From contig CALCOY010000008.1 in NCBI GenBank assembly GCA_937897325.1, positions 1 through 64,000 of the forward strand: a stretch of DNA of 64,000 nucleotides. The letters are read 5' to 3'. The first letter of the stretch is position 1; each line of letters starts with the position of its first letter. Origin of the DNA: an uncultured Shimia sp. Its GTDB lineage: Bacteria; Pseudomonadota; Alphaproteobacteria; Rhodobacterales; Rhodobacteraceae. The position numbers were made by a program, and so were the translations under genes. Below the pieces are notes generated by a model that was not told the DNA's origin, did not search any database, and saw nothing but the letters and a program-made list of their open reading frames with translations. Below, piece by piece: positions 1-64,000 of the stretch.

Positions 1-385
1 CCGTCAATTACCACAAGCACCGATACAAGCAGCGCAACCGCCCCTCTCGGGACATCCGCGCTGCAAACAGTTCCGTCGGAAATACTCTGATCCCAATCGC
101 GGCAGGGATATCTACGACATCTCCAAACGAGGAAGCCAGTATCTCCGCACCTGGCGCGTCCACGGAGCAAGGGCAGTCGTCCGGACGGCCCCTGACAGGA
201 ACAACCGCTGAACATCTGGGGCAATAACCTTCGAGAGCTTCGCGGCTACAACCGGGCCACGGTCGCGGTCGCCGACAAGAATGCAAGGACCATCCGGGCC
301 GCACAGCGCTCTGGGCTACCGCCCGCCCGCGCCAGAAAGCCTCGTTCCGATGGACCAAAGGCCAACGATGCACTAACGATCAAAC
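1..385 (+). pseudogene. Mosaic of transposase fragments (IS5-like, IS1182-like, IS110-like)
   Basis: No intact gene is present. Three short plus-strand readings resemble different transposase families. Positions about 3-41 read VNYHKHRYKQRNR, like the 'YKRRNRIE' segment of IS5-family enzymes. Positions about 67-100 read KQFRRKYSDPNR, the motif seen in the IS1182-type transposase at 46 kb. From about 101 the frame reads DISKRGSQYLR and HGARAVVR, stops at about 211, and continues in another frame as RATVAVADKNARTIRA; both halves match the C-terminal part of IS110-family transposases. The stretch is best read as an IS graveyard. Family assignments rest on short motifs and were not searched; the IS110 part is the firmest. 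Confidence 0.55.
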
Positions 386-687
386 CGGACCACCCGATGG
401 GGGCACGCCACGGGCGCGACGCGCCTGAGTTTTATAGAGGCCTTCGAGGGCTGCCGGATGTAGAGGTGCGCGCATGCGGATACCATCAGAGGCAATAGGA
501 ACGCAGTTCAGGTATGGCTCACCAGGGCTTTTCTTAGAAAGCTGATGCGGTTGTAGTCAGTTTGCCAAGGATCACGGAAGCGCACGGTCCAAAGGCATTC
601 ACACCGAAATCACATCAGTTGTCTTGTAGTCTTTGGGCCACTTGATGACGAGGAACTTCCACAATTTTCGCACGTCAATGACGCTTG
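386..687. other. Intergenic stretch with no recognised gene
   Basis: About 300 bases between the IS fragments and the ABC-ATPase pseudogene. No convincing reading frame, repeat or terminator was seen. Confidence 0.5.
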
Positions 688-1407
688 CTAATGGCTGAGC
701 ACCTGATCCAGGAAAGTCTTGGTCCGTTCGTTTTTTGGAGCATTGAAGAAGCTCTCAGGGTCGTCCTCTTCGATGATCTCACCTGCATCCATAAAGATCA
801 CGCGATCCGCGACCTGGCGGGCGAAGCCCATTTCATGCGTCACACAGATCATCGTAATGCCCTCCTGCGCCAACGTCGCCATAACGTCCAGAACCTCTCC
901 GATCATTTCTGGGTCGAGTGCTGATGTTGGTTCGTCGAAGAGCAGGATTTCAGGCTTCATGCAAAGCGCCCGTGCAATCGCCACGCGCTGCTGCTGGCCG
1001 CCCGATAGCCCGCCGGGGTACTTGTCGGCCTGGTTCGCGATCTGTACCTTGGACAGATGATGCATCGCCGTTTACTTGGCGTCTTCCTTACTGATCTTGC
1101 GCGCCAGCATCGGCGCCAGCGTGCAGTTCTCCATGATCGTAAGGTGCGGGAAGAGGTTGAAATGCTGGAAGCACATGCCAAGCTTGCGCCGCATCTCTTC
1201 GATGTTTGTCGCGTCCGCGCTTATCTCATCGCCATTGATCAGAATCTGACCCGACTGATGCTCTTCAAGCTGATTGATCGTTCTAGTCATAGTTGACTCG
1301 CCTGAGCCAGACGGGCCGCAAATAACAAGCACTTCGCCCGTCTTTACAGAAAGATTTACGTCTCGCAGCGCATGATACTATCCGTACCACTTATTGACTT
1401 GTTTCAT
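688..1407 (-). pseudogene. Amino-acid ABC transporter ATPase (GlnQ/AapP type), inactivated
   Basis: One reading frame from ATG 1407 to 688 encodes a polar amino-acid uptake ATPase, but it is broken twice. After MKQVNKWYG comes TAG (1380-1378), where a Gln would be expected, and after KISKEDAK comes TAA (1074-1072). The Walker A motif reads GPSGSGES, with Glu replacing the essential Lys. The Q-loop region, the [15 protein letters not shown] signature, Walker B ([11 protein letters not shown]) and the switch His (VTHEMGFA) are otherwise well kept, so decay looks recent. It is the last gene of the minus-strand catabolic cluster. Its permease partners may be the AapM- and AapQ-like relics at 12.2-13.3 kb. 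Confidence 0.85.
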
Positions 1408-1443
1408 TTAGACGGCCGGTTGCATGGTGCTATCTCTCCGTGA

Positions 1444-1790
1444 TCACTTATTTATCGCCGCAGTGACAATGATTTCAACTTTCAATACATCTCTGGCGAG
1501 CTTTGCCTCGCCGCATGCGCGCGCAGGCGCATGACCTTTTGGCATCCAGGCATCCCAAATGTCATTCATTTCCGCGAAGCAGGCCATATCCGACAGCCAA
1601 ACAATCGCTTGCAGAATATGTTCCCGATCCGAACCTGTCTCCTTAAGAAGTCTGTCGACTCGCTTTAGGCAATCAATGGTTTGCTCGGTGACCATCTCTC
1701 CGGTACCAACCTGCCCGCACAAATAGGCAACGCCGTTGTGCTTCACGCGATTTTGCTCATCCTGTCTGATGTGTGCAGGCGTTCGATCAT
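1444..1790 (-). pseudogene. RidA/YjgF-family protein, frameshifted
   Basis: The natural start seems to be ATG 1790 (MIERLHTSDRMSKI), but that frame stops after about 15 codons. The rest of the RidA fold continues from about 1746 in another frame (VKHNGVAYLCGQVG to KVEIIVTAAI), which fits loss of one base near 1747. The conserved Arg-containing PARACGEAKLA segment near the C-terminus is present. RidA proteins hydrolyse reactive enamines/imines made by PLP enzymes and flavin oxidases, which would suit the FAD oxidase at the head of this operon. The GTG at 1746 could in principle start a 100-residue product lacking the first strand. A pseudogene is more likely, because both neighbours are broken as well. 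Confidence 0.75.
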
Positions 1791-1793
1791 GTT

Positions 1794-3044
1794 TTATCCA
1801 ATCAGGTCGCGCGCTTTGAGCGCGTCTGCTTTTCCGACAACTGCAAACTCGGCAATGTTGGGGTGTGAGGCGATCACCTCTTCCATTGTACCGGTCGATA
1901 GCTGGTGACCTGCTACATTGATGATGTCATCGGTGCGCGCCATGATGAAAACCTATCCGTCCTCATCAATGATCCCAGCGTCCGATGTCTCGTAGTAGCC
2001 CGGGAACTCTTCCATGTAGGACAAAAAAGAGTTCTGACGCATTCCACAGCGTGGGGAATCCTGACAGCGGCAGTGGCAACTTGCACTCGGTTTTGCCCAG
2101 CGTGCCCAGCAGAACCCGGTTGCCGTCATCGTTTAGAACGTGGATGTCATAGCCTGGCATCGGTTTGCCGGATGAGCCGAGCCCGATCGGAAAAGCGCCG
2201 AAGCCCACCGGATTGCCTGACGTCGCCCATCCGGTCTGCCACCAATGGTCGATCACAGGATCATTGAGTTTTTCTTGCGCCTATTCGATCATTGCCGGGT
2301 CCGATAGCTCGTCCTTGGGCTCTTCTTTCTTGATCGCGCGGAAGGCTGTCGGCGCGGTGAAGAGAACGGTGACTTTGTGGTCCTGAATGACGCGCCAAAA
2401 CCCACAGGCATCGGTTGTTCCCACAGGTTTGCCCTCGTACATCACCGTTGCGCAACCATGAAGAGGCGGCCCACAGCAAATGTAGGAATGCCCAACGACC
2501 CAACCGACATCAAAGGCCGCCCAGAAAACTTCGCCGAGCTTCAAGTCGTAGTGGTTTTCCATAGTCCATTTCAGCGCCACCATATCTCCGCCAGTGTCGC
2601 GCACGACGCCTTTCGGCTGACCGGTCGCGCCGCAGCTGTAGAGGATGTAGAGCGGATCTGTCGTCGCGATCTGCACGCATTCCGTGCCCTGCCTGGCGGA
2701 TTTGGCGGCAAGACCAATTCGCTACAATCGTGATCGCGCGCTTCATGCAGGTCGCAAAGATACGTCTCGCGCTGCAAGATCAAACACGCCTCAGGCGTCG
2801 CGTTCGCAACACTGATCGCCTCGTCCAGAAGCGGTTTGTATGCAACGGTCCAGCCCGGCGCGATCCCGGAGAAGGCCAACACGATGACCTTGGGTACAGC
2901 GCCATCGAACCAGCGTCCGTAGACTCCGAGCGCCGGGTTGAATACGCTTCTTGCAGGCTCAAACCGGTCGATGTTGCGGGCAGCACCTTCTCAGAAGCCG
3001 ACTGGATCGGCTTGCAAAGCGGCGTATGTCACTTCGTAGTTCAT
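1794..3044 (-). pseudogene. Propionyl-CoA synthetase-like (PrpE) AMP-forming ligase, degraded
   Basis: ATG 3044 overlaps the SDR stop codon (ATGA) and starts MNYEVTYAALQADPVGF, followed by TGA (2993-2991) where Trp is expected. The frame then reads a short N-terminal piece (GVYGRWFDGA) and jumps to VAYKPLLDEAI, so roughly a hundred residues are missing. Further frameshifts separate the AMP-binding loop region (2676-2281, YILYSCGATGQPKGVVRD), the VIDHWWQT-like block (2256-1966) and a C-terminal piece (MARTDDIINVAGHQLSTG, about 1944 onward). The gene ends early at 1794, short of the catalytic-Lys segment of this family. Acyl-CoA synthetases of this type activate short-chain acids. It probably once handled an acid product of the upstream enzymes; this copy cannot work. 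Confidence 0.85.
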
Positions 3045-3787
3045 GACATAACGTAGTTGAGACCCAGACGCCCCCCGTCGACGTATATTGTCTCGCCGGT
3101 CACGTAGCTCGACTTCTTCGAGCAAAGGAAAGCGACCACATCCCCGATCTCTCGCGCCGAACCAGCGCGGCCAAGCGGCGTGCGTGACATCGCCATTTTG
3201 AAGGCCTCTGGGTTTGCGTTCACGCCGGCCATCATCTCGGTGTCGATAGAGCCGGGGCCGACCGCGTTGACGCGGATATTGTTCTTGGCGAGCGCCAGCG
3301 CGGCCACCTTGGTCAACTGCATGACCCCACCTTTCGAGGCGCAATAGGCCGGGATCGCCGGGATTGCGACCTGCGCATTGATCGACGACATGTTGACGAT
3401 GGCCCCTTCGATGCCGTTGTCGACCATTGCTTTCGCTGCACGTTGCATCGCCACGAAAACCCCGCGAAGGTTGACGCCGAGCACTGTGTCAAAGGCTTCC
3501 AAGTCGTAGCTGAGGAAGTCGCCCGGCATTGCGATCCCCGCGTTGTTGACAAGAGCCGAAACCGCCCCGTGTTCCGTCTCTATCGCGTCGAAGAGCTTCA
3601 GGATCGCGTTGGCGTCACCGAAATCGCAGACGTATCCGACCCCGCCAAGCTTTTCGGCGGCATCGATCACGCTGTCCTGAATATCTGCGAGGATAACTTT
3701 GAAGCCGTCCTCGGCAAGCGCTTCGGCGCAGCCATACCCAATGCCCTGTGCGGCACCTGAGACGAGTGCAATCGGTGAGTCAGTCAT
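3041..3787 (-). CDS. Short-chain dehydrogenase/reductase (SDR)
   Basis: A 248-residue classical SDR, expected to be a soluble NAD(P)-dependent alcohol/ketone oxidoreductase. It shows the cofactor motif SGAAQGIGYG (residues about 9-18), NNAG (about 86-89), the catalytic Ser in NMSSINAQV and the YCASK Tyr/Lys pair. The C-terminal GETIYVDGG block is typical of the FabG/BDH-like branch. The start lies 1 nt after the hyuB stop, and the stop overlaps the start of the broken PrpE gene, so translation was coupled through the operon. The substrate is unknown; the context suggests oxidation of an intermediate made by the flavin oxidase and the hydantoinase-like enzyme. Confidence 0.9.
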   Translation of the reverse strand: MTDSPIALVSGAAQGIGYGCAEALAEDGFKVILADIQDSVIDAAEKLGGVGYVCDFGDANAILKLFDAIETEHGAVSALVNNAGIAMPGDFLSYDLEAFDTVLGVNLRGVFVAMQRAAKAMVDNGIEGAIVNMSSINAQVAIPAIPAYCASKGGVMQLTKVAALALAKNNIRVNAVGPGSIDTEMMAGVNANPEAFKMAMSRTPLGRAGSAREIGDVVAFLCSKKSSYVTGETIYVDGGRLGLNYVMS

Positions 3788-3788
3788 A

Positions 3789-5438
3789 TCAGATATCCTG
3801 TCCGTAGTCGGATTTTGCTTGGTCTTTAGTGATCAGGCCGGCGTCGAGATCCGCCGCAACCATTGCTGGGTCACGATCAGAAGGTGAGCCATAGCCGCCG
3901 CCGCCCGGCAGGCTCAAGACGAGGCGTTGACCGTTCTTGATCAACTGCCGTCCTTTCGCGCGAAGTTGCGTGCCATCGGCCAATTCCACACGCCCCTCGC
4001 CGCCCGGCATCCCGCCATCGCGGCCGCGTGCCGGATTCTTTACACGATCGAACATGGCGTTGAAGTAGAAATCATAGCCCTTACGTGGTTCAATCTCGAT
4101 GGTCTGGCCCAACCCACCCCTCAGCGCACCAGCGCCGCCGCTGCCTTGACGCAAGTCCTTGCGCCAAATAGTGATCGGCCCGATCTGTTCCGTTGCTTCG
4201 ACGCTCATCGTTGAAACACCAGAAGGAAAGGCGGTTGCCGACAACCCGTCAAACTGCGGTCGCGCCCCTGTGCCGCCCGAGTTGAACATGAGCACCTCGC
4301 GATCCGGCAAACCGCTCTGGGGATCGGTGGCGCGCGACGAAATCTGAATGTTCCAAAGCGCCGACGCACCCTCCGCCGGAACCGTGTTTGGCAACGCCTT
4401 GTGAAGCGCCCCCAACACGACATCCGGTACCAGATGTCCCATGACGTGCCGCACCGAAACAGGTGCCGGGCGCTTGGCGGCAAGGATACACCCCTCCGGC
4501 GCGATGATGCGGAAGGGCTCAAGCGACCCGGTATTGTTCGGCACTTGCGGCGCAATCGCACATTTCAGTCCGTAACAGGCATAGGCTCGTGTATAGACCT
4601 CGGGGCAGTTTACGCCGAACTTGCTCATGCCGCTCGTTCCAGCGAAATCCGCCAGCAAGCTGTCCCCGTCAATGTCGAGGCGCACCGCCAGATGAACCGG
4701 TGCCTCATAGCCGTCGACCTGCATCGTTTTCTCGAAACTGCCGTTCGGGACTTCGGAGATGGCGGTATGCGTAGCTCTGCGGCTGGTTTCGATGATGAAG
4801 TCGGACAAACCGTCAATGTTGTCTATGTCGAACTCGTCCAGCATCGCCTGAAGCCGCCGCTCTCCCGCCTCGTTGCAGGCGGCAAGAGAATATATGTCTC
4901 CGACGGTCTGATCAGGCGTCCGCACGTTTGCACGGATCATGCGAAGCAGGTCCTTGGAGACCAGGCCCCGCTCAGCGAACTTCATGATCGGGATCAGGAG
5001 GCCTTCTTCAAAAACTTCGCTACCATCCGGCCCGAAGCCTCGCCCACCGATGTCGACAACATGGGCTGTACAGGCAAAATAACCAATATGCGTGCCCTTC
5101 CGGAAAACCGGCGACACGATGGTGATGTCATGGAGATGCCCGGTGCCCATCCAAGGGTCGTTGGTGATGAGGACATCGCCCTCAAAAATGTCCTGCACTC
5201 CAATCTCGCGCACGAAATGCGTTACACTTTCGGCCATCGCGTTGACGTGTCCCGGTGTGCCTGTCACGGCCTGCGCGATCATCCTGCCCTGCCGGTCGAA
5301 CAGGCCCGCCGACAAATCACCCGCCTCCCGCACCGACGTCGAAAACGCCGTGCGGATCAGCGTTGTCGCTTGTTCTTCAACCACGGCGATCAGGCGGTTC
5401 CACATAATCTGGAAGTCGATGCTGGTTGGCTCGATCAT
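3789..5438 (-). CDS. hyuB: Hydantoinase B / oxoprolinase family subunit
   Basis: A 549-residue protein of the HyuB family (N-methylhydantoinase B, 5-oxoprolinase C-terminal half, acetone/acetophenone carboxylase alpha). It opens with SIDFQIMWNRLIAVVEEQ and contains DLSAGLFDRQGRMIAQ, NDPWMGTGHLHD (around residue 95), and a Gly-rich C-terminal region with GGGGYGSPSDRDP near 520. Such proteins pair with HyuA to carry out ATP-driven opening of a lactam ring or carboxylation of a ketone. Its ATG overlaps the hyuA stop (ATGA), as expected for subunits made in equal amounts. The sequence does not say which reaction is catalysed. The frame is intact and of normal length. Confidence 0.92.
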   Translation of the reverse strand: MIEPTSIDFQIMWNRLIAVVEEQATTLIRTAFSTSVREAGDLSAGLFDRQGRMIAQAVTGTPGHVNAMAESVTHFVREIGVQDIFEGDVLITNDPWMGTGHLHDITIVSPVFRKGTHIGYFACTAHVVDIGGRGFGPDGSEVFEEGLLIPIMKFAERGLVSKDLLRMIRANVRTPDQTVGDIYSLAACNEAGERRLQAMLDEFDIDNIDGLSDFIIETSRRATHTAISEVPNGSFEKTMQVDGYEAPVHLAVRLDIDGDSLLADFAGTSGMSKFGVNCPEVYTRAYACYGLKCAIAPQVPNNTGSLEPFRIIAPEGCILAAKRPAPVSVRHVMGHLVPDVVLGALHKALPNTVPAEGASALWNIQISSRATDPQSGLPDREVLMFNSGGTGARPQFDGLSATAFPSGVSTMSVEATEQIGPITIWRKDLRQGSGGAGALRGGLGQTIEIEPRKGYDFYFNAMFDRVKNPARGRDGGMPGGEGRVELADGTQLRAKGRQLIKNGQRLVLSLPGGGGYGSPSDRDPAMVAADLDAGLITKDQAKSDYGQDI

Positions 5439-7522
5439 TCTGCGCCCTCCTTCCGGCTGAGAAGGAGACTGCCATCCCCCTGCCCGGTCACGCGATACGC
5501 CGACGTTACAATTGTTGTCGTTTCCCGCTCGACGATAACCGCCGGCCCCTCGACACTGACGCCAGGTGTGAGTGTCTCGCGGGCAATTTCCTGCGCGTCG
5601 AACATTCCGCGCTTGGCGGCGTCGAAGAATTGCCGGGAACGGAGCAGCACTACAGGTTGTCCGCCGTTGTGACGCGTCGCAGGCTTCACATCAGGCAGCA
5701 CCGTCGTCACGATGAGCGACCAATTGGTGATCTCGCAGGCTAGCCCGTCGATCACGCGACCGAAAAGCGCGCGGTAGGCGTCTTCGAAGGCAGCAAGAAT
5801 CATATTGGCATCCCAAGCAGCAAATGTCTTGTACTCGAGCGGTACCGGGATTTCCCAGCCCTGCCCGGAATAGCGCATAAAGGCCGTCAACCGCGTCTGC
5901 ATTTCAGCATCCGCCGAACCGGCGCGAACAAAGGCCGAAGCTTCGTCTTCCAACTCGACCAGCATTTCGTTCACAGCGTCCGGGTCAAATTCTGACAGGC
6001 GCTGGAACAGGCCACGCGTCGCTTCATAGCTGAACGGCGCTTTGAGGAACCCGATAGCGGAGCCAACACCCGCCCCTGGTGGGATCAGCAATTCGCGAAT
6101 GCCCAGCTTCTCGCACAGCCGACAGGCGTGCAGCGGCGCGCCACCACCAAAGCCTATCATTGTGAAGTGTTCGATGTCGCGCCCGTTTTCCACCGTGTGA
6201 ACACGGGCTGCGTTGGCCATGTTCTCGTCAACCATCTCGGTCACGCCAAAGGCCGCGTCTTGTGTACTAAGGCCCGTCGTCCCGGTCAGCCTTGCCGTCA
6301 CGGCCTTATCAGAAAGATCGGACGAAAGTGGGATTGATCCTCCGGCAAAGTTGTCCGGGTCCAACCGCCCGAGCAGCAGATTGCAATCGGTCACCGTCGG
6401 CTCTTCACCACCGCGCCGATAGCATGCAGGTCCAGGTTCGGACGCCGCCGACTTGGGGCCAACCTGAATGCGTCCCATTGCATCGATTGAGGCGATCGAG
6501 CCACCCCCTGCCCCGATTTCGACCATCTCGACGACTGGGGTCGAGACCGTCATTCCCGACCCCTTTTTGAAGCGATAGGTCCGTGCCACCTCGAAGGTGT
6601 TCGCCGTTTTTGGGGTGCCGTCTTCGATTAGGCAAATCTTGGCCGTCGTGCCGCCCATGTCGAAGCTCAACACCTTGTCGAGCCCATGGGCCCGGGCGAA
6701 ATCAGCCGCATAGATCGCGCCCCCAGCCGGACCGGATTCAAGAAGGCGCACCGGCTGCTCTGTTGCTGTTTCAACCGAAATAAGCCCGCCGCCGGAGTGG
6801 AGCATGAAGACAGGCGCACCGACGCCAGCCTTTCGCAACCGCGTGACCAACCGGCCAAGGTAATCTGCAACCTGCGGCTGCACGTAGGCGTTGGCGATCA
6901 CCGTATTGAAGCGCGGCAGCTCCCGCATCTGCGGGGAAATCACCGAAGAGATCGAGACAGACAGATCGGGCGCAAGGGCCCGCAGCGCCTCGGCCATCTG
7001 CACTTCATGCGCGTCGTTGGCGTATGCGTGCATCAAACCGATCGCTACCGCCTCATAGCCACCGTCGACAATCTGCTGCGCCATCTCTGCCACCTCGTCG
7101 GCCACCAGCGGCAACAACACCTCGCCCGCTGGACCCATGCGTTCGTTCAGCGTCAGACGATCGCGGCGGGGCACCAGCGGGATCGGCAGGTTGAGGTTCA
7201 GGTCGTATTGCTCGAAACGGTTTTCCGACCGCATTTCGATCACGTCGCGGAACCCTTCCGTCGTGATGAAGGCCAGCTTGGCACCGCGCCGTTCAATCAG
7301 CGCATTCGTCACCAGCGTTGTGCCGTGGATAACCTGTCCGATTGCCGCAAGCGGCAAACCGGCTTGCTCCATGGCCTTGGCAATCCCGTCCAGAATGGCC
7401 TGTTCCGGCTGGCTATAGTTGGTCAGAACCTTGCAGGTCGATAGACCACCCGGATGGGCAAGGGCGACATCCGTGAATGTGCCGCCAATGTCGACGCCGA
7501 CGCGAACAGAGCTTTGGGGCAT
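5435..7522 (-). CDS. hyuA: Hydantoinase A / oxoprolinase family subunit
   Basis: A 695-residue HyuA-family protein with an actin-like ATPase fold. RVGVDIGGTFTDVALA at residues about 7-22 is the phosphate-1 loop, SFDMGGTTAK near 290 the second phosphate motif, and GFGGGAPLHA near 470 a family marker. Members are the ATP-hydrolysing halves of N-methylhydantoinase, 5-oxoprolinase and ketone carboxylases. It lies 4 nt after the FAD oxidase gene and overlaps hyuB, so the three genes are probably co-transcribed. Family knowledge supports ATP-dependent lactam or ketone chemistry; the specific substrate cannot be read from the sequence. The gene looks intact although the distal part of the operon has decayed. 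Confidence 0.92.
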   Translation of the reverse strand: MPQSSVRVGVDIGGTFTDVALAHPGGLSTCKVLTNYSQPEQAILDGIAKAMEQAGLPLAAIGQVIHGTTLVTNALIERRGAKLAFITTEGFRDVIEMRSENRFEQYDLNLNLPIPLVPRRDRLTLNERMGPAGEVLLPLVADEVAEMAQQIVDGGYEAVAIGLMHAYANDAHEVQMAEALRALAPDLSVSISSVISPQMRELPRFNTVIANAYVQPQVADYLGRLVTRLRKAGVGAPVFMLHSGGGLISVETATEQPVRLLESGPAGGAIYAADFARAHGLDKVLSFDMGGTTAKICLIEDGTPKTANTFEVARTYRFKKGSGMTVSTPVVEMVEIGAGGGSIASIDAMGRIQVGPKSAASEPGPACYRRGGEEPTVTDCNLLLGRLDPDNFAGGSIPLSSDLSDKAVTARLTGTTGLSTQDAAFGVTEMVDENMANAARVHTVENGRDIEHFTMIGFGGGAPLHACRLCEKLGIRELLIPPGAGVGSAIGFLKAPFSYEATRGLFQRLSEFDPDAVNEMLVELEDEASAFVRAGSADAEMQTRLTAFMRYSGQGWEIPVPLEYKTFAAWDANMILAAFEDAYRALFGRVIDGLACEITNWSLIVTTVLPDVKPATRHNGGQPVVLLRSRQFFDAAKRGMFDAQEIARETLTPGVSVEGPAVIVERETTTIVTSAYRVTGQGDGSLLLSRKEGAE

Positions 7523-7526
7523 GGGC

Positions 7527-8813
7527 TCAGAGACTTCTTAAAATTTGATTTGCAGTGAATGCGGTCTGGTACAGTCGCGACATGATCGGCGCCGTCGGCA
7601 CCGTTGCCACATCGGTGATCGGCAGTGGCAGGTCGGACGGATCGCTGCCAGTCAGCAACCCGGCAATCGCCTCGCCAAACAGTGTACCCGTCGTGATCCC
7701 GCGCCCGTTATAACCGATGGATGTATAAAGGCCGTCATCGAGGTTGTAGATCCGCGGCAGGTGATCCGGCGTCATTGCGATCTGCCCGTGCCAGGCGGCT
7801 TCAAATGTGACGGGTCCAAGGTCGGGATACATCCGCGCCAACTTTTTGCGTGCCCAACGGTGCGACAGCCCTTGCCCCACCGAACCGACGATTGTTCCCA
7901 TTGAGCCAATGATGAGACGATTTTCCATATCCCGCCGTAGCGAGAACATGATCTGACCGGTGTCCCAAAGCCCTTGTCGCTCCGGCAGAATGTGGGCGAC
8001 TCGATTGCCCATCGGCTCAGTCGCGAGTTGGAAATAGTGGATCTTGGTGAAGACCCGACTCAAATTCGGCCAAAGTTCATCGGTGTAGGCGTTGGTGCCG
8101 AGCACGACGTACTTTGCCTTCACCGTTCCGCCCGTCGCTTCGATCGTCCAGCCCGTGCCATCTTTGCGCAGCTTCTTGGCCCGCACGCCAGTGACGATCT
8201 CGGCACCCGCGCCGCGCGCCGCCCGCGCCAAACCCTGGCAATAGCCCATCGGATTGATCGTGCCCGCCCGATGATCAAGCAAACCACCGTGGAACATGCT
8301 TGTGCCGACCTTCGCGGCCATTTCATCCCGGTCCAAAAGCGCAACCGGTGCCTCAAGTCGTTTCCATTCCTTGTACCGCGACCTGAGATCCTCGAACCCG
8401 GAAGGCGCGTGAGCTGCGTGAAGCGTCCCAGTCTTGGTGACTTCGCAGCGAATCTGATGTTTCTCGATCAGCGAAAAGACCTTCTCCGGTCCCTCTCCAA
8501 AACGCCGCACAAACCGGGGACCAAAGGTATCCCCGAGTTTCTCTCGCACCTTCGCGGGCGGATGCCAAACGCCAGCGTTGACAAGTCCGACATTTCGCCC
8601 CGATCCGCCAAACCCGATGTGGTTGGCTTCCAGAACCAAGGCACTCAAGCCGTTTTCCGCACAATGCAGCGCCGTCGAAAGTCCGGTAAAGCCGCCGCCG
8701 ACGATTGCGACATCAACGGTGGCATCTTCGACCATAGGATTGATATAGTCCTCCTCGGCGGAAGACGTGTCCCAAAGCGAAATGGCGCCGTTTCGTGTCA
8801 TCGCAATACCCAT
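7527..8813 (-). CDS. FAD-dependent amine/amino-acid oxidoreductase (DAO family)
   Basis: A 428-residue flavoprotein of the D-amino-acid oxidase/PuuB superfamily. The dinucleotide motif VDVAIVGGGFTGLSTAL is at residues about 33-49 and ends in Glu of VLEAN, which binds the adenosine ribose. GGSGRNVGLVNAG follows, then a late FAD motif near DGLYTSIGYNGRGITTG. These enzymes oxidise amines or amino acids to imines, using O2 or a quinone. As first gene of the operon it may feed the HyuAB enzyme, and a RidA gene downstream would remove the imine product, but that gene is broken. The start may be ATG 8813 or the in-frame ATG 8801; neither has a strong Shine-Dalgarno sequence. Confidence 0.88.
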   Translation of the reverse strand: MGIAMTRNGAISLWDTSSAEEDYINPMVEDATVDVAIVGGGFTGLSTALHCAENGLSALVLEANHIGFGGSGRNVGLVNAGVWHPPAKVREKLGDTFGPRFVRRFGEGPEKVFSLIEKHQIRCEVTKTGTLHAAHAPSGFEDLRSRYKEWKRLEAPVALLDRDEMAAKVGTSMFHGGLLDHRAGTINPMGYCQGLARAARGAGAEIVTGVRAKKLRKDGTGWTIEATGGTVKAKYVVLGTNAYTDELWPNLSRVFTKIHYFQLATEPMGNRVAHILPERQGLWDTGQIMFSLRRDMENRLIIGSMGTIVGSVGQGLSHRWARKKLARMYPDLGPVTFEAAWHGQIAMTPDHLPRIYNLDDGLYTSIGYNGRGITTGTLFGEAIAGLLTGSDPSDLPLPITDVATVPTAPIMSRLYQTAFTANQILRSL

Positions 8814-8886
8814 ATGGCACGGCAGTCAACCAGAGCAACCTAAGAAATTGAACGGTTGCATCAACTCGCAGATTGTGTCAATATGT

Positions 8887-8907
8887 GAAATACTTGTTCT
8901 ATATTTC
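8887..8907. promoter_or_regulatory. Inverted repeat in the divergent oxidase/rhodanese promoter region
   Basis: GAAATA and TATTTC form perfect 6-bp arms around 9 bases, ending 12 nt before the rhodanese start codon. A second small palindrome, GTTG-CAT-CAAC, lies at 8855-8865. The region separates two divergent genes and an IclR gene is close, so one of these may be its operator. This is inference from position only. Confidence 0.3.
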
Positions 8908-8919
8908 GGCACAAATAGC

Positions 8920-9321
8920 ATGGCAAAACTCAAAATTTCCGCCTCGGAAATGGTACGCTCGGCGCGTCGTCGAATCGAGGAGATCGAAACCGCCGACCTG
9001 ATCGAAATGCTGAACGATCCCGACGTCGTGATCGTCGACATCCGCGACATTCGCGAGCGCCAACGCACCGGCGCGATTCCCGGTTCAGTCCACGCGCCCC
9101 GTGGCATGATTGAGTTCTGGGTCGACCCCGACAGCCCGTACCACAAGGAAGTCTTTGCGCAAGAGGGCAAGAAATACGTCTTCCACTGCGCCTCCGGCTG
9201 GCGTTCGGCTCTTACGGTCGCCACACTCCAGGACATGGGCTTTGACGCTGCTCACCTGAAAGAGGGCTTCTCCACTTGGGCAGAAAAAGGCGGCCCCATC
9301 GAACCGATTGAGAAGAAATAG
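8920..9321 (+). CDS. Rhodanese-like sulfurtransferase domain protein
   Basis: A 133-residue single-domain rhodanese. ATG 8920 is preferred over longer in-frame starts, because the family fold begins soon after it and the upstream part reads through the divergent promoter region. It contains the VIVDIRDIRER strand, an HAPRGMIEFW loop and the active-site loop HCASGWRSAL with the persulfide-forming Cys near residue 92. Such proteins transfer sulfane sulfur or bind thiols or oxyanions in the cytoplasm. It is transcribed away from the FAD oxidase/hydantoinase operon and converges on the IclR gene, with adjoining stop codons. Its role in that pathway is unknown. Confidence 0.85.
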   Translation: MAKLKISASEMVRSARRRIEEIETADLIEMLNDPDVVIVDIRDIRERQRTGAIPGSVHAPRGMIEFWVDPDSPYHKEVFAQEGKKYVFHCASGWRSALTVATLQDMGFDAAHLKEGFSTWAEKGGPIEPIEKK

Positions 9322-10089
9322 TCAGGTCCGACTGATCTTGGCTGTTACACTGTTGGCGGCATGGGCAACAAGCGAACCCAGCCAGTCTGGTCCCTTCTCA
9401 GGCATATTCACATCTGGAAGAGATACCCCAAGGGCTGCGATGGCCTCTCCAGACGGGAGTGTGACCGCTGCGCCGAAGCTCAGAATACGCTCGCGAAATT
9501 CACCGCGATCGATGGCAAAGCCGCGCCGCAAGGTTTCTTCCATATCAGCATCGAGATCGGTCAGGTTCGTGCGCGTCAGCTCAGTATGCCGGCTCAACTG
9601 GCCGCTGACCTGCGGGCGCAGAACCGCGTAGTTCTTGGCCAAGATCGCCTTTCCGGTTCCGACACAATGGATCGGCGCGGAGCCGCCAATCGGGTTCCAT
9701 GACCGAATAGGTTTCGGACTGTCCAGCTTGTCGATGTAGATCACCATCAGGTTTTCAGGCACGGCAAGGTAAATCGCCTCACCGGTTTCCCGCGACAGAT
9801 ATTTCATCTCCGGACCGGCCAGTTCACGCAGATTCAGGTTGTCCAGCAGTGCGCGCCCAATCTGCCAAGTCTTAAGCGTGGCGGCATATGTCTTGTCTGG
9901 TTTGCGTTTGACGTATCCCAGTGCCGTCAAAGACTGCAAAAGCCGAAAAGTATTCGACTTGGTCAGTTCCAATGACTTGGACAGCTCCGTGACGCCCATA
10001 CTGGCGTTAGAACCCGCCAGCGTTTCAAGAATGGACAGCCCCTTCGACAGAGTTGAATCAATCTTTGGTTCCTTCGTCTCTGAAATCAG
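9322..10089 (-). CDS. IclR-family transcriptional regulator with a probable non-standard start
   Basis: The frame encodes a wHTH domain (STLSKGLSILETL through SNTFRLLQSLTALGYVKR) and an IclR effector domain with GSAPIHCVGTGKAILA and ERILSFGAAV. The first internal ATG (9999) would remove the first DNA-binding helix. Upstream, in frame, there is no ATG, GTG or TTG before the TAA near 10100. The best placed codon is CTG 10089, five bases after a GGGAGGA-type Shine-Dalgarno sequence. This suggests either a true CTG start or an ATG-to-CTG mutation that weakened the gene. The likely target is the divergent oxidase/rhodanese region. The broken molybdopterin gene lies just upstream on the same strand. 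Confidence 0.75.
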   Translation of the reverse strand: MISETKEPKIDSTLSKGLSILETLAGSNASMGVTELSKSLELTKSNTFRLLQSLTALGYVKRKPDKTYAATLKTWQIGRALLDNLNLRELAGPEMKYLSRETGEAIYLAVPENLMVIYIDKLDSPKPIRSWNPIGGSAPIHCVGTGKAILAKNYAVLRPQVSGQLSRHTELTRTNLTDLDADMEETLRRGFAIDRGEFRERILSFGAAVTLPSGEAIAALGVSLPDVNMPEKGPDWLGSLVAHAANSVTAKISRT

Positions 10090-10114
10090 CCCGTCCTCCC
10101 GTTATTTTCGTGCT

Positions 10115-11205
10115 TTATGCCTTGCCATCGACCCCATTGAAAAGGGCTGGCGGTCTGTGCACGGCCACCTCCGGCGGTTGCCCTTCGAACTTCCGAACGG
10201 AAACCCGCGCCGAATGGGCCGCCGGCGATTGCGACAACGAAGAGGTGCGCTGGTCATGTGTCAAAGCTTTTGGGTTGCCGTGTCGGTCCCGCATCTGTTG
10301 CGCATCGAAATCCGGGTCCCACCAGGCGCCCGTCCACAGGAATACACAGCCCTGGCGAACCTCGTCGGTGACCCGTGCCCCGAAGAGGCATCGCCCGCGA
10401 CTGTTAAACAGCTCCACAACGTCGCCATCGTGAATACCAAGTGGCGCAGCGTGACCTGGATGGATCAAGACCGGCTCACGGCCTTTGATCTTTTGGCCGA
10501 GGCTGCAGGCGCCATTGTCCAAATGGCCGTGCAGTCGGGTCTTGGGCTGGTCGAAGAGCAAATAGAAATCGCCTTCACCCGCATCCAGGTCGCGCGGCGG
10601 AGACCAAACGGTATGACCGAGGCAATCCTCAAGATCGAACGAGGCAAGCATTTCCGAAAAGATCTCGATACGTCCGCTCGGCGTTGGCAAAGGGTTTGCG
10701 TCCGGATCTGTTCGGAAATCCGACAGAAATATCTGATTGGGTGAAGGATCAGACAGCATCACCACGTCACTTGCCATGAACGCCTCCCAATCCGGAAGCG
10801 TCTGACCATAGGCCAACGCTGCTCTCCGAGTCTGCTCCCAGATCGCATCTAATCACTCTTCCGATGTACGACCTTCCGAGAAGGCCTCAAGCGCGTTCAT
10901 CCGCTTTGCCAAGTTGCAATAGATGTCATACTCTACCCGCGCCTCTCCCGGCGGCTGCGTCAGTTCATGCATTAGGATCAACCCGTCGTCTGACTTGCCT
11001 GCGCCAAAATCACGCCGCTCCTGTGCCGCCGCGACCGGCAGCGCGATATCGGCATGGCGCGCGGTCACGGTCCAGTTGATGTAGTTGACGATCACGGTCT
11101 CAGGCATCTGAAAAGCCGCGTGCAAGCGGTTCAGATGCTGGTGGTGGTGAAACGGATTTCCACCCGCCCACCAGACAAGTCGCGCGTCGGGCCTCTTCAG
11201 CGTTG
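10115..11205 (-). pseudogene. Molybdopterin oxidoreductase (BisC/TorA-like), 5' deleted
   Basis: Only the C-terminal portion of a bis-MGD S/N-oxide-reductase-type enzyme remains. It begins abruptly near 11205 (PDARLVWWAGGNPFHHHQ), carries TARHADIALPVAAAQER and EARVEYDIYC, then meets TGA at 10855-10853 where the family has Trp (SEGRTSEE-stop-LDAIWEQ). The same frame continues to 10115 through PTPSGRIEIFSE and the molybdopterin-dinucleotide-binding domain (HLDNGACSLGQ, LIHPGHAAPLGIHDGDVVELFNSRG). The N-terminal half is gone and replaced by the truncated lyase gene on the other strand. It cannot make an active enzyme. Confidence 0.85.
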
Positions 11206-11438
11206 TGTTCCATCCGTGTGACGACGACCAGATCCGCGCCTTTATCGACGCGCTCCACCATTTTGGCATCGGCGTCAGCCGGGGTGGCTACGAAAGTATC
11301 GTCCTACCGATCAAACCTGTCCGCAGTGCAGACACCTGGAACGAAGACGGCCAGCTTGTCCGCTTCAACATCAGTCAGGAGCAGGTGCAGTCCCTCAAAG
11401 ACGATCTTGCCGACGCACTGTCTCTTCTCAACACATGA
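11205..11438 (+). pseudogene. Cystathionine beta-lyase (MetC-type) C-terminal fragment
   Basis: About 77 residues match the C-terminal end of PLP-dependent trans-sulfuration enzymes: DQIRAFIDALHHFGIG, then GGYESIVLP, then VRFNISQEQVQSLKDDL. The family has SWGG where this reads SRGG. The PLP-binding Lys domain and everything before it are missing. The fragment begins exactly where the molybdopterin pseudogene on the other strand ends, so one deletion probably removed the 5' ends of both divergent genes. The VOC gene follows within 26 nt and may have lost its original promoter. Confidence 0.75.
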
Positions 11439-11463
11439 CCAAAACCATCGGAGCCGCTTGCTA

Positions 11464-12150
11464 ATGCCGATCAACAAGACCGATCACATCGCAAACGGGG
11501 GCCAAACCCTTGAACAAGGCGTTGCCGCCATGTCCGATGCGCTCGGCGTCGAAGTCCCGCGCGGAGGTAAACATGATAAGATGAGCACCCACAACTGCCT
11601 TATGCAGGCCGGAAACGAGAACTTCTTTGAACTGATCGCCATCGACGCCGAAGCGTCGGCACCGGGGCGCACCCGCTGGTTCACGCTTGATGATCCGGCG
11701 ACACAAGCACGACTGTCCGAGCGCCCCTGCGCTTTGTGCTGGGTAGTGAACACGGATGACCTCCATGGCGCCATCGCCGCCAGCCCGGTCGATCTGGGCG
11801 AAGTCGTCGACTTCGCACGCGGCGACCGAACGTGGCGCCTGACTGTCCCGGAGGACGGAAGCCTGCCGATGGGCGGCCTCCTCTCTGCCTTCATCGAATG
11901 GTCGCCCGGACCACACCCCAGCACGGGCCTGCAAAACCTCGGCGTCACGCTGAAGAGAGTGCATTTGTGCCACCCTGACCCGTCGACGCTCAGGGCGACT
12001 TTGGCAGCGCTCTGCATCGAACATTTGGCCCAGATCCACGAGGGCCCGGAGGCGCTATCTTTCGAGCTGGAAGCGCCCCAGGGCTATCGTCACGCTCAAC
12101 TGACAGTACCGACCGCGCGAAAGGAAAGCCGACCGCTGGTTCATCTGTAG
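11464..12150 (+). CDS. VOC/glyoxalase-like domain protein
   Basis: A 228-residue protein like the Glyoxalase_3 group of VOC proteins. It begins NKTDHIANGGQTLEQGVAAMSDALGV and has the motif HDKMSTHNCLMQAG (residues about 38-51), then ELIAIDAEASAPGRTRWFTLD. ATG 11464 matches the usual family start. It follows the metC fragment closely and probably belonged to that operon. Its 3' end lies close to the 3' end of the permease pseudogene on the other strand. The substrate is unknown; annotation beyond VOC family would be a guess. Confidence 0.8.
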   Translation: MPINKTDHIANGGQTLEQGVAAMSDALGVEVPRGGKHDKMSTHNCLMQAGNENFFELIAIDAEASAPGRTRWFTLDDPATQARLSERPCALCWVVNTDDLHGAIAASPVDLGEVVDFARGDRTWRLTVPEDGSLPMGGLLSAFIEWSPGPHPSTGLQNLGVTLKRVHLCHPDPSTLRATLAALCIEHLAQIHEGPEALSFELEAPQGYRHAQLTVPTARKESRPLVHL

Positions 12151-12175
12151 TAGGCTCTCTTTCTTTTGGCGGACT

Positions 12176-13209
12176 CTACTGTTCGGAGATCGCCATTCTG
12201 CCTGTCAGATACTCCCCGTACCGGCCGAGAGAGAAAATGGACCCCCGGTAAATCAGCGCCACAAAGATGTAGCCCTCCAGATAATACGATGCCCATTCGC
12301 CGGTGCCGAAGGCTGCCTTGGCAAACGCCATGATGTAAAAAACCGATGATGATCACCGTGGCCGTCTTTTTGAACGTGATGACCACTATGTTTATCGTCG
12401 ATGGCAGGGCGTGACGGAAAACCTGGGACAGCACGATACGTCCGAGCGTTTGCCAATATGACAGCCCCAAAGCCGCGCCCGCTTCAAACTGCCCCTTTGG
12501 AATCGCCTGCCCCCCGGAAAACCTCCGCCTGATAGCAGGCGAAGAAAAGGGAAAAGGCAATGATCACACGCCAGATCTTATCCCCTTCCAGCCAGCTTGG
12601 CAGAATGATCGGAATGAAAACGGCAGCGGTGAAGAGCGTCACAAGCAGCGGCAGGGACCGCACGAAGTCGATCAAAACAACCGCGAAAACGTTTAAAATG
12701 GCATCTCTGACCGGCGCATCAGCGCAAGTCCACGCCCCATCGGCATCCCTATGAGGACGACGGACGAGAACAAGAACGGGGTGAGTGATAGCCCGCCCCA
12801 CCCGTCGGTCATAACTTGCTGAAAGCCAAATAGGCTACCTTCCATCAAAAGGTAGTAGGTCGCGAAACCAACAATCCACAGCGTGACGATGCGGCTGGCC
12901 GTCCACATTGGTGGCGCGCAGGACAACACGACTGTTGCAATGATTTCACTGGCTACCGGCGTTGATCGAAAGGATAGAGGCCGAACAGGCGCCCGCCCGG
13001 GTTCCTTTACCGCATTGATCGACATTTTCCGCCGACCAGACTGCGCGCAGGATCGCGCAATCAAACAAGGACCACGCCAGCCAGATCAGGATGCCAAAGA
13101 CAAGCACCGTCAGTGCCGTGTCGGTGGCCGAGGAAAACGCCCGTTTGCGAAGTGTCGCGCCAATGGATGCCGTTGGTCTGGGAGTTGCTGCCGCAGAGAT
13201 CTCGGTCAT
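12176..13209 (-). pseudogene. Polar amino-acid ABC transporter permease (AapM-like), frameshifted
   Basis: Consecutive pieces in different frames add up to an AapM-type permease. The N-terminus is 13209-about 13000 (MTEISAAATPRPT, then FDCAILRAVWSAENVDQC). A membrane core covers about 12700-12560 (VLIDFVRSLPLLVTLFTAAVF). The permease EAA-type loop covers about 12500-12400 (KGQFEAGAALGLSYWQTLG), and a C-terminal end reads LGRYGEYLTGRMAISEQ, stopping at 12176. At least three frame changes are needed, so the gene is dead. It lies directly after an AapQ-like tail. The ATPase relic at 0.7-1.4 kb may be the third subunit of the same importer. Confidence 0.8.
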
Positions 13210-13210
13210 G

Positions 13211-13260
13211 TCAGTGCGCCTTCAGTTTCATGCGAGCGTTTAGCCAGTTGGTAAAGGCGC
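13211..13260 (-). pseudogene. AapQ-like permease C-terminal scrap
   Basis: Reading minus strand from about 13260 gives GAFTNWLNARMKLKAH and a stop at 13213-13211, one base before the aapM-like ATG. This resembles the C-terminal tail of the AapQ permease, which normally precedes AapM. Nothing upstream (13261-13376) continues it, so the rest has been deleted. Confidence 0.5.
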
Positions 13261-13376
13261 CAAGGCAGCCGTCAGCTTCAGGATCGCTACAAGGCACGCA
13301 AGGTCAGCGAAGCTGTCCAGAGAGAGCTTCGGTTTTCACCACAACCCGGTGCGTTTCCAGATGCCTGCCTAAACGA

Positions 13377-13991
13377 TTATTGCGGTGCCGCCTGTCTGAA
13401 AGCGGGTAACGCCTGACATACAGCTTCAACGGATCTAATGCGGTCGCATTGGCTGTAGTCTACGCACCAGCGATTGGCATTATATAGCTGGGGTATCAGG
13501 CAGATATCGGCGAGGCCCAAGCTTTCGCCGGTGGTGAAGGGTGCCTGTTCGAAGCGCTCAAGCGTGGTCTCAAAAGCGGCCAGCGCCGGCGCAATGAAGT
13601 GTCGCATCCAGTTGGTGCAAGCGGGGTCTTGACCGCCCGTGGCATGTCCTGTCACGGACAGATTGCAGACCGGATGCAGATCGATGGCAATGATATAGGC
13701 CAGGGCCTGCGCCTTTGCTCGTTTGATAGGATCGTCAGGCAGGAGGCTCAGACCATGCGTTGCATCGAGATAGTCGAGGATCGCCAGCGATTGCGTAAAC
13801 CGCTGGCCGTCAATGTCGAGGACAGGGACAAAGCCCTGCGGATTGCGGGAAATGTGATCGGGGCGTTTGTGCTCTTTCTCAAGCAGATCGACCTGTTCAA
13901 TCCGATAATCGACACCCGCGAGGTTGAGCCCGATGCGGACCCGGTAACTCGCTGAGGACTTCGGATAGTCCCAGAGAACGACCTTGCTCAT
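13377..13991 (-). CDS. maiA: Maleylacetoacetate isomerase (zeta-class glutathione transferase)
   Basis: A 204-residue GST of the zeta class. The glutathione-binding motif SSASYRVRIGLNL is at residues about 12-24, NPQGFVPVLDIDG near 50 is the usual cis-Pro region, and QSLAILDYLD near 66 binds the gamma-glutamyl group. HPVCNLSV near 106 is typical of MaiA. It converts 4-maleylacetoacetate to 4-fumarylacetoacetate, between HmgA and FahA, both of which are in this operon. Its ATG overlaps the stop of the DUF2783 gene (ATGA). It is the last gene of the operon. Confidence 0.9.
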   Translation of the reverse strand: MSKVVLWDYPKSSASYRVRIGLNLAGVDYRIEQVDLLEKEHKRPDHISRNPQGFVPVLDIDGQRFTQSLAILDYLDATHGLSLLPDDPIKRAKAQALAYIIAIDLHPVCNLSVTGHATGGQDPACTNWMRHFIAPALAAFETTLERFEQAPFTTGESLGLADICLIPQLYNANRWCVDYSQCDRIRSVEAVCQALPAFRQAAPQ

Positions 13992-14170
13992 TTTGCGGCC
14001 ACCAAGGCAGCGCGGAGCACCTCGCGGTCGCCGATGTGGTTGGCCAGTATCAGGATCAGGCGGGCATTCAGGGCGTCGCTTTCGGCCTTGCTTAGATGCT
14101 CATGTGCTTCCAGAAGCTCCTGATAGAAGTCATCAGGGTCATGAATATTGGGATCAAGCGTTAGGCTCAT
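13988..14170 (-). CDS. DUF2783 small protein
   Basis: A 60-residue acidic, helical protein (LDPNIHDPDDFYQELLEAHEHL, with residues 36-47 reading ARLILILANHIG) matching the DUF2783 family. Members are small and encoded beside aromatic-ring FAD monooxygenases. Here the gene overlaps both the monooxygenase stop and the maiA start by 4 nt, implying fixed stoichiometry with its neighbours. Function is unknown; a structural or accessory role for the monooxygenase is a reasonable guess, not shown. Confidence 0.8.
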   Translation of the reverse strand: MSLTLDPNIHDPDDFYQELLEAHEHLSKAESDALNARLILILANHIGDREVLRAALVAAK

Positions 14171-15795
14171 ACCAAGGTCTCTCCTGTCGCGGTGATCAAT
14201 GCGCGTTCAATGGCTGCGGCATCGAAGGCTGGCCAGCGCGCCACGACGTGCTGGTCTGGGCGGATCAGATAGATCGCGCCCAGAGACGACCCCATGTAGC
14301 GGGCGCGCAGTTCAGGTGACAGGTCGGTGAGGTGCAACAGCCGCGTTTCAATCGCCTCAAGACGGACAGGTTCTACCGCGATCTCGCCCAATGCTAATAG
14401 CGTGAAGCCGCCGGTCAGATTACCCAGCAGAAAACCATCACCCACGGGTGCATCCGGGCACGGCGCGCCGGGCCGAGAGACCGCAGGCCCTTGGAGAGCG
14501 TCCTCACCAAACAAGGGGAAACCATCGTAAACACTTGGCACAGAAAGCCTGCCTGAGTTCACCAGCGGTCGCGCGAAAGATGCGCGAGCGGCCAAATCCA
14601 AAACAGCATTGCGGAAGATCTGGCTGATCTCCGTTTTGGGCGTCATGAAGTCCGTGGCGCGCGTGGAGTTTAGAATGTTCTCATCCGCCGCATGTTCGCG
14701 CTCGGCTGCATAGCTGTCGAGCAATGCCTGATCGCTGATGCCCTTGCACACCAGGTCCAGCTTCCAGGCGAGGTTTTCGGCATCCTGTACGCCGGAATTG
14801 GCGCCGCGCGCGCCGAAGGGGGAGACTTGGTGGGCGCTGTCGCCGGCAAAAAGCACACGGCCATGGCGAAAGCGCTGCATCCGGCGGCATTGAAAGGTGT
14901 AGATCGAAGTCCATTCCAGATCGTATTCCGGCACTGTGCCGGATTGAGACGAGAGCATGGCATCAACGCGAGAGCGGATGCGCTCTGGTTCCATCTCCCT
15001 TTCGCGGTCAATCTCCCACCCCAGTTGGAAGTCGATCCGCCAGATGTCGTCGGGTTGTTTGTGCAACAGCGCCGATTGGCCTGCGCCCTCAAAGGGCGGC
15101 TCGAACCAGAACCACCGCTCGGTCGGGAAGTCGGCCTTCATCTTGACGTCTGCGATCAGGAAGTTGTCCTCAAAAACACGCCCTTCAAAGCTAAGGCCGA
15201 GCATCTCGCGCGTGGGCGATCGTGCACCGTCACAGGCGATGAGCCAATCAGCATCCAGCCGATATAGCCCTTCAGGTGTGTCGACCTCAATCGTGACGAG
15301 ATCCTCCTGCTGTGTGACGCCCGTGACCTGGTTGCGGCCGCGGATTTCGATGGGCGCGCCATTGGCCTGAGCGGTCTCTATGGCCTCGAAGAGGGACTTC
15401 TCGAAGTAGGGTTGTTGCAGGTTGATAAAAGCGGGGTTGAGGTGACCGTCTTCAGGCAGGAGATTGAACTCAAAGATCTTGCCCTGCCCATGAAACACCT
15501 TACCGACATTCCAGACCACACCCTTGTCGACCATCTTCTGCCCCGCGCCGAGCCGCGTGGCGATGTCAAGCGTGCGCTTGGCAAAACAGATCGCCTTGGA
15601 GCCGAGACCTGCACCTTCATGGTCGTCAAGAACCAATGCGGGCGTGCCGCGTTGGCCCAGATCAAGCGCCAGCGCCAGACCCACGGGGCCTCCGCCAACG
15701 ATTACGACAGGGTGGCGCTGAACGGGTCCAGACTGACCAGCCACTCGGGCATAGGGGTAGAGGTCAAAGACCGTCTCGTAGCGGGTTGCGACCAT
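14167..15795 (-). CDS. FAD-dependent aromatic monooxygenase (MhpA/PheA-like)
   Basis: A 542-residue class A flavoprotein hydroxylase. The Rossmann motif VVIVGGGPVGLALALDLG is at residues about 29-46, the DG motif (WLIACDGARSPTREMLG) near 185, and the GD motif (GRVLFAGDSAHQVSPFGARG) near 306. A thioredoxin-like C-terminal domain follows, as in the MhpA group. ATG 15795, 4 nt after the MBL stop, is preferred over a longer start that would run into the upstream gene. Such enzymes hydroxylate phenolic acids using NAD(P)H and O2. It is not one of the three homogentisate steps, so it may supply a ring-hydroxylated substrate to this operon. Confidence 0.88.
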   Translation of the reverse strand: MVATRYETVFDLYPYARVAGQSGPVQRHPVVIVGGGPVGLALALDLGQRGTPALVLDDHEGAGLGSKAICFAKRTLDIATRLGAGQKMVDKGVVWNVGKVFHGQGKIFEFNLLPEDGHLNPAFINLQQPYFEKSLFEAIETAQANGAPIEIRGRNQVTGVTQQEDLVTIEVDTPEGLYRLDADWLIACDGARSPTREMLGLSFEGRVFEDNFLIADVKMKADFPTERWFWFEPPFEGAGQSALLHKQPDDIWRIDFQLGWEIDREREMEPERIRSRVDAMLSSQSGTVPEYDLEWTSIYTFQCRRMQRFRHGRVLFAGDSAHQVSPFGARGANSGVQDAENLAWKLDLVCKGISDQALLDSYAAEREHAADENILNSTRATDFMTPKTEISQIFRNAVLDLAARASFARPLVNSGRLSVPSVYDGFPLFGEDALQGPAVSRPGAPCPDAPVGDGFLLGNLTGGFTLLALGEIAVEPVRLEAIETRLLHLTDLSPELRARYMGSSLGAIYLIRPDQHVVARWPAFDAAAIERALITATGETLV

Positions 15796-15799
15796 CAGC

Positions 15800-16750
15800 T
15801 CAACCTTGCAAAGCGGCCCACATCTCAAGATCGCGTTTGTCGGTCCAGATGCGGGGATGGGCGATGCCGCAGGCCTCGTCATGGGCGCGGGCGACATTGA
15901 ACGGCAGGCAATGCTCATAGATGGCGTAGTCTTTGAACTTGGGATCGCAGGCATGGCGTACCGCATCCCAGGCTTCTTTCAGAGAGCCGCCCCGGGCAGC
16001 GACGCGCGCGGCAGGCTTGTAAGTTGAGTTGACAAAGTCTCGGGTGCTTTCGATAGCGCGATCCACCGCCTCTTTGCCAATGAGGGCTCCGCCACGACCG
16101 GGGGCGATGGCGGCCACCTCATGGGCTTTGATCGCGTCGAGCGTATTGCTCCAATCGGCGAAATGCCCGTCGCCACAGTAACACGCCGAATGATCTTCGA
16201 CGATGTCGCCGGTGAACATGACGTTTTCATCCGGCACATGTATCACCGCGTCTCCTGCTGTATGCGCCCGACCGATGTGTTTGATATCGACGCGGCGTTT
16301 GCCCAGGTAGACGGTCATGGCGTCAGAGAATGTTGTCGTCGGCCAGGTGAGACCAGGGATGCTCTCATGCCCTTTAAAAAGACGTGGAAAGCGCTGAAAT
16401 TCGCTGTCCCAGTCCTCCTGACCCCGCTCGGCCACCATGGCGCGGGCGGCGTCCGACATGATGATCTGATCCGCACCATAGGCGCTGGCGCCCAACACGC
16501 GGACAGCATGGTAATGCGTGAGGACCAAATGGCTGATGGGCTTGTCTGTCACGGAGCGGACCTTTTCGATCACTTTTTCCGCCAAACGCGGCGTGGCCTG
16601 CGCCTCGACGATCATAACGCTGTTGTCGCCGATGATGACGCCCGAGTTGGGGTCGCCCTCGGCTGTGAAGGCCCAAATGTCACGCCCCACCTCGTCAAAT
16701 GTGATTGTCTTCTCGGTCATGTCGCCTTGAGAGGCGAAGGCTTTGGTCAC
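15800..16750 (-). CDS. MBL-fold metallo-hydrolase
   Basis: A 316-residue metallo-beta-lactamase-fold protein. The metal motif is LTHYHAVRVLGA (residues about 79-90), where the usual HxHxDH is altered so that the second half lacks Asp-His. HTAGD and FTGDIVEDH supply later ligands. The start is taken as GTG 16750, overlapping the fahA stop (GTGA), because related proteins share the N-terminal AFAS segment; ATG 16720, with AAGG nearby, is the alternative. It sits between fahA and the monooxygenase in a tight operon. Substrate and reaction are not known; hydrolysis of a thioester or lactone intermediate is possible. Confidence 0.85.
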   Translation of the reverse strand: MTKAFASQGDMTEKTITFDEVGRDIWAFTAEGDPNSGVIIGDNSVMIVEAQATPRLAEKVIEKVRSVTDKPISHLVLTHYHAVRVLGASAYGADQIIMSDAARAMVAERGQEDWDSEFQRFPRLFKGHESIPGLTWPTTTFSDAMTVYLGKRRVDIKHIGRAHTAGDAVIHVPDENVMFTGDIVEDHSACYCGDGHFADWSNTLDAIKAHEVAAIAPGRGGALIGKEAVDRAIESTRDFVNSTYKPAARVAARGGSLKEAWDAVRHACDPKFKDYAIYEHCLPFNVARAHDEACGIAHPRIWTDKRDLEMWAALQG

Positions 16751-18027
16751 GGCTTTGTTCCTTCGTCTGGTGTTTTAACGGCTGGCAGGATAGTGCCGGT
16801 GCAGGTACCGAAGCCGATCTGATAGCCTTCGCCTTTGGCTGCGCCTGTCAGGGTGAGCGTGTCTCCGTCCTCAATGAAGTTGCGCGTTTCACCGGTTTTG
16901 AGCGTGAGCGGCGCCTTGCCGCCCCAGGTCAGTTCCAGAAGACTGCCCCCCTCATGTTTTTCGGGGCCCGAGATGGTACCAGAGCCCAAGAGATCGCCGG
17001 TGTTCATCCCACAACCGGAACTGGTGTGATGGGCCAGTTGCTGTGCCGCAGAATAATACATTTCTTTGTAATTGGTGCGCGCGATGGTCGTCGCAGGCTG
17101 ATCCGCCGGGGCCATCGTGACCGCCAGGTCGATGTCATAGAGCATCGGACCCGGCTCATGCAGATAGGGTAAAAGGTCCTTTTCGCGCGCAGGCGTCGAA
17201 ATGCGGAAGGGTTCCAGCGCTGCCTTGGTCACAATCCAGGGGCTGATCGATGTCGCGAAGGCCTTGGCCTGGAAGGGGCCAAGGGGCTGGTATTCCCAGG
17301 CTTGGATGTCGCGGGCAGACCAATCGTTAAGCAAAACATAGCCAAAAATCATGTCGTCCGCCTCGGCCACGCTGACGGGCCAACCCATTTGCGATGGCGT
17401 GCCGACAATGGCACCCATCTCCAACTCGATATCGAGCCGTTTGCAGGGACCGAAAGAGGGCATATCGGCATCGGGTGCTTTGGTCTGGCCGCAAGGCCTT
17501 GTGATCTGAGTCCCCGATACCACCACGCTGGACGCGCGCCCGTTGTAGCCAATGGGGATGTGCTGCCAATTGGGCGGCAGGGCGTTTTCGGGACCCCGGA
17601 ACATCGTGCCCACATTCTTGGCGTGGTGTTTTCCAGCGTAGAAGTCAGTGAACTCAACCACCTTGAGCGGCAGGTGGAGCGTCACTTGCGCCATCGGCAC
17701 CAGATGGGCGGTGATAGCGTTTTGCGTCGCCTGCTCCACGCCTTCGAGGAGCAGCCCGGCTAGCCGGGTTCGATAGGTCGCCCAGGCCGCGGGCCCCAGC
17801 GCCATGAAGTCGTTCCAGTTGGGCGCGCCGAGCACATCCGCGTCCTCGTCAGCGCGCAAGAGCCCCGCAGCCTCCAGCCCCGTTGCGTCGATGATCTGGT
17901 CGCCGAGTGCAACGCCACATCGCAGCGCGCCATGGCCAACGGAGAAAACGCCATAAGGCAAGTTGTTAAGCGGAAAGGGTGTGTCCGGCGCGTTCGCCGA
18001 GGCCACCCAGCTTTTCAGTAATGGCAT
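16747..18027 (-). CDS. fahA: Fumarylacetoacetase
   Basis: A 426-residue fumarylacetoacetate hydrolase, the last step of homogentisate breakdown, giving fumarate and acetoacetate. The N-terminal SH3-like domain (LPYGVFSVG) is followed by the catalytic beta-roll domain with DFYAGKHHAKNVG, metal-binding ELEMGAIVG, ARDIQAWEYQPLGPFQ, and SGSGTISGPEKHEGGSLLE near the C-terminus (catalytic His/Glu region at about 130-250). Length is standard. It lies 9 nt downstream of hmgA, and its stop overlaps the MBL start, so it is central to the operon. Confidence 0.96.
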   Translation of the reverse strand: MPLLKSWVASANAPDTPFPLNNLPYGVFSVGHGALRCGVALGDQIIDATGLEAAGLLRADEDADVLGAPNWNDFMALGPAAWATYRTRLAGLLLEGVEQATQNAITAHLVPMAQVTLHLPLKVVEFTDFYAGKHHAKNVGTMFRGPENALPPNWQHIPIGYNGRASSVVVSGTQITRPCGQTKAPDADMPSFGPCKRLDIELEMGAIVGTPSQMGWPVSVAEADDMIFGYVLLNDWSARDIQAWEYQPLGPFQAKAFATSISPWIVTKAALEPFRISTPAREKDLLPYLHEPGPMLYDIDLAVTMAPADQPATTIARTNYKEMYYSAAQQLAHHTSSGCGMNTGDLLGSGTISGPEKHEGGSLLELTWGGKAPLTLKTGETRNFIEDGDTLTLTGAAKGEGYQIGFGTCTGTILPAVKTPDEGTKP

Positions 18028-18036
18028 TTTTGCTTC

Positions 18037-19389
18037 CTATTTGCGGCCGGGCGTCCCGTCGAATTTCTTTTCAAGCGAGGTCCAGCAATCGATATAATCG
18101 TCCTGAAGCGGCGCTTCCTTTGCAGCGAATGCCGTGAGGTGCTGGGGAAAACGCGTTTCGAACATAAAGGACATCGTGTTCTCCAACTTGTTTGGCCCCA
18201 GGTTTGACATGCTTGCCTTTTCAAAGGCATCGCGGTCTGGGCCATGCGGCAGCATCATGTTGTGAAGGCTCATGCCGCCGGGTACGAAACCCTCTTCCTT
18301 TGCGTCGTATTGGCCGTAGATGTTACCCATTAGCTCCGACATGACGTTTTTGTGGTACCAGGGCGGGCGGAAGGTGTCTTCCGCGACCATCCAGCGCTCG
18401 CGGAAGAGCACGAAGTCGATATTGGCCGTGCCCTCGACGCCCGAGGGCGCGGTCAACACCGTGAAGATGGAGGGGTCAGGATGATCAAAGAGGATCGCGC
18501 CGACCGGGCAAAACGTCTTTAGGTCGTATTTGCACGGCGCGTAATTGCCGTGCCAAGCAACAACATCCAGTGGGCTATGTCCAATCTGCGTTCGATGAAA
18601 GCCGCCGCACCATTTGACGGTAACAGTTGAGTTCACCTCGCGATCTTCAAAGGCTGCCACCGGCGTCTTAAAATCGCGCGGATTTGCAAGGCAGTTCGCC
18701 CCAATCGGGCCGCGCCCAGGCAAATCGAACTTTTGCCCGTAATTCTCGCAGACAAATCCACGACATGGCCCCTCCAGCACCTCGACGCGATAGACAAGGC
18801 CGCGAGGAAGGATCGCGATCTCCTGGGGCTCCAGATCGATCACCCCAAGCTCGGTCGCAAAGCGCAAGCGGCCCTGTTGAGGAACAACCAGCAGCTCACT
18901 GTCAGCGGAGTAGAAATAGCTGTCCACCATGCTTTCGGTGACCAAGTAGATATGAGACGCCATGCCAACCTGCGTGTTCACATCCCCCGCCGTGGTCATG
19001 GTGCGCATGCCGGTGATCCAATCGAGCCCCTCACCCGCTTCTAACGGGTTCCAACGGTATTGGCCCAGAGAGATGATATCCGCGTCCATATGGGGCGCCG
19101 ATTTCCAGTGCGGCATGTCGATCTTTTCAAACCGATGCACGTGTTTCACTGAAGGGCGGATGCGATAGCACCACGTCCGCTCTGGCCCGGGCGCGGTAAA
19201 GGCAGTACCCGAAAGCTGCTCACCATAAAGGCCGTAGTTGCAGCGCTGCGGCGAGTTCATGCCTTCGGGCAGCGCAGCCGGCAAAGCTTCGGTCTCAAAA
19301 TCGTTTCCCCAACCGGGCATATAGCCTGGATGGGTGCCAACACCCGTCGCTGCCATCTGCAAATCCAAACTGGCGATGTCCTTGTTCAT
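18037..19389 (-). CDS. hmgA: Homogentisate 1,2-dioxygenase
   Basis: A 450-residue iron dioxygenase that opens the homogentisate ring to maleylacetoacetate. The non-heme Fe ligands are visible in [16 protein letters not shown] (His and Glu) and [12 protein letters not shown] (His). FGNDFETEA-like start residues ([11 protein letters not shown]) and RYNWNP-type segments (YRWNPLEAG) are diagnostic. It is the first gene of the minus-strand homogentisate operon and is transcribed from a short intergenic region holding a MarR-type operator, divergent from the regulator gene. Confidence 0.97.
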
Positions 19390-19425
19390 GGGTTAGTCCT
19401 CTTTGAAACTATCGAAACCTTATTG

Positions 19426-19439
19426 GTTACTTTTGTAAC
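19426..19439. promoter_or_regulatory. Palindromic operator between hmgA and the MarR gene
   Basis: GTTAC-TTTT-GTAAC is a perfect inverted repeat in the 73-nt gap between the divergent hmgA and marR-type genes. A second motif, GAAACT-ATC-GAAAC, lies at 19405-19418 on the hmgA side. MarR-family proteins bind such short palindromes and commonly repress both divergent genes until a pathway metabolite releases them. Position and symmetry support this; binding is inferred. Confidence 0.6.
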
Positions 19440-19462
19440 TAACAACAAGAAAAGCGCCGCCG

Positions 19463-19897
19463 ATGACAAAACCGACCAACTTCGACCTGCGCGACTTCAT
19501 GCCCTATCTGCTCAACCAGGCCGCCGACGCGACCAGCCGCGAGTTTGAACCGACCTACAAAGCAAAGTATAGAATGCTGCGCACCGAATGGCGGGTGCTC
19601 TTTCACCTCGGACACTATGGTAGAATGACCGCGAAAGAGATCTGCGACCGAGCCCAGATTCACAAAACTAAAGTCAGCCGCGCCGTCTCTGCACTGGAGC
19701 AGAAGCGGTTCCTCCGCCGAAAAGAACAACCAGAGGATCGCCGCCACGAAACGTTGTCGCTCACCGCCTCCGGCCAGAGCGTATTCGCCACGCTCGTGGA
19801 AGATGCGCAACGGTTCGATGCCGCGCTGATGACCGAATTCACCGAGCAGGAAGCAAACCAGATGCGTGCGTTCCTCATTCGAATAGCGAAGCTCTGA
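19463..19897 (+). CDS. MarR-family transcriptional regulator of the homogentisate operon
   Basis: A 144-residue MarR protein. The winged helix-turn-helix spans about residues 40-100 (TEWRVLFHLGHYG, then MTAKEICDRAQIHKTKVSRA, then wing RRKEQPEDRRHETLSLT), with dimerisation helices at both ends. The divergent arrangement with hmgA and the operator-like palindrome between point to local control of homogentisate catabolism, as for HmgR-type regulators. The ligand is likely a pathway intermediate such as homogentisate; this is inference. Confidence 0.9.
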   Translation: MTKPTNFDLRDFMPYLLNQAADATSREFEPTYKAKYRMLRTEWRVLFHLGHYGRMTAKEICDRAQIHKTKVSRAVSALEQKRFLRRKEQPEDRRHETLSLTASGQSVFATLVEDAQRFDAALMTEFTEQEANQMRAFLIRIAKL

Positions 19898-20375
19898 CCA
19901 TCATGCCCCGAGATAGGCACGTTCCAGAATTGTACGGAATATCTTGAGTTGGCGAGTAAGCCGTCGAACCGGATGCGGCCTTGCGAGAGCAAATAGTGGC
20001 GTTCGGCGACATCCAGAGTCAATTGTGTGAACTTCTCGATCAGAAGTATACCTGTCTATGCTTCCAAACTTTTGGGACACAGCAACACACTCGTAACGCA
20101 AGATGCGTATCAACGCGCACGGCCTGCCCATGAGAACAGACATCACGCTAGGGCACCTCAAGTAGTCGGCAAGATTCGCTTGGGTTAGTTGAATGTCCAA
20201 ACGCTGCTTCATTAGGCTTCGCGAAACATCTGCGACGTGTTAGATTGGTGGTGTTTTTGTTTAACTCATTTATCTTCGATGCCGCGTTGCCAGCATCCAC
20301 TTTGGATTTGGAGAAATTTTATGGGTCAGGTTCTTGATAGAGTTGCAGCGGTTTCTGCAATTTGAGGAGAACGAA
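19898..20375. other. Gap between the homogentisate cluster and the accessory region
   Basis: No supported gene. A minus-strand frame at 19901-20212 (103 residues) has no recognisable domain and low coding character. From about 20300 the sequence (ending GAGGAGAACGAA) looks like the 5' leader of an IS110-type element. Confidence 0.5.
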
Positions 20376-20471
20376 ATGGATTACTTTGTGGGTTTGGATG
20401 TGTCACTCGGGTTAGTGGCGGTCTGTGTAATTTGTTCGTCGTCAGGGATCTTGGGACAGATTGCTGCGTGA
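20376..20471 (+). pseudogene. IS110-family transposase N-terminal remnant
   Basis: ATG 20376, with GAGGAGAACGAA just upstream, starts MDYFVGLDVSLGLVAVCVI, the hallmark N-terminus of IS110/IS1111 DEDD transposases (first Asp in GLDVS). The frame stops at 20469-20471 after 31 codons and no further IS110 sequence follows. It is a left-end scrap, distinct from the C-terminal fragment at the window start and the relic at 44 kb. Confidence 0.7.
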
Positions 20472-20506
20472 GCTAAGAGAGGGTCTGGCGCATCTGTTTG
20501 GTTTGA

Positions 20507-20812
20507 TTATGCGGCGGATTTGCGGTGAAGCAAGCGTCGCGTTTCGTTGGTCTTCTGTTTGATCTTTTCTCGGTGTCTCAGAATGGTTTGTCCGCGTCCG
20601 AAGTAGACCTCGGCCGGGGTGAGGTTCTGCAGGCTCTCGTGGTAGCGCCGGTGGTTGTCGTGGTCGACGAAGGCATTGATCGTTTGCCTGAGAGCGCCAG
20701 GCAGGTAGTGGTTTTCCAGCAGGATGCGGTTCTTCGGGGTCTGGTGCCAGCGCTCGATCTTGCCTTGGGTTTGCGGGTGATACCTTCCGCCCATCGATAA
20801 AGTGCAGGTCAT
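20507..20812 (-). pseudogene. IS3-family transposase (OrfB) C-terminal fragment
   Basis: The 101-residue frame is the end of an rve-type integrase core. It has YHPQTQGKIERWHQT (with the catalytic Glu of DDE), NRILLENHYLPGALRQ, and YNHRRYHES-like DNHRRYHESLQNLTPAEVYFGR. The first two catalytic Asp residues and all of OrfA are missing; the fragment begins abruptly at about 20812 where another small frame starts on the other strand. Confidence 0.8.
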
Positions 20813-20933
20813 GACGCGGCGCGGTCCGCGCTACCGACCGGTTATCGCCCGCAAAGCGCCCAAGGCGTTTGAGGAGTTCCCGCAGTATGCCACGGGAGAA
20901 GGTCTGTTCGTTGAAAAGGGGTTCACAAAATGA
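20811..20933 (+). pseudogene. Possible C-terminal gene scrap beside the IS3 fragment
   Basis: A 40-residue plus-strand frame (ends FPQYATGEGLFVEKGFTK) begins at the IS3 fragment boundary. The ATG may be accidental. It may be the tail of a gene cut by the IS. Family not recognised. Confidence 0.25.
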
Positions 20934-20984
20934 TGCAGCTATTTGCGAGCGATCTTGCCCTTCATCAGCGCATCAATGTCGAGG

Positions 20985-21221
20985 TCAGGAAAACCGCGCG
21001 ATGAATTCCTCGCGCAAATCTTCGCTTTCGCTCTGCATGAAAAGACTGTGTTTGTAGAGCGTCTCGGTGCCACCCTTCATGGCGGCTTCTGTGCTCAGCA
21101 TACGCAGCACGTAGGCGACCGTCGCATGATCGAGGCCTGCCATAAGCGCTGTGTCTGCGCGCAGGCTCATATCGTGCAGCAATCCATTCTGAAGTTCAGT
21201 TAAATCCGGGGGTTTTGTCAT
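20985..21221 (-). CDS. Hypothetical protein (78 residues), possibly shortened
   Basis: MTKPPDLTELQNGLLHDMSL starts at 21221; the protein is helical with no recognised domain. It ends IARFS at 20985, while another frame directly after reads PDLDIDALMKGKIARK, so a frameshift may have shortened it. Its start codon shares the CATG tetranucleotide with the plus-strand gene at 21220, so the two cannot have ordinary separate ribosome-binding regions. It belongs to the accessory block with the recombinase. Function unknown. Confidence 0.45.
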   Translation of the reverse strand: MTKPPDLTELQNGLLHDMSLRADTALMAGLDHATVAYVLRMLSTEAAMKGGTETLYKHSLFMQSESEDLREEFIARFS

Positions 21222-21732
21222 GGGGTCTTTCTCCGACGAAATTGATGATAAAAAGCAACTATCTCTTGTACCAGACCACGAGAAATCGACGCAAATTTCG
21301 GATCATGATGAGATGCGTCTGCGCATCGCGGGTCTGCCGAACGAGACCGATCGGGCTGTGTGCGAGGCGCGGCTCGTCAATCTCGAAGAACATGTCGATC
21401 TATCAGCCCGCGCGTACGCAATGGCCGAAGCGCGCTACGTCGATAAGCACGTTGAACCGTTCCCGGAACTAAGGCCGGAGCTGGTTCCAGACAGCCGCAC
21501 TTACGAACAACGGGTTGAGGACGCCAAAGCAGGGTTTGCGCAATCGGAGCGTGGGATAGAGCTCCAGACCATGCGTGACGAGCGCCGCGACAAGCTCTGG
21601 CAAAATCTTGAAACCTTTGTGGATAGTTTTACGCCGGAGAAAGCCGATCGTGACGAGCCCGATCAGAGCGTTGAAATCGACAAGACAACTGATCGGCTCA
21701 ACGTCACGTTTGAGAGGATGACGCGGCACTAG
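21220..21732 (+). CDS. Hypothetical charged protein (170 residues)
   Basis: A soluble, strongly charged, mostly helical protein (MGSFSDEIDDKKQL, then EEHVDLSARAYAMAEARYVDKH, C-terminal TTDRLNVTFERMTRH) with no recognised domain. It is divergent from the 78-residue frame and upstream of the SOS-like promoter of the recombinase operon. Coding character looks genuine over its whole length. It could be a cargo or transfer gene of the mobile element; nothing in the sequence fixes its role. Confidence 0.55.
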   Translation: MGSFSDEIDDKKQLSLVPDHEKSTQISDHDEMRLRIAGLPNETDRAVCEARLVNLEEHVDLSARAYAMAEARYVDKHVEPFPELRPELVPDSRTYEQRVEDAKAGFAQSERGIELQTMRDERRDKLWQNLETFVDSFTPEKADRDEPDQSVEIDKTTDRLNVTFERMTRH

Positions 21733-21768
21733 ATGTGCGCGCAAGTCATTATGAAAAAACAATAATTA

Positions 21769-21810
21769 TTGTGAACATATTCCTATTTGTGATATGTTCA
21801 TGGATTGTTC
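21769..21810 (+). promoter_or_regulatory. Promoter with candidate alphaproteobacterial LexA box
   Basis: A -35-like TTGTGA (21769-21774) and -10-like TATGTT (21793-21798) are 18 bases apart. Overlapping the -10 is GTTC-N7-GTTC (21796-21810), the direct-repeat SOS box known for LexA in Rhodobacter and related alphaproteobacteria. An inverted repeat, GAACATAT/ATATGTTC (21773-21799), spans the promoter. It precedes the three-gene recombinase operon, suggesting DNA-damage induction. The match is exact to the half-sites; binding is inferred. Confidence 0.55.
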
Positions 21811-21877
21811 TTTTGCGCCCTTGGGGTGGCGCGAAAGAACTTCACTTCCATCACCCCAATCAGAAAGGAGGTTCAAC

Positions 21878-22225
21878 ATGGACCAACGAAGCGAAAAGAG
21901 GCAACCTCTGACCACCTTGCGCAATTGCGCGCTCAAAGCCACCATCTGGGAAAACGAAAACAATAAAGGCGCGGTGTTCCACACCGTAACTTTTGCCAGA
22001 ACCTACGAAGACAAGGATGGACGTCTGCAAGACAGCCATTCTTTTTCCCGTAGCGAGCTCTTGCGGGTCGCTAAGCTCGCCGACAGGTCGGACGATCTGA
22101 TCGAAGACCGCCGTCGTAAGCTGGCGGTCGAGCGCACACAGGACCAGGCACCGTCCCAGGAGGGACGGTCTGATCGGTTTCACAACCAGTCCTATGGACG
22201 CAATGGCCCGGGCCTGGAGCGCTGA
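21878..22225 (+). CDS. Conserved small protein of the recombinase operon (115 residues)
   Basis: ATG 21878 has a near-perfect Shine-Dalgarno (AGAAAGGAGG, 7 nt upstream) and is preferred over the longer in-frame start at 21794, which overlaps the SOS-like box. The core reads LRNCALKATIWENENN and TVTFARTYEDKDGR, followed by SFSRSELLRVAKLADRS; small proteins with this core often lie beside site-specific recombinases in alphaproteobacteria. The acidic, polar tail is probably disordered. It is the first gene of the operon under the LexA-like promoter. Role unknown; a recombination accessory protein is possible. Confidence 0.65.
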   Translation: MDQRSEKRQPLTTLRNCALKATIWENENNKGAVFHTVTFARTYEDKDGRLQDSHSFSRSELLRVAKLADRSDDLIEDRRRKLAVERTQDQAPSQEGRSDRFHNQSYGRNGPGLER

Positions 22226-22245
22226 ACTGTGAAGACTGACAAGAC

Positions 22246-22271
22246 GAGCGGCGCAAAGCCACGCGCCGCTC
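22246..22271 (+). terminator. Intercistronic stem-loop
   Basis: GAGCGGCGC and GCGCCGCTC form a perfect 9-bp stem around an 8-base loop, between the first two genes of the recombinase operon. There is no T-run, so it is more likely an attenuator or RNA-stabilising hairpin than a full terminator. Confidence 0.4.
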
Positions 22272-22310
22272 TGTCTCTCATTACATATCCGAGCCGGAAA
22301 GGATGCCGCT

Positions 22311-22610
22311 ATGGCTGACGACAATGACGTTAAACTGCACGGGTGCGATGATCCGGACAGGCTCGTGGCGCGCTATGGTGAGTTGCTGGAGGCCTCTACG
22401 CCCGAAGATCAAAAGGCGATCATTCTGCGCGCACTCTGGGTGATAATGCAGGGTTTTGTTGATCTGGGTTTTGATGTTGGTCCTGAGGATAAGTTTCACC
22501 CGAAATGCGACAGCGGCATGAATGAGGTGATAGACTATATTTGTCGCGATGAGATCAATGCAGGTCCAGCGGCACATCCATCACCAACCAGCCGAAAGGA
22601 GCCGACATGA
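22311..22610 (+). CDS. Hypothetical small protein of the recombinase operon (99 residues)
   Basis: Starts MADDNDVKLHGCDD at ATG 22311 with AAAGGA upstream. It is acidic and helical (AILRALWVIMQGFVDLGFDV, residues about 44-63) and has no recognised domain. Its stop overlaps the recombinase ATG at 22607 (ATGA), so the two are translationally coupled. This tight link suggests a partner or regulator of the recombinase; no function can be assigned. Confidence 0.6.
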   Translation: MADDNDVKLHGCDDPDRLVARYGELLEASTPEDQKAIILRALWVIMQGFVDLGFDVGPEDKFHPKCDSGMNEVIDYICRDEINAGPAAHPSPTSRKEPT

Positions 22611-24244
22611 CTGCACCACCAACACAATAACAAGCCGTGATCTACTGCCGTGTCAGTTCCAAAGCGCAGGAAACCGAAGGGCACGGGCTGCAAAGCCAGG
22701 AAACGCGGTGTCGTCAATATGCCGCAGCCAAAGGTTATGCTATTGCCGCTGTCTTTCCTGACATCATTACCGGCGGCGGGGACTTCATGCAGCGCCCCGG
22801 TCTGGTGGCGCTTCTATCGATTCTGGATGCGCAGCCTAACGAAGATTTTGTCGTGATCTTCGACGATCTCAAACGCTACGCGCGGGACACGGAGTTTCAT
22901 CTTCGTCTGCGCCGGGAGATGGAAAAGCGCGGGGCAAAGCGTGAATGTTTGAACTTTAAGTTTGAAGACACGCCAGAGGGCGAGTTCTTCGAAACGATCA
23001 TGGCGGCGCAAGGTCAGCTCGAGCGCAAGCAGAACGGCAGACAAGTGGCGCAGAAGATGAAAGCGCGAATGGAAAACGGCTACTGGATCCACAATGCGCC
23101 CGTCGGATACCGTTATGAGATCATCAAGGGGCACGGCAAGGTGCTGGTCCCGCATGCCCCCTTTGATGAAATCGTGCGCGAGGCATTCGAAGGCTACGCG
23201 TCGGGGCGGTTTCAGACGCAGGCAGAAGTGAAGCGTTTTTTGGAAGGCTTTCCGGATTTTCCGTTCAACAAGAGAGGTCTGGTTCGCCAGCAACAAGTCA
23301 CACGCCTACTGAGCAACTCTGTCTACACGGGACATATTTGCTCTGAGACCTACGGGATCAGTTGGCTCAAAGGCCGCCACGACGCTTTGGTCTCGATAGA
23401 TGTGTTCGACAAAGTACAGAAACGCCGTGCTGGTACGGCGAAGGCCCCCAAACGCGCGAATATCGGCGATGACTTTGCACTGCGCGGTATTGTGACGTGC
23501 GGCGGTTGTGATGTGCCCCTCCGCTCGTCTTTATCAAAGGGACGGTCTAGGTACTATGCTTACTGTCTTTGCCAATCCAAGACCTGCGATGACTATGGCA
23601 AGTCGATAGCGCGGGATCAGATCGAGGGTGAAGTGGGTGCTTTGCTGAAAGAGCTCCAGCCGACGCAAAGCCTGTTTGCAGTTGCCTGTGCGATGTTCCG
23701 AGATTTGTGGAACGCGAGAGCGGAGCAGATGAAAGAGATTCGGAAAGCGACAAAAACCCAGCTTCGCACACTCGAAAGACAAAGGGACAGTATCGTCACC
23801 AGACTCCTAGAGACGAGTGACTCTGCCGTCATATCCGCCTATGAGGAGAAACTCAGCGGGCTTGCAAGAGAGCAGCCGCGGTTACGCGATCAGATCGCCA
23901 ATCAGAGCATCCCAAAAGACAGCTTTGAAGAAAAACTAGAACCGGCCCCGAAATTCCTCGCAAGCCCTTGGAAAATATGGGAAAGTGACAGTATTGATAT
24001 GCGTCGTTTAGTGCTGAAACTGGTGTTTGCGGACCGTATTTCTTACCATCGGGATAAGGGAGATAGAACCGCCGAAACGACATTACTTTTCAAGGCGTTA
24101 AGGGGGTTTTTGACCCCGGAAGTCCCTTTTGGTGCGGTCGAGAAGACTCGAACTTCCACTCCGGTTAAGGAACAGCGACCTCAACGCTGCGCGTCTACCA
24201 ATTCCGCCACGACCGCACGTCTAGGCTTGATGGCAGGGTCATAG
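22607..24244 (+). CDS. Large serine recombinase, with early stop codon and tail running into a tRNA gene
   Basis: A serine integrase/invertase. The resolvase catalytic domain (IYCRVSSKAQE with nucleophilic Ser, FDDLKRYARD, and an E-helix after GEFFETIMAAQGQLER) is followed by a recombinase domain (YWIHNAPVGYRYE), a zinc-ribbon-like region (TCGGCDVPL, later YAYCLCQSKTC) and a coiled coil near residues 370-420. The coupled ATG 22607, with GAAAGGAG before it, is followed after seven codons by TAA (22628-22630). GTG 22637, nine bases on, can restart translation and keeps the catalytic Ser. The last roughly 40 codons read antisense through tRNA-Leu, so the native C-terminus has probably been replaced at the element/chromosome junction. 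Activity is uncertain. Confidence 0.8.
24130..24216 (-). tRNA. tRNA-Leu(GAG)
   Basis: The minus strand from 24216 begins GCGGTCG and ends CGACCGC-ACCA (7-bp acceptor stem, CCA encoded at 24132-24130). The anticodon arm CAGCG-TTGAGGT-CGCTG gives anticodon GAG. A long variable arm (class II, as for Leu) and a T-arm with GTTCGAG follow. It overlaps, antisense, the end of the serine recombinase frame, which marks the likely edge of the mobile element. Confidence 0.93.
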
Positions 24245-24280
24245 CGACGTCGCAGCGCGATGCCAAGAGGCATTTGGCAA

Positions 24281-24313
24281 CAAAAACGCCCGCGCGAAAT
24301 GCGCGGGCGTTCT
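24281..24313 (-). terminator. Rho-independent terminator of the peptidoglycan-binding protein gene
   Basis: An 11-bp stem (AACGCCCGCGC / GCGCGGGCGTT) with loop GAAAT; on the minus strand it is followed by a T-run. It lies 15 nt past the stop at 24328. Confidence 0.85.
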
Positions 24314-24327
24314 TTAAGGAAGCGCTG

Positions 24328-25692
24328 TCAGTCGTTGACAGAGAATGTTGGGATCGCCGAGACCGGCTGAATGGTCTCGGGCGCCGCGCTGGACGACGAA
24401 TTCGTTCCAAGGCTCAGCGATGCCTTGCGCAGCAATTCCGTCCGTTCTGGCTGACCGGGTGCAAAGACCGCTTCGGCCCCGCTGTCAACCGCCCGCAGGC
24501 TGTCTTCATACCAGACACGCGCCATATCTGTCCGCTGCGCCGTGCCAAAGCCCTGCGCCAGATGGTGCCCCATCAGCTCTCCATACACGCCCTGACCCAT
24601 TGCATGCAGCAGAAGCGCCGAACCAAGTGCGACATCCATGTCATCAGTGCGGTAGCCCACGCCAAGACAAATGCGCGCTGTACCCTTGAGCTGCGCGGGG
24701 CTCATGCCTGTGGTCAGGATGAAGTTGCTGACATCTGCTTTCACCTCATTCATAGATTTGAGCGAGAGTGCAGCCACATGTTCTTTCATCGCCGGGCCGA
24801 AACCTTCGCATTGATCGGCGACCTGGGTGGGCGTGAAGCCTGTAACTTTACCAATCAGCTTTTCACTGTCAGCGATCGCATAAGTACGGGCCAGGCAGAA
24901 TTGCTCGTTGAGCGCCTGTTGCGGATCCGTCATCTGCGCCGCTGTTGTGAACCCGCCATTCGAGTTCGTTAAAAGCGAAACGGTGTTGCAGTGTGAGGCA
25001 AGCGATTGTTGCGCCCCACCACCGAGGAAGTTTGGCAGCGCGGCTTTGGCTTGCGCTGTTGGCGCAGCTGGCGTTTCGGCCACACTGGGTGCTGCAGCCA
25101 CAACCGTGGTTGTCGTCGTTGTTCCGACAGGCGGGACGGCTGGCTGTGGCGTCACAACAACCGTTGTCTGGGGCACCACAGCCGTGGGTGCCTGCTGGCC
25201 AGCAAGTTCCGAACGATACGTCTTTAGCAGCCCACGCGTTCCATCGGGGTTCGCTGCGATTTGCTGGTTGGTCGCATATCCGCCAGCTTGGGCCCGGTTA
25301 TAGGACGTGATCAGCAGATTTTGCTCATATGGCGTCAGCTGGCCTGTCGCAGGATACCCCATATAGGCCTGATATGTTGAAATGGCCGAGCGCGACCGCT
25401 TGCCCAACTGACCATCGACCGTGCCTGCGTTGAACCCGAAATAGTTCAAAGAGGCTTGGATCTCCCTTCCCTCCTGCGTCGATGGCAGGCGTGGACGGTA
25501 AGACTTGCGATATGTTTTGCGGTACGTCGTGCGCTGTTTTTTCCGCTGCGCCTCTTTCGTTGCGGCATGCCCCACGATGCCACCGATTAGTGCGCCCGCA
25601 ATGAAATCACCTGCATCCGCCTTCACTGGCTCTACGGGAACAACGGCGACTGAAACCGCCAACACCGACACGGCAATTGATTTGTAAAACAT
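24328..25692 (-). CDS. Exported peptidoglycan-binding domain protein
   Basis: A 454-residue secreted protein. A signal peptide (residues 1-25, cleavage after VKA) is followed by a Gly-rich helix (GDFIAGALIGGIVGHAA) resembling a glycine zipper, a basic stretch, and a PG_binding_1 domain (about residues 75-130, EIQASLNYFGFNAGTVDGQLG and QAYMGYPATGQL). After that comes an Ala/Pro/Thr-rich linker (about 170-220). The C-terminal half (about 225-440) is conserved-looking but unrecognised. It probably sits in the periplasm bound to the cell wall. The gene stands alone, divergent from the DsbA-type gene, and ends at a strong terminator. Confidence 0.85.
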   Translation of the reverse strand: MFYKSIAVSVLAVSVAVVPVEPVKADAGDFIAGALIGGIVGHAATKEAQRKKQRTTYRKTYRKSYRPRLPSTQEGREIQASLNYFGFNAGTVDGQLGKRSRSAISTYQAYMGYPATGQLTPYEQNLLITSYNRAQAGGYATNQQIAANPDGTRGLLKTYRSELAGQQAPTAVVPQTTVVVTPQPAVPPVGTTTTTTVVAAAPSVAETPAAPTAQAKAALPNFLGGGAQQSLASHCNTVSLLTNSNGGFTTAAQMTDPQQALNEQFCLARTYAIADSEKLIGKVTGFTPTQVADQCEGFGPAMKEHVAALSLKSMNEVKADVSNFILTTGMSPAQLKGTARICLGVGYRTDDMDVALGSALLLHAMGQGVYGELMGHHLAQGFGTAQRTDMARVWYEDSLRAVDSGAEAVFAPGQPERTELLRKASLSLGTNSSSSAAPETIQPVSAIPTFSVND

Positions 25693-25785
25693 CCTTAACC
25701 CTCCAAAAATATCTGGCTAATAGTAACTTTATCACCCATCAGCGATTTGGGTAGCAAAAACTTGGTGAATGGCTAAATATGGCGC

Positions 25786-26439
25786 ATGGAAAATGAACCC
25801 TCCGTAGTCGAGGTCGATATTGTCTCGGACGTGATGTGCCCATGGTGCATCGTAGGCTACAAACAACTCGAACAAGCCCTTGGTTTGACAGGGTTTGGTG
25901 CCCAGGTTCGCTGGCATCCTTTCGAGCTGAACCCGAACATGTCTCGCGAAGGGCAAAATCTGGCTGAGCATATTACAGAGAAGTATGGTGCAAGCCCGGA
26001 ACAATCTGCCCAGAATCGGGAACATCTCAGAACATTGGGGCAAAGTCTCGGAATCACATTCGATTTCTCGCCGGAAAGCCGCATTGTGAATACGTTTGCG
26101 GCCCACCAACTCTTGGATTTCGCACTCAGCCAGGGCAAACAGCATCCCTTAAAGCTGGCCCTGTTCGAGGCACATTTCACGCAGCAACGCGATGTCTCGG
26201 ACCACACGGTACTTTTGGATGTTGCAGCCTCGGTTGATCTTCCGGTCGAGGAGGCACGCGAGGTGCTTGAGACCGGCGCACTTGCCGAAACTGTGCGCGA
26301 AAAGCAGGCATTCTGGACCGAACGAGGGATCTCTGGTGTGCCGTCCATGATCTTTGATGCGAAGTATCTCGTCACAGGTGCTCAAGGCGCCCGAAACTAC
26401 GCCGAAATCCTGCGTCAAACGGTTGCCGAGGCCGCGTGA
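25786..26439 (+). CDS. DsbA-family (FrnE-like) oxidoreductase
   Basis: A 217-residue thioredoxin-fold protein with CPWC (residues about 18-21, in [16 protein letters not shown]), the helical insertion typical of 2-hydroxychromene-isomerase/FrnE proteins, and the cis-Pro loop [10 protein letters not shown] near 182. It has no signal peptide, so it is likely cytoplasmic, acting as thiol-disulfide isomerase or glutathione-dependent isomerase. Its end overlaps the lipB start (GTGA), giving a two-gene operon. Confidence 0.9.
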
Positions 26440-27101
26440 CTGAATGGATCACTACGCCCGGCCTGACGGATTACCGCAAGGCAGAGGCATGGATGGAGGC
26501 GCGGGCCGAGGCGATTGCCGACGGCCAAGCAGAAGAATGTATCTGGCTCCTGGAGCATCCTCCCCTTTACACTGCTGGTACATCCGCAAAGCATGAAGAT
26601 CTCATAGACGACCGGTTTCCAGTCTTTCAAACCCGGCGCGGCGGCCAATTCACGTATCACGGACCGGGACAGCGAATTATCTATGTGATGCTTGATGTGG
26701 CGCGACGCGGACGCGACGTGCGCAGGTTCGTGCACGACCTTGAGGCTTGGGTAATTGCCACGCTTGCGCAATTCAACGTGTCCGGTGAGATCCGCGAAAA
26801 CCGTGTTGGCGTTTGGGTGCAACGTCCAGAAAAGCCTTTATTAAGCAATGGGCTGCCTGCAGAAGATAAAGTCGCTGCGATCGGTATCCGACTGCGCAGA
26901 TGGGTGAGTTTTCATGGGATCAGCATAAATGTCGAACCGGACCTCAGCCACTTTGAAGGGATCGTCCCCTGTGGCATCCGTGACCATGGTGTCACAAGTC
27001 TGGTAGATCTGGGCTTGCCGGTCGCAATGCATGACCTGGACCTCGCCCTCCGCGAGACGTTTGATCAAGTGTTCGCTCAGCCGGTGGAAGCGCGCGGTTA
27101 A
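26436..27101 (+). CDS. lipB: Octanoyl-[acyl-carrier-protein]:protein octanoyltransferase
   Basis: A 221-residue LipB that moves octanoate from ACP to lipoyl domains, the first step of lipoate assembly. Motifs: [10 protein letters not shown], then [14 protein letters not shown] (substrate pocket, residues about 67-80), catalytic Lys in DKVAAIGIR and catalytic Cys in GIVPCGI near 177. GTG 26436 overlaps the stop of the DsbA-type gene and places the family start correctly. Length is normal. Confidence 0.95.
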
Positions 27102-27607
27102 ACGGGCCCACAACTTGGCCTGTACAGATTGACCTGCATCAACAAGAATGCTCGGTATATTATATTTGGATCTGAATTCTCGCATTGGACATCCGGCCTT
27201 GGCTTTATTCACAAGACCGCCGGTCATTGAGATCGGCGCCGATAGATCCAACCGATCATTCATCACCTTTTACTTCGGTTTCATGGTTTGCACTACAGCT
27301 GGCCTTGATGCAGAAATGACATGGCATAAGCCCCCGCAGTGAAGTCAAACATCTTGGCAACTTCCACGCCCAAACCACCGTACACGCCCAAACCACCGTA
27401 TTAGTTGAACTTTCCGCCCATGGTCGATTGGGTTCCCACCTTTTTATCAATTGCCAAGAACATTTCTTATCTCGACGCGCCGCGACAATCTGGCCCGAGC
27501 CGCGGCGCCATCAGACATTGAAGCGTAAGTGCTATCCTTTTAAAACAAGAGAAGAATCCGAGCACGATCGGGAACCTGACGCACAGTCACTCAAGGAGGC
27601 ACCCTAT
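27102..27607. other. Intergenic region with possible outer-membrane gene relic and ctaD leader
   Basis: Minus strand from about 27420 to 27297 reads MGGKFN, a stop (TAA), then [20 protein letters not shown] and on to a stop at the Leu of HQGQL. This resembles the end of a beta-barrel or surface protein, but it has no intact start. The rest, up to the ctaD Shine-Dalgarno at 27593, shows no gene. Confidence 0.35.
27365..27400. repeat. Perfect 18-bp tandem duplication
   Basis: CACGCCCAAACCACCGTA occurs twice in a row without mismatch. On the minus strand it encodes two copies of YGGLGV within the possible relic described above, so it would be an in-frame duplication. Confidence 0.9.
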
Positions 27608-29281
27608 ATGGCAGACGCAGCCATCCATGGGCACGAGCATGAGGACGAACGGGGCTTTTTCACCCGTTGGTTCATGTCCACAAACCATAAAGATATCGGG
27701 ATCCTATACCTGATCACCTCGGCCTTGGTCGGGTTCATCTCGGTGGCTTTCACCGTCTACATGCGGCTCGAGCTGATGGACCCTGGCGTTCAGTACATGT
27801 GTATGGAAGGCGCGCGCCTCTTTGCAGCCGCTCCGGGTGAATGTACGCCAAACGGCCATCTTTGGAACGTTCTTATCACCGGTCACGGCATCCTGATGAT
27901 GTTCTTCGTCGTGATCCCGGCCCTTTTTGGCGGGTTTGGCAATTACTTCATGCCATTGCAGATTGGTGCGCCGGACATGGCGTTCCCGCGCATGAACAAC
28001 CTTTCATTCTGGATGTATGTTGCGGGCACATCGCTGGCCGTCTGCTCGGTCCTCGCCCCCGGAGGCAATGGGCAGTTAGGTTCCGGCGTTGGTTGGGTAC
28101 TCTATCCTCCGCTCTCCACAAACGAACAAGGCTGGTCAATGGACCTTGCCATTTTCGCGGTTCACGTTTCGGGCGCGTCGTCGATTCTTGGCGCGATCAA
28201 TATGATCACCACCTTTCTGAACATGCGCGCGCCGGGCATGACATTGTTCAAGGTGCCGCTGTTTTCCTGGTCGATCTTCGTGACCAGCTGGCTGATCTTG
28301 TTGTCCCTGCCGGTGCTGGCTGGCGCGATCACCATGCTGCTCATGGACCGCAACTTTGGCTTCACCTTTTTTGATCCGGCCGGTGGTGGCGACCCCGTGC
28401 TATACCAGCACATCCTGTGGTTCTTCGGCCATCCAGAGGTTTACATCATTATCTTGCCCGGCTTCGGCATAATCAGTCACGTGATCGCCACCTTTAGTCG
28501 CAAGCCCGTGTTCGGTTACCTGCCGATGGTCTGGGCGATCATCGCGATCGGCGTCCTCGGCTTCGTCGTTTGGGCGCACCACATGTACACCGTTGGCATG
28601 AGCCTCAACCAACAGGCCTACTTCATGTTGGCAACGATGGTCATTGCGGTGCCAACCGGCGTGAAAGTGTTCAGTTGGATTGCCACGATGTGGGGCGGCT
28701 CGATCGAATTCAAGACACCCATGCTCTGGGCCTTCGGCTTCCTGTTCCTCTTCACCGTCGGTGGTGTGACGGGTGTCGTGCTCAGCCAGGCTGCCGTAGA
28801 CCGGGCTTATCACGACACCTATTACGTCGTTGCGCATTTCCATTATGTGATGAGCCTTGGTGCTGTCTTTGCCATCTTTGCAGGCATCTACTTCTATTTG
28901 CCCAAGATGACCGGCAAGATGTACCCAGAATGGGCCGGCAAAGTGCACTTCTGGACGATGTTCATCGGCGCAAACGTGACTTTTTTCCCGCAGCATTTCC
29001 TAGGTCGTCAGGGCATGCCGCGCCGTTACATCGACTATCCTGAAGCATATGCGCTTTGGAATGCGGTCTCAACATGGGGCGCCTTCCTCAGCTTCGCATC
29101 GTTCCTCTTCTTTTTCGGCGTAATGGCCTACACACTGCGCAACGGCGCCCGCGTGACCGAGCCAAACCCGTGGAATGAATATGCAGACACGCTGGAATGG
29201 ACCTTGCCAAGCCCACCACCCGAACACACGTTCGAGATCCTGCCGAAGCAGGAAGAGTGGGACAAAAGCCCGGCTCACTAG
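27608..29281 (+). CDS. ctaD: Cytochrome c oxidase subunit I (aa3-type)
   Basis: A 557-residue heme-copper oxidase catalytic subunit with 12 membrane helices. ATG 27608 follows AAGGAGG by 7 nt and is preferred over the longer in-frame start. Visible residues: heme a His in GHGILMMFF, Cu-B His and cross-linked Tyr in [14 protein letters not shown], two more Cu-B His in [10 protein letters not shown]-channel Lys in PTGVKVFSW, heme a3 and a His in [12 protein letters not shown], and D-channel region [17 protein letters not shown]. It stands alone with its own terminator; the other aa3 subunits are not here, which is common in Rhodobacteraceae. Confidence 0.97.
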
Positions 29282-29304
29282 GGCCCAAGTAGGGTACACC
29301 AAAC

Positions 29305-29334
29305 AAAAAGCCCCGGCACCCACCGGGGCTTTTC
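29305..29334 (+). terminator. Rho-independent terminator of ctaD
   Basis: AGCCCCGG and CCGGGGCT pair around a 6-base loop, preceded by A5 and followed by TTTC, 24 nt past the ctaD stop. Confidence 0.9.
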
Positions 29335-29489
29335 TTTTGCGCCTTGGTCGATTGCAGTTGCCACCTTGTCCTTCTTAGGCTCAGGAGCCATTCATCTCTG
29401 GCCAGCGGCAAGCTTCGCGGCGACCATGCATTGATGACAGGCGCGCGCTCAACGGGTTATCTTCATCAATCGCAATGGTTTACGGTGTG

Positions 29490-30033
29490 ATGTTGCGCCT
29501 TGGGATTACGGTCCGCAATAGACGCTCTCGAACCGCTGTAAGCGTTGGAGGTGAGTGACCGAACACCACCGGTTCAAGAGAGACCACGAACAAAGCGTCT
29601 TCGCCCGGATGATGGCCGGCCTGTCCGCCGAGCATGGAGAAAAGAAGACTATAGTGCCCCCCCCTCTTCGAAACTGCGTTTCCACTGCCGAGCAAGGGAC
29701 GCCACCTATCTCAAAGCCCATCGCACGGCGTCCAGCCTCGCCGTCAAAAAGGGGGCATTGACACCTGATTGGCAGCAACCAGAGCAGTATGAATCACCGA
29801 CCGGCAGGTGATTGGCACAATCAACGAGAGGGGCCAAGCTGCACGCGATCTGCGAAAGATGCGCCATGGCGCGCCATTGGTCCGAGCGACAATGATGCGC
29901 TGACCGCTCAATCCATTCGTCACTGCCTGGCAGGTTGAAAGATTGGCGGCGCGTCGCAAAGAGATACGACCGTTGCCCAAAGGTCTTTCTCTCTGTTATC
30001 GCCTGGGCTCCCCGCGTCATTTATTCGCGATGA
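29490..30033 (+). pseudogene. IS5-family transposase relic
   Basis: Pieces in changing frames match an IS5-type (IS427-like) transposase: APWDYGPQ-stop-TLSNRCKRW near 29500; VFARMMAGLSAEHGEKKT near 29600; DATYLKAHRTASSLAVKKG near 29700; then a scrambled middle; and LKDWRRVAKRYDRCPKVFLS at 29935-30033, ending at TGA. The order is preserved, but frameshifts, stops and internal deletions are plain. The catalytic Asp of DATYLKAHR remains in one piece only. Confidence 0.75.
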
Positions 30034-30088
30034 GGCCAGACCCTAGGTGTTTGATCCCACGGTTTGATGGTGTGATCCTTTTATTGGA

Positions 30089-31122
30089 ATGGAAGGAAGC
30101 GCTATGGAAAAAAAATCGTCATGGCAGCGCCATGCACACTTGACCGGCAGTGCATTCGCAAAGCGAATGTCACGAGAGGGGGCGCACGCCGTCAGAGTAG
30201 AAATACAGCGATCGCAAGCTTCGTTCGCGGAACTGAGCCGATAGCTTGGCAGCAACCCAAAGACAGTGGCGGAAGCGGCAAACTCTTCTGGATCAGAAGG
30301 CTGGTCCCAGAGAGCCTCGTTCAACGTTCTTAGCGAAGAAGACGAGGCCATGATCGTTGCTTTCAGGTGGCACACACTTCTGCCACTGGATGGCTGTCTT
30401 CATGCTTTGCAGCCAATGATCCCGAATCTGACGCGATCTTCTTGGCATCGTTGCTTGCATCGGCACCGTATATCTCGACTGCCGGACGTCGCGGATGACA
30501 AGTCAAACCGGCAGAAATTCAAGCGCTACCCAATTGGCTTCTTCCACATTGATATCGCTGAGTTCAGAACGGAGGAGGGAAAACTCCATCTCTTTGTCGC
30601 TATCGATCGAACCAGCAAGTTCGCGGTGGCACAGCTGGTAGGGAAGGCCAGTCGCAAAACGGCGTGGGAATTCCTCGAACACCATCTCGAAGCCGTGGCC
30701 TATCGCATTCACAGCATCCTGACATACAATGGCATTCAGTTCGCAGAGCAGCCTCGGAACCGGAACACCGCCTATTCCAGGCCAATGCGGTTCGACATGA
30801 TTTGCGCAGGCGCGGATTTGTCCGCCATTGGTCCGAGGACAATGATGCGCGCTATCGAGCACAGGCTGGCAAAGCCAAACCACCCGTGGACCAACGGTCA
30901 GGTCGAACGACTGAACCGAACGACCAAAGAAACCACCCTGACGCGACACCACTACGAGCTTCGCAGGCACCTGGCCGACTTCCTCAACGCCTACAATTAC
31001 GCCCGCCGTTTGAAGACGCTCAACGTCTCACACCTTACGAATGTATCTGCAAAATCTGGACATCTGAGCCAGATCGATTCATCCTAAATCCGATACACCA
31101 GATGCCGGTACTGAACACCTGA
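30089..31122 (+). pseudogene. IS481-family transposase, inactivated
   Basis: The N-terminal part from about 30089 has a stop (TAG 30242-30244) before SNPKTVAEAA. The main frame (30266 onward) has the HTH region, the rve core FFHIDIAEFRTEEGKLHLFVAIDRTSKFA with the first catalytic Asp, and NHPWTNGQVERLNRTTKE with the Glu. The second catalytic position reads LTYNGIQF, with Tyr where the family has Asp (LTDNGIQF). After the motif YNYARRLKTL the correct C-terminus (LTPYECICKIWTSEPDRF) is in another frame and ends at 31122. Three independent lesions make it dead. Confidence 0.85.
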
Positions 31123-31409
31123 GCCGACAATGTTATCGCGCAGCGAGCTATCTTGAACGACGTTCAACGCATGATTTGATCGATTCCCATGACGATGCCT
31201 CGCGTTGGTTGCCGGGTATTCTATTTGAAGTGCTCCTCGCATTCTTTGCCTATCTTGCCTTCGCACTTTTCTCAACGACCCGTCCACAGACGCTTGAAAT
31301 GTCAATCTGACAGAGATCAACAAGGATCGGTCCTCGGCGGAGGAGGATCATAGGGTCGGTGGGCGGGCGCCTTTGGCCACAGGCCAAACAGAGCCGCCCA
31401 GCGAAACCA
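31123..31409. other. Gap downstream of IS481; contains a structured palindrome
   Basis: No gene recognised. TTTGGCC-ACA-GGCCAAA (31372-31388) is nested between GGGCGG (31361-31366) and CCGCCC (31394-31399). It could act as a terminator-like hairpin for the minus-strand YHS gene ending at 31410, although no clear T-run follows. Confidence 0.4.
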
Positions 31410-31862
31410 CTAGTTCAAGACCGATGGCCAGTTTGCGTCTCCAGATGCGATCCGCGCTGGAATATCTCGTTCCCAACGCCGTTGGATCCGGTGAGAATAG
31501 TTCAGATACAGCTTTCCATCCACGATCTTCCACGCATCTGGAATGGTTGAAGCCGTATACCCCTCACTGACTGCATACGCGCAATAGCCGCCATATTGGG
31601 GTGCATAGCCTGCGGGATCCGCTGCAAACGCGTCACGATTGGCAAAGGATGCAAAACGCCAAGTCGCACCATTCCAATCGTGCGTAATGGACGGATCACC
31701 GGCCACCGGCATTCCTTCGGTGAAGTACGACACAACATCGGTCCCATCCACCGCGATGCCGTCATCTGCGTAGATTGCCGGTGTCGCAGCACGGGCCGTT
31801 TTCGCAACGAGGGGCAGTGTGGCCACCATACCCAAAAACAATCTGCGTGTCGTCATATGCAT
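31410..31862 (-). CDS. Tat-exported YHS-domain protein
   Basis: A YHS-domain protein of about 150 residues. The start at ATG 31862 has GGAGG six bases upstream; ATG 31886 and 31856 are alternatives. The N-terminus has a twin-arginine signal (TTRRLFLG, hydrophobic segment, AxA site at ARA), pointing to folded export to the periplasm. The YHS core is YADDGIAVDGTDVVSYFTEG and FASFANRDAFAADPAGYAPQYGGYCAYAV with its Cys; YHS domains often bind metal. Single gene, function unknown. Confidence 0.8.
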   Translation of the reverse strand: MHMTTRRLFLGMVATLPLVAKTARAATPAIYADDGIAVDGTDVVSYFTEGMPVAGDPSITHDWNGATWRFASFANRDAFAADPAGYAPQYGGYCAYAVSEGYTASTIPDAWKIVDGKLYLNYSHRIQRRWERDIPARIASGDANWPSVLN

Positions 31863-32081
31863 CAGTTGCCTCCGTTTGGCATTCATTTAAAAAGAGACAT
31901 TGGCCCTCCCCGCCATTTACGCCAGTCCCATCGCAGCGATTTGATCCACCGTCAGCAAGTCACCGCATCACGCAGCAATGGAGATGGACCCCTCTGCATA
32001 GTCAGGATGGGATGGCGTCGAACATGACTTACTTCGCGCGGGTCACTTGGGCTGATCCGCAAACCCCGATCAAAAGTCGTT

Positions 32082-32384
32082 TCATTGACCGGCGGCAAGG
32101 CTGTCCATCTTACGCGCCATCTTTACGTCCAACGCACTCAGACCGCCTACGTCATGCGTCGTGAGAACGACATTGACGGTCTTGTAGACATTGTCCCATT
32201 CGGGATGGTGGTCCCATTTCTCCGCCCAAATCGCCACTCGGGTCATCCAGCCAAATGCATCCACGAAGTCGTTGAAAACGAAAGTTTTGGCAATCGCATC
32301 ACGTCCCTCCTGCAGGTTCCAGCCGCTTTCAACAAGGGGATCCAGAAGGGTCGCGCGGGTCTCTTCACTCAGCTTTTCAGTCAT
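32082..32384 (-). CDS. phhB: Pterin-4a-carbinolamine dehydratase
   Basis: A 100-residue PCD/DCoH protein. The signature [20 protein letters not shown] is at residues about 57-76, with the catalytic His pair, followed by [12 protein letters not shown]. It dehydrates the 4a-hydroxytetrahydropterin made by aromatic amino-acid hydroxylases; no phenylalanine hydroxylase gene is in the window. Its ATG overlaps the stop of the GNAT/FemAB-like gene (ATGA). It is the last gene of the coupled group that starts with the RidA gene at 34840. Confidence 0.93.
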
Positions 32385-33592
32385 TCCTGTTCCTCGATTT
32401 GAACACGTTTGAACGGCCCGTAATCCGTTAAGACTTCGATCTCCTGCTCGACCGCCTCTCGCTCCGCTTCAAGATAGCGCCCTATGGCGTCGGCAAAACC
32501 CGGATCACCTACCCAATGCAACGAATGCGTTTGCGTCGGAAGATACCCTCGGGCAAGCTTGTGTTCACCCTGCGCGCCCGCTTCCACACGGTCCAGTCCA
32601 TGCCGGATCGCGTAGTCGATAGCCTGATAGTAACAAAGTTCGAAATGCAGGCACGGATGATGTTCGGTGCAACCCCAGTACCGGCCGTAAAGAGTTGATG
32701 CACCCACGAAATTCAGCGCCCCAGCGACATAGCGACCTTCCCGCTCTGCCAGAACAAGAACCATGTCGTTCGCCAGCGTTTCATGTGCGAGATCAAAGAA
32801 GCGGCGCGTCAGATAAGGCGTACCCCATTTGCGTGCACCGGTATCCTGATAGAAGATCCAGAACGCATCCCAGTGATGGGGCCGCAAATCGGAGCCCGTC
32901 AGCACATGCAAATCACCGCCAAACTCTTGCGCCTGCCGACGCTCCTTGCGGATGTTCTTGCGCTTGCGCGAACTGAGGCCCTCCAGAAATTCATCAAACC
33001 CCCCATAACCATCATTGAGCCAATGAAACTGTTGCGTGGAGCGCGGCATAAGCCCCATCTGCACGCCCGCCACCCGCTCGGCTTCGGTACAGAAAGTTGC
33101 GTGCACCGAGGACACCTGATTGTTCGCCGCCACTTGAACAGCACCCTGAACCAGAGCCGAAAGGCCGACATCCGAAAAATCCGGATGTGTCAGGAACCGC
33201 CGTCCGGTGGCTGGTGTGTGGGGCACGGCAATCTGCAGCTTGGGATAGTACCGCCCCCCTGCCCGCTCATAGGCATGTGCCCAGTTGTGATCGAATATGT
33301 ATTCGCCCTGGCTGTGCGATTTGGCATACATCGGCGCAACCGCAATGACCTGATCTTCAAGACGCGCCTCAAGATATTGCGGCTGCCAGCCCGTGCCCGC
33401 CCCGACCGAGTTGCTATCTTCAAGCACTTTCAAGAAGCGATACGTAGTGAAAGGGTCATTGGGGCGCAGGCCACGTGCGGCCTCGGGACAGGCGCAGGCA
33501 TCCCAGGCGGCCTCTCCTATCTCGGAAAGTCGAGAGACGACCCGGATTTCAATAGCTTGTTCAGCGATACTGGATTGCTGCTTCATCAACAT
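32381..33592 (-). CDS. FemAB-like/GNAT acyltransferase (DUF482 family)
   Basis: A 403-residue cytoplasmic protein of the DUF482/peptidoglycan-recognition GNAT group: [22 protein letters not shown] and [19 protein letters not shown]-like motifs ([20 protein letters not shown] near 280), [21 protein letters not shown] near 310, and a conserved tail [19 protein letters not shown]. These proteins are predicted aminoacyl- or acyl-transferases; the substrate is not established. It overlaps phhB by 4 nt and lies 25 nt after the phosphodiesterase gene. Confidence 0.85.
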
Positions 33593-33617
33593 CTATCTGT
33601 GGCGATCTCGGGCGCGA

Positions 33618-34385
33618 TCAACCGTCCAAGGAGGGCAAGTAACCCTCGAAAGTGATATTCTGTACGACCTCTCGCGCCTCTTGTTCCATACTCGGTGATC
33701 TCACAGTCCAGCAAAGCACGTCCGCGCCTGCATCGCGCAAAGCATGGACGCGCTCCCTACTCAGATCACTTACCTCATGGCTGATGAAGGACGCCCCGAC
33801 ACGGTCATAATCCGGTATCTCCCGCAGCCGAGCGCATGTGCCAGCATCTAGCGGCCAATCCGGCAGGCGGTAGGCGCTGGTGACAAGGCCCCGCGCCACA
33901 TCCGGTGAAAGCTCAGCCATCTTGGCGACCGAATGCGGATTAAACGACATCATCGCAACCGGCCCCGCATAGGCCTGCACTTCGTCTGCGACCGCCTGTT
34001 CCAAAGGCCCGATATCGGGACCCATCGCACCATCCTGATCCTTGATCTCGATGAGAATGGGCACCTGCCCCGCGACAAGCTCAAGGATCTCAAAGAGTGT
34101 TGGGATATGGGTCTCCGCTCCAACCAGGCCAATTGCCCGCAACTCATCGCGTGTGCGCTGTCGCACGGGCCCTTCAGCATGGGTCAGCCGGCCCAGATCA
34201 TAATCGTGAAACACCATCGCTGCCCCGTCGGCTGACAACTGAACATCAATCTCGATGCCGTAACCGTGTACAAGGGCCGCTCGCACCGCATCTATACTAT
34301 TTTCCGGCCTGCCTTCGGCCAAATCATGCAAGGCGCGATGTGCAAGAGGCGCCGCAAGAAACGCCTTGGGCAAGCTTGGCATCAT
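33618..34385 (-). CDS. Glycerophosphodiester phosphodiesterase family protein
   Basis: A 255-residue GDPD TIM barrel: LAHRAL (catalytic His), RPENSIDAVRAAL (residues about 26-38), GIEIDVQLSADGAAMVFHDYDLGRLT with Glu/Asp metal ligands and the second His, and IEIKDQ near 111. It hydrolyses deacylated phospholipids to glycerol-3-phosphate and alcohol. No signal peptide is seen, so it is cytoplasmic. The start overlaps the RidA stop (ATGA). Confidence 0.93.
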   Translation of the reverse strand: MMPSLPKAFLAAPLAHRALHDLAEGRPENSIDAVRAALVHGYGIEIDVQLSADGAAMVFHDYDLGRLTHAEGPVRQRTRDELRAIGLVGAETHIPTLFEILELVAGQVPILIEIKDQDGAMGPDIGPLEQAVADEVQAYAGPVAMMSFNPHSVAKMAELSPDVARGLVTSAYRLPDWPLDAGTCARLREIPDYDRVGASFISHEVSDLSRERVHALRDAGADVLCWTVRSPSMEQEAREVVQNITFEGYLPSLDG

Positions 34386-34840
34386 TCGATCTGAAAAATG
34401 CCTTCGATCTCGACCGCGACGCCAAATGGCAAACTTGCTGCCGAAACGGCGGACCGGGAATGCCGCCCGGCATCACCAAGCGCCTCCACCAGGAAGTCCG
34501 AGGCGCCGTTGATAACCTTGGGTTGTTCTCCGAAATCTGCGGTAGAGTTCACAAAACCAGTCAGCTTGATCACCCGCTTCAGCCGCTCGATATCACCACC
34601 ACAAGCCGCCTTTACCTGGGCGAGGAGGCTGATTGCACAGGTCTTCGCCGCAGCTGCACCGGCCTCCACATCCATGGTATCGCCAAGTTTTCCGATGATC
34701 ATTCCATCGGGTCCGTTCGAGATCTGCCCAGAGATGTAGACAATGTCGCCGACCTGCACATGCGGCACATAATTTGCTGCCGGTGCAGGAGCATCGGGAA
34801 GTGTCACGCCAAGTTCAGCGAGGCGAGATTCAATTGTCAT
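34382..34840 (-). CDS. RidA-family protein
   Basis: A 152-residue YjgF/RidA-type protein of the longer subgroup. ATG 34840 has GAAAGGAT upstream and matches the family start, so the longer frame to 34885 is not used. It has VGDIVYISGQISNGPDG, then LLAQVKAACGGDIERLKRVIKLTGFVNS, then HSRSAVSAASLPFGVAVEIEGIF with the Arg that binds substrate carboxylates. Canonical RidA hydrolyses enamine/imine intermediates; the longer group is less defined. It is the first gene of the coupled four-gene operon and, unlike the copy at 1.4 kb, is intact. Confidence 0.88.
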   Translation of the reverse strand: MTIESRLAELGVTLPDAPAPAANYVPHVQVGDIVYISGQISNGPDGMIIGKLGDTMDVEAGAAAAKTCAISLLAQVKAACGGDIERLKRVIKLTGFVNSTADFGEQPKVINGASDFLVEALGDAGRHSRSAVSAASLPFGVAVEIEGIFQIE

Positions 34841-34905
34841 GTGGTATCCTTTCGGTCGGTCTTGGCGCGACGCTAGCCTGCCCATCCCTTGCCGAAAAGA
34901 CCCAA

Positions 34906-36207
34906 TTAGGATTCTCGGAAAGCACGATTGAAGTAATCGGTCATCGGCTTGACGAGATAAACCAGCGGTGACCGATCAGCCGTGCGAATGAACGCCTCCA
35001 CCGGCATGCCCGGGATCAGCGCCTGTCCGTCTGGTAGGCGGTCCACCTCACCCGCGCTCAGGATGATCTCGGCCCGGTAGTAGCTGATACCCACCGCTTC
35101 ATCTTCAAACGCATCCGCTGACAGAAGGGACACTTGTCCGATCAATTCAGGCGTGGTCCGCTGATCGAGTGCGGAAAAGCGCAGGTTCACGGCCTGTCCG
35201 ACGGCAATCTGATCAATGTTGATCGGGTCGACCCGCGCAGCGATCACCAATGGTCTGTCCTGTGGAATCAGATAAAGCACCGGATCCGCCCCTCGGATCA
35301 CCGAACGTGGTGTCTGCACACGCATTCCATAGACAATGCCAGAAACAGGCGCGCGGATTGACAACTGGTCAAGCTCCGATGTCAGCGCTGCGCGTTGCTC
35401 TAGGAATTCAAGCTCACGATAGACCAAATCCCGTAGCTGGGTGATGGCCTGTTCCCGCTGGCTTGTTCCCAGTTTGATAATCTCGATATCTATCTCGGTG
35501 ATGCGCCCCTCAGACTGGGCGTATTGCGCTTCCAGTTCGCCCAATTGGCCATCCAGGCTCGCGGCATTCCGTTCAAGGTTCAGCACGCTTGAGGCTTGGG
35601 CAAGCCCGCGATCCAGAAGCGAGCGTTGGTTGGCAAGCTCTTCCTCAATCAGCTCAAGCTGACGGCTCAGAGACACTTGTTGCGCGCGAACCCCATCGAT
35701 CTGATTGGAGATCTGCGCCTTGCGTTTCTCGAGCTGTTCAGTCTCGCGTGCGATACTTTCACGACGCGCCTCGAACAGGTTCTCTTGACCGATCATCAGC
35801 CCCTGCACATCGGGATTTTCTGCGCTCATCTCGATTAAGAGTTCAGGATAGGTCAGCGTGTCGGTTCCATCCCGCTCCGCCTCAAGCCGACCACGACGGG
35901 CCATCAATTCAAAAAGCTGTCCCTCCACGATGGCAAGTCGGCTCGCAAGTTGTTCGGCATCAAGCTCGATCAACACGTCACCTGCCTCTACCACATCGCC
36001 CTCCTTGACGGCGATGGAATCGACGACCCCTCCAATCGGATGCTGAACGACCTGACGGTTCTGATCGACTTCGATACGCCCAGGTGCGATGATCGCCCCG
36101 GCGATCTGCGTCATGGTGGCCCATAGCATGAAGCCTCCCAAAAGCCCGATCAGCCCGATCATTCCGATCAGGACGGGGCGGAATGCGGACCAGCGCCCTT
36201 CTTTCAT
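34906..36207 (-). CDS. HlyD-family type I secretion membrane-fusion protein
   Basis: A 433-residue periplasmic adaptor. One N-terminal membrane helix (residues about 13-34), a lipoyl-like half (GGVVDSIAVKEGDVVEAGDVLIELD, about 59-83), a long alpha-helical hairpin with coiled coils (about 100-270), the second lipoyl half (LSIRAPVSGIVYGM) and a beta-barrel domain. It bridges the inner-membrane ABC protein to an outer-membrane TolC. Its ATG overlaps the stop of the ABC gene (ATGA). No TolC or RTX substrate gene is nearby. Confidence 0.94.
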   Translation of the reverse strand: MKEGRWSAFRPVLIGMIGLIGLLGGFMLWATMTQIAGAIIAPGRIEVDQNRQVVQHPIGGVVDSIAVKEGDVVEAGDVLIELDAEQLASRLAIVEGQLFELMARRGRLEAERDGTDTLTYPELLIEMSAENPDVQGLMIGQENLFEARRESIARETEQLEKRKAQISNQIDGVRAQQVSLSRQLELIEEELANQRSLLDRGLAQASSVLNLERNAASLDGQLGELEAQYAQSEGRITEIDIEIIKLGTSQREQAITQLRDLVYRELEFLEQRAALTSELDQLSIRAPVSGIVYGMRVQTPRSVIRGADPVLYLIPQDRPLVIAARVDPINIDQIAVGQAVNLRFSALDQRTTPELIGQVSLLSADAFEDEAVGISYYRAEIILSAGEVDRLPDGQALIPGMPVEAFIRTADRSPLVYLVKPMTDYFNRAFRES

Positions 36208-37940
36208 CGCACACCTCCTGTCCCGGCTGGCACAGCCTGGATCTGCTTGTGGTTCTTGACCATGCTTTTCAATATTTCATCCTTTGGTCCAAAGGCCGTC
36301 GCGGTGCCATTGTCGATGACGAGAAGTGTGTCGCACTCCTGAATCGCCGCTGGCCTGTGCGCCATTATGATGACGGACCGTTTCTCGGTTTTCATGGACT
36401 TGATCGCTGCGTTCAGCGCCATGTTGCCGTCGTTGTCTAGGTTCGAATTCGGCTCATCCAGCACCATGATCACGGGATCGTCATAAAGCGCCCGCGCCAG
36501 GCCGATCCGTTGGATCTGACCACCTGACAAGCGCTGCTTGCCGCTGTCGATGCGGGTATCATAACCTTCCGGGAATTCGAGGATCATCTCATGCGCCGCC
36601 GCCTTCTTGGAGGCCGCAACCACCTTCGCATCATCCGGTTGCCCCGCCAGTCGGGCAATGTTTTCGGCAATGGTCCCATCAAAAAGTTGCACGCGTTGTG
36701 GCAGATACCCGATATGGCGTCCCAGCACTGCGGGTTCGTATTGATCAAGGGCCGCCGCATCCAGCCGCAGACTGCCGCCTGCCGGACGCCACACGCCAGT
36801 GATCGCTCGGGCCAGCGTCGATTTGCCTGCACCAGACGGCCCGATGACACCCATGGCCTCGCCCGGCCGCAATTCGAAATTCACGTTGCGCAGGGCCGCC
36901 TGGCGTTCCCCCGGCGGTACGACAGTCAGGCCCTTGGCGACCAGCTGCGCCTTGGGGTCGGGTAAGGAGGTGCGGCGCTGCTCGGGCGGGACCGTGCCCA
37001 AAAGCTCTGCCAGCGTGTCCCAGCCCTTCTTGGCGCGCTGCACAAGTGGCCATTGGTTCAACATCATCTCGACCGGCGCGAGCGCGCGGCCAAGAAGGAT
37101 CGAGCCCGCGATCATCGCACCCGGCGTCATTTCATTCTGCAGCACCAGATAGGCACCAAGGCCCAGCATCGCGCTTTGCAGAAACAGTCGGATCGTCTTT
37201 GTGGCCGAAGTAAAGCTGCCGCCGACGTCGGTCGCGGCGATCTGTTCTTCCAGCGCCTTGCCCCGCGCGGTGTTCCAGCGGTCAAAGGCTGCGTCGCGCA
37301 TGCCCATGGCTTGCACCATCTCGGCTTCAATCCGAAGCTGGTCCGACATCGCATTGGCTTGCTGGCCAGCCATACCGGCCCGCGCTTGAGGCAAGCGCGA
37401 CAGCCACTGGTTGGCCAGGGCGATCCCGATCAGAACAACGGCCCCAGCGACCGCCAACCACCCAAGCATCGGATGAAAGATGAAAATCCCGGCAATGAAG
37501 ATCGGTGTCCAGGGCAGATCGAAAAACGCCATCAAAACGGGCGAGGTCATAAGGCGCTGAATTGACTCAAGATCGGCAAGACCCGACTGTGTGTTGTCAT
37601 CGGGCGCAATGGCAGATTTGCGCACGACTGCATCAAAAACACGACGGTCCAGTGCCGATTGAAACCGCGCACCCACACGTGCCATGATCCGGCCACGCGT
37701 GTAGTCCAGAATACCCATGATGCCGTAAAGGAACACAACCAGCAGCGACAATGCGATAAGCGTTTCTTCACTGCGGCTGCCCAGCACGCGGTCGTAGACC
37801 TGTAGCATGTAAATCGGACCCGTCAGCATCAGCAGGTTTGCAAACATACTGAAGATGCCAACAACCCAATAAAGCGTCCGGCTTTCGCTGCGGGCTTTGC
37901 GCAATTCGGCGCTGCCCCTCATCATTATCTTGTCTTGCAT
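36204..37940 (-). CDS. Type I secretion ABC transporter, permease/ATPase (PrtD family)
   Basis: A 578-residue half-transporter. ATG 37940 has AAAGG five bases upstream; GTG 37946 is possible. The membrane domain spans residues about 20-300 with the PrtD-type feature TGPIYMLQVYDRVL. The ATPase domain has Walker A GPSGAGKST, Q-loop YLPQRVQLFDGT, signature LSGGQIQRIGLARAL, Walker B VIMVLDEPNSNLD and the switch His (MAHRP). It exports an unfolded protein, usually an RTX protein, together with the HlyD gene that it overlaps. The substrate is not in the window. Confidence 0.94.
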   Translation of the reverse strand: MQDKIMMRGSAELRKARSESRTLYWVVGIFSMFANLLMLTGPIYMLQVYDRVLGSRSEETLIALSLLVVFLYGIMGILDYTRGRIMARVGARFQSALDRRVFDAVVRKSAIAPDDNTQSGLADLESIQRLMTSPVLMAFFDLPWTPIFIAGIFIFHPMLGWLAVAGAVVLIGIALANQWLSRLPQARAGMAGQQANAMSDQLRIEAEMVQAMGMRDAAFDRWNTARGKALEEQIAATDVGGSFTSATKTIRLFLQSAMLGLGAYLVLQNEMTPGAMIAGSILLGRALAPVEMMLNQWPLVQRAKKGWDTLAELLGTVPPEQRRTSLPDPKAQLVAKGLTVVPPGERQAALRNVNFELRPGEAMGVIGPSGAGKSTLARAITGVWRPAGGSLRLDAAALDQYEPAVLGRHIGYLPQRVQLFDGTIAENIARLAGQPDDAKVVAASKKAAAHEMILEFPEGYDTRIDSGKQRLSGGQIQRIGLARALYDDPVIMVLDEPNSNLDNDGNMALNAAIKSMKTEKRSVIIMAHRPAAIQECDTLLVIDNGTATAFGPKDEILKSMVKNHKQIQAVPAGTGGVR

Positions 37941-38095
37941 TGGCACCTTTTCGCTCGCGCGAACTTATTCTATGTCACTGACGTGCTTCATTCGATGTTC
38001 TTGTGCCACAACCCCGATGCTATGGCGAGTCCGGCACTGGGCATAAGCGTTATGTGTATTAACTATCGCCTAAAGGTGGCGAGCGAGGACTTCAA

Positions 38096-38881
38096 TTGAC
38101 GATTTCCATTCTGGATTCTTGGGCCAAAAGGGTCGGAACTGCCGCAATAATGAGCCTTAGTCTGACCGCCTGCGCGGGAAATGACCGCGATCCGACAGAC
38201 GGCATCCACGATCCCTACGAGACACGAAACCGGGCGTTGCATGGCTTCAACAAGGGTCTTGATACGGCCATCGTTCGGCCTGTCGCCCGCGGCTATTCGG
38301 CCGTTCTGCCGGACCCCATTGAAGACAGTGTCAGCAACTTTGCCGAAAATTTCGGCCAACCCGCAAATGTCGTCAACAGCCTGCTCCAGGCCGATTTTCG
38401 CGGCGCCGGCATCTCGTTTTCGCGGTTTTTCTTCAACTCGACTATTGGGATCGGGGGCCTTCTGGATCCAGCGACCGAAATGGCCATACCCGAACATGAC
38501 ACTGATTTTGGCGAAACACTTTATGTCTGGGGTGTGGGTGAAGGCGCCTATGCAGAGGCGCCGCTTCTCGGGCCGACCACGACGCGGCGCAGCGTCGGGC
38601 GGATCGTAGATCTCTTTACCAACCCCCTTGGCGATGCTTTGCCCGAGCCCGAACGCTATAGCGGGACCCTCGCGAACGTGGGCGCGCGCCTGACCGACAG
38701 GAGCAGGTTCTCGAACACGATCGATTCTGTTCTCTATGACAGCGCAGACAGCTACAGCCAGTCGCGCCTGATCTACCTGCAATCACGACGTTTTGAACTT
38801 GGGGATCGGTCGGATGACTCGTCACTTGACCCTTATTCCGATCCCTATGGCGACCCTTACGAGGATCCATATGCTGAATGA
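38096..38881 (+). CDS. mlaA: MlaA/VacJ-family lipoprotein
   Basis: A 261-residue outer-membrane lipoprotein for retrograde phospholipid transport. TTG 38096 follows a GAGGA Shine-Dalgarno and gives a proper signal with lipobox LTAC (Cys near 24). The MlaA core follows: DPYETRNRALHGFNKGLD, then ISFSRFFFNSTIGIGGLLDPA, then DFGETLYVWGVGEGAYAEAPLLGP (residues about 140-163). The C-terminus has a short Asp/Pro/Tyr-rich repeat (SDPYGDPYEDPYAE). The stop overlaps the mlaC start, so the two are coupled. Confidence 0.93.
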   Translation: MTISILDSWAKRVGTAAIMSLSLTACAGNDRDPTDGIHDPYETRNRALHGFNKGLDTAIVRPVARGYSAVLPDPIEDSVSNFAENFGQPANVVNSLLQADFRGAGISFSRFFFNSTIGIGGLLDPATEMAIPEHDTDFGETLYVWGVGEGAYAEAPLLGPTTTRRSVGRIVDLFTNPLGDALPEPERYSGTLANVGARLTDRSRFSNTIDSVLYDSADSYSQSRLIYLQSRRFELGDRSDDSSLDPYSDPYGDPYEDPYAE

Positions 38882-39464
38882 ATTGAACCGACGTCATTTT
38901 CTGTTTGGGGCTGCGGCCACGGCCTTCGCGGGTCCAGCCCTGGCTTTGACCGAAGCGCAAGCACGCGGCATGGTCGACACGCTTGTTGCGGACATCAACA
39001 AAGTTATCGCCTCCGGCAAATCTGAGCAGGCCATCATCCGCGATTTCGAACGGATCTTCGGACGTTACGCGGATGTGCCGACCATGGCACGATACACACT
39101 TGGCGCAGATGCCCGCAGGGTCAGCCGGTCGGAACTGCGCGCTTTCACGGATGCGTTTGCGGGCTACATCGCCCGGAAGTACGGAAAACGGTTCCGCGAA
39201 TTCATCGGTGGCAAGATCGAAGTGAATACCGCCCGCGCCATCCGCTCGGGCTATGAAATACGCACGACGGCGTTTCTGCGCGGCGAAGCCCCTTTCGAAG
39301 TGATCTTCCTCGTCTCGGATCGCTCGGGCAGAAATCTCTTCTTCAATATGTTCATAGAAGGAGTGAACCTGCTCTTGACCGAACGCTCTGAAATTGGCGC
39401 GATGCTTGACCGCTCGGGCGGAGACATCAACGCGCTGATCAGCACGGTTTCACGATCAGGCTGA
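38871..39464 (+). CDS. mlaC: MlaC-type phospholipid-binding periplasmic protein
   Basis: A 197-residue protein with a signal peptide (RRHFLFGAAATAFAGPALA, which also fits a twin-arginine signal) and the Ttg2D/MlaC domain: EQAIIRDFERIFGRYADVP, ARYTLGADARRVS, FAGYIARKYGKRF, then FFNMFIEGVNLLLTERSEIGAML. It shuttles lipid between MlaA and the inner-membrane Mla complex. ATG 38871 is chosen because it lies at the mlaA overlap and gives the expected signal. The gene converges with the PBP gene. Confidence 0.92.
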   Translation: MLNELNRRHFLFGAAATAFAGPALALTEAQARGMVDTLVADINKVIASGKSEQAIIRDFERIFGRYADVPTMARYTLGADARRVSRSELRAFTDAFAGYIARKYGKRFREFIGGKIEVNTARAIRSGYEIRTTAFLRGEAPFEVIFLVSDRSGRNLFFNMFIEGVNLLLTERSEIGAMLDRSGGDINALISTVSRSG

Positions 39465-39489
39465 CGTGATTGGAGGCGTCTGGCCAGCG

Positions 39490-41712
39490 TCAGCGATTGC
39501 CGCCGCCTGCCCCACTGCCGCCTGCGCCACCAGAGGCGCCGGTGCCGCCGCCTCCGAACAGACCATCCAACAAGCGATCAAGTCCGTTGCGATCGTCCCC
39601 TTGCAGAACAGGTCCGCCGCGCGGCTCAAGTTGATTGCCAAAACCGCGCCCGTCCAATGGTTCCATCATCGGCAACGGTTTCGTGGGCAATCCTTCGTGC
39701 ACGCGCATCATCGCTTCATGCCAGATCTCAGCGGGCAGGCCACTGCCCGTAACCCCTTTGAGCGGCGTGTTGTCGTCGTAACCTATCCAGACACCAGCGA
39801 CGTAGTCGGCGGTAAATCCGATGAACCACGCGTCTCTCGCGGCTTGGGTTGTACCCGTTTTCCCCGCCACCTGCCGTCCTTGAAGACTGGCACGTCCGCC
39901 TGTTCCATCGCGAACGACCTTTTCCATCATCCAGATCAACTGGCGCGCCGCTTCTTCTTGCACAACTCGCTCACCTATGCCCCCGCCCACGCCCATCAGC
40001 GGCTCTTCATCACCGAGAAGCCGCAATTCGATCAAACCATAAGGTTCAACGGACGAGCCACCGTTGAGAATACCCGCATACGCGCCCGTCATCTCCAGCA
40101 GCGTACTCTCCGACGCGCCAAGTGCCAAAGCGGGTCCGGCTGCCAGGTCGCTTTGCAGGCCAAACTGCCCCGCCACATTGCGCACCAGATCGCGCCCCAC
40201 ACTTTCCGAGATCTTGACCGCTGGTACGTTGAGCGACCGTTTCAGCGCATCGGTGAGTGTGACCTGCCCATAATGCTTGCGCGTGTAATTGTCCGGGCAC
40301 CACCGACCCGAACCCGGAATATCGAGGCAGTAAGGCTCATCGAGCACGAGGTCGTTTGGGCCGTATCCAAGATCGAGAGCGGCCGCGAACACGAAAGGTT
40401 TGAAAGCGGAACCCGTCTGGCGCTTGGCCTGGATTGCCCGGTTGAAGGCGCCTGCAACCTTGGTATCGCGCCCGCCGACCATGGCCCGGACGGCGCCATC
40501 TGCGCTCATCACAACAATTGCGGCCTGCGCCTTGGACCCCGGGCTGACTTTGTCATCGAATACCTTGCGCATACCTTCTTCGGCAGCCTGTTGGATGAGC
40601 GGATCCAGCGTCGTGCGGATGACAACGTCTTCTGTGGTCTTGCGCGTGAAGAATTCAGGACCCGAAGACATGATCCAGTCTGCGAAGTATCCGCCAGCCT
40701 TTGCCGCAGCTGCTTCGCTTAACTGTGCGGGATTTGCGGTTGCCGCGGCACGGTCCACATCACTGAGATAGCGTTGTTCGGTCATCAGCCGCAGGATAGT
40801 CGCTGCCCGGCCTTGCGAGCGTTCCAGATTGTTTGTGGGTGCAAACCGGGTGGGTGCTACCAGAAGACCAGCAAGCATCGCCGCCTCGGCCGGGTTCACC
40901 TCATTCGCTGACTTTCCGAAATATCGTTGCGATGCCGCCTCAAAGCCCCGCGCCCCAGCCCCAAGAAACGCCCTGTTCATGTAGATCGTCAGGATTTCGT
41001 TCTTGGTGTATTTCAGCTCCATCGCTAGAGCATAAAGCGCCTCATGGGCCTTGCGCTGGATGGTGCCGCGTCGGCACTCTGCCTCATACTCCGCTTCGGT
41101 CAAACCGCTCGACGGGTCGTAGTTCCGCCCAAGACACAACAGCTTAGCTGTCTGCTGCGTGATCGTTGACCCGCCATGGCCCGACAAAGGCCCCCGCCCT
41201 TCACGCAGGTTGATCCGAACGGCGCTGGCGACACCGCGCGGGCTGATCCCGAAATGCCTATAAAACCGCTTGTCTTCGGTCGCAACGATCGCGTTTTTAA
41301 GATGCGGAGAAACGGTTTCGGTCGTAACCACGCCCCCGAACTGATCACCCCGCCAGGCGAAGACCTTGCCGTCACGGTCCAGCATCGTGACCGAGCCGCG
41401 CGCACGTCCGTCCAAAAGCTCATCAACCGGGGGCAGCGTGGTCCAGATATACCCGACCGCCAGTCCAAGGATCGCGGCAGCAATCAGCGAAACCCGCCAC
41501 GTAACGCCCCAGATCATCCGCATGACCCAACGAATAAAACGACCAAGGAGGCTGCCCTTCGCCGCCGGTTTACGCCGCTTGCGCTGTGACGTCTTTGTCG
41601 AACGTGCCTTGGCGGCTGCCCCCTTTTTGGGCGCTGTCTTTTTCTTGACGGGCCTCTTGGGATATCTGCGATCAGCCACAAGAGGCCGTCTACCGCGTGT
41701 CGATTTACTCAT
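39490..41712 (-). CDS. Bifunctional penicillin-binding protein 1A
   Basis: A 740-residue class A PBP. A Lys/Arg/Pro-rich cytoplasmic tail (residues 1-55), one membrane helix (about 72-92), the GT51 glycosyltransferase domain with ATEDKRFYRHFGI (catalytic Glu near 146) and GGSTITQQTAKLL, then the transpeptidase with SAFKPF (active Ser), SLN and KTGTT. The C-terminus ends in a Gly/Ala-rich tail of about 20 residues (GGGGTGASGGAGG), unusual in composition and probably disordered. It builds septal or lateral wall. Single gene, convergent with mlaC. Confidence 0.95.
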   Translation of the reverse strand: MSKSTRGRRPLVADRRYPKRPVKKKTAPKKGAAAKARSTKTSQRKRRKPAAKGSLLGRFIRWVMRMIWGVTWRVSLIAAAILGLAVGYIWTTLPPVDELLDGRARGSVTMLDRDGKVFAWRGDQFGGVVTTETVSPHLKNAIVATEDKRFYRHFGISPRGVASAVRINLREGRGPLSGHGGSTITQQTAKLLCLGRNYDPSSGLTEAEYEAECRRGTIQRKAHEALYALAMELKYTKNEILTIYMNRAFLGAGARGFEAASQRYFGKSANEVNPAEAAMLAGLLVAPTRFAPTNNLERSQGRAATILRLMTEQRYLSDVDRAAATANPAQLSEAAAAKAGGYFADWIMSSGPEFFTRKTTEDVVIRTTLDPLIQQAAEEGMRKVFDDKVSPGSKAQAAIVVMSADGAVRAMVGGRDTKVAGAFNRAIQAKRQTGSAFKPFVFAAALDLGYGPNDLVLDEPYCLDIPGSGRWCPDNYTRKHYGQVTLTDALKRSLNVPAVKISESVGRDLVRNVAGQFGLQSDLAAGPALALGASESTLLEMTGAYAGILNGGSSVEPYGLIELRLLGDEEPLMGVGGGIGERVVQEEAARQLIWMMEKVVRDGTGGRASLQGRQVAGKTGTTQAARDAWFIGFTADYVAGVWIGYDDNTPLKGVTGSGLPAEIWHEAMMRVHEGLPTKPLPMMEPLDGRGFGNQLEPRGGPVLQGDDRNGLDRLLDGLFGGGGTGASGGAGGSGAGGGNR

Positions 41713-41807
41713 ACGGACACCTGCTCGCGCCTAATGTTTTGGACGTCATAAACTGTTCTGTTCCAAGATACACGCCAAACACAAAACGAAGCCAAAGTTT
41801 TCATTAG

Positions 41808-41851
41808 GCACAAATTTTAGGCTTTTTTAATATTTAGCATAAATTTTAGGC
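41808..41851. repeat. Pair of 15-bp direct repeats upstream of glnK
   Basis: GCACAAATTTTAGGC (41808-41822) and GCATAAATTTTAGGC (41837-41851) differ at one base and are 29 bp apart, in an AT-rich stretch between the PBP and glnK genes. This is the pattern of a tandem activator site. A weak sigma-54-like match (GG/GC spaced 12) lies at 41861-41875. A role in nitrogen control is inferred from position only. Confidence 0.5.
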
Positions 41852-41963
41852 AAGTTAAATGGGCCACGCTGTGCAAACGCAGCGCCCGTCTTTGACCTTA
41901 TCCTCCGATAGCCTCTGTTGCGAACCACAACGCAGGGGGGCCTGCCAGAAAAGGGGACATGTG

Positions 41964-42302
41964 GTGAAACTCATCATTGCAACAATCAAACCGTTCAAGC
42001 TTGAGGAGGTCCGCGAGGCGCTGACCGATGCAGGCGTGCGCGGCATGATGGTGACCGAGATCAAGGGCTTCGGCTCCCAGTCCGGCCACACCGAAATCTA
42101 TAGGGGCGCCGAATACGCGGTCAACTTTGTACCAAAGGTGAAGATCGAAATCGTAGTGGCCTCCTCCATGGCAGATCAAATCGTCGAGACGATCGCCAAG
42201 ACTGCCCAGACGGGCAAGATCGGCGATGGCAAGATTTTCGTTCTGGACGTCAGTCAGGCAGTGCGCGTCCGCACCGGCGAAACCAATGAAGACGCGCTTT
42301 AA
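41964..42302 (+). CDS. glnK: Nitrogen regulatory protein P-II
   Basis: A 112-residue P-II protein from GTG 41964 (KLIIATIKPFKLEEVREAL); this start gives the exact family length, and GGGG lies 8 nt upstream. The T-loop has the uridylylated Tyr in RGAEYAVNF (Tyr51), and VRTGETNEDAL ends the protein. It senses ATP/ADP, 2-oxoglutarate and glutamine and plugs AmtB when nitrogen is plentiful. Its place just before amtB identifies it as GlnK rather than GlnB. Confidence 0.95.
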   Translation: MKLIIATIKPFKLEEVREALTDAGVRGMMVTEIKGFGSQSGHTEIYRGAEYAVNFVPKVKIEIVVASSMADQIVETIAKTAQTGKIGDGKIFVLDVSQAVRVRTGETNEDAL

Positions 42303-42333
42303 CGCGCGCACCAATCAAGGGAAACAACGGACA

Positions 42334-43647
42334 ATGAAGCTTATCAAATCACTTCCCGTCGCCGCAGCGCTTATCGCGATACCGACGCTGGGCTTGGCAC
42401 AGGACGCCGAAGCGCCTGACATCAACCCGTACATCTTCACAACCCTTCTGTTCCTGATCGGTGGTTTCCTTGTTTTCTGGATGGCCGCTGGTTTCGCCAT
42501 GCTAGAAGCGGGCCTCGTGCGCTCCAAGAATGTCACGATGCAGCTGACGAAGAACATCGCGCTCTTTTCGCTGGCTGCGATCATGTATTGGCTCGTGGGC
42601 TACTCGATCATGTATCCGGGCGACGGCTGGATGATCGAAGGGTACTTCGGCGCCTTCGGCACCGCATCGCTTGAGCCTGTCGGCGCTGGCGCAGACATAG
42701 TCGACACGGGTTATGCCTCTGTAGGATCAGACTTTTTCTTCCAGTTGATGTTCTGTGCGACAACAGCCTCCATTGTTTCGGGAACGCTCGCTGAGCGTAT
42801 CAAGCTTTGGCCCTTCCTGATCTTTGTGATCGTCTTGACGGGTGTCATCTACCCGATTGAGGCGTCTTGGCAGTGGGGTGGCGGCTGGCTGTCCGAAGCA
42901 GGTTTCAGCGATTTTGCAGGCTCGACCCTCGTTCACGCGGCTGGCGGTTTCGCAGCCCTTGCGGGCGCCATCGTACTTGGCCCGCGGATCGGCAAATACA
43001 AGGATGGTCGGGTGGTGCCGATGCCTGGTTCGAACCTGGCGCTGGCCACACTCGGCACATTCATCCTGTGGCTCGGCTGGTTCGGCTTTAACGGCGGTTC
43101 GCAGCTTGCCATGGGTACTCTTGGTGATGTGACCGATGTCAGCCGCATCTTTGCCAACACCAACATGGCAGCCGCATCCGGTGCCGTTACGGCTCTGATC
43201 CTGACACAGGTGCTCTACAAGAAACCCGATCTTACCATGATCTTGAACGGTGCCTTGGCCGGTCTTGTATCGATCACCGCCGAACCGCTTGCGCCGTCGC
43301 TGTTTGGTGCACTTTGGATCGGTGCGATCGGCGGGATCATTGTGGTCTTTACGGTCCCAATGCTCGACAAGATGAAGATCGACGACGTCGTCGGCGCGAT
43401 CCCGGTTCACCTTATCGCAGGCGTCTGGGGCACATTCGCCGTGCCCTTCTACAACAGCGATGCAAGCTTCGGCACGCAAATCGTCGGCATCGTCGCTATC
43501 GGCGCTTTCGTCTTTGTCGCCTCGCTGGTGGTCTGGTTTATCCTCAATGCTGTTATGGGCATCCGTGTCACCGAAGAGGATGAGATCAACGGCCTCGACA
43601 TGTCGGAACTTGGCATGGAAGCCTATCCGGAGTTTTCAAAGGGCTAA
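42334..43647 (+). CDS. amtB: Ammonium transporter
   Basis: A 437-residue Amt protein with a cleavable signal (MKLIKSLPVAAALIAIPTLG), 11 membrane helices and the pore twin His in STLVHAAGGFAALAGAIVLG and VHLIAGVWGTFAVPF. ATG 42334 is used, since the longer frame overlaps glnK. A GlnK-AmtB pair is the standard ammonium uptake and sensing module, normally induced by nitrogen limitation. A strong terminator follows. Confidence 0.96.
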   Translation: MKLIKSLPVAAALIAIPTLGLAQDAEAPDINPYIFTTLLFLIGGFLVFWMAAGFAMLEAGLVRSKNVTMQLTKNIALFSLAAIMYWLVGYSIMYPGDGWMIEGYFGAFGTASLEPVGAGADIVDTGYASVGSDFFFQLMFCATTASIVSGTLAERIKLWPFLIFVIVLTGVIYPIEASWQWGGGWLSEAGFSDFAGSTLVHAAGGFAALAGAIVLGPRIGKYKDGRVVPMPGSNLALATLGTFILWLGWFGFNGGSQLAMGTLGDVTDVSRIFANTNMAAASGAVTALILTQVLYKKPDLTMILNGALAGLVSITAEPLAPSLFGALWIGAIGGIIVVFTVPMLDKMKIDDVVGAIPVHLIAGVWGTFAVPFYNSDASFGTQIVGIVAIGAFVFVASLVVWFILNAVMGIRVTEEDEINGLDMSELGMEAYPEFSKG

Positions 43648-43676
43648 CTGGGCTTCCGTCTGGCAACCTAACGAAG

Positions 43677-43703
43677 AAGCCCCGCCCAAGGCGGGGCTTT
43701 TTT
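43677..43703 (+). terminator. Rho-independent terminator of amtB
   Basis: GCCCCGCC and GGCGGGGC pair around CAA and are followed by six T, 30 nt past the amtB stop. Confidence 0.92.
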
Positions 43704-43759
43704 ACTGGGCCTGTTTGGTCAAGCGCTAAATCTGTTAGCAATCTGGTCCGGTCTATGAA

Positions 43760-44239
43760 TCACTTTGCTCTTGGTCGCGGATCATCAAAATACTGATCTG
43801 GGCCAAGGTGTTTTCGCTCGTTGAGTTCTAAGGTTTCGAGCAATGGGAAGTCGATCCTAGCAACCTTGGCCAAGCAACCCGGATATAGCCGTTGATAACC
43901 GTGCCAGTACTTCGACAGCAGGTTCTTCCTGAATGAATGCCCGGGAAAGTCAACGGCCAACTCACCGTTGGCGACATACAGATGGGTTCCGCTGAAACCT
44001 TCTGACGGGCTGATACATTCCCCATAGAAGCCTTCCAACGGAAGATGCTCCAAGAATACGCCAGCCAAAATGTGGCAAGCACCAAAGCGGAAGAAAGCCC
44101 GGTCTCGTTGGAGCCAGCGTTTCTCACGCCCATTCTTTATACGACGTCTTGGGCGGAACATGCCTTCCAAAGCATCACAGTTCGCGCCAGTTCTCAGCGC
44201 AAATCCGGCAAGGCTCTTGCTTCTCGTCGAAGTCAGCAC
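43760..44239 (-). CDS. Hypothetical protein, perhaps 5'-truncated by an IS
   Basis: A 159-residue frame. The C-terminal two thirds (FRFGACHILAGVFLEHLP, GFSGTHLYVANGELAVDFPGH, ending DQYFDDPRPRAK) look like a real protein with balanced composition. The first 45 residues are Arg-rich and less convincing. Directly upstream is an IS110 relic on the same strand, so the original N-terminus may have been lost. Family not recognised. Confidence 0.45.
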   Translation of the reverse strand: MLTSTRSKSLAGFALRTGANCDALEGMFRPRRRIKNGREKRWLQRDRAFFRFGACHILAGVFLEHLPLEGFYGECISPSEGFSGTHLYVANGELAVDFPGHSFRKNLLSKYWHGYQRLYPGCLAKVARIDFPLLETLELNERKHLGPDQYFDDPRPRAK

Positions 44240-44299
44240 CGGGCCGCTTCATGATGGGGTCGGTAGGAGAGGTATCCCAATCCTTTTTTGCGGAATACG

Positions 44300-45070
44300 A
44301 CGGAAACCGCGTTTAACCCCGCCAAGCGCTGAGCGACAGCAATCGATGCTCGCATCCGTCCTCCGCATTTTGCGATCGCCTGGCCCCACACCTTCGAAAA
44401 GGAGCGTCTCGTGTTTTTGCGCATGATCGCGCCGGTGGCTTGAACCAATGCCCATCGCACCCCGGCCTCCCCGCATTTGGAGATACCGCACCCGCGATCC
44501 AGCTGGCCTGATTATAACGCATGGGCGTCAGCCCGAAATGAGCGGGCACGGATCGCGCGGTTCTGAAACGGACGACTTCATCCGCCCCAGTGCGGAACGT
44601 GAAGGCAATCAAAGGGCCAACGCCGGGTGCCGTCAGGAGCAGCTGACACACACAATCTTCAGCGGCAAACCGTTACATCGCCTTACGCAATTTCCGATAT
44701 TTGCACCAAACTTCATACCAAAGTTCCGCAATAACCCAAGCAGATCATTCTTAATATCAATGATCGTGGATTGCAGGAATGTGCAGGGCGTCAGCAGCAT
44801 TCTGATCTCCTGGCTGCGCTCTGTCTTTGTATGCACGGGACGAAACAGACCGAAACGTATCATTTGCGCGATCCCGCGTGCATCATTCTGGTCGATCTTG
44901 TTGATTTGGGCAGAGAGAGCCGCCTTCATGTGGCGTGTCTCCACGCTGGAGACTGAATAGCCCGCAGCAGCCAGATCGCTGTAAATTACTGAGGCAGTGG
45001 ATCGGCTTCGAGCCCAACGCGCCGATATCGCCCCTTGATCTTGCCCGGCAGATTGGCGATGGATGACGAC
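44300..45070 (-). pseudogene. IS110-family transposase relic
   Basis: The relic reads from about 45020 (RVGLEADPLPQ) through a stop and frame change to GYSVSSVETRHMKAALSAQINKIDQNDARGIAQ. It continues with LLRNFGMKF, then LLLTAPGVGPLIAFTFRTGADE, and after another shift GCGISKCGEAGVRWALVQATGAIM and ASIAVAQRLA. The N-terminal DEDD Asp region is missing, and the relic abuts the IS1182 element at 45071. Frameshifts and missing ends make it nonfunctional. Confidence 0.85.
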
Positions 45071-46605
45071 GTATTCCGTTGAAAAACTCTTTCTTGCCCG
45101 CCGCCTAATTGGCTGATTCAATTCCCGTATTGATTGGGAGATTTTGCGATGATGGGACCGAAGCATGAAGCACAAGCGGCTCTGTTTTACGAGTTCTCTC
45201 TGGAAGACCACGTCCCGCAAGATCACCCGCTGCGTTCGATTGACCGGTTCGTCGATCTGAGCGACATCCGCCAATACCTAGCCGAGGCTTACAGCCATAC
45301 AGGCGCCCTTCGATTGATCCTGAGCTGCTGATCCGGATGCTGTTGGTCGGGTATTGCTTTGGCATTAGGTCAGAGCGCCGTTTGTGTGAAGAGGTACATT
45401 TGAACTTGGCTTATCGCTGGTTCTGTCTTCTCGATTTGTCTGATCCGGTGCCCAATCATTCGACATTCTCCGAGAACCGCCATGGGCGCTTTCGGGAAAG
45501 TAAACTGCTGAGGCATCTGTTTGAGAAGACAGTCGCCCGGTGCATTGCAGATGGCCTGGTGAGCGGCCAGCGCCTTGCGGCAGATGCCAGTTTGATTGAG
45601 GCTGATACAAACAAACAAAACTCCACACCGAAGGAAGATTAGGATCACAGCACCATTGATCCAAACGATGCGCCGCGCGCGGTGAAGGAGTACCTGGATG
45701 TCTTGGACGATGCAGCTTTTGGTGCAGCATCGGAGGTTCAGCCCAAGTTCACGTCCCATTCCGATCCGGCAAGCCAGTGGACGGCAGCCCGTAAAGGCCC
45801 GGCATTCTTCAGCTATTCGACCAACTATCTGATCGACACCGATCACAGTGTCATCGTCGATGTGGAAGGCACCAGATCAATCCGGCAGGCCGAAGTCGGA
45901 TCCGTGCGCACCATGTTGGATCGGATCAAGGAACAACATGAGATTGATCCGGAGCGATTGATTGCGGACAGTGCCTATGGATCAGGGCCAATGTTGGGAT
46001 GGCTCATAGATCGCGACATCAAACCTCACATTCCTGTGCTGGATAAAGCAGGGCGAACAGATGGCACTTGGTCCCGGACCGACTTCGAATGGGACCCCGA
46101 AAACAACCAGTACATTTGCCCTGAAGGTGAGCCGCTCAAGCAGTTCCGGCGCAATTATTCCGACCCGAACCGAGGCCCCAGCGGCAAGGGTGTCGCTAAG
46201 TACCAAGCTCTAAAACATACATGCCAAGCTTGCCCATCAAAGATGAAGTGCTGCCCAAATGCCGACGCCCGCAAGATCACCCGCGAAGAACATGAAGATG
46301 CCCGTCAGGTCGCCCGCGACATTGTCAAAACAAAGCAATATGCGATCTCAATGCGCCTGCGAAAGAAGGTGGAAATACTCTTCGACCACCTCAAACGCAT
46401 TCTCGGGTTGGGACGATTGCGGTTACGCGGCCCATGCAGTGCAAATGATGAATTCCTACTCGCCGCCACCGCCCAAAACCTCCGCAAACTAGCCAAGATC
46501 TTTCCTGCACCGCAGAAACCGTGCAAAGCCTGACAAGAAAGGCGCACGCGCTCCGTTTGAAGCCACACTTTCTGCGCTCGCAACACGTTGTTTTTCCACA
46601 GAACC
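45071..46605 (+). mobile_element. IS1182-family insertion sequence (about 1.5 kb), inactive
   Basis: Imperfect terminal inverted repeats are seen at about 45071-45089 (GTATTCCGTTGAAAAACTC) and 46588-46605 (TTGTTTTTCCACAGAACC), flanking one transposase gene. The left end abuts the IS110 relic. No clear target duplication was found. Boundaries are estimates. Confidence 0.55.
45149..46533 (+). pseudogene. IS1182-family transposase with two point lesions
   Basis: ATG 45149 starts MMGPKHEAQAALFYEFSLED. After YSHTG the frame is lost by one missing base near 45305; the following frame continues PSIDPELLIRMLLVGYCFGIRSERRLCEE. Codon 45640-45642 is TAG, where Trp is expected (TPKED-stop-DHSTIDPND). 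The same frame then runs to 46533 with LAADASLIEAD, LIADSAYGSGPML, FRRNYSDPNRGPSGKG and FDHLKRILGLGRLRLRG. Apart from the two lesions the sequence is nearly complete, so inactivation is recent. Confidence 0.88.
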
Positions 46606-47078
46606 GGCTCGCTACCGACCTTGGCCGCGCTACGGCAACGACCCTGTTGCCAGTCGCTCTGGTCACACACCTCATCACAAATGTGATGCAACAGATCATC
46701 GACGCGATGCCAAACTATACGGGTGGATTCGAAATCCCAGACGAATGAGAGCGACTTTCCCAAAGGCAGAGCTTATCGGGGCATTGTACCCACTGATCGT
46801 GGCCGTGCAGATAATCACTGATGCGCTCAACCTCGCTGCTGGGATTGTTCTGATCCATGGCGCTGAGACTGGTAGAATTGACAATGCCGAATTGACGGCG
46901 ACGGCAGCGCGGTTGTTCAATGGGAAGCGCCGATAAGCTAGCGGGATGCGCCATTGCGACGGCTCAAACAGTCCCTAGGTTGAATGCATCTGAGAAAACG
47001 CCTCGTCGGCCCGTCGATGCAAAATTGAACCGAGCCGTGTTTTCCGGAAGTTCCAGCTCTTGATTGTAGTGGCGCATA
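46606..47078. other. Gap between two IS relics
   Basis: Only short frames are present. The best, 46745-46936 plus strand (63 residues, with residues 9-28 reading ELIGALYPLIVAVQIITDAL), has no recognised domain and may be random or a scrap. Nothing else is supported. Confidence 0.4.
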
Positions 47079-47975
47079 ATGAGCGAGACCGCGAACAGAT
47101 ATTCATTGGAAGTGCGCGCAGATGCCGTTCGGATGGTATTGGATGGCACAGGTCAGCATGAAAGCCGCTGGTCGACGGCCCCGCAGGGCCTCATGCCGTA
47201 CTGTCCCGAGAGGGACGATTGTGTCGATTGCATCAAAGATCGGTTGCGCGCCAGCGACGCTGGACGAACGGTCAAGAAGGTCGAGATTGACACTGGCCAG
47301 CGCGGCAGCGTCACGACTGAGCGGACCCAGAGGAGCGAGCCTTGTCAGCCATTGGTGGGGGGACAATGGCGAGCGCCATTAAGCGTGATATGGGTGATGT
47401 GCATGAGGTGCATGAGGTGCATGAATGCAAGCAGGTGATGAACGAGAGCCTCTGCAAAGCGTCCGTATAGTTTACCCGGGCGGAGCTCGACCGCCCCTTC
47501 AAACGATGATCCGGTTCATAGAAGACCACCGGGGGGTCACGGGGTCGGGCCAACCTGCCGCGCCATGCCGATTGCCCCCGCAACTTTCTATGACCATTTG
47601 GCCAAGCGCGCTGACCCGTCACGCCCGTCAGATCGCGTCAGTCGTGACGCGGAATTGACGGTCGGCAGCGTTGGCGACAGCTTTGACACTGCCCTGGCCC
47701 GGACGATAAACGGCCTCTTCAAGGCAGGGGTCATTCACCGGCGCAGACCCTTGCGCGGTTTCGATGCAGTGGAATACGCCACATTGGGATGCGCGGACCG
47801 GTTCAGCACTCGCCACACGCCTGAACCCATCGTGAGCATCCCCCCGGGAGAGGCCGAGACATACGTCCACACCGCTCCCCAAAGATCACAAAGCGCCGCC
47901 GAACCAAGACAAACCAACCTCCACCAAAACCGACAAAGTTCATTTCATCCGGATGACTTTTTCTTCACGAGTTGA
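47079..47975 (+). pseudogene. IS3-family element collapsed by internal deletion
   Basis: OrfA begins MSETANRYSLEVRADAVRMVLDGTGQHESRW, shifts frame to IASKIGCAPATL, then to KKVEIDTGQRG. OrfB traces follow: AELDRPFKR, FIEDHRGV, then PIAPATFYDHLAKRADPS. At about 47655 SRDAEL is joined directly to TVGSVGDSFDTALARTINGLFKAGVIHRR, removing most of the rve core including the catalytic Asp residues. The C-terminal Glu region has also drifted. It is a non-autonomous remnant. Confidence 0.82.
47399..47426 (+). repeat. Three tandem copies of a 9-bp unit
   Basis: GTGCATGAG repeats nearly three times (last copy ends GTGCATGAA) inside the decayed IS3 frame, giving an in-frame tandem. It looks like slipped-strand expansion. 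Confidence 0.75.
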
Positions 47976-48090
47976 CGAAAAAGCGCAGACATCTGACGTA
48001 AGTCCGTCAGCACTTCCGTGTCGGGCCGAAACACAATCCGGTCAAATGCCATGAGATGAGCAAAGAACACGGCTTTGGCCGCCGCATGAC
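47976..48090. other. Short gap before the enoyl-CoA hydratase gene
   Basis: About 115 bases with no gene, repeat or clear terminator recognised. Confidence 0.4.
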
Positions 48091-48879
48091 CTACTTGAAA
48101 ACGGGCGCCCGCTTTTGCATGGCGGCGGCCACAACCTCCATCTGGTCGGGTTTGCCCATAAGGTTTGCCTGCTCGCGGCTTTCGGCCAGCAAGACCTCTG
48201 CTACACGCTCTTTTTCCGCCAAGGAAATCAATCGCTTGGCCGCTCTGATGGCAGAGGGCGACTTACCAGCGATCGTCCGTGCCATGCCCATCGCGGCCTC
48301 CAACGGCTCATCGGCCAGTTCTGTCACCAACCCCCAGTCAAGCGCCTGTTGCGCGCCCACGGGCTCGGCCGTGTAGGTCATCCGCCGCAACACATCACCC
48401 CGCACGAGAAGGGGCAGAAGCACCATACCCCCCATGTCCGGGACAATGCCCCATTTCATCTCCATTACAGCGATTTCAACGTCTTGGCCCGCGATCCTGA
48501 CGTCAGCCCCAAGCGCCAGCTGACATCCGGCGCCATAGACCGGCCCGTGCAAGGCTGCGATCACCGGCACCGGCACGCGTGTCCAGATCATCGCGACCTC
48601 TTGCCACTGGTTCGTCAGACCGTCCCCATGGGTGCGCGGCATCAAAAGATCCCCGGGATCCTTACCAATCATCCCAGACAGGCCGGAAATGTCGATGCCC
48701 GCGCAGAACGCCTTGCCTTCGCCCGAAATCACGACAGCCCGTGGGTCCGAGGCCATAACCTCTTCTCCTGCCGCGATAATTCCATCGATCATCGCCTGAT
48801 CGACCGCATTCATCTTATCGGCCCGCGTCAGACGCACATGGGCGACATGTTCTTTGTACGTTACAGCGACACGTGTCAT
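48091..48879 (-). CDS. Enoyl-CoA hydratase/isomerase family protein
   Basis: A 262-residue crotonase. ATG 48879 has GGGAGG six bases upstream; the longer frame to 49176 runs into the divergent gene and is not used. Oxyanion-hole segments are GEGKAFCAGIDISGL (residues about 52-66) and HGPVYGAGCQLALGADVRIA (about 107-126). Near 143 the active-site region reads GIVPDMGGMVLLP, with Asp where hydratases often have Glu. It acts on acyl-CoA in beta-oxidation or a related pathway. Single gene; exact substrate unknown. Confidence 0.88.
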   Translation of the reverse strand: MTRVAVTYKEHVAHVRLTRADKMNAVDQAMIDGIIAAGEEVMASDPRAVVISGEGKAFCAGIDISGLSGMIGKDPGDLLMPRTHGDGLTNQWQEVAMIWTRVPVPVIAALHGPVYGAGCQLALGADVRIAGQDVEIAVMEMKWGIVPDMGGMVLLPLLVRGDVLRRMTYTAEPVGAQQALDWGLVTELADEPLEAAMGMARTIAGKSPSAIRAAKRLISLAEKERVAEVLLAESREQANLMGKPDQMEVVAAAMQKRAPVFK

Positions 48880-48985
48880 AGGAGCCTCCCTTTTCATCCA
48901 CCAAAACCTGTTCACGCTCAACTGACCAGCAAAACGTGAGGGCACTTTTGATGCCAGCCCCACAACAACGTGATATGCGCCCCCC

Positions 48986-49375
48986 ATGCCAGAGCCGCCA
49001 ACCCGTTCCGCAGCGATACGAATTCTCTGGGTCTCAGCAGGGATCTGGGCCCTGATCTTGGGCGGGATCGGGGTGTTTCTGCCTCTGCTGCCCACAACGC
49101 CCTTCATCATTCTGGCCGCGTTCTGCTTTGGCAAGGGCTCGAAACGGTTGCGCAACTGGCTTGTGACGCACCGCACATTCGGCCCACTGATTACGGATTG
49201 GGAGATGCATGGTGCGATACCGCGCTACGCCAAGATCCTCGCATGCACATTGATGGCCGCTACGTTTCTCGGCAGCCTGCTGGCCGGGTTGGCGCCGATG
49301 CTCCTGATGATCCAGGCCGTTTTCATGGGAAGTGCGGCGCTTTACGTCCTGACCCGCCCAAGCGGGCCCTCCTGA
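48986..49375 (+). CDS. YbaN-family membrane protein (DUF454)
   Basis: A 129-residue inner-membrane protein with the family motif GGIGVFLPLLPTTPFIILAA (residues about 26-45), then FCFGKGSKRLRNWLVTHRTFG, and two more hydrophobic segments at the C-terminus. Function of DUF454 is unknown. It precedes the aminotransferase gene by 35 nt and may share its promoter. Confidence 0.88.
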   Translation: MPEPPTRSAAIRILWVSAGIWALILGGIGVFLPLLPTTPFIILAAFCFGKGSKRLRNWLVTHRTFGPLITDWEMHGAIPRYAKILACTLMAATFLGSLLAGLAPMLLMIQAVFMGSAALYVLTRPSGPS

Positions 49376-49410
49376 CTTGCGATGCACTGCGCCGCACGGT
49401 AGCCAACCTC

Positions 49411-50514
49411 ATGACCAAATTCGCCCTGACCCCGCTGGCCGCAACCTTGCCTTCAACTGTGCCCTTTGTCGGACCCGAGACCCAGGAACGCGCAATGGAC
49501 CGGGCCTTTGATGCCCGACTGGGGGCCAATGAAAGCGTGTTCGGCCCGTCCCCCAAAGCGCTGGCCGCCATGAAAGCTGCTGAGATTTGGATGTATGGCG
49601 ACCCGGAGAACTACGATTTGCGTCTGGCGCTTGCCGGCCATCACGGCATCAGCGCCGATCACATCATCGTGGGCGAAGGGATTGACGGGCTCCTGGGCTA
49701 TCTCGTGCGTCTGTTCGTCGGACAGGGCGATGCTGTCGTAACTTCAGACGGGGCATATCCAACGTTCAATTATCATGCGGTAGGCTTTGGCGGGACACTT
49801 CATAAAGTGCCTTACAAGGACGACCACGAAGACCCCGTAGCGCTCTTTTTCAAGGCAAAGGAAGTGGGCGCGAAACTGGTCTATTTGGCCAACCCCGACA
49901 ATCCGATGGGCAGTTGGCATGATGGCGCGACGATCAAGGCCGCGCTGGATGATTTGCCCGATGGAACGTTATTGATCTTGGACGAGGCTTACATCGACTG
50001 CGCGCCCGTCGGGACCGCACCCAACATCGCCGCCGATGATCCTCGGGTGATCCGCTTGCGCACCTTTTCAAAGGCTTACGGATTGGCCGGTGCGCGCGTT
50101 GGCTATGCGATCGGGGCACCGGATCTCATCGCGGCCTTCAACAAAGTCCGCAATCATTTCGGCATGAACCGCGCCGCCCAGTCAGGGGCCCTGGCTGCCC
50201 TGGCGGACCAGACGTATCTGCAAACCGTTGTGTCTAAGATCGAAACGGCCCGGCAGACAATCAGTGAGATTGGGCGAGAGAATGGTCTGATACCCCTGCC
50301 CTCGGCCACGAACTTCGTTGCCCTCGATTGTGGGCGGGACGGGGCCCATGCCAAGGCGGTCCTAGGGGGGCTGGTTGCCCGGGGCATCTTCGTGCGCATG
50401 CCGTTTTCCGCCCCACAAAACCGCTGCATTCGCGTGTCGTGTGGAACGGATCTTAACCTTTCGACCCTACGACGGATCCTGCCGGATGCAATTGCTGCGG
50501 CAGAAAAGGGCTGA
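49411..50514 (+). CDS. PLP-dependent aminotransferase, class I/II (HisC-like)
   Basis: A 367-residue fold-type I aminotransferase. ATG 49411 is chosen by spacing from the upstream gene and by the family start. Motifs: LGANESVFGPSPKALAAM near residue 34, YLANPDNPMGSWH near 152, LDEAYIDCAP near 191 and the PLP-Lys in LRTFSKAYGLAGARVGYAIG (Lys near 221). HisC-like enzymes convert histidinol phosphate or other amino acids; no his genes are adjacent, so a broad aromatic or aliphatic aminotransferase is as likely. Confidence 0.88.
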   Translation: MTKFALTPLAATLPSTVPFVGPETQERAMDRAFDARLGANESVFGPSPKALAAMKAAEIWMYGDPENYDLRLALAGHHGISADHIIVGEGIDGLLGYLVRLFVGQGDAVVTSDGAYPTFNYHAVGFGGTLHKVPYKDDHEDPVALFFKAKEVGAKLVYLANPDNPMGSWHDGATIKAALDDLPDGTLLILDEAYIDCAPVGTAPNIAADDPRVIRLRTFSKAYGLAGARVGYAIGAPDLIAAFNKVRNHFGMNRAAQSGALAALADQTYLQTVVSKIETARQTISEIGRENGLIPLPSATNFVALDCGRDGAHAKAVLGGLVARGIFVRMPFSAPQNRCIRVSCGTDLNLSTLRRILPDAIAAAEKG

Positions 50515-50566
50515 CATACGCATCTTCCGCATTATTGTCAGTCGCACAGGCAGAACGGAACAGGTC

Positions 50567-50773
50567 ATGAGACATCAGCCACTGGATCGCGCCCCCGACT
50601 TCACGCAAGCCTTCATCGTTATGTTCGGTGTCAATCTCAGCTGGATCCTCGTGGCGCTCTGGGCCATCTGGGGACTTTTTGCGGCAATCCTCTTTGCGCT
50701 GACGCTCAACCACGTGATGACCCGGATCGAAGCCCGCGTCCGCACCCGCCGGGCGGTCACCTCCCCGCGATAA
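50567..50773 (+). CDS. Small membrane protein (68 residues)
   Basis: ATG 50567 with ACAGG nearby starts MRHQPLDRAPDFTQAF, followed by one or two hydrophobic segments (ending WGLFAAILFALTLNHV) and a basic C-terminus (RVRTRRAV), consistent with a small inner-membrane protein. Its 3' end overlaps that of the convergent aminotransferase gene by 17 nt. Function unknown. Confidence 0.6.
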   Translation: MRHQPLDRAPDFTQAFIVMFGVNLSWILVALWAIWGLFAAILFALTLNHVMTRIEARVRTRRAVTSPR

Positions 50774-51965
50774 TGTCAGCGGCCGCCTCGACCGCCCCAT
50801 CTCCATGCGGTAGCACAATGGCGCGCAGACCCGTCTCGATACCGCCCAACATCCCCATGATCATCTGGCCGTTTACATGGCCCATATGGCCCAGCCGGAA
50901 AAAGCCGTGCCATGCCGGATCACCCGGTGGGGCCATACCCAGCCCGATACCAAGCGTCAGGCCCAGATTGTGCTGCAACCAGTCGCGCAAAGCCGTCCCG
51001 TGCGGCGCCCCGATCCGCAATGACGTCACCGCGTGACTGCGATTCTGCGGATCCGCCACGTTCAACTCAAGCGGACCGTTTTGCGCCCAGACATCGCAGG
51101 CGGCCCAAATCGCACGAGCCAAACGTTCATGCCGCGCCCAGACATTTTCGAGCCCCTCGCCGTGAATGATGTCGAGGGCCGCCCGCAAACCGTAGATGTG
51201 ATGGGTCGGCGCTGTCCCGTTCCAATACTGATAGAACTCCTCCGGATTGGCCCGCGGTGCCCAATCCCAGTAGCGGCTGACCCGCGGCATCGCCGCACGC
51301 GCCGCTGAAGCCCTTTCATTGAAAAAGACAAAGCCCATGCCCGGCGGCACCATCAGCCCCTTTTGGCAGCCTGTTACCACCACATCGACGCCCCACTCAT
51401 CCATCTCAAAAGCGTCGCAGCCCAGCGAGGCGATGCAATCGGCCATCAGCAGCGCGGGGTGCCCGACCTCGTCCAGCACCTTGCGCAGCAGGGACACATC
51501 CGTCTTGATCGAAGTCGACGTATCCACAAAAACACCGAGTACCGCCTTGATCTTGTGGCCCGTATCCGCCCGCAATGCCTCGGCCACACGCCCCATATCC
51601 ATCGGGTCGCGAAGGCCAAAATCGATGACCTGCGCCTCGGCTCCAATGCCCTGCGCCATCTCACCCCAACCATGCGCGAAACGCCCCGTCGCCGGCACCA
51701 GCACCGTCTCACCAGGCGCCACAACATTCGAAAGGGCCGCCTCCCAGACGCCGTGCCCATTGGCGATGTAAATCGCGCAATGATGCTTGGTGCGCGCCAC
51801 GCGGCACAGATCCGGGATCAGGCTGGCCGTAATATCAATCAGCTCTCCTGAATAGATGTTCGGCGCGGGCCGGTGCATGGCTTGCAGGACAGCATCCGGC
51901 ATGACCGACGGGCCCGGAATCGCAAGATAATCACGGCCGAACCCGGCCATTGGCTGTTGTGGCAT
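50757..51965 (-). CDS. Class V aminotransferase (alanine/serine-glyoxylate type)
   Basis: A 402-residue PLP enzyme of the glyoxylate aminotransferase group. ATG 51965 matches the family start (DYLAIPGPSVMPDAVLQAMHRP). The PLP-Lys is in VVTGCQKGLMVPPG (near 196), preceded by DCIASLGCDAFEMDEWGVD. HHIYGLRAALDIIHGEG and the C-terminal FRLGHMGHVNGQM are characteristic. It transfers amino groups between serine, alanine or a ureide and glyoxylate; which one is not clear. Single gene. Confidence 0.9.
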   Translation of the reverse strand: MPQQPMAGFGRDYLAIPGPSVMPDAVLQAMHRPAPNIYSGELIDITASLIPDLCRVARTKHHCAIYIANGHGVWEAALSNVVAPGETVLVPATGRFAHGWGEMAQGIGAEAQVIDFGLRDPMDMGRVAEALRADTGHKIKAVLGVFVDTSTSIKTDVSLLRKVLDEVGHPALLMADCIASLGCDAFEMDEWGVDVVVTGCQKGLMVPPGMGFVFFNERASAARAAMPRVSRYWDWAPRANPEEFYQYWNGTAPTHHIYGLRAALDIIHGEGLENVWARHERLARAIWAACDVWAQNGPLELNVADPQNRSHAVTSLRIGAPHGTALRDWLQHNLGLTLGIGLGMAPPGDPAWHGFFRLGHMGHVNGQMIMGMLGGIETGLRAIVLPHGDGAVEAAADIIAGR

Positions 51966-52116
51966 GACACCCCCACTAAGACGCAACATCCGCCACCCTA
52001 CAAATGCCGACGCCAGCGTCAATCGCCGTTAGGCTTGCCCCCGCACGTCGCTGCGACTAAACCTCTGGAAACGCTCACAAGGCGCGCAGTCTGACACTGC
52101 GCGAGGCCGGACACAG

Positions 52117-53988
52117 GTGACATCTCCCGAAAATCAGCCCGACCTGACGGTCAACACACGCTCTAGCGTTTTGCTGTCTTGGCTCTGGCGCGGATACCTT
52201 CGCAAACACGCTGCTCTGATGGGTGTCGCCGTGATCTTCATGGTCCTCGAAGGTTCCATGCTGGGCGCGTTGAGTTGGCTCATGCAGCCCATGTTCGACA
52301 ATGTCTTTGTGGAAGGTGACGGGCAGATGCTGATCTGGGTGGGCTTTGTGGTGGTAGGCATCTTTATCGTGCGCGCCGTCTCCAGTGTGATCCAGAAGGT
52401 GATCCTGACCCGCGTGGCCCAACGCACGGCCGCAGCCCTGCGCATGGATCTTCTGGCCCGCATGATGCTGCAGGACGGTGCTTTCCATCAGACCCACCCA
52501 CCCGGTTTTCTGATTCAGCGGGTGCAAACAGATGTAGAAGCTGTGGGCGTGGTCTGGAAGGCCATAATCACAGGTGCAGGCCGCGATTTCATCGGGCTGT
52601 TTGTGCTGATGGGCGTCGCGATCAGTGTTGACCCGGTCTGGGCAGCTCTGGCCGTTCTGGGCGGCCCGCTCTTGATCCTGCCCGCCGCCGCCGCCCAGCG
52701 ATATGTACGGCGCAAGGCCAGCCAGGCGCGCGATCTCGGGGCAAATCTGGCCACGCGTTTGGACGAGGTCTTTCACGGTATCGTTCAGATCAAGCTCAAT
52801 GCGTTGGAAGACTACCAATCTCGCCGATACCGCGATCTGACCCAGAATTTCGTGCGCACGGAGGTCAAAACCGCCTTCGGAAGTGCTGCCATCCCCGGCA
52901 TGATCGACATAATGTCCGGCCTCGGATTCATGGCGGTCATACTTTATGGCGGAGCCGAGATCATCTCGGGCGAGAAAACAATCGGTCAGTTTATGACGTT
53001 TTTTACAGCAATGGGCTTTGCCTTCGATCCATTGCGGCGCCTGGGCAATATCTCGGGGCTCTGGCAGGTCGCGGCGGCAGCCATCGAACGTTTAAAAGAA
53101 CTGATGGAAGCGCCCATCGCGCTAACTTCACCGGCCGCCCCAGTCGCGCGCCCTGAAGGTGTCCCGGAAATCGTCCTCGACGACGTGCATCTGTCCTACG
53201 GGGACACGAACGTCTTGCGGGGCGTCACCCTGCGCGCCGAACCCGGTCAGACGACCGCGCTGGTCGGGGCGTCCGGTGCAGGAAAATCAACTATTTTCAA
53301 TGTTTTGACACGGCTTGTTGATCCAGTTTCCGGGCGGGTGGAAGTGGGCGGCGCGCCAACAACCGAACTGGCCCTTGAAGATTTGCGCAGCCTTTACTCC
53401 GTTGTCACACAAGAGGCTTTGCTTTTTGATGAAACCCTGCGTGAAAACATTCTGCTGGGCCGCACAGATGTGAGTGATGCGCGGCTTCAAGAGGTGCTGG
53501 AGGCGGCGCATGTTGCCGATTTCCTGCCCAACCTTCCGGAGGGGCTTGAAACGCCAGTCGGTCCGCGGGGGTCGGCCCTCTCGGGCGGTCAGCGGCAGCG
53601 CGTCGTGATCGCGCGGGCGCTCCTGCGCGACACCCCCATCCTTCTCCTGGACGAAGCGACGAGCGCGCTTGATGCGCAGTCCGAGCAGGTCGTGCAAGCC
53701 GCCCTCGACCGCCTCTCGACCGGCCGGACGACGCTGGTTATTGCGCACCGTCTCTCGACCATTCGCGAGGCTGACAAGATCATCGTCATGGATCGCGGGC
53801 AGGTTGTCGATGAAGGCAACCATGATGCATTGCTCGAACGCGGCGGGCTTTATGCGGATCTTTATCGCCTGCAATTCCAGGACGGCAAAACAGTTGTAGA
53901 TTTGGAGGGCACCCGCGCCATCCACGGCGAAGAAGGCACGGAACGCCCCGGCCTTCTCGCCCGCCTGCGCGAACGGCTTTTTAGTTAG
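52117..53988 (+). CDS. ABC exporter, MsbA-like
   Basis: A 623-residue half-transporter. GTG 52117 starts TSPENQPDLTV. Six membrane helices lie in residues about 25-310, with coupling segments such as DLLARMMLQDGAFH. The ATPase domain has Walker A GASGAGKST (about 385), SVVTQEALLFDETLREN, signature LSGGQRQRVVIARALL, Walker B ILLLDEATSALD and switch His (IAHRLST). Similar to lipid A/phospholipid flippases. The stop overlaps by 4 nt the stop of the convergent glycosyltransferase gene. Confidence 0.92.
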   Translation: MTSPENQPDLTVNTRSSVLLSWLWRGYLRKHAALMGVAVIFMVLEGSMLGALSWLMQPMFDNVFVEGDGQMLIWVGFVVVGIFIVRAVSSVIQKVILTRVAQRTAAALRMDLLARMMLQDGAFHQTHPPGFLIQRVQTDVEAVGVVWKAIITGAGRDFIGLFVLMGVAISVDPVWAALAVLGGPLLILPAAAAQRYVRRKASQARDLGANLATRLDEVFHGIVQIKLNALEDYQSRRYRDLTQNFVRTEVKTAFGSAAIPGMIDIMSGLGFMAVILYGGAEIISGEKTIGQFMTFFTAMGFAFDPLRRLGNISGLWQVAAAAIERLKELMEAPIALTSPAAPVARPEGVPEIVLDDVHLSYGDTNVLRGVTLRAEPGQTTALVGASGAGKSTIFNVLTRLVDPVSGRVEVGGAPTTELALEDLRSLYSVVTQEALLFDETLRENILLGRTDVSDARLQEVLEAAHVADFLPNLPEGLETPVGPRGSALSGGQRQRVVIARALLRDTPILLLDEATSALDAQSEQVVQAALDRLSTGRTTLVIAHRLSTIREADKIIVMDRGQVVDEGNHDALLERGGLYADLYRLQFQDGKTVVDLEGTRAIHGEEGTERPGLLARLRERLFS

Positions 53989-54482
53989 GAGCGAAAGACT
54001 GCAGCAATGTCCAGCACCTGCGCGCGTCCGGGATCATCAGCGCGGTCGCGCCGAACCAACAAGGGGTGTCGCGCGCTCAATCGCCCAAGCCGACCAGCCA
54101 GATTGATGAGACCCGCCCGGATCAAACCGCCACGTTGGAAACGGATCGGCAGCCACGCTGATCGCTCTCCTCGAATATGCTCCATGACGGGCCGCGTCCA
54201 ACCGGTCTCGAGGACCGCACCTGGATCCACGATCAGCAACCAATCCCCCTTGGCTGCCTTCCACCCAAGCCGCACCCGATCTGCGCGGGTGACACCGCCA
54301 GTGACAATCTCGGCGCCCCATTCCCGGGCGAGCGCGCCAGTATCATCACGCGAACCTGCATCGCTCACGATCAATTCGCGGATCAGGCCAATCTCCAGCC
54401 CTTCCGTCAATGCTCCCAGACAGCTGGGTAGCGCTCCCGCCGCATCCCGCGTCGGCACAATGATCGAGATCGGTGCGCGCAT
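53985..54482 (-). CDS. Short family 2 glycosyltransferase
   Basis: A 165-residue GT-A protein: ISIIVPTRDAAGALPSCLGAL (residues about 5-25), ELIVSDAGSRDDTGALARE near 37 (nucleotide-sugar Asp), and LLIVDPGAVLETGW where most members have a DxD motif (here VDPG). It ends soon after RHPLLVRRDRAD, where longer relatives continue with an acceptor-binding region, so the C-terminus may be lost by a frameshift or by contact with the ABC gene. Activity is uncertain. Confidence 0.75.
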   Translation of the reverse strand: MRAPISIIVPTRDAAGALPSCLGALTEGLEIGLIRELIVSDAGSRDDTGALAREWGAEIVTGGVTRADRVRLGWKAAKGDWLLIVDPGAVLETGWTRPVMEHIRGERSAWLPIRFQRGGLIRAGLINLAGRLGRLSARHPLLVRRDRADDPGRAQVLDIAAVFRS

Positions 54483-54545
54483 AAGCCCTTCCGGTTTTTT
54501 CCGCCGCCGCTATATGACAAGGCAAACCATCAAGGACCAGACCCC

Positions 54546-55277
54546 ATGAACCTTCGCCGCATACTGCGCATTTCCGGCTCCGACGCCCGCGATTTCCTGC
54601 AAGGTCTTGTCACCAATGATGTCGGGGGGGTCGATACAGGTCTCGTCTACGCGGCGATGCTGACCCCGCAGGGCAAATACATCGCGGATTTTTTTCTGCT
54701 GGCCGATAGCGAAGATATCCTGCTGGATGTCGATGACACGCTGGCAGACTCTCTGATCCAACGGCTTTCAATGTACAAACTCCGCGCCGATATCACTATC
54801 GCAACCGCCACCCTGCATGTCCATCGCGGTACTGGACCGGCGCCGGATGACGGACATGCCGACCCCCGCCACAAAGAGCTTGGTTGGCGGGCCTATCGCG
54901 CAACCATTCCTGAAGATGAGCCAGACCTGACCGCGCTGCGCGTCGCCCACCTGATCCCTGAAACCGGCATTGAGCTGACCCCGGATACATTCATTCTCGA
55001 GGCGGGCTTCGAACGGCTGAACGGCGTGGATTTCAAGAAGGGATGCTATGTTGGCCAAGAGGTCACGGCCCGGATGAAGCACAAGACCGAGTTGCGCAAG
55101 GGCCTGGCCCGCGTCTCACTGGACGGCACGGCCGAACCGGGGGCGCCAATCACCGCAGATGGAAAACCGGCCGGGACACTGCATTCGGTCGCGGGCAATC
55201 AGGCCATCGCATATCTGCGTTTTGACCGGGCAAAAGGCGAAATGATGGCCGGCGACGCCAAGGTGTCACGCGCCTGA
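54546..55277 (+). CDS. ygfZ: YgfZ/GcvT-type folate-binding protein
   Basis: A 243-residue protein of the YgfZ group, which uses tetrahydrofolate to help maintain certain Fe-S enzymes. It has RRILRISGSDARDFLQGLVTNDV, the TPQGKYIADFFL segment and the diagnostic KGCYVGQEVTAR (Cys near 164). It converges with the CobW-type gene, whose 3' end it overlaps by 12 nt. No neighbouring genes add to its role. Confidence 0.93.
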   Translation: MNLRRILRISGSDARDFLQGLVTNDVGGVDTGLVYAAMLTPQGKYIADFFLLADSEDILLDVDDTLADSLIQRLSMYKLRADITIATATLHVHRGTGPAPDDGHADPRHKELGWRAYRATIPEDEPDLTALRVAHLIPETGIELTPDTFILEAGFERLNGVDFKKGCYVGQEVTARMKHKTELRKGLARVSLDGTAEPGAPITADGKPAGTLHSVAGNQAIAYLRFDRAKGEMMAGDAKVSRA

Positions 55278-56117
55278 CCACCAATCTGCGATCTCATCGC
55301 GGGTGATCCGCCCCTTGAGACCGATGCCGACCAATTGACCCACCCCCTCCGCGGGGTGTGTCTTGATCGACCAGTTTGCACCAACCACATGCAGTTCGAA
55401 TGACCCGCCACCTTTTGCGGGCACCCGCCCCTTGAGGCGCAAAAGATCAGGTGACCGCACCATCAATCTCGCCTCGATCTCCTCGCGCGAGAACGGGAGA
55501 TCGACCGTGTCGGACCAAGAGGCGTAATCCGCATGTAGCAATCCGGCCTTCGGCACCTGATCTGGACGCAGGCCCAGAACCAGAGGTGCCACCTTCTCAA
55601 GGGTCGAAAGGTCGACGGCCTCTCGCCCGACAGCATCGGGCCATGCTCCGCCTTCCGACTTGCTGACCAGCAAGACGTCAGCGACCTGCGCCTGCCCGCG
55701 CACCTGTGCCCCAATTTGGGGATCGATACTCAGCCCATCATAGGCCAACGCGTCGACAACCGTTACGATGCCACCATAGGCCAGGTCCGGCTCGGCCTTT
55801 GCGACCTGCGCGATCTTTGCCGGATCCGCGATTCCCGATGACTCGACCACCAAGTGATCGGGGCGGTCGGCAAGGTCCAGCACATCCCCTACAGCCATGA
55901 ACAGATCCGCCCCCATGGTGCAGCACACGCAGCCATTGGTCAGCGCGATCGTGTCTTCGCTTGCCGAGACCAACAGACCCGCATCAATGTTGATCGCTCC
56001 GAAATCATTGACCATTACCATCAGGCGCTGCGCATGAGATTCCCCAAGCAAACGATTGATAAGGGTTGTCTTTCCGGCACCCAGATATCCCCCGATAACC
56101 GTCAGTGGCAGGCTCAT
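55266..56117 (-). CDS. CobW/COG0523-type GTPase (metal chaperone family)
   Basis: A 283-residue G3E GTPase. Walker A GGYLGAGKTTL at residues about 8-18, the metal-binding GCVCCTMGADL (CxCC) near 62, ESSGIADPAKI (Walker B/switch region) near 92, and a degenerate base motif SKSEGG. Family members load Zn, Co or other metals into client enzymes. Its ATG overlaps the stop of the amidohydrolase gene (ATGA), and amidohydrolases are metal enzymes, so that protein is a natural candidate client. This is inference. Confidence 0.9.
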   Translation of the reverse strand: MSLPLTVIGGYLGAGKTTLINRLLGESHAQRLMVMVNDFGAINIDAGLLVSASEDTIALTNGCVCCTMGADLFMAVGDVLDLADRPDHLVVESSGIADPAKIAQVAKAEPDLAYGGIVTVVDALAYDGLSIDPQIGAQVRGQAQVADVLLVSKSEGGAWPDAVGREAVDLSTLEKVAPLVLGLRPDQVPKAGLLHADYASWSDTVDLPFSREEIEARLMVRSPDLLRLKGRVPAKGGGSFELHVVGANWSIKTHPAEGVGQLVGIGLKGRITRDEIADWWSGA

Positions 56118-57739
56118 ATCAGATGCACCTTGCCGCCCAGAACCGTGCCCAGAACCGGTACGTCCTTCAGGGCAATCGCAGCGACAGCGCGCGGATCTTC
56201 CCCCAGCACGGCAAAATCCGCACGTTTTCCTGGCGTGATGCTGCCCACCTCGTCGTCCATCTTCAGCGTGTAGGCTGCGCCCATCGTGATCGCAAATAGC
56301 GCCTCATCCACATCGATGCATTGCGCCACCCCGAGGATCCGATCGCTCATCGTGCGCCGGTTGACCGCACACCAGGCCGTAAAAAGTGGACCCAATGGGG
56401 TCACAGGCGCATCCGAATGGAGGGCAACCCGCGCGCCAGTGTCCAGCGCGGTGCGCGCCGCATCCATCCGTGCGGCCCGGTCGGGACCAAGGGTCAGCGC
56501 CACGTGCTGATCGCCGAAGTACCAGATGTGATTGGCGAAGATGTTGCAGCAGACCCCCAGCTCCGCCGCACGTTCATAAAGATCCCGCCCCATCATCTGG
56601 CAATGCTGCAAGACGTGCCTGTGTCCAGGTCCGGGATACGCCCGCAAGGCAGCCTCGATCGCATTCAGCGACACCTCTGCCGCTTCATCGCCATTGACGT
56701 GGATGTGCATCTGCAAACCCTGCTTCTGCATCTCAAGGCATAGCGCGTGGATCTCGTCTGGGGACGTATTCCAGATGCCGTTCGGCTGTCCACCCACATA
56801 ACCCGGCCAGCGCACTCTTGCTGTCCAGCCCTGGATTGAGCCATCGGTCATCAGTTTTACCGCCCCAAGACGCATTTTCTCTGTTGATTGTGGGGCGAGC
56901 CGCCGCGCCTTGGCCGCAATCTCAACCGGATCCCCCGCCGCACCCAACGCTGGCACGATCCGCAGCGGAAAATCGTCAGCATCCGTCACCGAGATCAAAG
57001 TCGCGACGTCCTCGTCTTCAAGGAAGGAATAAAGATCCGTCGCCGTCGTCACCCCCGCCCGCACCGCGACCTGTCCATAGGTGCGGATCGCTTCAGGTGT
57101 TTGGCTCAACCCCCTGAAATCAATACCCAAACGACGCATGACAGGAAACATCGCCGCCATTTCCTGCAGCTCGCCCGTGGGAGCACCATCAAAACCCTTC
57201 ACCACACCCTCGGCATTGGTGCCCGCGTCATAGCCTGCCATCGCAAGGGCCTTGGAATTGGCGCAGAGCAGATGGAAGTTCGAGAAGATGATCGCGATAG
57301 GCCGCTCCGTGCTGATCTGATCCAGATGCGTCGCTCCCATCCGCTCGCCTTCAAGGAAGATCGGATCAAAGCCCCAGCCGACCAGGGGTTCGCCAGGGCC
57401 AAGGCCCTTTTCGTACTCCGCCAGCCCCACGATCACCTCATCAAGCGTCATCATGCCCCGCCACAGCTTCCCATCCGGGTCCAGCCGGTCGTGATAGCCT
57501 GCATAGGCATATCGCCACATCGCCCCCGCCATCATATGTGCGTGCCCCTCGACAAAGCCCGGCATCAGCACCGCGTTCCCAAGGCTGTTGTCCAGCAAAC
57601 CACCACCCCAGGGGTCTGCGCAATCTGCACCGCCGACCGCCAGGATATGACCGTCTCGAACGGCCACATGCGTCGCCTCTGGCAGATCAGGATCCATCGT
57701 GACGATCCGCTTTGCGGCGAAAACTGTGGTTTCGGACAT
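56114..57739 (-). CDS. Metal-dependent amidohydrolase (YtcJ-like)
   Basis: A 541-residue amidohydrolase-superfamily protein. ATG 57739 has GGGGAGAG upstream, and the longer frame is rejected. Metal-site motifs: PGFVEGHAHMM (HxH, residues about 58-68), LQMHIHVNGDEA near 340, RHVLQHCQMM near 374 and ALHSDAPVTPLGP near 440. A C-terminal strand region with GSITPGKRADFAVL closes the barrel. The substrate is unknown; YtcJ-like enzymes act on N-acyl or cyclic amide bonds. It is divergent from the peptide transporter genes and coupled to the CobW-type gene. Confidence 0.9.
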   Translation of the reverse strand: MSETTVFAAKRIVTMDPDLPEATHVAVRDGHILAVGGADCADPWGGGLLDNSLGNAVLMPGFVEGHAHMMAGAMWRYAYAGYHDRLDPDGKLWRGMMTLDEVIVGLAEYEKGLGPGEPLVGWGFDPIFLEGERMGATHLDQISTERPIAIIFSNFHLLCANSKALAMAGYDAGTNAEGVVKGFDGAPTGELQEMAAMFPVMRRLGIDFRGLSQTPEAIRTYGQVAVRAGVTTATDLYSFLEDEDVATLISVTDADDFPLRIVPALGAAGDPVEIAAKARRLAPQSTEKMRLGAVKLMTDGSIQGWTARVRWPGYVGGQPNGIWNTSPDEIHALCLEMQKQGLQMHIHVNGDEAAEVSLNAIEAALRAYPGPGHRHVLQHCQMMGRDLYERAAELGVCCNIFANHIWYFGDQHVALTLGPDRAARMDAARTALDTGARVALHSDAPVTPLGPLFTAWCAVNRRTMSDRILGVAQCIDVDEALFAITMGAAYTLKMDDEVGSITPGKRADFAVLGEDPRAVAAIALKDVPVLGTVLGGKVHLI

Positions 57740-57831
57740 GATCTCTCCCCAAAGGCGGTGACAAAAAACGCTTCCCCGAACACGCATCCCCGCATACCGT
57801 TGAAGGAAATCACGAAACTGGGGAGCTATAA

Positions 57832-59388
57832 ATGTCTTTTTTCACACGCATTCTCGGGATAACCGCGCTGCTGGCATCGACGACCCTGGCAGCCCCCGTC
57901 TTTGCCGAAGGCGGCACGCTGGTGATCGCCTCGACACAGGTGCCACGCCATCTGAACGGGGCTGTGCAATCTGGCATCGCCACGGCGGTGCCTTCGACGC
58001 AGATCTTCGCCTCGCCCCTGCGCTATGACGAGAACTGGGAGCCTCAGCCCTATCTGGCCGAAAGCTGGGAAGTGGCTGAGGACGGCATGTCGGTCACACT
58101 GAACCTTGTGCAGAACGCGACCTTCCATGACGGCCAGCCCGTAACGTCGGAGGACGTCGCGTTTTCGATCATGACGACAAAGGAAAATCACCCCTTCAAG
58201 TCCATGTTCGCACCGGTCGAGGCCATAGATACGCCCGATCCGCACACGGCCATCATCCGGCTGAGCCAGCCGCATCCGGCACTTCTGCTGGCGCTTTCGC
58301 CAGCGCTCGCTCCTGTGCTACCAAAGCACATCTTCGGTGACGGTCAAGACCCGAAGTCGCATCCCGCCAACAGCGCTCCTGTAGGTTCCGGCCCCTTCAA
58401 ATTGGAAGAATTCACTGCGGGCGAAGCCGTTGTGATGAAGAAAAACCCCGACTTCTTCCTCGAAGGACGGCCCAAGCTCGATGAAATCATCATCCGCATC
58501 ATCAAGGACGAAAGTGCGTTGCTGATCGCGATGGAGAATGGCGACATCGACCTTTATCCTTTTATGGCGTCTTCGCAATCAATCCGGCGCCTTGAAAAGG
58601 ACGAGGATCTTGGCGTTACGACCGAAGACTACGCTGCAGTAGGCCCGATCAACTGGCTGGCCTTTAACACACAATCCGACAAGCTCAGCGATGTCCGGGT
58701 CCGTCAGGCCATCGCATACGCCGTGGACCGTGACTTCATCACCGACGCCCTCCATCGCGGCGTGTCTTCCCCCCAACGCGGGCCAATCACCGAAAGCTCT
58801 CCTTTCTTCGACAACACAATCGCAGCCTATGATGTCGACCTGGAAAAGGCCCAGGCCCTCATGGCCGAGGCAGGCTTTGGCGACGGGATGGAACTGACCG
58901 TCGACTACATCCCCGGCCCGAAAGAGCAGCAGCAATCTGTGGCCGAATACCTCAAATCCCAGCTTAAGAAGATCGGCATCGACGTGACCGTCCGCGCGGC
59001 CCCCGACTTCCCCACATGGGCCGGGCGGGTCTCCAGCTACGATTTCGAGCTTAGCATGGACGTCGTCTTCAATTGGGGCGATCCGGTCATTGGCGTTCAC
59101 CGGACTTATCTGAGCGACAACATCCGCGAAGGCGTCATCTGGTCGAACACCCAACAATACCGCAATGAAAAGGTTGATGAATTGCTGAACGCGGCGGCGG
59201 TTGAACTGGATGTGGACAAGCGCAAATCGCTATATGCGGAATTCCAGCAACTTGTTGCAGGCGACCTGCCCGTATACTGGATCAACCAGCTGCCCTATCA
59301 CACCGCCTACGACAAGCGCTTGCAAAACGTCCCCACGGGCATCTGGGGCACGATGCATCCGATGGATACGGTTGCGTGGTCCGAGTGA
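57832..59388 (+). CDS. Peptide/opine-type ABC transporter substrate-binding protein
   Basis: A 518-residue periplasmic SBP_bac_5 protein with a signal peptide (MSFFTRILGITALLAS to VFA, residues 1-24). Characteristic blocks: ASPLRYDENWEPQPYLAESWEV, TFHDGQPVTSEDVAFS, APVGSGPFKLEEF, and VRQAIAYAVDRDFI near 290. It has GGAG 7 nt before ATG. It delivers peptides, opines or similar ligands to the DppB/C-type permeases downstream. The divergent amidohydrolase may process the imported compound. Confidence 0.93.
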   Translation: MSFFTRILGITALLASTTLAAPVFAEGGTLVIASTQVPRHLNGAVQSGIATAVPSTQIFASPLRYDENWEPQPYLAESWEVAEDGMSVTLNLVQNATFHDGQPVTSEDVAFSIMTTKENHPFKSMFAPVEAIDTPDPHTAIIRLSQPHPALLLALSPALAPVLPKHIFGDGQDPKSHPANSAPVGSGPFKLEEFTAGEAVVMKKNPDFFLEGRPKLDEIIIRIIKDESALLIAMENGDIDLYPFMASSQSIRRLEKDEDLGVTTEDYAAVGPINWLAFNTQSDKLSDVRVRQAIAYAVDRDFITDALHRGVSSPQRGPITESSPFFDNTIAAYDVDLEKAQALMAEAGFGDGMELTVDYIPGPKEQQQSVAEYLKSQLKKIGIDVTVRAAPDFPTWAGRVSSYDFELSMDVVFNWGDPVIGVHRTYLSDNIREGVIWSNTQQYRNEKVDELLNAAAVELDVDKRKSLYAEFQQLVAGDLPVYWINQLPYHTAYDKRLQNVPTGIWGTMHPMDTVAWSE

Positions 59389-59542
59389 TCGGACAACGCA
59401 ACCAGTGCGCTGCAGCGGGTCTAACGGACCCGCGTGCGACACCCGGCGGCAATCCTTGCACCCAACCCGAGCGAAGCGAGTGGGTTCTGACAGAAAACTT
59501 ATGGAGCCCGGCTCACATTGGTCAACCCGGGCACCCGTCTCT
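59389..59542 (+). promoter_or_regulatory. Intercistronic region with successive stem-loops
   Basis: Between the substrate-binding protein gene and the acetyltransferase gene lie GCGGGTC/GACCCGC (59415-59433, 5-base loop), AACCC/GGGTT (59465-59487) and GCCCGG/CCGGGC (59506-59532). No T-run follows. Such hairpins commonly protect the upstream mRNA, so the binding protein is made in excess over the permeases. Confidence 0.5.
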
Positions 59543-60052
59543 ATGACCACCTCCTACACGGCTCGCCTTCTCACCCCTGAAGACCTAGATATCTGGCGCC
59601 GCTTACGCCGCGAGGGCGTGACGCGCTTTCCCAATGCCTTCCTGCTGGACCAGGAAGAAGTCGCCAACACCCCCGAAGAACGCGACCGGTCGGTTCTTGC
59701 GGCGAAAGTCCTTTTTGGGGTCTTTTGCGAAGACAAAGCAGTTGGCATTGCGGGCCTTCGCATGGGGTTTTTCAATCAGAACAAACACCGTGCGCATATG
59801 GGCCCGTTCTATGTTGACCCCGATCACTGGGGTATGGCCGCTGCTCAGACGTTGCTGGATACACTGATCCAGACCGCACAAGACCGCGGCGCCACCCAGA
59901 TCGAGCTGGAGGTCGACGCAGAAAACCCCCGCGCCATCGCCTTTTACAAAAAGGTCGGCTTCCAGCAGATCGGCCGGATGCCAAACGCCATGCACCGCGA
60001 GGGCGCCTTTCACGATGACCTGCTCATGGTCCGCCCAATCGAGGCCACATGA
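59543..60052 (+). CDS. GNAT-family N-acetyltransferase
   Basis: A 169-residue GNAT protein from ATG 59543 (TTSYTARLLTPEDLDIWRRLRRE). Strand 4/acetyl-CoA motif A reads MGPFYVDPDHWGMAAAQTLLDTL, followed by QIELEVDAENPRAIAFYKKVGFQQIGRM. It lies inside the peptide transporter operon and overlaps the permease start (ATGA), so it is co-made with the importer; it may acetylate the imported compound or a toxic amine. Target unknown. Confidence 0.9.
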   Translation: MTTSYTARLLTPEDLDIWRRLRREGVTRFPNAFLLDQEEVANTPEERDRSVLAAKVLFGVFCEDKAVGIAGLRMGFFNQNKHRAHMGPFYVDPDHWGMAAAQTLLDTLIQTAQDRGATQIELEVDAENPRAIAFYKKVGFQQIGRMPNAMHREGAFHDDLLMVRPIEAT

Positions 60053-61026
60053 ACGCCGCCTACATCCTCCGCCGCCTGTTTTACGGCGTTCTCATGATGC
60101 TGGGCGTCGTGATCCTGAACTTCCTGCTGATCCGCCTCGCGCCAGGGGATCCGGCTGTTGTTATCGCAGGTGAAATGGGGGGCGCCACAGAAGAGATGCT
60201 CGCCAGCATCCGCGCGGAATACGGGCTCGATAAACCCGTCCTGACCCAGCTTTGGATCTATGTCAGCAGCGTCGCACAAGGCGATCTTGGCCAGTCCTTC
60301 TTCTTCAACCAACCCGTCAGCAGCCTGATCGGGCAGCGCATCGGCCCCACGATCCTGCTGGTGCTGACGGCCCAGGTTCTGTCCATCCTGCTCGGCGTTT
60401 TTCTGGGCGCTGTCGCCGCGCGCAAGCCACATGGTGTGCTTTCGGCCTTTGTCGGCGTTTTCGCCACCATCGGCTATGCGGTCCCGGTTTTCTGGACAGG
60501 GATCATGTTTATCATCCTCTTCGCCTCCGTCCTGCCCTGGTTTCCGGTTGAGGGCATGCAATCCGTACGCCTGCGCGACGCGGATCTCTGGACGCGGATG
60601 CTGGACGTGACCCATCACCTTGTCCTGCCCGCCCTCACGCTCGCCATTATCTATCTCGCGCAATATGCCCGCCTTACACGCGCCTCGATGCTCGACGCGC
60701 TATCGTCGGAATATATCCGCACCGCCCGCGCGAAGGGGCTGAATGAACGCAGCGTGGTTTTCAGTCACGCGCTGCGCAACGCGCTTCTGCCGATCCTGAC
60801 AGTGGCCGGGTTGCAATTCGGCAATCTGATTTCCGGCGCATTGCTGGTCGAAACAGTCTTCAACTGGCCCGGCATGGGACGGCTTGCCTTCGACAGCATC
60901 CTCCGACGTGACTACCCCACCATTATGGGCGTTCTCTTTTTTGCGTCTCTGATGGTCGTCATTGCCAACCTCATCACCGATTTCAGCTACCGCCTGGCTG
61001 ATCCCCGGCTGAAGGACGAACAATGA
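60049..61026 (+). CDS. Peptide-type ABC transporter permease (DppB-like)
   Basis: A 325-residue inner-membrane permease with six helices. The N-terminus LRRLFYGVLMMLGVVILNFLL and RLAPGDPA are typical of DppB, and the EAA loop reads YIRTARAKGLNERSVVFSHA near 220. It pairs with the DppC-type gene, which it overlaps by 4 nt. No ATPase genes follow this pair. Confidence 0.94.
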   Translation: MNAAYILRRLFYGVLMMLGVVILNFLLIRLAPGDPAVVIAGEMGGATEEMLASIRAEYGLDKPVLTQLWIYVSSVAQGDLGQSFFFNQPVSSLIGQRIGPTILLVLTAQVLSILLGVFLGAVAARKPHGVLSAFVGVFATIGYAVPVFWTGIMFIILFASVLPWFPVEGMQSVRLRDADLWTRMLDVTHHLVLPALTLAIIYLAQYARLTRASMLDALSSEYIRTARAKGLNERSVVFSHALRNALLPILTVAGLQFGNLISGALLVETVFNWPGMGRLAFDSILRRDYPTIMGVLFFASLMVVIANLITDFSYRLADPRLKDEQ

Positions 61027-61898
61027 CAACGATCCCACCCCCAGTCGATGTTGGCCCCTCCCCCTCGGCCGAGGCCTGGCGGATGTTTCGCAGAAACGTG
61101 CCCGCCATGATTGGACTGTTTCTCCTGGTCGTGATCATCGCCGTCACGCTTTATGGCGCCATCTTCTATACGGCCGATCCCTATGAGATCGTTTGGGCCC
61201 CCCACGAGGCGCCCGGGGTCACGCCAGACTTCCCGCTCGGCACCGACTATCTGGGCCGCGACATCCTCGCCGGCATTCTGAGCGGGGGTGGCCCCACCCT
61301 CGCCGTGGGTGCCGCCGCCGCTGCGATCACCATGGTCATTGGTCTTCTTTTGGGGGCTGCGGCCGGTTTCTTCGGCGGGTGGGTCGACAACCTGCTGATG
61401 CGCGTCACCGAATTCTTTCAGGTTCTGCCGACGCTGCTTTTTGCGATGGTTCTGGTGACGCTTTTCTCACCATCGCTTTTTGTTATCGCCATGGCCATCG
61501 GAGTGGTCAGTTGGCCGCAAACCGCCCGCCTCACCCGCGCCGAGTTTCTCAAGATAAAAGAGCTTGAATACGTCCTTGCCGCCCGCGCCTCTGGCACGCG
61601 GAACTGGCGGATCATGTGGCGTATCATCCTGCCCAATGCCGCGCCCCCTCTGATAGTGTCAGCAACACTGACGGTGGGTGTTGCGATCCTCTTCGAGGCG
61701 GGCCTCAGCTTCCTTGGTCTCGGCGATCCCAACGTGATGAGCTGGGGGCTGATGATCGGCGCCAATCGGGACTACATACTGGATGCATGGTGGCCAGTGA
61801 CCATTCCGGGGATCGCAATCTTTCTGACTGTGTTTGCCGTGTCACTCGTGGGTGACGGGCTGAATGACGCGTTCAACCCCCGCCTACGCCGGCGTTAA
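61023..61898 (+). CDS. Peptide-type ABC transporter permease (DppC-like)
   Basis: A 291-residue permease of the DppC group: N-terminal OppC-like FRRNVPAMIGLFLLVVIIA, PLGTDYLGRDILAGILSGG near residue 76, EAA loop YVLAARASGTRNWRIMWRIIL near 185, and LSFLGLGDPNVMSWG near 230. It is the last gene of the cluster; the next gene is efp on the other strand. The two DppD/F-type ATPases that normally follow are absent here and must be elsewhere or shared. Confidence 0.94.
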   Translation: MTTIPPPVDVGPSPSAEAWRMFRRNVPAMIGLFLLVVIIAVTLYGAIFYTADPYEIVWAPHEAPGVTPDFPLGTDYLGRDILAGILSGGGPTLAVGAAAAAITMVIGLLLGAAAGFFGGWVDNLLMRVTEFFQVLPTLLFAMVLVTLFSPSLFVIAMAIGVVSWPQTARLTRAEFLKIKELEYVLAARASGTRNWRIMWRIILPNAAPPLIVSATLTVGVAILFEAGLSFLGLGDPNVMSWGLMIGANRDYILDAWWPVTIPGIAIFLTVFAVSLVGDGLNDAFNPRLRRR

Positions 61899-62070
61899 GG
61901 CTTTGGCAACAAACACCAGCGCGCGCTGCGTTAACTAGGCAAATGCAGACACCGGAACCGACGCAATACCGGCATATTACAGACAGCTGGTCTGCCTTGT
62001 TTTGCTAGGTTAAGAGGTCGCTAAAGGCCCTGATCGGAAAACGGCCCATTAACTGTTGCGCGTACGGTCA
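61899..62070. other. Gap between convergent dppC-like and efp genes
   Basis: About 170 bases; no gene and no strong hairpin with T-run was seen. Confidence 0.4.
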
Positions 62071-62634
62071 TTAGGCGCGTTCCGAATACTCCATCGTTTC
62101 GGTGTTGACGACGATATCCTCTTCCGGCCCGACAAAGGGCGGCACCATGACCTTCACCCCATTGTCCAGCACCGCTGGCTTGAAGGAATTGGCCGCTGTC
62201 TGGCCTTTGACGACAGGCTCAGTCTCCACGATCTTGCAGGTCACTTTTTGCGGTAGCGTCGCGTTCAACGCTTCCGCCTCGTAGAACTCCACCACGATGG
62301 TCATGCCATCCTGCAAAAACGGACGGCGGTCGCCCAGAATGTCGGCAGGCAGTTCGATTTGCTCGTATGTATCGGCATCCATGAAAACCAGCATGCCATC
62401 GTTTTCATAAAGGAATTGCTGGTCTTTCTGCTCCAGGCGTACCCGTTCGACCTTGTCGGCACTGCGAAATCTTTCGTTCAATTTCGAGCCGTTGCGCAAA
62501 TTGCGCAGCTCGACTTGTGCAAACGCGCCGCCCTTCCCAGGCTTCACGTGATCGACTTTGACCGCAGCCCAAAGCCCGTCATTGTGCTCAAGCACGTTGC
62601 CCGGGCGAATTTCGTTTCCGTTGATTTTTGACAT
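62071..62634 (-). CDS. efp: Elongation factor P
   Basis: A 187-residue EF-P that relieves ribosome stalling at polyproline. ATG 62634 begins [20 protein letters not shown]; the longer frame is rejected. The modified-Lys loop is [18 protein letters not shown] (residues about 29-46, with Lys in PGKGGA), followed by [19 protein letters not shown] and the C-terminal [18 protein letters not shown]. Length and domain order (KOW plus two OB) are standard. A plausible promoter lies 43-71 nt upstream. Confidence 0.97.
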
Positions 62635-62676
62635 GTGAAGAAACCATGGCGAAAGGTTGATGAAAAGTTGACAGCC

Positions 62677-62705
62677 CCTATATATCGCGGACAGTCGGGT
62701 CGCAA
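62677..62705 (-). promoter_or_regulatory. Candidate sigma-70 promoter of efp
   Basis: On the minus strand TTGCGA (62705-62700) and TATAGG (62682-62677) are 17 bases apart, 43 nt before the efp ATG. The match is moderate, but spacing is ideal. Confidence 0.45.
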
Positions 62706-62853
62706 GACAACGAAATGTCGTGGTTTTAACACCTGACCCATGCATTCAACGCATGGAAGACATGCAGTAATGGGGTATCCGAATCGTTGCAGATCGGCCA
62801 TAAAGAGCCTCACGCCGGAAATACAAGAGCAAGAATAAAGGAAAGGACGACGA

Positions 62854-63174
62854 ATGAAAGATTTCGTTGACGGCACAGCCTTTAACAACGAACAAGGCAA
62901 TCGTGCGCGTAAACTTTTTGCAGCTGTCGTACTGGCTGCACTCGACGACGCAATCGCCGACGACAAGAAGTATGGCAATGGGCCAGAGCAGATTGCCCGC
63001 TGGGCGCGCTCTCGCGATGGTCGCGAAGTGCTGAGTTGCGCAGGCATCGACCCAAATGAGCGGGTTGTCGAAGGTCTGATGGAATTTGTTGGTAAAGGTG
63101 TGCGTACTTCCGTCGCCCTGTCCCGCGAAGAATCAGAGCGGCGCAATGCAGCATTACAGGCTGAAGCGGCCTGA
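62854..63174 (+). CDS. DUF6280 family protein
   Basis: A 106-residue soluble, helical protein (residues 1-20 read MKDFVDGTAFNNEQGNRARK; also WARSRDGREVLSCAGIDPNE) matching a family largely limited to Rhodobacterales. AGGAAAGGACGA lies just upstream of ATG 62854. Function unknown. It has its own terminator shared with the convergent membrane-protein gene. Confidence 0.8.
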   Translation: MKDFVDGTAFNNEQGNRARKLFAAVVLAALDDAIADDKKYGNGPEQIARWARSRDGREVLSCAGIDPNERVVEGLMEFVGKGVRTSVALSREESERRNAALQAEAA

Positions 63175-63194
63175 TATATCTCTGACCTCATTTG

Positions 63195-63226
63195 AAAAAA
63201 ACGCGTCCTCATCGGGCGCGTTTTTT
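63195..63226. terminator. Bidirectional Rho-independent terminator
   Basis: CGCGTCC and GGGCGCG pair (one G-U) around TCATC, with a run of A before and T6 after, so it serves both the DUF6280 gene and the convergent gene ending at 63230. Confidence 0.88.
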
Positions 63227-63229
63227 CAT

Positions 63230-63808
63230 TTAGCCATCTATAAAGAAAAACAGCCACTGGCGCACCACCCAGATCTCGGCCAAGAGCAGGGCCAGAACAG
63301 CCATGCTGACTGACCATCCCGGGCGGGCTTTCCAAAGCACAACTGCTGCAGCGCTGGCTATCGCCGCCTCGATTGGTGCGACCCACATAGCCCCCTGCCT
63401 CCGGTCCCAATAGCTAAGCGGGCTTTCAAACACCCACCAGGATAAGGGCCAGAAATGCGGGCGTCCGTCATCGTGATGCAGCGGAAAATCCAGCGTCAGA
63501 TGCAGCAAGGCGGCACCGGTCAGCGCAATCGCCCATGCCTGCCTGCGCCAAAGGGCAATCGCAAACAGCCCGCCCCAGACCAGAAACGAATTGTCGATTG
63601 CGAAGATCGTCTGCCAAGTCTCTGAAAAGTATAACTCATCGAAGACGACACGCGGTGGGATGGAGAGAACAAACAACGCCGTCCCCGCCAGCAGATAAAG
63701 CGATAAATCGGGCAAAAGTGCGCCCAGAAAAGCTGCCGCCAGAACTGGCCATTCCTTGCCCCGTCCCATCACGGCCGCGCCGAGAAGGAGATGGGCCGGC
63801 GTATTCAT
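63230..63808 (-). CDS. Integral membrane protein, metal-dependent hydrolase-like (YdjM/DUF457 type)
   Basis: A 192-residue protein with about five membrane segments. It begins MNTPAHLLLGAAVMG, and the conserved polar residues are in PDLSLYLLAG, LHLTLDFPLHHDD and FPLHHDDGRPHFWPLSWW (His/Asp cluster near residues 100-115), as in YdjM-type proteins. Relatives are often labelled cobalamin biosynthesis protein CobQ; nothing here supports that. Function unknown. Confidence 0.75.
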   Translation of the reverse strand: MNTPAHLLLGAAVMGRGKEWPVLAAAFLGALLPDLSLYLLAGTALFVLSIPPRVVFDELYFSETWQTIFAIDNSFLVWGGLFAIALWRRQAWAIALTGAALLHLTLDFPLHHDDGRPHFWPLSWWVFESPLSYWDRRQGAMWVAPIEAAIASAAAVVLWKARPGWSVSMAVLALLLAEIWVVRQWLFFFIDG

Positions 63809-63847
63809 CTGCGGATAACCACGTTTGGAAAGGTGCGGCGCTGCACC

Positions 63848-64000
63848 CTATTCCAGATCCTGCGCCGCAAGAGCGCGGTGTATCTCGCGCCGGACAAGCT
63901 TGCGAACGTTGCGGGTGATGCGCTCACCCAGAACGCCCTGCAACTCTTCCCGGACAATCTCGCTCACCATGTCGCGCAGCGTCTCTTCATCAATAATTGC
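63848..64000 (-). CDS. 3' end of a gene continuing past the window (partial)
   Basis: The last 50 codons on the minus strand end at TAG 63850-63848: IIDEETLRDMVSEIVREELQ and then RITRNVRKLVRREIHRALAA. This charged, helical tail is clearly coding. The identity of the whole protein cannot be told from the window. Confidence 0.7.
   Translation of the reverse strand, partial: AIIDEETLRDMVSEIVREELQGVLGERITRNVRKLVRREIHRALAAQDLE

Follow-up and report, generated by a model that had tools for sequence, protein, structure and literature searches.

The segment between positions 21769 and 24244 of the analysed DNA (the window, a stretch of 64,000 nucleotides from an uncultured Shimia sp.) very probably holds the integration/excision operon, encoding two small proteins (P115 and P99) and a serine integrase, of a family of alphaproteobacterial integrative mobilizable elements, present here in truncated form at a tRNA-Leu gene; the operon would be under LexA control. 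A first-pass annotation had read this segment as a recombinase operon under a LexA-type SOS box; what it had observed was confirmed in part, and its interpretation, a small mobile system under DNA-damage control, was supported in part. The features of the region are as follows:

20507–20812, minus strand: transposase fragment with the integrase core domain rve_3 (Pfam PF13683, 1.1e-11), at the left break of the probable remnant
20780–20930, plus strand: C-terminal tail of a VirD4/TraG-type coupling protein gene (tblastx), where homology to the elements of genome G125 starts
20985–21221, minus strand: 78-aa ORF, unassigned (tblastn, 38% over 73 aa to a homolog next to the G125 C8 operon)
21220–21732, plus strand: 170-aa ORF, unassigned (homologs at 4 of 67 loci, window included)
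21769–21799, plus strand: putative promoter TTGTGA - 18 nt - TATGTT, read by eye
21796–21810, plus strand: LexA-type box GTTCATGGATTGTTC (motif search, boxes of relatives, host lexA and recA boxes)
21878–22225, plus strand: P115, 115-aa ORF
22311–22610, plus strand: P99, 99-aa ORF, predicted to be helical
22607–22630, plus strand: ATG overlapping the P99 stop, in the recombinase frame, with a TAA after 7 codons
22637–24244, plus strand: ORF of the large serine recombinase (integrase), which at its far end crosses the tRNA-Leu gene in antisense
24100–24129, no strand: presumed attachment-site arm on the element side, the 30 nt adjoining the CCA end of the tRNA (alignment of 58 junctions)
24130–24216, minus strand: tRNA-Leu(gag), the target gene, intact (ARAGORN)

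The window recombinase matched the Pfam families Resolvase (PF00239, 2.4e-24, 86.5 bits) and Recombinase (PF07508, 3.8e-5, 24.3 bits) above their cut-offs, and scored 19.3 bits against the zinc beta ribbon PF13408, for which the cut-off is 25.3. Its Resolvase catalytic domain is thus followed by a Recombinase domain, the order that marks large serine recombinases, or serine integrases. The top NCBIfam matches were XisF of the fdxN element (1.9e-22, 79.9 bits) and CcrB of SCCmec (4.8e-21, 75 bits), and membership in either family was rejected, as these scores are far under the respective cut-offs of 375 and 900. Among mobile-element records, IMG/VR yielded one relative at 24% identity, 38 phage records had a match (22.7–29.9% identity among the matches listed) and plasmids contributed two partial matches (34.5 and 35.8%). 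As all of these are distant, an origin from phages or plasmids was also rejected, and the gene is not a typical one of either.

A search of 390 genomes of the order found homologs of the recombinase at E 1e-60 or better in 63 of them, at 79 places. A set of 67 loci was compiled from the window, 57 of the 78 other places, three of the ten places found through a P115 search (G125 C4, G125 C8 and G151) and six of nine loci from named records (Sulfitobacter, Notoacmeibacter, Martelella, Roseibium, an Aestuariivita MAG and a Rhizobiaceae-group MAG), the other three named loci, at 20–23% identity, being left out. The 21 of the 79 places that were also left out were in many cases truncated or low ranking. 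Two of them, C7 and C40, are further partial recombinase copies held by the window's own genome.

As had been annotated, the genes downstream of the box are, in this order, the small P115 and P99 genes and that of a large serine recombinase. The accompanying claim that they are joined by coupling held for the last two, since the TGA of P99 and an ATG in the recombinase frame overlap as ATGA at 22607–22610, but not for P115 and P99, which are 85 nt apart. Seven codons after the coupled ATG the frame is interrupted by an in-frame TAA at 22628–22630, and the GTG start at 22637 is therefore a fallback. When the N-termini of the 67 recombinases were set side by side, no other stop was seen in the stretch from a plausible start to the YCRVS motif, a judgement from which the frameshifted L019 was excluded. 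Internal recombinase stops, one TAG each, are present in three other loci (L061, L065 and L069).

Neither P115 nor P99 had a match in Pfam or NCBIfam, in keeping with their earlier description as uncharacterised partner proteins. Homologs of P99 lie directly upstream of the recombinase at 62 of the 67 loci, window included, and degraded traces were visible by eye at some of the five others. An alignment of the family comprised 53 sequences out of the 62 homologs plus the window copy; one of these 53 members had a marginal match in PHROG (0.006), and comparison of the predicted P99 model with the PDB gave no match worth naming. The role proposed for P99 is that of an accessory protein or a directionality factor of the integrase, to go by its linkage and its small helical model. 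P115 homologs are less frequent, being found upstream of the recombinase at 15 of the 67 loci, window included. The predicted P115 model consists of four strands and a long helix with a weak likeness to Pur-alpha; the candidate role of a Pur-alpha-like nucleic-acid binder was discarded, as the likeness is too weak (best Z 5.4, best Foldseek E 0.2). Moreover, a VirD4/TraG-type gene is present within 8 kb upstream at 40 of the 67 loci, the Pfam identity of this gene cluster being taken from another of its members.

The box GTTCATGGATTGTTC at 21796–21810 is a GTTC-N7-GTTC on the plus strand with both half-sites exact, and 82 nt separate its start from the ATG of P115. Its presence upstream of the operon, reported in the first pass, is thus confirmed, and it stands above chance by its conservation rather than by its count. 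Within the window the pattern occurs four times for 2.0 expected, a count equally high in 14 of 100 shuffles, and genome-wide there are 184 matches against 195 for the same pattern written backwards as a control. As the count alone does not exceed chance, conservation across the relatives was examined. In the stretch from 1000 to 250 nt ahead of the recombinase, GTTC-N7-GTTC was found on the operon strand at 35 of the 67 loci and in reverse orientation at none. Controls on the same 67 loci gave 2 and 4 for the backwards pattern and 0–2 for each spacer of 3–6 and 8–14 nt, and 100 rounds of a first-order Markov control gave a mean of 0.47 loci and a maximum of 3. Moreover, bases that took no part in the selection recur among the boxed loci, with T before the first half-site in 94%, T at +8 in 94% and T before the second half-site in 89%. 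The window box itself, with a score of 18.7, ranks low among the 35 (range 16.8–31.6, median 26.5).

Two more loci (L017 and L055) have boxes with one mismatch. No box is present at 29 of the 67 loci, 19 of which belong to one clade, and LexA control is therefore not family-wide. Within the recombinase clade of the window (n = 23; quick tree, SH-aLRT 99) there are 19 exact and two one-mismatch boxes; of the remaining two loci, L019 is on a contig that breaks off early and L057 has a rearranged upstream region. Retention of the box wherever the operon occurs, which had been proposed as a check, is thus seen in this clade but not across the family. As for the placing of the box over the -10 of a promoter, the sequence TTGTGA - 18 nt - TATGTT can be read by eye and overlaps the first half-site, but a consensus scan listed no plus-strand promoter at 21769–21799.

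The same form of motif is present before the host's own SOS genes, as the first-pass annotation had suggested looking for: GAACATGTCTAGAAC precedes lexA and GAACCAAAGAGGAAC precedes recA in the genome from which the window comes. In a sample of 30 genomes, 26 with the boxed operon and 4 without, the 300 nt preceding the lexA match contain GTTC-N7-GTTC in all 30 and those preceding the recA match in 29, the single recA without the motif being that of G310, one of the four genomes without a boxed operon. The backwards control in these genomes gave 0 for lexA and 4 for recA. GTTC-N7-GTTC is also the alphaproteobacterial LexA motif given in the available text of PMC8565304 and PMC3323433. The window operon therefore carries the motif of its host's LexA in its promoter region, as a member of the LexA regulon would.

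The other end of the recombinase gene points to its function. At 58 of the 67 loci ARAGORN found a tRNA gene convergent with the recombinase, 0–35 nt past the aligned recombinase end, the target isotypes being Thr (18), Leu (17), Arg (8), Ala (6), Tyr (5) and Ser (4), with 15 anticodons. In 53 of these 58 junctions, 34–36 nt separate the CCA from a conserved motif close to the recombinase gene's end, and the other five form one group without that motif. The recombinase stop falls inside the tRNA gene in 25 cases, beyond it in 33 and before it in none. No complete tRNA was called by ARAGORN at the remaining nine loci, and Rfam likewise gave no tRNA call there; read by eye, the junction starts with TGGTG or TGGCG in each of the nine, as expected if the integrase abuts the end of another element or a broken tRNA. 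A convergent tRNA at near-fixed spacing is the pattern left by an integrase with its attachment site at the tRNA 3' end, and the position of the recombinase is thus that of an integrase for elements residing at tRNA 3' ends. Of the two activities proposed earlier for the enzyme, excision is retained, and inversion is replaced by integration on account of this position.

The far end could be fixed for one element, that of genome G250, attempts for G302, G269 and the window having failed. The near junction of G250 reads CGCACCA|TTCTTC, and a second GCACCATT is found about 22 kb away, so that 8-nt GCACCATT repeats bound the element. Beyond the far repeat lies the sequence that directly follows the tRNA in the genus mates G337 and G263 (94% over 33 nt and 89% over 35 nt). 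A search of 91.5 kb of G250 found this flank at one place; the 33-nt stretch is found twice in G263 and could therefore be a repeat. Colinearity with the mates resumes about 9.9 kb past the far repeat of G250 and, in the mates, about 10.0–10.1 kb beyond their tRNA, the content of the intervening 10 kb differing from that of the mates. Inside the element are a MobA/VirD2-type relaxase, MobC and VirD4, and its cargo is a CBASS system (DncV-like cyclase, E1-E2, JAB and HNH-SAVED). No mating-pore family was matched by the ten G250 element proteins scanned with Pfam. With an integrase of its own, a relaxase and defined ends, it has the make-up of an integrative mobilizable element and, on this gene content, is a mobilizable element with defence cargo. 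When its integrase was read across the joined ends, with the crossover assumed to lie in GCACCATT, the protein would be 46 residues longer in the circle, in this one case. As to the two other relatives, the flanks of the genus mates had no match within about 110 kb in G269, and in G302 the tRNA-Leu(tag) is unlike that of most genus mates and so provides no usable empty site.

Two other readings of these data concern the owner of the box and the enzyme at the junction. The box could be the operator of a repressor encoded by the element instead of a host LexA site, its likeness to an SOS box being fortuitous or a mimicry. Regulation in the family is not uniform, given the 29 boxless loci; the spacer is T-rich in the boxed operons, unlike that of the lexA boxes; and a further palindrome, TAGGA..TCCTA, seen by eye in several promoters, hints at another regulator. 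We nevertheless consider an element-encoded repressor improbable, since a spacer of exactly 7 nt is the form of the hosts' lexA and recA boxes as well as of the published motif, and since the boxed loci were seen to share no gene cluster apart from P99 and the recombinase, so that no shared repressor candidate is apparent. Control of the operon by the host LexA is the best reading of these sequences. The chance that the recombinase is a passenger, and that some other integrase placed the elements at tRNA genes, appears very slight. Such a reading would agree with tRNA 3' ends being the usual target of tyrosine integrases, and with the description of serine-recombinase IMEs as inserted within genes in the accessible part of PMC5704250; it is at odds with the finding that the gene adjoining the tRNA is that of the serine recombinase itself, whose last conserved codons keep a near-fixed distance to the CCA in 53 of 58 junctions and across six isotypes.

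The window copy is truncated on its left side. Homology to the G125 C8 element starts at about 20780, in the virD4 tail and adjoining the transposase fragment. By tblastx, run without summed statistics (which gave chance segments), the tail matched G125 C8 at 59% identity (39 aa) and G125 C4 at 43% (37 aa), and its counterpart there lies near the end of a 541-aa ORF. The 78-aa and 170-aa ORFs between tail and operon had no match in Pfam or NCBIfam. Reading of the 13 TGGTG[CG] sites found up to 24140 gave no convincing candidate for the far end. Neither could an empty site of the window tRNA-Leu be established from 13 regions of relatives: most retain the ORF at 26436–27101 of the window, which we take to be lipB-like, and a few retain the PG-binding gene on the tRNA 5' side, and on the 3' side only weak matches were found, to a window ORF that matches elsewhere too. 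The window copy therefore does not present itself as a complete element, with homology that ends in the virD4 tail and a far end that was not recognised.

As virD4 is cut off and the coupled start of the integrase is interrupted, the window copy is probably an immobile remnant, which makes the small inducible mobile system of the first-pass annotation doubtful for this copy. It probably no longer moves, the promoter box surviving within the remnant. The stronger form of this view, that the box is a relic and the operon non-functional here, whatever its state in relatives, seems to us rather likely. It is favoured by the in-frame TAA in the coupled integrase start, by the truncation of virD4 beside a transposase fragment, by a box score below the median and by the missing far end. 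Conversely, the recombinase is open from the GTG at 22637 to 24244, P115 and P99 are open too, both half-sites are exact, and re-initiation at the GTG, 7 nt past the stop, would be possible.

For the family, we propose the following course of events. Because the box overlaps the putative -10 region, LexA bound there would hold the operon promoter shut. DNA damage, or single-stranded DNA entering by conjugation, would activate RecA and thereby remove LexA, and the integrase and P99 would then be made. Such induction, by damage or by the entry of conjugative DNA, has been reported in other systems, according to the available text of PMC9927553 and PMC8191803. The integrase would recombine the element at the tRNA 3' end, so that either a new circle is integrated or a resident element is excised for mobilization by the relaxase and coupling protein. 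Since the integrase frame crosses the attachment site, its C-terminus would differ between the integrated and circular states, possibly a built-in state sensor; and since the host LexA would gate the operon in about half of the family, arriving single-stranded conjugative DNA would itself switch the integrase on. The full combination, in which a serine integrase family targets intact tRNA 3' ends, uses its C-terminus as a state sensor, is gated by LexA in about half of its members and has in P99 a new directionality factor, is put forward tentatively and is unlikely to hold in all its parts.

IntI, the integron integrase, is a tyrosine recombinase that shuffles cassettes, and in SXT/R391 and ICEBs1 the switch is the element's own repressor. 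Unlike the former, the enzyme described here would be a serine integrase that moves a whole element, and unlike the latter, a LexA-type box lies directly at the integrase operon. These systems have in common with ours a recombinase gene that seems to be governed by a LexA box of the host, in the case of intI (PMC3108266, in part), and a mobility tied to DNA damage, in the case of SXT/R391 and ICEBs1 (PMC4542580 and PMC11841131, in the sections available). The closest likeness is to the serine-recombinase IMEs, such as Tn4451 and the streptococcal IMEs, which in the accessible part of PMC5704250 share with the present elements the use of one large serine recombinase as the integrase, the presence of relaxase and coupling genes, and short end repeats, the last seen here for G250. 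Those IMEs are described there from Firmicutes, inserted within genes and with no directionality factor known, whereas the present ones are found in alphaproteobacteria, at tRNA 3' ends, with a constant small partner gene and with a LexA-type box in about half. Islands with tyrosine integrases likewise sit at the 3' end of a tRNA that is left intact (PMC5704250 and PMC12884075, as far as available), in contrast with which the recombinase here is of the serine type and the G250 repeats have only 8 nt. Serine-recombinase IMEs (PMC5704250) and a LexA-controlled recombinase in integrons (PMC3108266) were therefore known already, going by the same parts of these sources. Serine integrases that target tRNA genes under LexA in alphaproteobacteria were not described in the mainly open literature searched, including the accessible portions of PMC11476347, PMC13386836 and PMC12884075; copies of these elements may exist in island databases.

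Integrase homologs are present in 63 of the 390 genomes sampled, and one element carries an anti-phage CBASS system. The family points to serine integrases that would naturally target a conserved tRNA end and be useful as tools. It also raises the question of whether the SOS response would act when an element arrives and integrates, when damage leads to excision, or in both cases. If the proposed control is true, the host's DNA-damage sensor would be tied directly to the integrase of mobilizable elements.

Some of the operon promoters that carry the LexA-type GTTC-N7-GTTC box also contain a palindrome of the form TAGGA..TCCTA, seen by eye and positioned between the -35 region and the box, which is possibly a second operator. 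The window promoter has, again by eye, the right half only (TTCCTAT). These promoters and two features that flank the integrase operon or the element remnant are as follows:

Loci L063, L065, L067, L068, L085, L102, L105, L109, L113 and L018: promoters with the TAGGA..TCCTA palindrome, found by eye
L056:3002-5622 and relatives: two adjacent genes of unassigned function, encoding 275 and 339 aa, upstream of the operon
Window 20027-20188: short ORF with LLGHSN..TQDAY, between a MarR-type gene and the element remnant

At locus L110, a strong LexA-type box (ATGTTCTTCTTTTGTTCGCAT, score 28.9) lies on the minus strand upstream of the recombinase, at a distance of about 4.9 kb, and precedes a different gene that is perhaps another SOS gene. 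Upstream of the operon, the 275-aa gene recurs in 16 of the 67 family loci and the 339-aa gene in 11/67; the 339-aa protein bears an HELNH motif, and its PADLOC match to Lit (1.2e-5) is marginal. The short window ORF looks similar to tyrosine recombinases in their C-terminal portion. The recombinases of L061, L065 and L069 are full length except for a single internal stop apiece, TAG in all three.

The two related elements of genome G125, on contigs C4 and C8, have diverged outside an 88-nt stretch (C4:21591-21678) that retains 96.6% identity between them and contains a strong inverted repeat; this stretch is a candidate oriT or RNA element.

In genome G573 (C25:2302-2704), three copies of the tRNA-Leu 3' end, 25-26 nt each and spaced by about 104 nt, adjoin the full tRNA gene and are perhaps repeated attachment sites. 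Genome G302 carries two family recombinases on the same strand, about 17 kb apart (C1:1043904-1062344), the first ending at a tRNA-tail-like sequence and the second at tRNA-Thr, as expected for tandem elements sharing one site.
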